Below, piece after piece: positions 1 through 22,869 of a DNA stretch of 22,869 bases. The DNA lies in IMG/VR virus record IMGVR_UViG_3300030117_003479, positions 1-22,869 of that record; one strand, written 5' to 3'. Each line of letters opens with the position of its first letter. The first letter of the stretch is position 1. The notes below the pieces were generated by a model that searched no databases, had not been told where the DNA came from, and was given only the letters and a program-made list of their open reading frames with translations. This DNA is from a virus. The position numbers and the translations under genes were made by a program.

Positions 1-801
1 CATATAATTCTGAACAGGTTGCACGCCTTGGAAGTTGCCAGCTATCTGATTCGTACCACTACTTCTACCAAGCGTGGCCTGTATAGGATCAAAACCAGAG
101 CGTGAGCCAGCCATAAAATTTGTAGCAGTCTGTAAAGCTTGACCTAATTGACTGCGCTTCTGATCTAGCCGAGAGCCAAACTGCATAGCGTTTTCTATTG
201 CAGTTAAGTTTCCGCCACCACCCGCTTGACCACGCTGCATATTACGCCGTGCGTTCATGCGCTCAATCTCTGCGCGTTCTCCACCAGAGAGGCCACCCAT
301 GTTTATGCTTCCGAGAAGTTCAGCTACTTTTTGTCTGCCAAGGTCTCTGGATTGCAGCCAAGGTTGGTCAGTTATAGCCAACTGATCCATCGTAGACTCA
401 GCCATGTACGGCCCTTGGAGTCTCATTATATCCAAGTCTGTACCAGCAGCACCTCTACGTGAGATATTATCTACGTCTGCTCCAAGTTGTGCGTATTCAC
501 GGATACCCGGCACGTACCCGGCGGGAAGTCTCTTCGCCTCTTCACTACCTACAAGCTGCTCATAGGCTAGTCTTTGCTGCTGTGGAGCGAACTCTTGTTG
601 TACTCCAAGTTCTGCGGCTGCTGTAGGTCTTAGCTCGTCCCTAATTGCTGCCATTATCTTAGGGTAAGACTCTGCGTAAGCTTCACCCTGCGCTTTACCT
701 ACGTCACCAGCGTCCTTCTCATTTGACTTACCTACGGCATAATTAACACCAAGATTTATTAACGAAGGCACTACGTCTGACCACCCAAATCCATTACCCA
801 T
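1..801 (-). CDS. Putative internal virion/ejection-type structural protein, 3' end beyond the window
   Basis: The frame stays open from an ATG at 801 to the window edge, giving 267 residues with no stop, so the C-terminus is missing. The start is supported by an AAGGA ribosome site about 9 nt upstream and by lying just after the preceding gene. It begins MGNGFGWSDVVPSLINLGV and is then hydrophilic, rich in Ala, Gln, Gly and Arg, with probable helices (around LAYEQLVGSEEAKRL and GGERAEIERMNARRNMQRG) and a GGGG linker near residue 195. I recognise no enzyme motif. It follows the adaptor, nozzle and small head-fibre-like genes, where short-tailed phages often encode ejection or tail-needle proteins; that role is inferred from position and composition. 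The reading frame is clear, the function is not. Confidence 0.75.
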   Translation of the reverse strand, partial: MGNGFGWSDVVPSLINLGVNYAVGKSNEKDAGDVGKAQGEAYAESYPKIMAAIRDELRPTAAAELGVQQEFAPQQQRLAYEQLVGSEEAKRLPAGYVPGIREYAQLGADVDNISRRGAAGTDLDIMRLQGPYMAESTMDQLAITDQPWLQSRDLGRQKVAELLGSINMGGLSGGERAEIERMNARRNMQRGQAGGGGNLTAIENAMQFGSRLDQKRSQLGQALQTATNFMAGSRSGFDPIQATLGRSSGTNQIAGNFQGVQPVQNYM

Positions 802-813
802 AACTCTATTTCC

Positions 814-1056
814 TTATGTTGCCAGCACACCCGCTGTCCTAAGACTTGCGAGAAGTGCATTTATTGTTGTTTGATTATTAGAAGCCGAACTGCCTGAAAC
901 ATCAGACACAGCGGCAGCTTGTTTTACCACGCCATAAGTTGATCCCGTAGCCGCCGGTACGGTAAGCCCTGCTAACCACGTATCAAAATCATCCTTACTG
1001 GTGAACAGCGTCACCTTATCCGACTTCGTTACTGAACTGTTTATTGCTACTGACAT
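814..1056 (-). CDS. Small head-fibre-like protein (phi29 gp8.5-type motif)
   Basis: This 80-residue protein has an N-terminal part (VTLFTSKDDFDTWLAGL) and a C-terminal part reading STYGVVKQAAAVSDVS followed by NALLASLRTAGVLAT. The pattern 'GVVKQA-A-AVxDxxG ... NALLAxLRxAG' is typical of the short module found in phage head fibre proteins related to phi29 gp8.5 (Phage_fiber_2 family). Members often appear as a domain or a small separate virion protein that probably trimerises. The start lies 1 nt after the stop of the nozzle gene, so translation is likely coupled. No signal peptide or membrane segment is visible. The coding call is strong; the assignment comes from recalled sequence resemblance, and whether it decorates the head or the tail cannot be told. 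Confidence 0.8.
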   Translation of the reverse strand: MSVAINSSVTKSDKVTLFTSKDDFDTWLAGLTVPAATGSTYGVVKQAAAVSDVSGSSASNNQTTINALLASLRTAGVLAT

Positions 1057-1057
1057 A

Positions 1058-3439
1058 TCATGCTGAGTATGCTTGGTTAATAAGTGACGACTTTAACGTC
1101 ACATCTTTAGCCTCAAGCCTTAACTGCGAAAGCTTGGGAGACCCTTGTAAATAAATTCTGTACTTAACCTTCCAACCCTGCTCGCTGGCTTGCCAGTTAA
1201 AAGCTAGGTTAGCGTGGGTGTTTATATCAAACTCCGCAGGAAAAACCACAGGAAATCTTACGCCTGACTGTATCAAAGGCAAGCCTCTGGTTTTTAACCC
1301 GCCATGCGTTGCGTCAGTTCTGCTATCATCTACAAACTGACTGACTGCAACAAAACCTGCATTACGACCTTCATCATTATCAGACACAGCAGCGTTAGAC
1401 AGAATACCCGCAACCTTGGTAGAACTATTTTTCAATGACCTACCTACCTGCCCGTCTGTTGCGAACTCCTTATAAACAAGCGTAGCACCGCTGTCAAAAA
1501 ACAAGGTTGTATTATGTACAGGAAGGTTATCGTCTGTTACAGCCGTACTACCTTCCTTAAAATTGTCTACAGTTATGTATAAGCCTGTGGGAGAAGTGCT
1601 GAGTAGTTCTGTTGTTGCTGTTGAAGGGTATACTCCAGGCGGGTATCCGCTGGCGTTGTTTATCTTAAACGAGTGGAACACCTCAAAAGGCTTATTGAAC
1701 ATGAGGTTCAAGTTTGACGGCTTGAGTTCTATCTTTGGTTCCGCCGAACAGTAAGCTTTTGTATCCACGCGAGACATGGCGAACTCATTGCTGCCGTACA
1801 AATGCTTAACCCAAAAAGTCTTACTACTAGGATCATCTGTAATAGCGAACAAGTCTTGATTGCCAGCCGTAGTAGTTCCTACAGCCATATCTCTTATCGG
1901 AGTACAGTATGTATTTGCGTCAAAGACATCTATCGTCCCTGCGTTACCGTCTCCCCACGTAACTCCTGTGCTACTAACTTCCTGACGATCAAGGCTTACA
2001 AACTTTTTTGTAGCCATGTCATAAACTATCGTCAGGTATTGTTCTGGTAAGTTCGTAAGTACGTGAAACAAAGCGTAGCCATCATGAACTACTGCACATT
2101 GAAATGTTCCATCCTGTACAACGCCCTCAAATATATCGGAAATAGGACGAGAAAATATATCATTACGTGCTATGGTTTCAGATTGCTGCACAGCATTAAA
2201 CGATCTTATGCCATGCTTGTCTATAAAAGCTGAGTCACCCAACAGGTCAAGATAAGCGTTCTGATTTACTGGGCCTGTTGAAAACAGAAACTTTTTCGTA
2301 AATGTAGGCTCTCCAAATATCGTGTTTACCCTATCTGGTTTTACCGCATAACTGGAATTTGCCGCACCCACAAACAACTCATCAGTATTCATGGAGCGCA
2401 AACACGTAATTGGATCGTTGCTTATTGTATAAGCTACAGCTTCAACTCCCCCGCTAGACTCTGCTGCGTGTATCTTATTACCGTTGTTATCTAGGGGAAC
2501 CATGAAGTCCAGAGGACGACCGCTAACACTATGGTAAAGCTTTGTTCCGTCAGCAGAAGCTATATAAAGCTTGCCGCCGTGAAATGCCATCTGCTTACCC
2601 ACCGGCACGTACTCACGAAAACCCAGTATACCAACTTCATCATCTGCCACGCTACCTACCAGCGTACCTGCAAGCGCAGTATCTCCGGCAGAATTCGTGT
2701 CACTAACGGTAAGCGTGGCTCCCCCGCTAAACTTAATAACAGAACCAGCGTTAATCTGTACCGGTGTTGCATCAACAGTATACGTAGAAGTACCTGCGCT
2801 ATAACCACCAGCGTTGTTTATGGTAACGTAGTAATTCTGCCATTGGTCATAGCCCATAAGCTGACGACAAGTAACACTTCCGTCTGCTGCGATCTCAATT
2901 AAGTTGGGCCTGTTCGTACCGTCCTGTACAACAATACCGGCTGCTGTTGGTGGTATTCGCTTTGTGTAATCCGACTTACCACCTGCGCTTGCATTATCCG
3001 AAGAAGCAGCGGCTGCTGCAAAATTATCATAAGACGGCGGAACAACTGCTGTGTACACAAACTCTGCACTTGCAGAAAGTTGTATCGTACCTGTTGTGGT
3101 TGTTACCCCGTTTGAATATGCAGCAGGTTTCGTGTGAGTGCTGGATGTAGTCCATACGGTAGAAAACGTGCTGCTGTCTTTGCCTTTCTTTAGGCATACG
3201 CCGTCCACAAAAACAAAAAACCAAGGATCTACAAAAATAATTCCTTGGATTTTTGGATCAGTTGCACTGTAACCTCCAAGTGTCGGCGTAGTATCAAAAG
3301 CTTTCGCTTTCTTCACGCACTCCAAAGCGTCATGACGATTCCTTATGTTATACGCAAGTCCATACTCATTAGTGCCAAGCCTAGTGTCATCGACACCAAG
3401 GTTCATGCCACCTGAAAATGACTGTTGTATAAAATCCAT
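1058..3439 (-). CDS. Tail nozzle-like virion protein
   Basis: This 793-residue protein begins MDFIQQSFSGGMNLGVDDTR, with the 'F-x-GG-M-N' opening and a following YNIRNRHDALECVKK segment that are typical of short-tail nozzle/tubular proteins, which start with a line such as 'GG-x-N-x-x-x-D...N-x-x-x-R-x-G-x-L'. The rest is β-rich (repeated aromatic β-strands such as GIIFVDPWFFVFVDGV) and fits a propeller-like nozzle. A Gly/Thr-rich stretch (about residues 215-265) looks like an inserted β module. The gene starts in a TAATG overlap with the adaptor gene, and in short-tailed phages adaptor and nozzle stack beneath the portal. Function is inferred from N-terminal pattern, size and position; no catalytic motif is seen. 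A tail-fibre or receptor-binding protein is the main alternative. Confidence 0.75.
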   Translation of the reverse strand: MDFIQQSFSGGMNLGVDDTRLGTNEYGLAYNIRNRHDALECVKKAKAFDTTPTLGGYSATDPKIQGIIFVDPWFFVFVDGVCLKKGKDSSTFSTVWTTSSTHTKPAAYSNGVTTTTGTIQLSASAEFVYTAVVPPSYDNFAAAAASSDNASAGGKSDYTKRIPPTAAGIVVQDGTNRPNLIEIAADGSVTCRQLMGYDQWQNYYVTINNAGGYSAGTSTYTVDATPVQINAGSVIKFSGGATLTVSDTNSAGDTALAGTLVGSVADDEVGILGFREYVPVGKQMAFHGGKLYIASADGTKLYHSVSGRPLDFMVPLDNNGNKIHAAESSGGVEAVAYTISNDPITCLRSMNTDELFVGAANSSYAVKPDRVNTIFGEPTFTKKFLFSTGPVNQNAYLDLLGDSAFIDKHGIRSFNAVQQSETIARNDIFSRPISDIFEGVVQDGTFQCAVVHDGYALFHVLTNLPEQYLTIVYDMATKKFVSLDRQEVSSTGVTWGDGNAGTIDVFDANTYCTPIRDMAVGTTTAGNQDLFAITDDPSSKTFWVKHLYGSNEFAMSRVDTKAYCSAEPKIELKPSNLNLMFNKPFEVFHSFKINNASGYPPGVYPSTATTELLSTSPTGLYITVDNFKEGSTAVTDDNLPVHNTTLFFDSGATLVYKEFATDGQVGRSLKNSSTKVAGILSNAAVSDNDEGRNAGFVAVSQFVDDSRTDATHGGLKTRGLPLIQSGVRFPVVFPAEFDINTHANLAFNWQASEQGWKVKYRIYLQGSPKLSQLRLEAKDVTLKSSLINQAYSA

Positions 3440-4407
3440 TAGTAAATTCCAACTGCTCTAGATGATTTTGTATACTTGTTAAGTAGGGATACAGAAAGTT
3501 TGTCGTGAGGATGCTTGTCAAACTTGACTTTTTGTAACTGTCCGCGCTCAAGATCGGCGTTACGTCGGCCAAGACTACGCGAGGCTTTCTGGTCGTATAT
3601 ACGAGCCTCCTCCATCTTGCCTTGTTCCTCCAAGAATAACTGCATAACCTTGTTTATTAAGATATTGTCGTATCCGTCAGCCGGAAACTCGTCGCTATCT
3701 TTGCTAAGGTAAGGAAGCTTTTTCTTATATAGAACCTCAAGCGTATGCTCGTCATCCTGCGTTGCCGTAGATTCCCAAGGGTACTCACTAACATCACAGA
3801 TAAGATAGCGAGATTCTTTCTCGTTATTTGGAATAACCGCAAGCACGGTATCATCAGACTGCTTTATGCTAATATCATACGTACAAACATCAGACTTTAT
3901 AACAGACTCTATAGACGTAAACGTAGTTGAAAAGGTGTTACTTGTTCCATCCATCTCAACTTCTTCTACAAACCTTGAAGCATCAGAGCGCGTACCAACA
4001 ACGGTCAAGGTTATCTCAGGCATAGCTTGTGTAGCTGTAGCTTTTATTCCTGAGTAACTTGTTGGTGTTACCTTGAAAGGTTCGTAGCCACGCACTCGCC
4101 AAGTTCTGTCGTCCTGTTCTACGTTATTCCGAGAGTAGCGTTCTGTGAGGTTTGTGAGAACCCAAGGATACTGACTTTCTTTTTCCCGCATAGCTCGTAT
4201 TGAGCTTACATTACTTGGCAGAGCTATTGTCTTGTCACCTTGAACATAGAACGAGTCCTCGGTAAGACTGCCTACCATATCAGACTCCTCGTAGAGTTCT
4301 TGGGCTGCTTCGTTAAGGTAGTCCAGCATTATAGAACGCTGGTGATTATCGTTAGGATTTATTCCCAGCTTCTTCCCGACCCTATCCAGTATATATTCTA
4401 CACTCAT
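3439..4407 (-). CDS. Head-tail adaptor (connector) protein, tail tubular A/P22 gp4-like
   Basis: This 322-residue protein opens with MSVEYILDRVGKKLGINPN and then HQRSIMLDYLNEAAQELYEE. The arrangement of a helix, a short loop and 'LxYLNEAAxELYxxSD' is typical of podoviral adaptors that bind the portal and seal the packaged head. It continues with a β-rich part (FYVQGDKTIALPSNVSSIRAM) and a C-terminal helical part (NILINKVMQLFLEEQGKMEEARIYDQKA) with basic residues near the end. Its start overlaps the stop of the 42-residue gene (ATGA) and its stop overlaps the nozzle start (TAATG), so it lies in a coupled operon. The call rests on the motif plus adjacency to the nozzle; it is separated from the portal gene by the fibre and lysis genes. 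Confidence 0.8.
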   Translation of the reverse strand: MSVEYILDRVGKKLGINPNDNHQRSIMLDYLNEAAQELYEESDMVGSLTEDSFYVQGDKTIALPSNVSSIRAMREKESQYPWVLTNLTERYSRNNVEQDDRTWRVRGYEPFKVTPTSYSGIKATATQAMPEITLTVVGTRSDASRFVEEVEMDGTSNTFSTTFTSIESVIKSDVCTYDISIKQSDDTVLAVIPNNEKESRYLICDVSEYPWESTATQDDEHTLEVLYKKKLPYLSKDSDEFPADGYDNILINKVMQLFLEEQGKMEEARIYDQKASRSLGRRNADLERGQLQKVKFDKHPHDKLSVSLLNKYTKSSRAVGIY

Positions 4408-4532
4408 CTTGCTGTAACTGAACTTTTTGTAGGCTTAGTACGAACAGTAACTGCGTTAACAGAACTTTTAGTACGTGCTGTGACTGCACTTACCGTAGGT
4501 TTTGTTCTGGGAGTTACTGCTGTAGTTGCCAT
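4404..4532 (-). CDS. 42-residue peptide made of 11-residue repeats
   Basis: The ATG at 4532 shares a base with the stop of the o-spanin-like gene (TAATG), and the stop overlaps the adaptor start (ATGA), so this short frame sits exactly in the operon chain. The product is basic and almost wholly repetitive: AVTPRTKPTVS, AVTARTKSSVN, AVTVRTKPTKS, then SVTAR, following a short MATT leader. That is close to four copies of A/S-V-T-x-R-T-K plus four variable residues, with no acidic residue. I do not recognise the family from a named domain. It could be a virion minor component or nucleic-acid-binding peptide, but no function is shown by the sequence. The perfect junctions and repeat conservation at protein level support it being translated. 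Confidence 0.75.
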   Translation of the reverse strand: MATTAVTPRTKPTVSAVTARTKSSVNAVTVRTKPTKSSVTAR

Positions 4533-4726
4533 TAGTTACCTCTTTCTAACTCATACTCAAGGCGTGCTATCGTTCTCATCGCTTGTCGTGTGAAGTCCGG
4601 TGCGTGAAACGCCGCTCTCGGAAACTGCGGGTGTGCCGTCAGTTCCTTGACGTTCTCGTACTTCGGCGTCGTCTGGCAACCCGTGGATACGCATAGCGTT
4701 ATCAATATGAGTAAGCTTGTCCTCAT
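4532..4726 (-). CDS. Putative o-spanin-like (Rz1-type) outer-membrane lipoprotein
   Basis: The 64-residue product starts MRTSLLILITLCVSTGC: a short charged N-terminus, a hydrophobic core and a lipobox-like STGC, giving a mature lipoprotein starting at Cys17 and followed by QTTPKYENVKELTAHPQFPR. The frame is open further upstream (to 4813), but the internal ATG at 4726 gives a clean signal peptide and has AGAGG just before it, so I use it. Most of the gene lies out of frame inside the neighbouring ORF 4557-4835, the arrangement typical of Rz/Rz1 spanins, where an outer-membrane lipoprotein meets an inner-membrane partner to fuse the envelope at lysis. The residue at -3 of the lipobox (Ser) is not ideal. 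Lipoprotein: likely; spanin: inferred from architecture. Confidence 0.7.
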   Translation of the reverse strand: MRTSLLILITLCVSTGCQTTPKYENVKELTAHPQFPRAAFHAPDFTRQAMRTIARLEYELERGN

Positions 4727-4835
4727 ACCTCTGTGCTGCGTTTGCTTCTCTGACTGCATTTGATACTTGCACAAAAAACCTTTCCAAAGCAGGAAAGGCT
4801 TTGAACAACGCAAGTATGGCCTTAATTAGACCCAC
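4557..4835 (-). CDS. Putative i-spanin-like partner, 92 residues
   Basis: The frame begins with GTG at 4835, inside the 3' end of the preceding membrane-protein gene (14-nt overlap), with a weak AAAGAG ribosome site upstream. The N-terminus GLIKAILALFKAFPALERFF is hydrophobic but has two lysines, so it may be an amphipathic or signal-anchor helix and not an ordinary transmembrane segment. A charged, probably helical part follows (VREANAAQRYEDKLTHIDNAMR) and the last 40 residues are polar and probably disordered; that tail is where the lipoprotein gene overlaps in another frame. Rz-type i-spanins have an N-terminal anchor and a periplasmic coiled coil, which this resembles only loosely. The overlap with a lipoprotein gene is the main support. 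A small amphipathic lysis effector is an alternative. Confidence 0.6.
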   Translation of the reverse strand: MGLIKAILALFKAFPALERFFVQVSNAVREANAAQRYEDKLTHIDNAMRIHGLPDDAEVRERQGTDGTPAVSESGVSRTGLHTTSDENDSTP

Positions 4836-4995
4836 TTGTGTCGCTCTTTACACCTTTCCGTAGAAACACGGCAAGCAACGATGTAACAACAATGTTTATC
4901 ATCGTACCCATTTCCATGTCTCCAGAGAAGTACGCACCTACAGCCGCGAGAATACCACCGGCTGCCGTCATGTATGTCTTTTTACCTGATAACAT
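4822..4995 (-). CDS. 57-residue membrane protein, possible holin-like
   Basis: The ATG at 4995 directly follows the stop of the 44-residue gene (TAA-ATG with no gap), and the stop lies 14 nt inside the next gene. The product reads MLSGKKTYMTAAGGILAAVG, then a short acidic loop (GDMEM) and a second hydrophobic stretch (INIVVTSLLAVFL) followed by a basic/polar tail. This gives one or two short membrane segments with a positive tail, as in small phage holins and holin-like proteins. Two segments of about 13-15 residues are short for classical transmembrane helices, so topology is uncertain. Small proteins starting 'xxGKKTYxTAAG' are familiar from lysis regions of aquatic phages, but no function can be proven here. 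Confidence 0.7.
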   Translation of the reverse strand: MLSGKKTYMTAAGGILAAVGAYFSGDMEMGTMINIVVTSLLAVFLRKGVKSDTSGSN

Positions 4996-5130
4996 TTAAC
5001 GTCTCTTTCGTTTTGCCATAGCTGTTTTAACAGCTTTCTTGGCGGTTCTTTTGGCTGCCGCATTAGCAGCTCTACCCGTTTTCGGTGGTCTACCCACTTT
5101 ACTTCCGTATGTTCCTTTTCCGTAAGGCAT
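4996..5130 (-). CDS. 44-residue highly basic peptide with GRPPK motif
   Basis: This frame runs from ATG at 5130 to a TAA that abuts the next start. The product is MPYGKGTYGSKVGRPPKTGR followed by an Ala/Lys/Arg tail (AANAAAKRTAKKAVKTAMAK, then RKRR). It has about 15 Lys/Arg and no Asp or Glu. GRPPK resembles the core of AT-hook DNA-binding peptides, and the Ala-Lys tail resembles histone H1 or bacterial nucleoid-associated tails. I infer a nucleic-acid- or membrane-binding peptide, perhaps packaged with or condensing DNA, but nothing proves this. The lack of a strong ribosome site (AGAAAG about 7 nt upstream) is the main doubt; the exact abutment with the following gene supports translation. 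Confidence 0.7.
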   Translation of the reverse strand: MPYGKGTYGSKVGRPPKTGRAANAAAKRTAKKAVKTAMAKRKRR

Positions 5131-5146
5131 AGTATTGCTTTCTGTT

Positions 5147-5305
5147 TTACTTATTACCGTTCTTCAAAAGTTGTCGTATCTTCAAACTTATGTAGACTAA
5201 ACTTGCAACAGATATAGCCACCTTGAGAACAAGGTCTATCTCAACCATCCAGTTACCCAAACCTGTAGCACTAGCGATTGCAACTTTAAGATCATCCAAA
5301 TTCAT
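5147..5305 (-). CDS. 52-residue single-span membrane protein
   Basis: The ATG at 5305 overlaps the stop of the upstream lipoprotein gene (ATGA). The product is MNLDDLKVAIASATGLGNWM, then VEIDLVLKVAISVASLVYIS, then LKIRQLLKNGNK. The middle forms one clear hydrophobic span (about residues 24-41) with an amphipathic N-terminus and a basic C-terminus, which by the positive-inside rule would face the cytoplasm. Such small one-span proteins between lipoprotein and spanin genes are candidates for a holin, pinholin or antiholin. No domain name can be assigned from sequence alone. It is one of two tiny membrane proteins in this cassette, which would suit a holin/antiholin pair; this is inference. Confidence 0.7.
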   Translation of the reverse strand: MNLDDLKVAIASATGLGNWMVEIDLVLKVAISVASLVYISLKIRQLLKNGNK

Positions 5306-5454
5306 TCACTCTTTTCGCCTTGGTATTCTATATCAAAGAAAGGCGTGTCTACTTCCAAAGAACCCGGCAAAGACTTACAGCCACTTGCCATCACGACAAT
5401 AAAGACCAACGCTCCTATGAAAATTCCTAGTGTTATTTTATCAGTCCTGTTCAT
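5302..5454 (-). CDS. Small lipoprotein, 50 residues
   Basis: The frame from ATG 5454 to TGA 5302 sits inside a chain of overlaps: it starts within the 3' end of the MscS-like gene (14 nt) and ends in an ATGA overlap. The product begins MNRTDKITLGIFIGALVFIV and continues VMASGC, a lipoprotein signal peptide with a lipobox-like ASGC at Cys26. The mature part is only 25 residues (CKSLPGSLEVDTPFFDIEYQ, then GEKSE) and ends acidic. The size is like that of an Rz1-type o-spanin, but the mature region lacks the usual Pro richness. It is the second lipoprotein of this small cassette. Target membrane and role are not shown; it may act as an alternative spanin subunit or an accessory of the MscS-like gene it overlaps. 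Confidence 0.75.
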   Translation of the reverse strand: MNRTDKITLGIFIGALVFIVVMASGCKSLPGSLEVDTPFFDIEYQGEKSE

Positions 5455-5836
5455 CTTCTACCAGCTCCACTTTCATTACGCCAACTTCGTCACCTTTCGG
5501 CAAGTAGGCTTCACCGCCATTGACAGGCAGCCTTTTCTCTACAATAAGAGCCTTTAACTGTTCGTTAGGTACAATCATTTTTGTCTGCCTATCAGTCATA
5601 AAAAAAGTAGTAGAGGTCAAGCCGAGTCGTATAACCCGTGCTTGCCTCCCACTAATGTAGAGAATTTCGTCATTCTCAAAACTACTGCCCCAATAGATTA
5701 GTAAACCTTGGGCAAAGTTAAACAAGATGTCCTTGAACAGCAGCGCACAAAACGCAGCAACAATCATCCACCCATAATGGCCGATTGCTTGTTCTGCTAC
5801 GCGATCAAGTGCTGCATGATCTAGGACATTAGTCAT
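5441..5836 (-). CDS. Miniature MscS-like channel protein
   Basis: This 131-residue protein has a hydrophobic segment at about 22-34, then FKDILFNFAQGLLIYWGSSF and DEILYISGRQARVIRLGL, followed by TSTTFFMTDRQTKMIVPNEQ. This lines up in order with the pore helix and β domain of MscS mechanosensitive channels as I remember E. coli MscS: the 'SLSNLAAG' pore helix, 'F--GE', the 'G--G-V--I---ST' strand pair, and the signature 'IPN' before the next strand. The outer sensor helices and most of the C-terminal cage are missing; full MscS is about twice as long. It would sit in the inner membrane as an oligomer. It overlaps the 80-residue gene upstream and the lipoprotein gene downstream, so it belongs to the lysis/envelope cassette. 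MscS-like fold: fairly sure; channel activity: inferred. Confidence 0.75.
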   Translation of the reverse strand: MTNVLDHAALDRVAEQAIGHYGWMIVAAFCALLFKDILFNFAQGLLIYWGSSFENDEILYISGRQARVIRLGLTSTTFFMTDRQTKMIVPNEQLKALIVEKRLPVNGGEAYLPKGDEVGVMKVELVEDEQD

Positions 5837-6071
5837 TAACTGCTTTGTCTACTGTATCTTCTTTTTCTTCTAGCGACTGATTCAACAAACCCATGAAGTG
5901 ATTTCTCGCTCCAAGTGTTTGTTCCAAACTGAAGTTAATCTGACTCGCTTTGCGGTCAAGATCACTTACATGGTTTATTAGCGTGACTTGCTGTGGAGTC
6001 AAGTCTGCTACGTTGTGTTCTTCCCCGTTAATGATAACGGTTTCCTTCTTCTCTGGATTTTCTGAGTCCAT
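5829..6071 (-). CDS. 80-residue hydrophilic protein, possibly DUF6447-like
   Basis: The ATG at 6071 has a good AAAGGA ribosome site 8 nt upstream and lies 5 nt after the fibre stop; the gene ends 8 nt inside the MscS-like gene. The product starts MDSENPEKKETVIINGEEHN, then has VADLTPQQVTLINHVSDLDR and a helical part with SLEQTLGARNHFMGLLNQSL. The layout 'short β, D/E-L-T-x-x-x, helix with DLDRK, helix with x-ARNxF' resembles the small phage proteins annotated as DUF6447, which have no known function; I give this from memory with modest confidence. It is probably two helices packed as a hairpin or coiled coil. The place right after the fibre gene would fit a fibre-assembly helper, but no evidence points to a partner. 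Confidence 0.75.
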   Translation of the reverse strand: MDSENPEKKETVIINGEEHNVADLTPQQVTLINHVSDLDRKASQINFSLEQTLGARNHFMGLLNQSLEEKEDTVDKAVND

Positions 6072-6076
6072 AAAAA

Positions 6077-9000
6077 TTATCCTTTAAGTGCTTTAACTTC
6101 TGCACTTAGTTCTTGTACAGCCTTCAGCAACGGAATCACCAAGTTGCTGTACTTCACCGCCAGCTTTCCGTTCGCGCCTTTAGTCACCAAATCAAACTCA
6201 ACACCGGCATCAGCCATCGCGGTTTGTACATCCTGTGCGACAAGTCCGAGACGCACCGTGTCATCGTCGTCTGGTCGTTCGTCAGCCGGTACAGTTACTG
6301 TCTTGTAAACAGCTTCTTGTGCCTCGACTGCTGGACTCACCAAGCGACGTTCCTTGACTTCCTCAACTGCTGGCTCGGCTGGTGTAATCACGCGCACTTC
6401 AGTTCGTGCTGGAACAGCCGGTGATACCAAGCGGCGTTCAGTACGTTCCGGTTCAGCTTCGCGGACAACAACCATCTCGCGCACTTCTTCCTGCGCTTCT
6501 TGAACCACGACAGTCTCACGCTTCTCCTCGCGTGCCTCCTGCACAACAACGGTTTCGCGCTTCTCCTCTTGTGCTTCTTGAACGACGTACTCCTCGCGAA
6601 CCGGACATTGATGTATCACTTGTTCGGTGACAGCCGCTTTGGCTTCAACTGCTGGCTCAACAATTTCAGTTCGTGCTGGCTCAAGTTCAACGATTTCAGT
6701 CTTGGCCGGTTCAATAACCACGGTTTCCATGACTGCGTTACCTTCTTCGTCAACAACACCGTCACCATTTTCGTCTACTGTTTGACGTTCTTCTGTGACC
6801 GCTGGAATCTCACGTTCCTCCGTAACTGCTGGAACCTCGCGAGTGACCGCTTCTTTGGCTTCAACAGCCGGTGAAATAATGTTCAAGCATGGAGTACCGT
6901 CCTCGTTGACGACCGGATGATCCACATACAACGGAGTCCGCTCAATACGAGTGACTGTTTCGGTGGTGACTTTTCGGATGTAGTTGTTGCCTTCACCCTT
7001 AACCATCTCCACCTTCTCAACCTCCTCGGTGACTTCCTTCTCGTCGTGCTTGTGGCGTTCACCTTTAATCTCTTCGCGTGCTTCTTGTACTATGCGCTCC
7101 TCGGTAATTTCCTCCTGCGCCTCTTGTACAACACGTTCCTCGGTAATTTCCTCGCATGCGTGTTGGGTAACTTGTTCCTCCTTGAGTTCCTCAACAGCAG
7201 GAATGATTACGTCTTCCCAAACCTCCTCTTTCGCTGGGTGTTCAATCGTCTCGGTGACTTCCTCAACAGCAGCGCGTGCTTCGACAACAACAACGTCCTC
7301 GTACACGGCTTCAGCAGCTTCAACTGCTGGCGTGACAAGTTCCTGCTGTTCCTCAACGCGATAACGGTGACTCCGAATTTCCTCCGGCCAATCAGCAGGA
7401 TTCAGTTTTTTGTACTCAACGGCAGTTAGCTTCTCAACAAACGACAAGCCAACATTCGTGTCCTTGATGTCACGCTTGATTCGGCGATCCGATAGCGCGG
7501 CGATTGATGTATCCGCGCAGTGAATTGCGCCCGTGTCGTCATTGCCAAGTGTGATCGTGTTGTCACCGTTGGATACAGCCGTATAACCAATGACAATTTC
7601 ATTACTGGGAGCCGTCGATGAGGCGCGAGTATCGTACCCAATGTAAATTGAATTAGCGCCACCCGTATTGTCGCCGTCTGGTGTTCCTGAACCAGGCGTT
7701 GATGATGGGTCTGTTTCGTGGTAGCGACCGGCTTCAAATCCTACTGCAACATTGTTGTCAGCGGCATCGTTGTTTAGTGCAAACAATGCAGCTTGTCCTA
7801 TCGCTGTATTTTTTGACTCACCGCCATCAGCTTGACCCATTGCATTAGAACCAACTGCTGTGTTGTGAGTTCCTGCAACTACAGCGTCCAATGCTTGTGA
7901 GCCGATTGCAGTATTGTGACCCCCAGTAGCCGCTTTGAGTGCTTGATAACCAAGCGCAACAGATTCGTCCGCAGTAGTTAGTGCGCTTCCAGCTTCAAGG
8001 CCAATTAGTACGTTTTTTGAACCATCCGTAACTGCGAGACCGGCATTTACCCCAATCGCCATGTTGACTGCTGCCGCATCGTTTTGTGCCGTCAGCGCAT
8101 TAGAACCGATAGCGATGCAATAGTCTGCACCACTTGCTTCAGCACCCAATGCATCTTTACCAATAGCAAGGTTGTGGTTGCTATCACCAGTTATCGCATC
8201 AGCCGCTGCATAACCGATGGCGATGTTGTAATCGCCTATGGTTATTGCCTTACCGGCATCAAAGCCCATCAGTACGTTGCCGGGGCCGCTTGTTATTGCC
8301 AGACCAGCTTGATAACCAACGCAAACATTGTCGCTGGCTGTCATTGCACCTGCGCCAGCAGTATAACCAATCAGCGTGTTGTTCTGTCCTGTTCCAGCTT
8401 GGAAAGCTGAATTACCCAGTACTGTATTGGCGTTGCCAGTAGAAACTGCGCTACCAGCTAAATAACCGACAACCGTGTTGCCAGTACCACTCGTAATTGC
8501 ATCACCCGCGAGTCCACCTATTGCGGTGTTTTTGACGTTGCCGTTTTGGCTGAGTAGCGCGTTAGTTCCGATTGCTACACAATAGTCTGCGCCGCTTGTT
8601 TCAGTACCTAACGCTTGGTGACCAATGGCGACATTGTAGTGTTCCGTGCCATTAGCCGCATCAAGCGCATACACACCAACAGCGACATTGCCAGTACCGG
8701 TCGTCATATTTGCGCCAGCATTACGACCGACAAATGTGTTTTCAGCACCCGTCGTTAAGTCCTCACCAGTTAAGTAACCAATGCAAGTGTTGCTGTCGCC
8801 GGTTCCTGAGTAGAACGTCAGCGTCTGATTGTTAGCTGTTGTTGTCGCAGCAATTGAAATCGTAAACGACGTAACCGATCCCGCGCTGTTGACTGAATCA
8901 ACATAAGCACCATACGGAATGCCACTACCAGTTACCGTTTGGCCAACTGCAATTTGGCCAGACGAGTCACACAATATTGTTGTTGATCCGTTTAAGTCGC

Positions 9001-12000
9001 AAGTGCCGTCGGTAAATGTGCTGCTTTTGTGGGCGTGATAGCCGAGTGCTGTGTTAGCTGCTGCGTGACCAACTGCAAACCCAGCGTCATAACCAACCAT
9101 TGTGTTGTACGAATCAACAGTTGCGTATCCACTCCGATAACCAAACATTGTGTTGCTGGTAGCAGATTTGTTACGCATCGACGCTTGGTAACCAACAGCA
9201 GTATTGATTACGTTAGCATTTTGACCTTGTAACGCACTGTGACCAATAGCTACACAAGCGTCAGCACCGGATGTTTCGTTGGCTAACGCGCTCGACCCAA
9301 TAGCGACATTGTACAGTTCACCATCGTTGGCTGATGCTAACGCGTTGTAGCCAATTACAATGTTGTTGTGGTTGTTTGTGACGTTTGCGGCAGCACCGTA
9401 TCCAAGTAGCACGTTGCGATAACCGCTTGTCAAATCCTTGCCAGCACCACCGCCAACAACTGTATTATGGTCACCGGTAATTTCTCCTAAACCACCAGAG
9501 TTGTACCCGATGAAAACATTATCGGTTCCCTCAGTTAAGTTTAGACCAGCTTGACTCCCAACCGCCGTGTTGTTTGCGGAGTTTACGTTTTGATCAAACA
9601 AGGCATGAAAACCAATAGCTACGGTGTTGCCGCCTTGGTCTTCGGTCTTGAGCGCGCTGTGACCTATCGCAACATTCTGGTTTGCTGACGTAATCGCTGT
9701 GCCAGCGTTGTACCCAATTGCAACATTGGAATAAGCAGTCGTTGCTGCATCAAGGGTATAACTACCGATTGCTATGTTATCGTTGCCAGTTACCGCAGTA
9801 GTACCATCACCTCGTAAAGCATCACGCCCAATCGCAACACAACTGCTAATTGTAGTAGCGTCATATCCAGCAAGGCGACCAATTAGCACGTTGCTGTCGC
9901 CTGTTACGTCTAGACCGGCGCTGTGACCAACAGCAGTATTGTAGTCACCGGTAACCAGATTAGTTAAAGTATTGTATCCAATGGATACGTTTTGCGTAGC
10001 GGTAGTAACTTTGTCTAAGGCGTAACTACCAATTGCTATGTTGTAGTCGCCTGTGGTGTTGCCGCTTGCACCAAGGAAAGCATTGCGACCGATTGCTACG
10101 CAGTGGTCTACGGTTGTGGCGTAATAACCGGCATTCATACCGACCATCACATTGCTGTTTCCTGTTAACGCAAAAGCTGCACTTGCGCCGATTGCGGTGT
10201 TTTGCGCTCCTGTTACGCAACTAGCTAATGCGTTGTTTCCAACGGCTGTTTGGTCGTCACCCTCTGTTACCGATCCTGCTGCATGAGTACCTACAACAGT
10301 TAAATTCGCTGCACTTGTCGCTGCATCTGCTGCGTGTGAACCGACTACTGTTGCGTTAGCACCCGTAAATGCATAAAGTGCTGCATAACCAATTCCCGTG
10401 TTGTTATCGCCACAATCGCCAGTACCCAATGCAGTAGCACCAAGTGCCGTGTTGTAACCACCGTCAATGGTTGCACTTAAAGCGCCTTGACCAACCGCAG
10501 TCAGATTTAATGCACTAGTTGCTGCGTCTGCTGCACCACTTCCAACTGCAACTGCGTCTGATCCGGTAAAACTAATTAATGCGTGCTTTCCAACCGCTGT
10601 GTTGTCGTCAGCACAATCTGCTGATAAAGCCGCAACTCCGACAGCAGTATTGTTTGCGCCGTCAATCGTTTCGTCTAAACAGTTATCACCCACCGCTGTA
10701 TTGTCATTACCGCTAGTGGCAGCACCCAATGCGTGTTTACCAACAGCAGTTAAACCAGTTTGACCAACTGCAACGTCTGCTGCAAAAGCACCTACTGCTG
10801 TTGCACCGTTGCCGGTGAATGCCTGAAGTGCGCTGTTGCCAACCGCTGTATTGTAGTTAGCGCAATCAGCGTTTAGCGCAGAATAACCAACAGCGGTGTT
10901 CTGTATACCAGTATCAGTCTGACCGCTATTTGAACCAACAAAAGTATTTTGGTAGCCACTCGTTATTGCTGCACCAGCATTGTTACCGACCGCCGTGTTG
11001 TGATCGGCATTATTGTCGTTCAGTGCAGTCAGCGCATCGTGACCAATAGCCGTGTTTCTTACTGCCGTTGAAGCTGAACCGTTTGCATCCAGCGCACCAT
11101 CACCAACGGCTGTGCTTTCTGCGTCACCATTCGCACCGTGACCGATGTTGAGTGAACCAACTGTGAGTGTGCCGCTGGAGTTTATCGTTAAATCCGCCGC
11201 CGGTTCGCTGAAACCTCCACTTGCGTTCGCAGTCCCAATAGTCAGCGTTCCGGTATTTGTGACCTTAATTGCGGCAGTGTACCCCTCTGTGCCACTCGCC
11301 TTTCCACCAAAAGTTAAAAGCGAAGCCGCGCCGCTGCCTTGTGCAGGATTGTGCAGCAGTAACTCGGGGCCGACTGCTGTGCTAGCCGAACCTTCTAGCT
11401 GCATTTTCTTCGCGCCGACGTTGGCATCAAGTGCAGCAGCACCTACCAGAACGTCGCCGGTGCTGTTAGCAATTGACAGTCGTGTCGTTTGATTAGTTTG
11501 CAGTGCCAATCCTCCGACGACTGCATTCATTTTCAAACCACCAGACGCACCGCTGCCTGTTGAAATCGTGCCGCTGTCGGCCCAACCCGCAACGCCTGTG
11601 TAGTTTGAACCGTTCATCGACAGGTCTAAATTACCGCTGTCGCTGAGTACGTTCACCATCGCACGCGCTGCTGTGCCGGTGGATTCGTTCTTAACTCCAA
11701 ATTTAACTATGCCGTTTGAATCAGTATGCTGTTCGATGTTTCCGTCACTTGCTATAGTGAGACGCTCGGTATTTGTTCCAGCATCGGGACAAGTTGAAAA
11801 TACGAGCGAAGTTGACTCGTCAGCGTCTGTTGCAGTCTCTTTTTTCGCCGCTATCGAAGCACCTTCAAACGAAGCCGTGCTGTGCGGAATGTAGAAACTT
11901 TGTTTCGGCCCCATTCCTGCGACCAAGTTTACGCCTTCATCTTTAACTTCTAGACGCGCAACTTCTAATGGAGACGATCCGGTTGTTGCTGGGACTTTGG

Positions 12001-12205
12001 CGTGAAACGCAACAGCCGGTGAAATACCAATTCCTAATTCGGCAGCACCACTGCTTGCGTCTTGTATTATGTAGACGCCATCAGCACCGCCATCAGACGG
12101 TTGCCATTGCATGATCTCGCCAGAACCATCTGATCTAACGATGGGTTCGTTTTCGTAAGAGACACCTGTTGTATGAATTGAACTTTGCTGAGTAATCCTA
12201 GCCAT
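6077..12205 (-). CDS. Giant tail-fibre/spike with YadA-head-like repeats and a split S74 chaperone
   Basis: This 2042-residue protein starts at ATG 12205 with a TAAGG ribosome site. Residues 1 to about 360 form a β-rich N-terminal part. Residues about 364-1555 are dozens of repeats of the form N-T-A-V/I-G-x-x-A-L/G with spacing of mostly 16-22 residues, the left-handed β-roll pattern of YadA-type adhesin heads; an unrelated β module interrupts them near 1066-1134. The C-terminus is a Peptidase_S74 intramolecular chaperone: Ser1572 in ALSDRRIKRDI is the expected self-cleavage residue, and GLVAQDV begins at 1987, followed by a terminal coiled helix. Between those parts (about 1605-1980) lies a Glu/Val-rich insert with 13-residue repeats and an EF-hand-like loop. 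The S74 domain is known to trimerise fibres and then cut itself off. Receptor binding is inferred. Confidence 0.9.
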   Translation of the reverse strand: MARITQQSSIHTTGVSYENEPIVRSDGSGEIMQWQPSDGGADGVYIIQDASSGAAELGIGISPAVAFHAKVPATTGSSPLEVARLEVKDEGVNLVAGMGPKQSFYIPHSTASFEGASIAAKKETATDADESTSLVFSTCPDAGTNTERLTIASDGNIEQHTDSNGIVKFGVKNESTGTAARAMVNVLSDSGNLDLSMNGSNYTGVAGWADSGTISTGSGASGGLKMNAVVGGLALQTNQTTRLSIANSTGDVLVGAAALDANVGAKKMQLEGSASTAVGPELLLHNPAQGSGAASLLTFGGKASGTEGYTAAIKVTNTGTLTIGTANASGGFSEPAADLTINSSGTLTVGSLNIGHGANGDAESTAVGDGALDANGSASTAVRNTAIGHDALTALNDNNADHNTAVGNNAGAAITSGYQNTFVGSNSGQTDTGIQNTAVGYSALNADCANYNTAVGNSALQAFTGNGATAVGAFAADVAVGQTGLTAVGKHALGAATSGNDNTAVGDNCLDETIDGANNTAVGVAALSADCADDNTAVGKHALISFTGSDAVAVGSGAADAATSALNLTAVGQGALSATIDGGYNTALGATALGTGDCGDNNTGIGYAALYAFTGANATVVGSHAADAATSAANLTVVGTHAAGSVTEGDDQTAVGNNALASCVTGAQNTAIGASAAFALTGNSNVMVGMNAGYYATTVDHCVAIGRNAFLGASGNTTGDYNIAIGSYALDKVTTATQNVSIGYNTLTNLVTGDYNTAVGHSAGLDVTGDSNVLIGRLAGYDATTISSCVAIGRDALRGDGTTAVTGNDNIAIGSYTLDAATTAYSNVAIGYNAGTAITSANQNVAIGHSALKTEDQGGNTVAIGFHALFDQNVNSANNTAVGSQAGLNLTEGTDNVFIGYNSGGLGEITGDHNTVVGGGAGKDLTSGYRNVLLGYGAAANVTNNHNNIVIGYNALASANDGELYNVAIGSSALANETSGADACVAIGHSALQGQNANVINTAVGYQASMRNKSATSNTMFGYRSGYATVDSYNTMVGYDAGFAVGHAAANTALGYHAHKSSTFTDGTCDLNGSTTILCDSSGQIAVGQTVTGSGIPYGAYVDSVNSAGSVTSFTISIAATTTANNQTLTFYSGTGDSNTCIGYLTGEDLTTGAENTFVGRNAGANMTTGTGNVAVGVYALDAANGTEHYNVAIGHQALGTETSGADYCVAIGTNALLSQNGNVKNTAIGGLAGDAITSGTGNTVVGYLAGSAVSTGNANTVLGNSAFQAGTGQNNTLIGYTAGAGAMTASDNVCVGYQAGLAITSGPGNVLMGFDAGKAITIGDYNIAIGYAAADAITGDSNHNLAIGKDALGAEASGADYCIAIGSNALTAQNDAAAVNMAIGVNAGLAVTDGSKNVLIGLEAGSALTTADESVALGYQALKAATGGHNTAIGSQALDAVVAGTHNTAVGSNAMGQADGGESKNTAIGQAALFALNNDAADNNVAVGFEAGRYHETDPSSTPGSGTPDGDNTGGANSIYIGYDTRASSTAPSNEIVIGYTAVSNGDNTITLGNDDTGAIHCADTSIAALSDRRIKRDIKDTNVGLSFVEKLTAVEYKKLNPADWPEEIRSHRYRVEEQQELVTPAVEAAEAVYEDVVVVEARAAVEEVTETIEHPAKEEVWEDVIIPAVEELKEEQVTQHACEEITEERVVQEAQEEITEERIVQEAREEIKGERHKHDEKEVTEEVEKVEMVKGEGNNYIRKVTTETVTRIERTPLYVDHPVVNEDGTPCLNIISPAVEAKEAVTREVPAVTEEREIPAVTEERQTVDENGDGVVDEEGNAVMETVVIEPAKTEIVELEPARTEIVEPAVEAKAAVTEQVIHQCPVREEYVVQEAQEEKRETVVVQEAREEKRETVVVQEAQEEVREMVVVREAEPERTERRLVSPAVPARTEVRVITPAEPAVEEVKERRLVSPAVEAQEAVYKTVTVPADERPDDDDTVRLGLVAQDVQTAMADAGVEFDLVTKGANGKLAVKYSNLVIPLLKAVQELSAEVKALKG
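6431..6586 (-). repeat. Four 39-bp tandem repeats in the S74 insert
   Basis: The encoded protein repeats a 13-residue unit about four times: VVQEAQEEKRET, VVVQEAREEKRET, VVVQEAQEEVREM and VVVREAEPERTER (residues about 1874-1925). The DNA copies are similar but diverged at many third positions, so the repeat is kept at protein level. It is predicted to be highly charged and helical or extended. Confidence 0.75.
7037..7153 (-). repeat. Second block of 13-residue repeats in the S74 insert
   Basis: This codes for about three 13-residue units from residue 1685: EEITEERVVQEAQ, EEITEERIVQEAR and EEIKGERHKHDEK. It is the same unit as the block at 6431-6586 in a different phase, showing that the insert grew by tandem duplication. 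Confidence 0.7.
7540..11115 (-). repeat. Long array of diverged repeats coding the fibre shaft/head
   Basis: The DNA is a long string of related short units coding for NTAVG/NVAIG-type repeats. Larger units are visible: the words SGADACVAIG, SGADYCVAIG and SGADYCIAIG have their Cys codons at 9256, 8581 and 8119. The last two are 462 bp (154 residues) apart; the first two are 675 bp apart, which is 154 residues plus a 71-residue insert. A separate 87-residue period links Cys codons at 10102 and 9841. Confidence 0.8.
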
Positions 12206-12221
12206 AACGTAGCCTTATGTT

Positions 12222-12584
12222 TTAGTAAGCTGTACCAGGCGTGTGAACACTATCGCCAATCTGCACGCTAAAAACCACGGCAGTAGTCGTAGCTGTTCCC
12301 GCTGCTGTACACGCTGTTACGTCTGTAAATTGTACATCGCCTATATCAGCCTGTGACATAGGAGAAAGTTTTATATGATAAACGTCATCTGTAGCAACTC
12401 CATCTACACGAATGTACATATTTTCAGAGCCAACATTTTGAACTAATGCTGTTGCGTACTGATAACGTCCGTCAAGAAGCTTTACGTTTTCACCACCTCC
12501 TGCATCAAGAGGAACTGTAACTAAAGAAGGAGTGTTAACTGTGCCGTTTGTTACGCGACCAGCTCTTAGAGATAAAGTAGCCAT
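12222..12584 (-). CDS. Virion-like β-rich protein, 120 residues, unknown
   Basis: This gene follows the capsid terminator and precedes the fibre gene by 16 nt. The product begins MATLSLRAGRVTNGTVNTPS and includes LLDGRYQYATALVQNVGSEN, MYIRVDG and a Thr/Ala-rich stretch (CTAAGTATTTAVVFSVQIGD). It is short, rich in β-forming residues and lacks Trp and any signal peptide or membrane segment; this composition is like a small decoration, stopper or fibre-base protein. I recognise no specific family. There is no good Shine-Dalgarno sequence; the leader is pyrimidine-rich (CTTTCTTTTTCTATT) because it is the U-tract of the terminator, so some read-through or a start elsewhere would be needed. Capsid decoration and fibre attachment are equally possible. 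Confidence 0.75.
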   Translation of the reverse strand: MATLSLRAGRVTNGTVNTPSLVTVPLDAGGGENVKLLDGRYQYATALVQNVGSENMYIRVDGVATDDVYHIKLSPMSQADIGDVQFTDVTACTAAGTATTTAVVFSVQIGDSVHTPGTAY

Positions 12585-12599
12585 AATAGAAAAAGAAAG

Positions 12600-12625
12600 T
12601 GGAGGGGGCTTTTACACCCCCTCCA
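12600..12625 (-). terminator. Rho-independent terminator after the capsid gene
   Basis: Read on the minus strand this is a perfect 9-bp stem, TGGAGGGGG with CCCCCTCCA, around an 8-nt loop, followed by the T-rich run ACTTTCTTTTTCTATT. It begins 10 nt past the capsid stop. It would end or reduce capsid transcription before the 120-residue and fibre genes, which gives a simple way of making much more capsid than fibre. Confidence 0.9.
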
Positions 12626-12635
12626 TTGTTATGAA

Positions 12636-14036
12636 TTAAGTAGTGCGACGACGACGATAGAATATCGGCAAGCAATGGCGAGCATCACCGGGGATACCAC
12701 CAAACACAGCTTGCGAGATAAACTTCAAGTAGTCACCGTACACGTTCAAGTCCTGCGTACCTGTATCAGACAGAGCAGTACCACTATTAGGAATCAAGAA
12801 CTGATCCGTCAGAGTAACCTCACCGTTCCACTTCATAGAGTAGAACTTCTTGGCACTCATGTTCTTAGAGGCAAACTCTTTCGGCGGTGGGCCAACAGCG
12901 ATTGTCTTAAACGCATCTGCACCGACAAGGAACGCTACCTCGCAACTAGCTTTAGTATCACTACTGGTTGCGCTGATAGCAGTATAGTTGCTATTAGGAA
13001 CTACCTTGCCAGTTGTTCCGTCAACAGTTTGCGGAGCCAGAAAACTGCCATCATCTGTAAACCGTAAAGGATACGGGTCAAACTTAGCAGTAACTTTGCC
13101 GAACAGATCACCAGCAAAACCATCAGATATAAGACTGAGGTTAGCAGAACCTAAACGAGCGTTACCATCGTCGCCGGCTTTGAGGTCAGCATCCCACATC
13201 AAAGAAGACCAAGCCTCCGTAGAGCAAATAAGAACGTACTTACCCTTAATGAACTCAGAGTCTTTTGGTGCGTTTTGAAGACGATCAAACGTAGGAGCCT
13301 GAACATCTTCCTGCAAGTGCAACATAGCTTTGTAAATATCTTTTAAGGTTAAGTTGCCAGCAACATTAGTTGCGCCATGTGCGAACTGGTCACGATAAGA
13401 CTCACCACCACTATTAGTAACTGTAGCAGAGCCACCGTGAGAAGTTGTAGTTCCAATACCGTCAGCGGCGTTGTCTACAAGGCGAACGTCATCACCAGTA
13501 AATGCACGCTTTTCGTGATTTGAGGCGAGCGTTAAACCAGAGCTAAGACCTCTGTTACAAACATAAACGTCCGGTGTCTGGTAATACATCAACGTACGAG
13601 TGAAGATGTTGTTGGCCAAAGCAATTTGACGAACAATATCCTTATGCGCGTACTGAAGTTGATCCCGCCAGAAAGACTCAAAGTTACTCAAGAAACGGAA
13701 ACGATGACTCTCAAAACGATGCGCTCCAAGCTTTGCAGTTTCGTAACGCTCACCAACTTTGAACTGATCTTTCGCAGGGAAAGCATCAAGAGTATTAGGA
13801 GCGAAGGTTATCCTTTCCACAGGGCTAGGCGTTGCGGTCAGGCCATTAAGGGTATCACCCATGTTAGGTTGCCACTTAATAGAACCAAAAAGGCTATCGT
13901 AGGTATTCCACTTAGGGAACTGGGCAACTTCGTTACGTGCGAGATAGAAAGAAAGCTTTCTAAACTCAGGCTGATATGGTGTAGCTGTTGCGTTAGACGC
14001 ATGAATCACACTATCAGCAGCGACTGAACTAGGCAT
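12636..14036 (-). CDS. Major capsid protein
   Basis: This 466-residue protein begins MPSSVAADSVIHASNATATP and has typical capsid-like segments: EFRKLSFYLARNEVAQFPKW, VGERYETAKLGAHRFESHRF, FWRDQLQYAHKDIVRQIALA and, near the end, FYSMKWNGEVTLTDQFLIPN. It lies directly after an acidic scaffold-like gene and before a strong terminator, the usual place of an abundant capsid protein. No catalytic motif or signal peptide is seen. There is no Shine-Dalgarno sequence ahead of ATG 14036; instead a -10-like TATAAT ends 8 nt before it (see the promoter entry), so translation may start on a nearly leaderless mRNA. The HK97-type fold is expected from the packaging genes, not shown by motif. Confidence is high from context, length and composition. 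Confidence 0.85.
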   Translation of the reverse strand: MPSSVAADSVIHASNATATPYQPEFRKLSFYLARNEVAQFPKWNTYDSLFGSIKWQPNMGDTLNGLTATPSPVERITFAPNTLDAFPAKDQFKVGERYETAKLGAHRFESHRFRFLSNFESFWRDQLQYAHKDIVRQIALANNIFTRTLMYYQTPDVYVCNRGLSSGLTLASNHEKRAFTGDDVRLVDNAADGIGTTTSHGGSATVTNSGGESYRDQFAHGATNVAGNLTLKDIYKAMLHLQEDVQAPTFDRLQNAPKDSEFIKGKYVLICSTEAWSSLMWDADLKAGDDGNARLGSANLSLISDGFAGDLFGKVTAKFDPYPLRFTDDGSFLAPQTVDGTTGKVVPNSNYTAISATSSDTKASCEVAFLVGADAFKTIAVGPPPKEFASKNMSAKKFYSMKWNGEVTLTDQFLIPNSGTALSDTGTQDLNVYGDYLKFISQAVFGGIPGDARHCLPIFYRRRRTT

Positions 14037-14044
14037 AATGTTTT

Positions 14045-14073
14045 ATTATATTACAAGTTGAGGAGTCCGTAAA
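14045..14073 (-). promoter_or_regulatory. Candidate σ70-type promoter for the capsid gene
   Basis: On the minus strand TTTACG (14073-14068), a 17-nt spacer and a perfect TATAAT (14050-14045) precede the capsid ATG by 8 nt. Transcription starting 6-9 nt after the -10 box would give an mRNA with 0-3 nt of leader. The -35 box matches the consensus at four of six bases. The -35 lies in the hairpin at 14062-14077. The phage could also use its own promoter signals; no experiment is available. Confidence 0.5.
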
Positions 14074-14154
14074 CTCCGGTTTTGTGAGAGTTCTAATACG
14101 CACTCTCTGCGTTGCGATGCCCTTCGCCTATAGTAGCAGTGGTATGCCCTTACC
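14062..14154 (-). promoter_or_regulatory. Cluster of four small hairpins between scaffold and capsid
   Basis: Four inverted repeats occur in 93 bases. In minus-strand order they are: GGTA-AGGGCA-TACC (14154-14141), which includes the scaffold stop codon; GCGA-AGGGCA-TCGC (14127-14114); GAGAGT, 10-nt loop, ACTCTC (14107-14086); and GGAGT, 6-nt loop, ACTCC (14077-14062). The first two share an identical six-base loop on different 4-bp stems. They could bind a protein, mark RNA processing or slow ribosomes or polymerase before the capsid gene. This is structure read from sequence; function is not shown. Confidence 0.55.
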
Positions 14155-15283
14155 CTAGTAGCTTTTCAAAGTCTGTCGTTGAAAACATTTCATCATCACC
14201 TACTGGCTCTGACTTCCTTGCTGACCTCGGTTCGACTCGTCGAGAATCTTTCTTATTTGTCTCCGAGATGTCAAGCTGTTTTTTCAACTTTCCAAGCTCC
14301 GCAGACTGCAATTGCAAAGTGACGTAAAGGTTTGATGCTAAGTTAGTTACGGGATGACGTTTGAAATTTGATGGAATTGCCTCGAAAAAACCCTCTTTAA
14401 TCTGGCCTATCGTAGCAGGTTTTCCAGTCGGCGTTTCAATAGATGTGTTCAACTTCTCTGGATCTCCTTCCCACTCAAAGTATTTCTTCTGCTCGTCTGC
14501 TAACATCGTATTAGCATTCTTGTAGATGTCACTGTAGTTCTGCTGAATATGTGCAGCCTGTTGGCCAAACTGATTCATAAAGTTCTTGGCTTCTTGTAGT
14601 GCAGATTCAATGTCTATCTCGGAAGACTGTGTAGGCTGGTAAGCCTGTTTACTTGCGACCATCTGACCGTTCTGGTCGTAGCCTTCTATGCCTTGCCAAG
14701 CTTCTCCATTACGTACGTTGATAAGTTGCTGTTTCCAATGATTAAACTCAGACTGAGCCTTAGAGTAGTTGGTAGCTGCTTCTCTGTATTCGTGCGAGAG
14801 AGTGTAGGCTTCGGGATGTTCGTGCATATTTTCTGGCATTTTAACTCCAGAATCTTGCTTATTGAGTTCCTCAAGCTGCGCCCTTGCCTCGGAAAGCTCC
14901 CGCTTATTCTTGGCGTACTTCTCAAAAGCCGCATTAGACATCTGCTTTAGCAACGGCCTCTCAGACTCATCAAAGTCATCGTAGTTACGTGGCTCTGCTT
15001 TTGTCTGCGCTGGCTCAACCGCTGCCTGTTCATCATCTAAAAGCTCACCCTCTGGTAAGGGTTCGGCTTCGTCATCGTCGGCTGGGACATCCTGTGTCTC
15101 ACCCTCGTCTTCTACAAGTTCCCCGTCAAAGATGTCGTCAAACAGGTCAAGCTGGTTCTCAGAAGATTCTACTTCTTCTGTTGTTTCAGTTGGTTCTGTT
15201 TCGAGTTCTTCGACCGGCGTTGATGTTCCTGCCCGTTGATCTTGGACTGTTACCTTCTGCTCGAATAATGTTTCCTCGCTCAT
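14150..15283 (-). CDS. Scaffolding-like protein
   Basis: This 377-residue protein has a very acidic N-terminal third (EELETEPTETTEEVESSENQ, then LDLFDDIFDGELVEDEGETQ and an Asp/Glu-rich run), a helical middle (DFDESERPLLKQMSNAAFEK, KRELSEARAQLEELNKQ, EYREAATNYSKAQSEFNHWK) and a basic C-terminus (NKKDSRRVEPRSARKSEP) just before a final FEKLLG. An acidic, helical, coiled protein with a basic C-terminal helix lying just before the capsid gene is the typical picture of a scaffolding protein that guides procapsid assembly and leaves later. Its start, ATG 15283, is 98 nt inside the previous gene and has no clear Shine-Dalgarno (CAGTATAATAA precedes it), so initiation depends on coupling or is weak. 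The acid-rich N-terminus may repel or mimic DNA. No protease motif is seen. Confidence 0.85.
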   Translation of the reverse strand: MSEETLFEQKVTVQDQRAGTSTPVEELETEPTETTEEVESSENQLDLFDDIFDGELVEDEGETQDVPADDDEAEPLPEGELLDDEQAAVEPAQTKAEPRNYDDFDESERPLLKQMSNAAFEKYAKNKRELSEARAQLEELNKQDSGVKMPENMHEHPEAYTLSHEYREAATNYSKAQSEFNHWKQQLINVRNGEAWQGIEGYDQNGQMVASKQAYQPTQSSEIDIESALQEAKNFMNQFGQQAAHIQQNYSDIYKNANTMLADEQKKYFEWEGDPEKLNTSIETPTGKPATIGQIKEGFFEAIPSNFKRHPVTNLASNLYVTLQLQSAELGKLKKQLDISETNKKDSRRVEPRSARKSEPVGDDEMFSTTDFEKLLG

Positions 15284-15500
15284 TTATTATACTGGTTATG
15301 TCGTCTACTGTTTTTAACTGTGCAGCCCTGTAACGTATTATAGAGTCTGGAGAGGCCGCGTCTACAGACTTAAATTTAATCTCGTTTAGTATTTGTTCTT
15401 TATATTCATCCAATCGCTCAATCAAAAGTTTCGTACATACAGAATCACGCCATTGCAAAAACGCTAACTCAGCTTGCTGTTGGTTGTGGCTGCTGTCCAT
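15186..15500 (-). CDS. Small protein of unknown role overlapping portal and scaffold
   Basis: This 104-residue protein (MDSSHNQQQAELAFLQWRDS, then VCTKLLIERLDEYKEQILNE, IKFKSVDAASPDSIIRYRAA, QLKTVDDITSIINERG) starts 32 nt inside the portal 3' end and runs 98 nt into the scaffold gene in another frame. The first 85 residues look like a real helical protein; the C-terminal 29 residues, coded by the overlap, are basic and Arg/Asn-rich (AEGNSPRSTGRNINAGRRTR), the opposite of the acidic scaffold N-terminus read from the same DNA. No named family is recognised. Its place between portal and scaffold suggests a role in procapsid or portal assembly. A shorter form ending before the overlap is not possible, because the frame is open to 15186. 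Confidence 0.75.
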   Translation of the reverse strand: MDSSHNQQQAELAFLQWRDSVCTKLLIERLDEYKEQILNEIKFKSVDAASPDSIIRYRAAQLKTVDDITSIINERGNIIRAEGNSPRSTGRNINAGRRTRNRTN

Positions 15501-17154
15501 TTGGATTTAGTACCTGCTGTACCTGTTGCATTATCTGTTGCAGTTGCTGCTGATAAGGTTGTGCCTCCTCACTTAACTGCCCGGTTTCTGGATCAGTAAT
15601 TAAAGACTGAACAATTGTTTGAAGCTGCATGAGTAGCTGTGTCTTGGCGTTGTCATCTTGGATAGCTTGAACGTAGGCTTGACCATCTTCAGGAAACAAC
15701 ATTGAGACGAAGCGTTTAAGAAAGAGGGAAGCCGCGCCTGTTTGTTGAACGACAGGCCATGCTTGCATCATCTTGTTTATCTTTTCCTGACGCTCTATTA
15801 CGTCTGCGTCCCCTGCCGGTCTTATTGAGTATTCGTGGTCTGTGAAAAAATTTGGAGGTATTGAAGCCTGTATAAGTCCTTCTATTGTTCTTAACCTGTA
15901 TATGTTCCAACATTGCGTGTAAACTTTTTTAAGTGCTATGCTAAAGAGCGCAACTTGTGAAGCTGAAAGTGCTTGGGCTTCTGACGTTGCAGCTTGTACT
16001 TCTGTGGCTGTCTTTCGACTATCTTTACGGTTCATGGCCGCAAAGTTTACCTGAGAAGTCTCCTGCATATTCTGACCCAGTATCGTTTGGATTGCGCCCA
16101 TGATAGATGAGTCAGGTGGACTAAGCTGAAATTGTTTTATGTTAGAATCAATAAGAGCGTTTGGAGTAAAGAACACGCTAGTTTGTACATTGGTGTTGTT
16201 TGGATCGTTGTTGTCCTTGGCGAAGTACAATCCAGAGGCTCTACGGTGCGCCGTAACAAACGACGATAAGAGTGATGTTGCCGATTCTTGTGCATACTCA
16301 TCAAGTTCTGCTCGCCCTTTCATCAGCGAGATGGTCGTGTCCTCGTTAATGTTGTACGGGAATAAGACGTAAGGATACTGCGTTTCAAATAGTTCTTCAC
16401 CTTGTTGACGTTTACCAAGGAACAAAGGGCGAGGCTTACGTACCCAATCATTACAACGATCTATACAAGCCCACCCAACATAAACTACGTTGTTCTTTTT
16501 GAACAAAACCTTCTGAACTTCCATCAAGGAGTAGTTCTCAGCCAGCTCCTTAAAATCCAAATTGTTAACCTGCTCTTTGTTAAAGTCGTCGGTTTCAGCC
16601 ATACGCTTTAACTGAAGGTCTGTGAAGTAGTGCCTGTGAACAATCATTTCACAAGCTTGTATGTCCCGCGCATCTTCAGGCAAACCAAGATCTTCAAAGT
16701 TAACATCGTTAACAGCAAAGTGACCAGGTTTTGTTACGTCGAAAGAAACTTCTGCTACACCGTAGCCGTGTAGCTGCATGGAATCTATGATACGGAATAT
16801 GGATGTTTGCCAGCCCGTGTATCTTGCTTTGTCTGTAAAGTCTTCCTCAAGTACAGTTGAGTCAAACGTAACATCGTTGAGACTTTTGAAGATAGCCACA
16901 CGCCTTGAAGAACTTATATAAGACACGTAACGAGCCTGTTCGCGTCGTATGTTCATATCCACAAGGTGCAACGGTATGTACAACTCATCTGGAGCTAAAT
17001 GGCCACTACGCTGCTCTGCGTCTATGTCTATTGTAGGATGACGCAGGAGTCTGTGTTCGTCCGCTTTTGTAGCTTGTGTTTGAAGATGGCTGTTTAGGCG
17101 ATGTATTTCTTTCGCCGCATCATCATACTTTATGTAGTCATAATCAGTCTTCAT
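15469..17154 (-). CDS. Portal protein
   Basis: This 561-residue protein follows TerL with a 4-nt overlap and is the right length for a podoviral portal. It begins with a hydrophilic N-terminus (MKTDYDYIKYDDAAKEIHRL), has the aromatic/basic segments REQARYVSYISSSRRVAIFK and IIDSMQLHGYGVAEVSFDVT of a portal wing, the portal-like helical part RKTATEVQAATSEAQALSAS, and a final Gln-rich tail (QQQLQQIMQQVQQVLNPNGQ). Portals form a 12-mer ring at one head vertex through which DNA enters and to which the adaptor binds. The family is clear from context, length and the 'TATEV' helix preceding the crown; I cannot place each domain exactly. The Gln-rich C-terminus is unusual and may be a flexible barrel. 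Confidence is high. Confidence 0.85.
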   Translation of the reverse strand: MKTDYDYIKYDDAAKEIHRLNSHLQTQATKADEHRLLRHPTIDIDAEQRSGHLAPDELYIPLHLVDMNIRREQARYVSYISSSRRVAIFKSLNDVTFDSTVLEEDFTDKARYTGWQTSIFRIIDSMQLHGYGVAEVSFDVTKPGHFAVNDVNFEDLGLPEDARDIQACEMIVHRHYFTDLQLKRMAETDDFNKEQVNNLDFKELAENYSLMEVQKVLFKKNNVVYVGWACIDRCNDWVRKPRPLFLGKRQQGEELFETQYPYVLFPYNINEDTTISLMKGRAELDEYAQESATSLLSSFVTAHRRASGLYFAKDNNDPNNTNVQTSVFFTPNALIDSNIKQFQLSPPDSSIMGAIQTILGQNMQETSQVNFAAMNRKDSRKTATEVQAATSEAQALSASQVALFSIALKKVYTQCWNIYRLRTIEGLIQASIPPNFFTDHEYSIRPAGDADVIERQEKINKMMQAWPVVQQTGAASLFLKRFVSMLFPEDGQAYVQAIQDDNAKTQLLMQLQTIVQSLITDPETGQLSEEAQPYQQQLQQIMQQVQQVLNPNGQQPQPTAS

Positions 17155-18680
17155 TCTTGTAATGCCCTAATCTCTTCGAGTAAAAATTCTTGAGCGACAG
17201 GATCACGCTTAGGCAATAAATGCTTAATACGATTGTTATGCTTAGCTTGCTTTAAGGTAAAAACCTTACGCTCAGTCTTCGGTTCGCACTTGTTAAGTTT
17301 GTACTTGACACGCTTACCTCTGGTTTTTGTAGGGTAGTAGTCACAGAAAGCAAGCACAAAAGCATCGGCTTGGTCAGGAGACTTACGCCCTTTCGACTTC
17401 GCTACCTTCTTACTCTCTAGCTGTAGCTTGTTTTGAGGCGTTACCATGTAGTATCGAGAGGCAAGCTGTTTACGTAATGTACTGTACTTGGGTATGATTA
17501 TCTCCTTGTTTTCAATAAGTTTAGCTACGTTAAACCACGTTTCTGCGCCGCGATTTAAGTAGGCTAACTCATTACGAGGTTTTGCTTGGTTAAGAACGTA
17601 CTTGACAGGCCAGTTGTTTGCTTTTAATGTATCAAGTATTGGCTTACCTAGACCACCAGCATCTCCGTATATTATGGCATCTTGGTTATCTAGATTGTAT
17701 TTGTAGAAAAGTTTTTCAAGATGCTCAATCAAAACAACCGTATCCGTAAACTTAAATGACTCAAGCGCAATAAGTTGATTACCGTTACGTACCGCAAGAA
17801 CCTGTTCGTCACCACCTGCTGAAAGGTCAAGACCTGCTGTGTTCTGCTCGGCTGCCTTGTGATCTATCTCAACCTCATCGAGTTCCACAAGCTGTTGAAA
17901 GTTTATCACTACCTGTTCTTCTAAGCCACCAAAGTCAGCTAGAATCATTGAACGGTAGAGGGTGGAGTTTTCTCCGTAAGCGTTCTTTACGTCATCTATG
18001 TAGTCTTGACTAAGATGCGGACAATCAAAAGCCGTTACGTGATACTGTTTCCATACGTTACCCACACAAGCGTTGTAGAAGTGACCGTCAGGTATTCCTG
18101 GCGAACTGACATCGACACGTTTAGTAAAGCCAGTACAGCGAGCTAAAGCTGTAAAGATGTCGTCAGTAATAGACTTAGCTTCTGAAACGAAAATTCCAAA
18201 CTGACCATTAGCCACCGCTGGATGCCAGCCCTCAGCTCTACCGGGTTCATCTGTTGCAAACAACTCTATCGTGGAGCCATTCAACAAGTTAGTGTAATGT
18301 CTGTAGTTTATTTTCCATATCTGCTTCTCAAACAATCTATTTATTCCATTGAGTAATTGCTGTATATACCTGTCTGTCTGGCGATCCAACTGATTACCAG
18401 ATGCAGAAGTTATGATGCAAAGCGAGTCATCATAGACTGTACCTAACCATACGGCGCAAGGGGCTATTATATATTTGTCCTTACCCGAACCGTTAGCTGC
18501 ACGAACAACTGAACGAAACGGGTCTTGGTCAGTAGATGGCTTGGCAAAGTCAGTCATTATCTGAGCTTGCCACTTGTGTAGTTTCATCTGACCGTTAAGA
18601 ATCTCGTCATCTACGAATGTGACGAGTTCTAGGGGCGAGTTAAACTTTAGGCTACGTTCTTGTTTAGTAGCTATCGACAT
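17151..18680 (-). CDS. Terminase large subunit (ATPase and nuclease)
   Basis: This 509-residue protein packages phage DNA: an N-terminal ATPase drives translocation and a C-terminal RNase-H-like nuclease cuts concatemers. Visible motifs are a Walker A with N63-G-S-G-K67-D-K69, a Walker B with hydrophobic FGIFV161-165 and Glu167, and candidate nuclease acids in GLDLSAGGD (Asp285), IIYGDAGG (Asp340) and SPDQADAF (Asp436/Asp439). The start ATG 18680 overlaps the TerS end by 17 nt, and the stop overlaps the portal start by 4 nt. The residue after the Walker A lysine is Asp rather than Ser/Thr, which departs from the usual GK(S/T). The C-terminus is very basic (TKTRGKRVKYKLNK) and could bind DNA or the portal. 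TerL is sure; the type of end produced is not. Confidence 0.92.
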   Translation of the reverse strand: MSIATKQERSLKFNSPLELVTFVDDEILNGQMKLHKWQAQIMTDFAKPSTDQDPFRSVVRAANGSGKDKYIIAPCAVWLGTVYDDSLCIITSASGNQLDRQTDRYIQQLLNGINRLFEKQIWKINYRHYTNLLNGSTIELFATDEPGRAEGWHPAVANGQFGIFVSEAKSITDDIFTALARCTGFTKRVDVSSPGIPDGHFYNACVGNVWKQYHVTAFDCPHLSQDYIDDVKNAYGENSTLYRSMILADFGGLEEQVVINFQQLVELDEVEIDHKAAEQNTAGLDLSAGGDEQVLAVRNGNQLIALESFKFTDTVVLIEHLEKLFYKYNLDNQDAIIYGDAGGLGKPILDTLKANNWPVKYVLNQAKPRNELAYLNRGAETWFNVAKLIENKEIIIPKYSTLRKQLASRYYMVTPQNKLQLESKKVAKSKGRKSPDQADAFVLAFCDYYPTKTRGKRVKYKLNKCEPKTERKVFTLKQAKHNNRIKHLLPKRDPVAQEFLLEEIRALQE

Positions 18681-19095
18681 CTACGAAATTTTCTTCTACA
18701 CGTTTTTGAGCAGTTTCCAGTCGGAGGTTAATGTCGTTTATGTTGAACGAGATTCCCTTGGTGTTCTTATCGCTCTTTTGATCTCCGAGCCACTTGAAGA
18801 TGTCTTTCTTGACAGCTTCGTTTTCTCCGTACTCCAATAACTCACGGGCAGTTTGGAAAGCCAAGGGTAATAATTTGTCTACCTCTTCATTGAAGTTAAA
18901 CTCTGGTTCTTCAGCGTTGTAGTCTAGGTCTTCCTCGTTTTTTGATGTAGCTTTTTCAAGCTGGTACTTAAAGAGGTTGTCAAAGGTTACTTTGAACGCT
19001 GTGTGTTCTTTACTCTGACCAAGTAACTCTCCAATTTTTGACGGGCTAAGTCCTTGCCTTGCGAGGGCAATAGCCTGTAAATCTTGGTTTTTCAT
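18664..19095 (-). CDS. Terminase small subunit-like protein
   Basis: This 143-residue protein lies just before TerL, overlapping it by 17 nt. It starts MKNQDLQAIALARQGLSPSK with IGELLGQSKEHT, which reads as a helix-turn-helix (about residues 7-30) of the type used by small terminases to recognise the packaging site. An acidic middle (NEEDLDYNAEEPEFNFNEEV) and a helical part (LLPLAFQTARELLEYGENEA) follow, and the C-terminus is charged. Small terminases form rings that bind DNA and start packaging with TerL. Assignment is by position, size and HTH; sequence similarity between families is low. The start has no strong Shine-Dalgarno and lies 7 nt after the stop of the proline-rich gene. Confidence 0.75.
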   Translation of the reverse strand: MKNQDLQAIALARQGLSPSKIGELLGQSKEHTAFKVTFDNLFKYQLEKATSKNEEDLDYNAEEPEFNFNEEVDKLLPLAFQTARELLEYGENEAVKKDIFKWLGDQKSDKNTKGISFNINDINLRLETAQKRVEENFVDVDSY

Positions 19096-19102
19096 TTAGT
19101 AA

Positions 19103-22100
19103 TTAGCTTTGTGCGGCTTCTCGCTGTTGCCTAGCAAGTTCTAGTAGAAACTCTCTGAAGTCTTCGCTCCCTGTCCAATCAATTCCATCTGTACCTGCAA
19201 TTATATCCAGCATACCAGCGTTTAAGCCTAAGTCTGCTATAACTTGTTTAGCGTCGGCCATTCGTTGCGACGTTATCGTGCTGTCAAAAGACATAGCGTT
19301 GTTGTGGAACTTAACCTTTACACCGTTTTCCAGTAGTGTTTTGGTTATCCTGTATCTCATATCGCCTACTTCATCGTCTTCGTTTTTGCTGCGGTAGAGT
19401 AGTTTTCTGGATACTTCCATCGGGTCTTCTTTCAAATCCTTAGATGTGAAGTTTAGCTTACCTGTTATTTTTTGGCCGATTTCAGAAAACATCGAACCAA
19501 CTGCTTTTGCACCTTGGCCAAGTAAGTGGAAAGCTCCGTTGAGTACGTCTTGTATTGGGTTTCCTGAGTAGTCTGCGTTAGCCTCGAACATACCTTGAGC
19601 TGCGTTTTTAATGTCGCTAAGGAGTGCGTTAGCTGTCATTCCGATGGCTGCTGGCGGGTTTGTGAGTAGGGCAAAAATTCCCATAGGTTGAAGGTCTCCG
19701 TATTCTTGGGTTTCTGTTAAATTGTTCCACTTTCTACCCCAAGCTTCGTCCTTACTTGTTTCCCATGTTTGACCAAGTTCTTTTCTCAGTTTGTTTAGGT
19801 TTTTCGCAAATTCTTTTAGTTGGTCTTTTGTGCCTTTCAGGCCAGATGCTTGTAAGGATTCCTCGCTAATCGTCTTACTTGGGTCTCCGGCAAGGTCAAA
19901 TATGTTGTTAATCATACCACCTAGCTCGTTGAACCCATCTAAAGCTTTGTTGCCGTAGCCTACGATTTTACCCGTCTCGTCTTTCTTCTCGTAATTAAGA
20001 TTACTAAACCCAATGTCCGGTCTTAACGATTGGTTTCCATCTACCCAGTTATCAAAGTCTTCGACCGTTCTGAAAGTAACTGTCTTGCCATTGTTAATAC
20101 CATTAGGATGCAGACTGTCAAGCACAGGAGTTACGCTTCCTTCTGATACATCCATAATTTCCTGCATTGTAAAACCGTTCCGCGAACCGCCGGGAACTCC
20201 TTCTGATATTGTTGTTGTTTCTGTTGTTCCGGTTGTTCCTGTATTGCCGCCCATTACGCTGCCGGGGGTTCCTGTAGGGAGTGGTGCATTTTGCTTGAAG
20301 TCGTAACCTGCGCGATTCGACCACCATGAGAGTGGCTGTTGTGTTATTTCTCCAGTCTCTCTGTTTACCTGTGGGCCAGATGTGTAAGGTGTTTGAGATA
20401 TTATAGGCTGTCCTTGAGATGCGCCAGACGTAGACCAGCGCGTTTCTGCATAACCCTGCGGGCCTGTGTATAACCAGCCACGACCCGGTGCTGGTTCTTG
20501 AGCCTGAACTTGCTGGTTCCTATCCGGTGTTACCTGCTGTTCTGGCAAGTCTGGTACAGCTAAGTTTGGATTCTGTGCAAATGTTTCTGTTGTTTCTGTT
20601 TTAGGCTGTAAGCGATCAAGGGTTGCAGGTGGCGAGTCTGGAGTTTCTGTTACTATCTGTGCATCAGTTATCTCACCGGTAAATGGTTGTTCTTGTACTT
20701 GGGTTATATCTGGCCCTGCGTTTACATCTATTCCCTCTGGTATAACAACTGTGTCTTCCGTTAAGGTCGTTGATGGGTCAATAGTTTTAGCTAAGATTTC
20801 TGGATTAGCCTGTACTATTGCGGGATCTAGAGGGGGTTTGCCGGGTTCTGTTACAGGGCCGCGTACGTAGCCGTGAGGGCCAGAAGCGTGTCCCGGTACG
20901 TTTTTAACCATGTCACCCTCTTGGTCTTTGAAGATCATTGGGTTAGAGCCGGGAGGTGGAAAGTTTATCTCGCCAGCGTCCATAGTTTCTGGTTCTACCG
21001 GAATAGGCACGGGGTCTAACTGTACAGGCTCCTGTACAGGAATCGAATCTTCTGCTACGGTTATTGGCTGTTCTGTTACGGTGGGGGCTGGTTGTTGCTT
21101 AGGGTCTATTGGGGGTAAGGCTACTTCGTACGGGTTTATTTCTGGCTGTAACTGAGTGGTTATTTCCGGTGCAGTTTGTATTGGTGGCTGTGCTAGAGGG
21201 TTTTGTGCAATAACAGGGGCAGTTTGTATCGGCGGTGCTTGGTCTATGATATCTTGTACTTGCTGTGCCTGTGGGCTTTCTGCCCATTGGGGTACGTCAG
21301 ACTCAGGCACAACTATGCTTTTAGGTTCTGTGGTGGTTACATCTGGTACTATGTCGTCTAGGATTGTTGTTACTTCGTCAGGGACTATTGGTTGTTCTGT
21401 CGCAGGGGCAGGTTGCTGTATTTGTATGGGTTCTGCGGTGGCTGTTTCTGTGAGAGTTGGTGGAGAGAAAGTTTCTTGAGCGACAACCGGAGGACTTATT
21501 GGGGATAGTGTCGGGGGTAACTCTGGTGTTATTGTTCCTACGGGGTCTGCTTGGGGTCTAATTATTTGGGTTCCTATTGGCCCTTGGTCTATCGGCAGAG
21601 GCATGGGAGCCTCGATGTAGACGGGTTGAGGCTGTTGTATGTCAACTGGTTCTGCTGTTGTATCTACACCTACGTTGGGGCCGGGTACAGGTAAAGGTTG
21701 TTCAGGTGTGACTAAGTTTGGTTGTACCGGCGAAATTGGCGGTAGTAAGTTAGGTTTTTGTGGTACAGTTAGGTTTGGTTGTACGGGAGAAACCGGAGGT
21801 AGTAAATTAGGCTGTTGCGGTGTAACTAGGTTTGGTTGTATGGGGGAAGTTGGTGGTGTAGTTCTTGGGTCAGGCAAAGCTATGTCGCCTTCTCCAGTTT
21901 CTCGCCGAAATCTTGGGTCTACGGTGGGGGGTTGATTTTCTGGCATCCATACTCTGTCTGGAGATGGGCCGTAGTTTTCTGGCCTTGGAGCTGGAGTACC
22001 CATACGCCTCCTTGGCATAGGCTCTGCTATGATAGCATTGGGCGCAGGAGCAGGAGTAGGAACAGGTTTTACAGCACCGGGAGGCGGAAATATAGGCTGC

Positions 22101-22255
22101 GAAGTCGGAGGTTGGTAGTAGTCGTTGTATACTGTAGGCCCGGTGTCTATTCCGGTAGCAGGAGCTATCGGGGGTACAAACTGCGGAGATACCCGCCTTA
22201 CAGGTCTAATCGCCTGTTGCTGGTTAACTTGTGGTTTCGCTATTGTCCTTGCCAT
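19103..22255 (-). CDS. Large proline-rich protein with helical C-terminus, putative virion/internal protein
   Basis: This 1050-residue protein starts at ATG 22255 behind a good AAGGAAA ribosome site. Roughly residues 20-640 are very rich in Pro, Gln, Thr and Val and probably disordered, with 19-residue tandem repeats at 137-193 and further P-Q-T-E blocks. From about 700 onwards it is ordinary: VTFRTVEDFDNWVDGNQSLR, a helical region (GTKDQLKEFAKNLNKLRKEL), a hydrophobic part (PMGIFALLTNPPAAIGMTAN) and an acidic/helical C-terminus ending in FLLELARQQREAAQS. No enzyme motif, signal peptide or named domain is recognised. Large proteins with a disordered N-terminus and amphipathic C-terminal helices are often packed inside short-tailed virions and ejected with DNA. 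The position before TerS is unusual for such a role. Coding is certain; role is speculation. Confidence 0.8.
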   Translation of the reverse strand: MARTIAKPQVNQQQAIRPVRRVSPQFVPPIAPATGIDTGPTVYNDYYQPPTSQPIFPPPGAVKPVPTPAPAPNAIIAEPMPRRRMGTPAPRPENYGPSPDRVWMPENQPPTVDPRFRRETGEGDIALPDPRTTPPTSPIQPNLVTPQQPNLLPPVSPVQPNLTVPQKPNLLPPISPVQPNLVTPEQPLPVPGPNVGVDTTAEPVDIQQPQPVYIEAPMPLPIDQGPIGTQIIRPQADPVGTITPELPPTLSPISPPVVAQETFSPPTLTETATAEPIQIQQPAPATEQPIVPDEVTTILDDIVPDVTTTEPKSIVVPESDVPQWAESPQAQQVQDIIDQAPPIQTAPVIAQNPLAQPPIQTAPEITTQLQPEINPYEVALPPIDPKQQPAPTVTEQPITVAEDSIPVQEPVQLDPVPIPVEPETMDAGEINFPPPGSNPMIFKDQEGDMVKNVPGHASGPHGYVRGPVTEPGKPPLDPAIVQANPEILAKTIDPSTTLTEDTVVIPEGIDVNAGPDITQVQEQPFTGEITDAQIVTETPDSPPATLDRLQPKTETTETFAQNPNLAVPDLPEQQVTPDRNQQVQAQEPAPGRGWLYTGPQGYAETRWSTSGASQGQPIISQTPYTSGPQVNRETGEITQQPLSWWSNRAGYDFKQNAPLPTGTPGSVMGGNTGTTGTTETTTISEGVPGGSRNGFTMQEIMDVSEGSVTPVLDSLHPNGINNGKTVTFRTVEDFDNWVDGNQSLRPDIGFSNLNYEKKDETGKIVGYGNKALDGFNELGGMINNIFDLAGDPSKTISEESLQASGLKGTKDQLKEFAKNLNKLRKELGQTWETSKDEAWGRKWNNLTETQEYGDLQPMGIFALLTNPPAAIGMTANALLSDIKNAAQGMFEANADYSGNPIQDVLNGAFHLLGQGAKAVGSMFSEIGQKITGKLNFTSKDLKEDPMEVSRKLLYRSKNEDDEVGDMRYRITKTLLENGVKVKFHNNAMSFDSTITSQRMADAKQVIADLGLNAGMLDIIAGTDGIDWTGSEDFREFLLELARQQREAAQS
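21677..21847 (-). repeat. 57-bp tandem repeats in the proline-rich gene
   Basis: About three copies of a 19-residue unit: SPIQPNLVTPQQPNLLPPV, SPVQPNLTVPQKPNLLPPI, SPVQPNLVTPEQPLPV. The DNA word aggtttggttgta recurs at 21771 and 21828, and with one change at 21714, exactly 57 bp apart. Confidence 0.8.
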
Positions 22256-22541
22256 TCCAAGTTTCCTTTTCTTTCTTCAGGTAGTGTTTGATTAGTGCGG
22301 TGCTAAGGCAAATTTCTTTGGCTCTCTTCGAGAACCCCTCGAACTTGATTTTACTGCTGGTATCCATAACCAATTCGCCTATAGCAACTTTGATGCCATC
22401 CAACCTAACAGTTAAAGCACCTTGGTAACTGTTAACTAACTCGTATTTTTTGTCATTTTCCCAGAGAGGGTGATAGTTCTGGAGTCGCTTTGCTTCTGGC
22501 CCCCTCCCCTCTGGACTACGTACACCAGGACAACATTTTTC
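22224..22541 (-). CDS. Small first gene of the operon, start unresolved (frameshift or missing base)
   Basis: A frame is open between a stop at 22544-22542 and a TAA at 22226-22224 and reads like protein: PEAKRLQNYHPLWENDKKYE, LVNSYQGALTVRLDGIKVAI, GELVMDTSSKIKFEGFSKRA, KEICLSTALIKHYLKKEKET. No ATG, GTG, TTG or CTG exists in it until TTG 22403 and ATG 22367, which are too far inside. In the next frame an ATG at 22456 reads M-T-K-N and then meets stop after six codons; it crosses A AAA AAT (22451-22445), a classical -1 slippery heptamer, which would rejoin the long frame and give 77 residues. One extra A in that run would give an unbroken 78-residue frame. The end overlaps the next gene by 32 nt, supporting a real gene. 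No family recognised. Confidence 0.55.
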   Translation of the reverse strand, partial: EKCCPGVRSPEGRGPEAKRLQNYHPLWENDKKYELVNSYQGALTVRLDGIKVAIGELVMDTSSKIKFEGFSKRAKEICLSTALIKHYLKKEKETWNGKDNSETTS

Positions 22542-22588
22542 CTAGACTATAATCATAAATTACGTAGAGCAGGAAAAACTGTCAGATG

Positions 22589-22764
22589 TTAATGATGATT
22601 GAAAAATAAGTATATAAGAAAAGTAAAGGGAGGGCGAGAGGATGAGAGAGGTTTATTGATGTTTCTATTTATATAAATATATTTTTATATATATAATAAG
22701 ACCTCCCAAGCCACTTACTCTCCTCGCTTTTTTCGTGATAAACTTATAAATCAATCATCATCAA
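22589..22764. repeat. Large imperfect dyad around an A+T-rich core
   Basis: The outer arms are ttaatgatgattga (22589-22602) and, in reverse complement, ttgatgatgattga (22751-22764), matching at 13 of 14 bases. Inside are partly matching TAAGTxTAT stretches, purine-rich stretches (gggagggcgagagg on the left against the complement of cctcgc/ctctcc on the right) and gagaggtttatt opposite aataagacctccc. The centre is almost wholly A and T. Such a layout occurs at replication origins, control regions and bidirectional terminators; which one applies is not shown. Confidence 0.5.
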
Positions 22765-22793
22765 TACCCATTAAAACTTTCTTACTTTAACAG

Positions 22794-22823
22794 TTGACTA
22801 CCTAGACCAGAAGATGCTAGATT
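22794..22823 (+). promoter_or_regulatory. Possible rightward σ70-type promoter
   Basis: TTGACT (22794-22799), an 18-nt spacer and TAGATT (22818-22823) match the consensus at five and four of six bases. It would read out of the window on the plus strand, toward the ATG at 22867. The spacing is slightly long, and chance is possible in A+T-rich DNA. Confidence 0.3.
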
Positions 22824-22869
22824 TGCTGCACGTGCTAGATGCACGGTTTAACTAGTAAATACTAAAATG

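Follow-up and report, generated by a model that had tools for sequence, protein, structure and literature searches.

The window, i.e. the whole stretch of 22,869 bases analysed here, is a virus record that carries a row of small genes on its minus strand (Table 1). The gene of interest, mini-MscS, is read from position 5836 to 5441 over 131 codons, and stops interrupt the plus-strand frame. An earlier note on this DNA had described the open reading frame, with its strand left unstated, as a minimal MscS-like channel overlapped by a lipoprotein gene. The frame is real and lies on the minus strand, the overlap is confirmed, and all motifs named at that time (ILFNFAQGLLI, F53-E-N-D-E57, STT and VPN) were found.

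Table 1. Genes and features of the cassette around mini-MscS in the window
Feature	Position	Strand	Remarks
80-aa gene upstream of the slot	5829..6071	(-)	phrog_21153 (unknown function), E 3.7e-10; 8-nt overlap with mini-MscS
mini-MscS, 131 aa	5441..5836	(-)	One TM3-like helix and MscS beta domain; Pfam, hhalign, model and fold search
Small lipoprotein, type A, 50 aa	5302..5454	(-)	Lipobox, then CKSLPGSLEVDTPFFDIEYQGEKSE; 14-nt overlap with the mini-MscS gene
52-aa single-TM protein, cluster C2	5147..5305	(-)	68/89 loci; no informative PHROG match
44-aa basic protein, cluster C30	4996..5130	(-)	13/89 loci
Small membrane protein of 57 aa (cluster C3) with weak holin similarity	4822..4995	(-)	66/89 loci
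92-aa protein (cluster C6), perhaps the inner half of a nested spanin-like pair	4557..4835	(-)	44/89 loci; by arrangement only
93-aa ORF with internal lipobox, spanin-like, cluster C5	4532..4813	(-)	Out of frame within the 92-aa gene; 45/89 loci

The spanin-like and small membrane genes which the earlier note had placed next to the channel gene are indeed lysis-like in this lineage, but their holin and spanin matches are weak. In detail, phrog_3428 was matched by 3 of 19 members of the 57-aa cluster (best E 0.034) and phrog_962 by one of the 19 (E 0.0052), and non-holin families match this cluster equally weakly. The 93-aa ORF matched four Rz-like spanin families in PHROGs at weak E-values of 0.05-0.26, and a PHROG search with the enclosing 92-aa protein gave no match. 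The layout of the region 4532-4835, an ORF with a lipobox nested out of frame in a small gene, resembles Rz/Rz1 spanins and recurs in about half of the 89 loci. The idea that the 52-aa protein might be a holin of the T7 type was discarded, as it found no support in PHROG.

Outside the cassette, positions 6077-12205 encode a protein of 2042 aa; tail-spike and virion families of PHROG were matched along its C-terminal 1568 residues in 14 and 12 repeated stretches. The large terminase subunit (17151-18680) is closest by E-value to those of Akkermansia phages (best 32% identity, E 8e-48), a similarity that gives a hint of a possible host in or near Verrucomicrobiota. In a 46.6-kb relative (L203-L205), which is nearly identical to the window, late-type genes lie mostly on one strand and the cassette is located between a long tail-fibre-like gene and an SU10-like adaptor gene, the latter assigned by family match.

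MscS homology and truncation of mini-MscS

By its pore helix and beta domain mini-MscS is a member of the MscS superfamily, yet it is no canonical MscS channel. Pfam PF00924 (MS_channel_2nd) matches residues 36-94 with an E-value of 3.4e-5 and 24.3 bits, above its cut-off of 20.2; the same family is matched by all 26 members of alignment A1 (E up to 0.1), and each of eight mini-MscS contigs contains one match over the cut-off. We regard as the strongest sequence test of this homology the profile-profile comparison with hhalign, in which 49 relatives were aligned to eight cellular MscS homologues with a probability of 90.4 (E 1.4e-6, 63 columns), and a control with another family of the same cassette scored 0.3. 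A profile search had been proposed in the earlier note as a check, and this comparison, which aligns residues 31-94, bears the MscS assignment out. Among solved structures, a search with the single sequence gave the plant MSL1 as top match (E 0.0074), followed by H. pylori MscS (0.09) and E. coli MscS (at least 0.8), and a profile of 26 close relatives brought no improvement (best E 0.032). The scores against the NCBIfam MscS models are far below their cut-offs, as is expected of a partial protein.

The predicted structure points in the same direction. An AlphaFold model of the single chain, calculated from a 49-row alignment, reached a mean pLDDT of 67.5 and a pTM of 0.41, with residues 21-100 at 72-82 per ten-residue block; a model from 26 close relatives alone had reached a pLDDT of just 52.4. 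The model consists of a long helix with a break at residue 34 (helices 4-33 and 35-50), followed by a small beta domain (strands 58-61, 64-71, 75-80 and 86-90). In a Foldseek search with this model ranks 1-44 all carry titles of MscS-type mechanosensitive channels, ten of them at E <= 0.001. The VIA-align comparison with MscS (Z 7.1, rmsd 3.3, 85 residues) is middling if taken alone, as all Z-scores stay below 8, and unrelated small barrels such as Tudor, CarD, FeoA and a transposase score Z 5-6.4, so that the beta domain by itself is not diagnostic. A chance motif match can be dismissed in view of the curated Pfam cut-off, the conservation among 49 members, the dN/dS values given below and the fold.

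What is left of MscS in this protein of 131 aa, compared with the 286 residues of E. coli MscS, is a TM3-type pore helix running into the beta domain, as evident from the residues aligned by hhalign, the conserved positions and the model helices. The TM1-TM2 sensor helices are absent, since in the 49 relatives the TM helix is preceded by just 22-43 residues and a hydropathy scan of five members revealed hydrophobic windows nowhere outside the TM3-like stretch. The C-terminal alpha/beta cage is missing as well, because the protein ends about 35 residues past the beta domain. The loss of sensor helices and cage, which had been read from the sequence before, is borne out by the length of the N-tail, hydropathy and the protein end, and a tension sensor that times lysis, as raised in the earlier note, would have to do without these helices. 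The pore-helix motif is strongly conserved among the 49 relatives, with K/R35 in all 49, D36 in 48, N40 in 46 and G44 in 39 (A in the other 10), and several positions with small residues in TM3a of E. coli MscS have bulkier ones here.

In MscS, the end that precedes TM3 is located outside and the beta domain inside. The N-tail of mini-MscS is acidic in all 49 relatives (net charge -7 to -1), and 47 of them also have a basic beta domain, a pattern for which the charge rule predicts the N-tail outside and the beta domain inside. On the basis of its homology to MscS, the protein may assemble into a ring, and the homology alone would also suggest conductance.

Mini-MscS is a conserved family of uncultured marine phages. 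Pattern searches in IMG/VR retrieved 54 relatives with the window protein, 219 with alignment A1, 102 with A3 and 8 with A4, these sets overlapping, and the best 80 of 219 (A1) and the best 80 of 102 (A3) were kept for further work. Twelve close members are under purifying selection, with a median dN/dS of 0.055 over 38 usable pairs. A decaying host gene is thereby ruled out, as the relatives are open frames under this selection. Tblastn searches of 50,697 phage records with three family members gave nothing convincing (E at least 0.8, none at E <= 1 and E at least 0.05, respectively); of the three weak matches of the third query, two come from Salmonella records and represent cellular genes of the MscS type, and a named phage with mini-MscS was not accepted from these hits. 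One genome scan for a cellular reservoir of the short form, using two short patterns, yielded two loci: L106 is a MAG contig whose genes look like those near the phoH-linked mini-MscS copies described below, and L107 was rejected as a chance match inside an unrelated protein of 449 aa; a cellular reservoir was not accepted from these two loci.

Two further features recur near mini-MscS. A small basic domain ending in FRARH-C...W was found in otherwise different contigs (L005:1104-1364, L094:10999-12081, L047:4169-4468), and an N-terminus that we read as prepilin-like occurs in two unrelated contigs (L078:3493-3762, L193:7169-7462), in L078 between mini-MscS and the lipoprotein gene.

The lipoprotein partner and the exchange of the slot protein

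Using a lipobox rule and lipoprotein types (A, B and C) defined in this analysis, we found that in 107 of 143 loci mini-MscS has a typed lipoprotein gene on its own strand at a distance of up to 60 nt, the total of 143 resulting from 147 loci minus four reverse-strand copies of contigs already counted. The most common offset is -3 (56 of the 107), and in eight of the 107 the lipoprotein gene lies upstream of mini-MscS; L095 has this order together with a TM protein downstream. Four of the remaining 36 loci without an adjacent typed lipoprotein have one further away. As a background, 211 of 7332 small ORFs elsewhere in these loci, counted on both strands, contain a lipobox. The median dN/dS of the lipoprotein is 0.129 over 28 usable pairs. 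The three types align with each other at hhalign probabilities of 96-99, mostly across the signal peptide, and likely represent one common family, of which mature type A has about 25 residues. Mapped on the mini-MscS tree with four labels including 'none', the types change 15 times, compared with a minimum of 3 and a shuffled mean of 26.1, which indicates that they are partly inherited and repeatedly exchanged. The longer lipoproteins of types B and C (L132:5501-5800, L099:7756-7944) have a C-terminal LMPM/LMEM-type motif in common, which is absent from the short type A of the window.

Anchoring the search on the lipoprotein instead revealed that the partner gene is exchanged as well. This set comprises 166 loci (37 loci, the best 80 of 99 and 49 loci) with near-copies included and flanks of up to 2.5 kb. 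According to profile matches the slot is occupied by mini-MscS in 111 loci and by a coiled-coil protein in 47, never by both, and by neither in eight, three of which begin at a contig end; at 90% non-redundancy, with proteins under 80 aa left out, the counts are 44 and 20. The coiled-coil protein has a single TM and about 97-110 aa, some copies being cut by contig ends, and in all 47 loci its gene immediately precedes that of the lipoprotein, on one and the same strand. Mini-MscS shares the strand of the lipoprotein in all 111; it precedes the lipoprotein in 104 and follows it in 7, and the distance is larger for six of these pairs (161-1688 nt). The mutual exclusion holds from the other sides too: no coiled-coil match was detected in the mini-MscS-anchored loci, PF00924 is absent from seven of seven contigs with the coiled-coil form (31-43 kb), and a search anchored on the coiled-coil protein gave 73 loci, 52 of them with the lipoprotein and none with mini-MscS, the 21 without lipoprotein being the last-ranked, remote ones.

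Both forms share their surroundings. The 52-aa gene occurs in the flanks of 40 of 47 coiled-coil loci and 59 of 111 mini-MscS loci, the holin-like 57-aa gene in 38 and 56, respectively. Lipoprotein types A and B are combined with either slot protein, and type C with mini-MscS (33) or neither (4). Homology between the two slot proteins was rejected (hhalign 5.1). The coiled-coil protein matches phrog_18771 (unknown function) in all eight cases scanned, seven at E <= 5e-7 and one at 0.063, and Pfam gave no support for a BhlA/UviB-type holin. A weak relative of it (29%, E 0.02) is encoded in the Methylophilales phage Melnitz (L380:3995-4342) directly upstream of the curli genes CsgF and CsgG. As one slot thus holds either an MscS core or a coiled-coil protein of like apparent topology together with the same lipoprotein and small membrane genes, both most likely serve one function, for which mechanosensation as such is not needed.

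This exchange bears on three further explanations. An osmotic safety valve that preserves the infected cell until burst, a role that the earlier note had considered, would make sense for a homologue of a tension-gated channel, and channel and osmolyte genes are reported in viruses along salinity gradients in the accessible part of PMC13288924. However, TM1-TM2 are missing, and in sister phages the slot is taken by a protein that has no MscS domain, in contigs lacking PF00924, so that osmotic protection fits badly and we think it very unlikely. The slot exchange also disfavours a poison subunit, which would enter host MscS rings via TM3 and the beta domain and block or lock them: judged from homology, mini-MscS has kept the helix and beta domain where MscS subunits meet, but the coiled-coil protein replaces it without such an interface and with the same lipoprotein, and we assign this idea a very small probability, the smallest of those discussed here. 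Quite unlikely, in our opinion, is also a non-conducting scaffold, whose beta domain would merely oligomerise, like the coiled coil in the alternative form, and whose helix would anchor the lipoprotein or another partner. The similar apparent layout of the replacing protein and the bulkier residues in TM3a are in line with such a scaffold, but the conservation of the pore-helix motif is higher than would be expected of a plain anchor.

A possible part of a lysis module

Evidence for a role in lysis comes from gene context. Remote relatives of the coiled-coil protein adjoin endolysin genes in two of three loci scanned (L442 and L453, not L447). The order in L442 is a phrog_21153 gene (E 1.2e-16), the coiled-coil protein, two small proteins with TM stretches and an endolysin with matches to phrog_465 (E 4.3e-41) and, above the cut-off, to Pfam M15_4, and phrog_21153 is common to this locus and the window, in both cases upstream of the slot-type protein. 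At the end of L453 there is again a phrog_465 endolysin (E 8e-34), which stays below the cut-off of Pfam M15_4, and the coiled-coil protein of this locus is a remote match of the slot family (hhalign 95.4, 48 columns). L447 has phrog_3108, of unknown function, where the endolysin might stand. The holin-like role considered in the earlier note therefore gains from the slot exchange with a protein whose remote relatives adjoin endolysins, but mini-MscS itself matched no holin family in Pfam or PHROGs.

Several observations speak against such a role. The endolysin families phrog_465, PF00959, PF01510 and PF01464 were each found in none of eight contigs, which include both slot types (controls were positive in 1, 3, 6 and 8 of 14 genomes, respectively), and this lowers our confidence. 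The 46.6-kb relative likewise has no endolysin among nine chosen proteins searched with Pfam, nor by the four families over the contig. In addition, the mini-MscS/lipoprotein pair was found beside phoH on larger contigs, where no lysis genes are visible in its surroundings; PhoH exceeds the cut-off in six of six such contigs tested, and phoH directly adjoins mini-MscS for example in L132, L185 and L144. A 'T4-like' label for these contigs was not used, because Gp23 gave 0/8 and the controls were likewise unmatched, so that this search is uninformative. The setting in a lysis cassette, as originally described, thus agrees with the lysis-like neighbours in this lineage but is not visible around the phoH-linked copies. 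Also counting against a lysis module are the weak matches to holins and spanins and the 36 loci without an adjacent typed lipoprotein.

Nevertheless, the slot exchange and the lysis-like neighbours in this lineage lead us to favour a lysis module. The data suggest that a channel core was recruited as an exchangeable part of host-opening machinery. Tentatively, and with somewhat less than an even chance of being right, we propose that mini-MscS is an N-out/C-in, probably oligomeric membrane protein which cooperates with the lipoprotein and serves as an exchangeable lysis-module component. As a truncated MscS homologue whose gene lies in the late-strand block of the lineage, it would be inserted into the inner membrane with its acidic N-tail outside and the beta domain in the cytoplasm; the beta domain would drive ring assembly, and the adjacent small lipoprotein may be its partner at the periplasmic face. 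Judged by gene context and slot replacement, mini-MscS could then act as a permeabiliser or trigger in the manner of a holin, a releasin or LysF1b, probably alongside the separate holin-like protein encoded at 4822-4995.

More doubtful is the specific form of this idea, in which the MscS pore core is an interchangeable lysis effector, that is, a minimal beta-ring pore to which each subunit contributes one TM helix and which is controlled by the periplasmic lipoprotein and can be swapped with the coiled-coil protein. If true, this would represent a new class of lysis proteins that have the fold of a mechanosensitive channel, and its pore might be the smallest of the MscS type that works. Lysis proteins could then also arise when a host channel is captured and trimmed, and mini-MscS would offer a natural minimal MscS core for asking whether TM3 and the beta domain alone assemble, conduct or sense tension. 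For uncultured marine phages, the pairing of channel and lipoprotein, with the clean swap to the coiled-coil protein, provides a handle on envelope-breaking modules that have no annotation.

Since both of its parts are swapped, the strongest rival to a lysis module is superinfection exclusion or envelope remodelling, in which a lipoprotein and an inner-membrane partner in exchangeable variants block or alter the entry of competing phages. Small phage lipoproteins can exclude other phages. The frequent changes of lipoprotein type on the mini-MscS tree together with the swapped inner partner recall variable exclusion systems, and the occurrence of the pair away from lysis genes would fit as well. 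In the lineage of the window, however, the genes sit among late structural and lysis-like genes, and endolysins adjoin the remote coiled-coil relatives; we therefore consider exclusion unlikely.

Comparison with known systems

With members of the MscS superfamily, like the E. coli and Helicobacter MscS, Arabidopsis MSL1/MSL10 and MscK, mini-MscS shares the TM3-like helix with its K/R-D, N and G positions and the beta domain with VPN. It differs in the lack of TM1-TM2 and cage and in being encoded by phages together with a lipoprotein. Mechanosensitive-channel genes in viruses are already in print, which restricts the earlier statement that no such phage system had been described: the parts of the two papers available to us report an MscS-like protein of 261 aa in an Aureococcus virus and MscL-like proteins in a Tetraselmis virus and CroV (PMC6163359) as well as MscL in Caudoviricetes (PMC13288924). 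These proteins are larger or of the MscL type, and the same parts of both papers mention neither a lipoprotein pairing nor a slot exchange. The statement holds for this arrangement of pairing and exchange, which was not found in the openly licensed PMC literature. An MscS gene of Staphylococcus prophages was not counted as a phage mini-MscS, because in the part of PMC8460829 available to us it is listed among chromosomal-looking genes in predicted prophage regions.

Among lysis proteins, the two-component Rz/Rz1 spanin consists of an inner subunit with a long periplasmic coiled coil and an outer lipoprotein, which jointly span the periplasm. Given the predicted topology, the outside part of 22-43 residues in mini-MscS and the mature type A lipoprotein seem too short for this task. 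Closer in layout, and likened by layout alone, are LysF1b of mycobacteriophages, a putative holin with a single TM in N-out/C-in orientation beside a 2-TM protein (PMC13056207), and the membrane-tethered releasin Mu gp25 (PMC9239132), which according to the parts of these papers available to us combine a single N-terminal TM with a cytoplasmic domain and belong to lysis gene sets. The coiled-coil slot protein resembles LysF1b in layout as well, judged by the description in that part. In contrast to mini-MscS with its MscS beta domain, the cytoplasmic part of LysF1b is described there as helical, and these parts of the two papers do not mention a lipoprotein partner. DUF2730 (Mu gp25) is not listed in the Pfam scan of mini-MscS.

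Finally, the best viral fold matches in BFVD are two unnamed proteins, A0A516LVN0 (104 aa, E 2.2e-6) and A0A516MLU7 (129 aa, E 3.3e-5), which are like mini-MscS in size and predicted fold at a low identity of 26% and 22%, respectively. The earlier expectation that similar genes may exist in databases was thus well founded, and proteins of this kind are already deposited there without a name.
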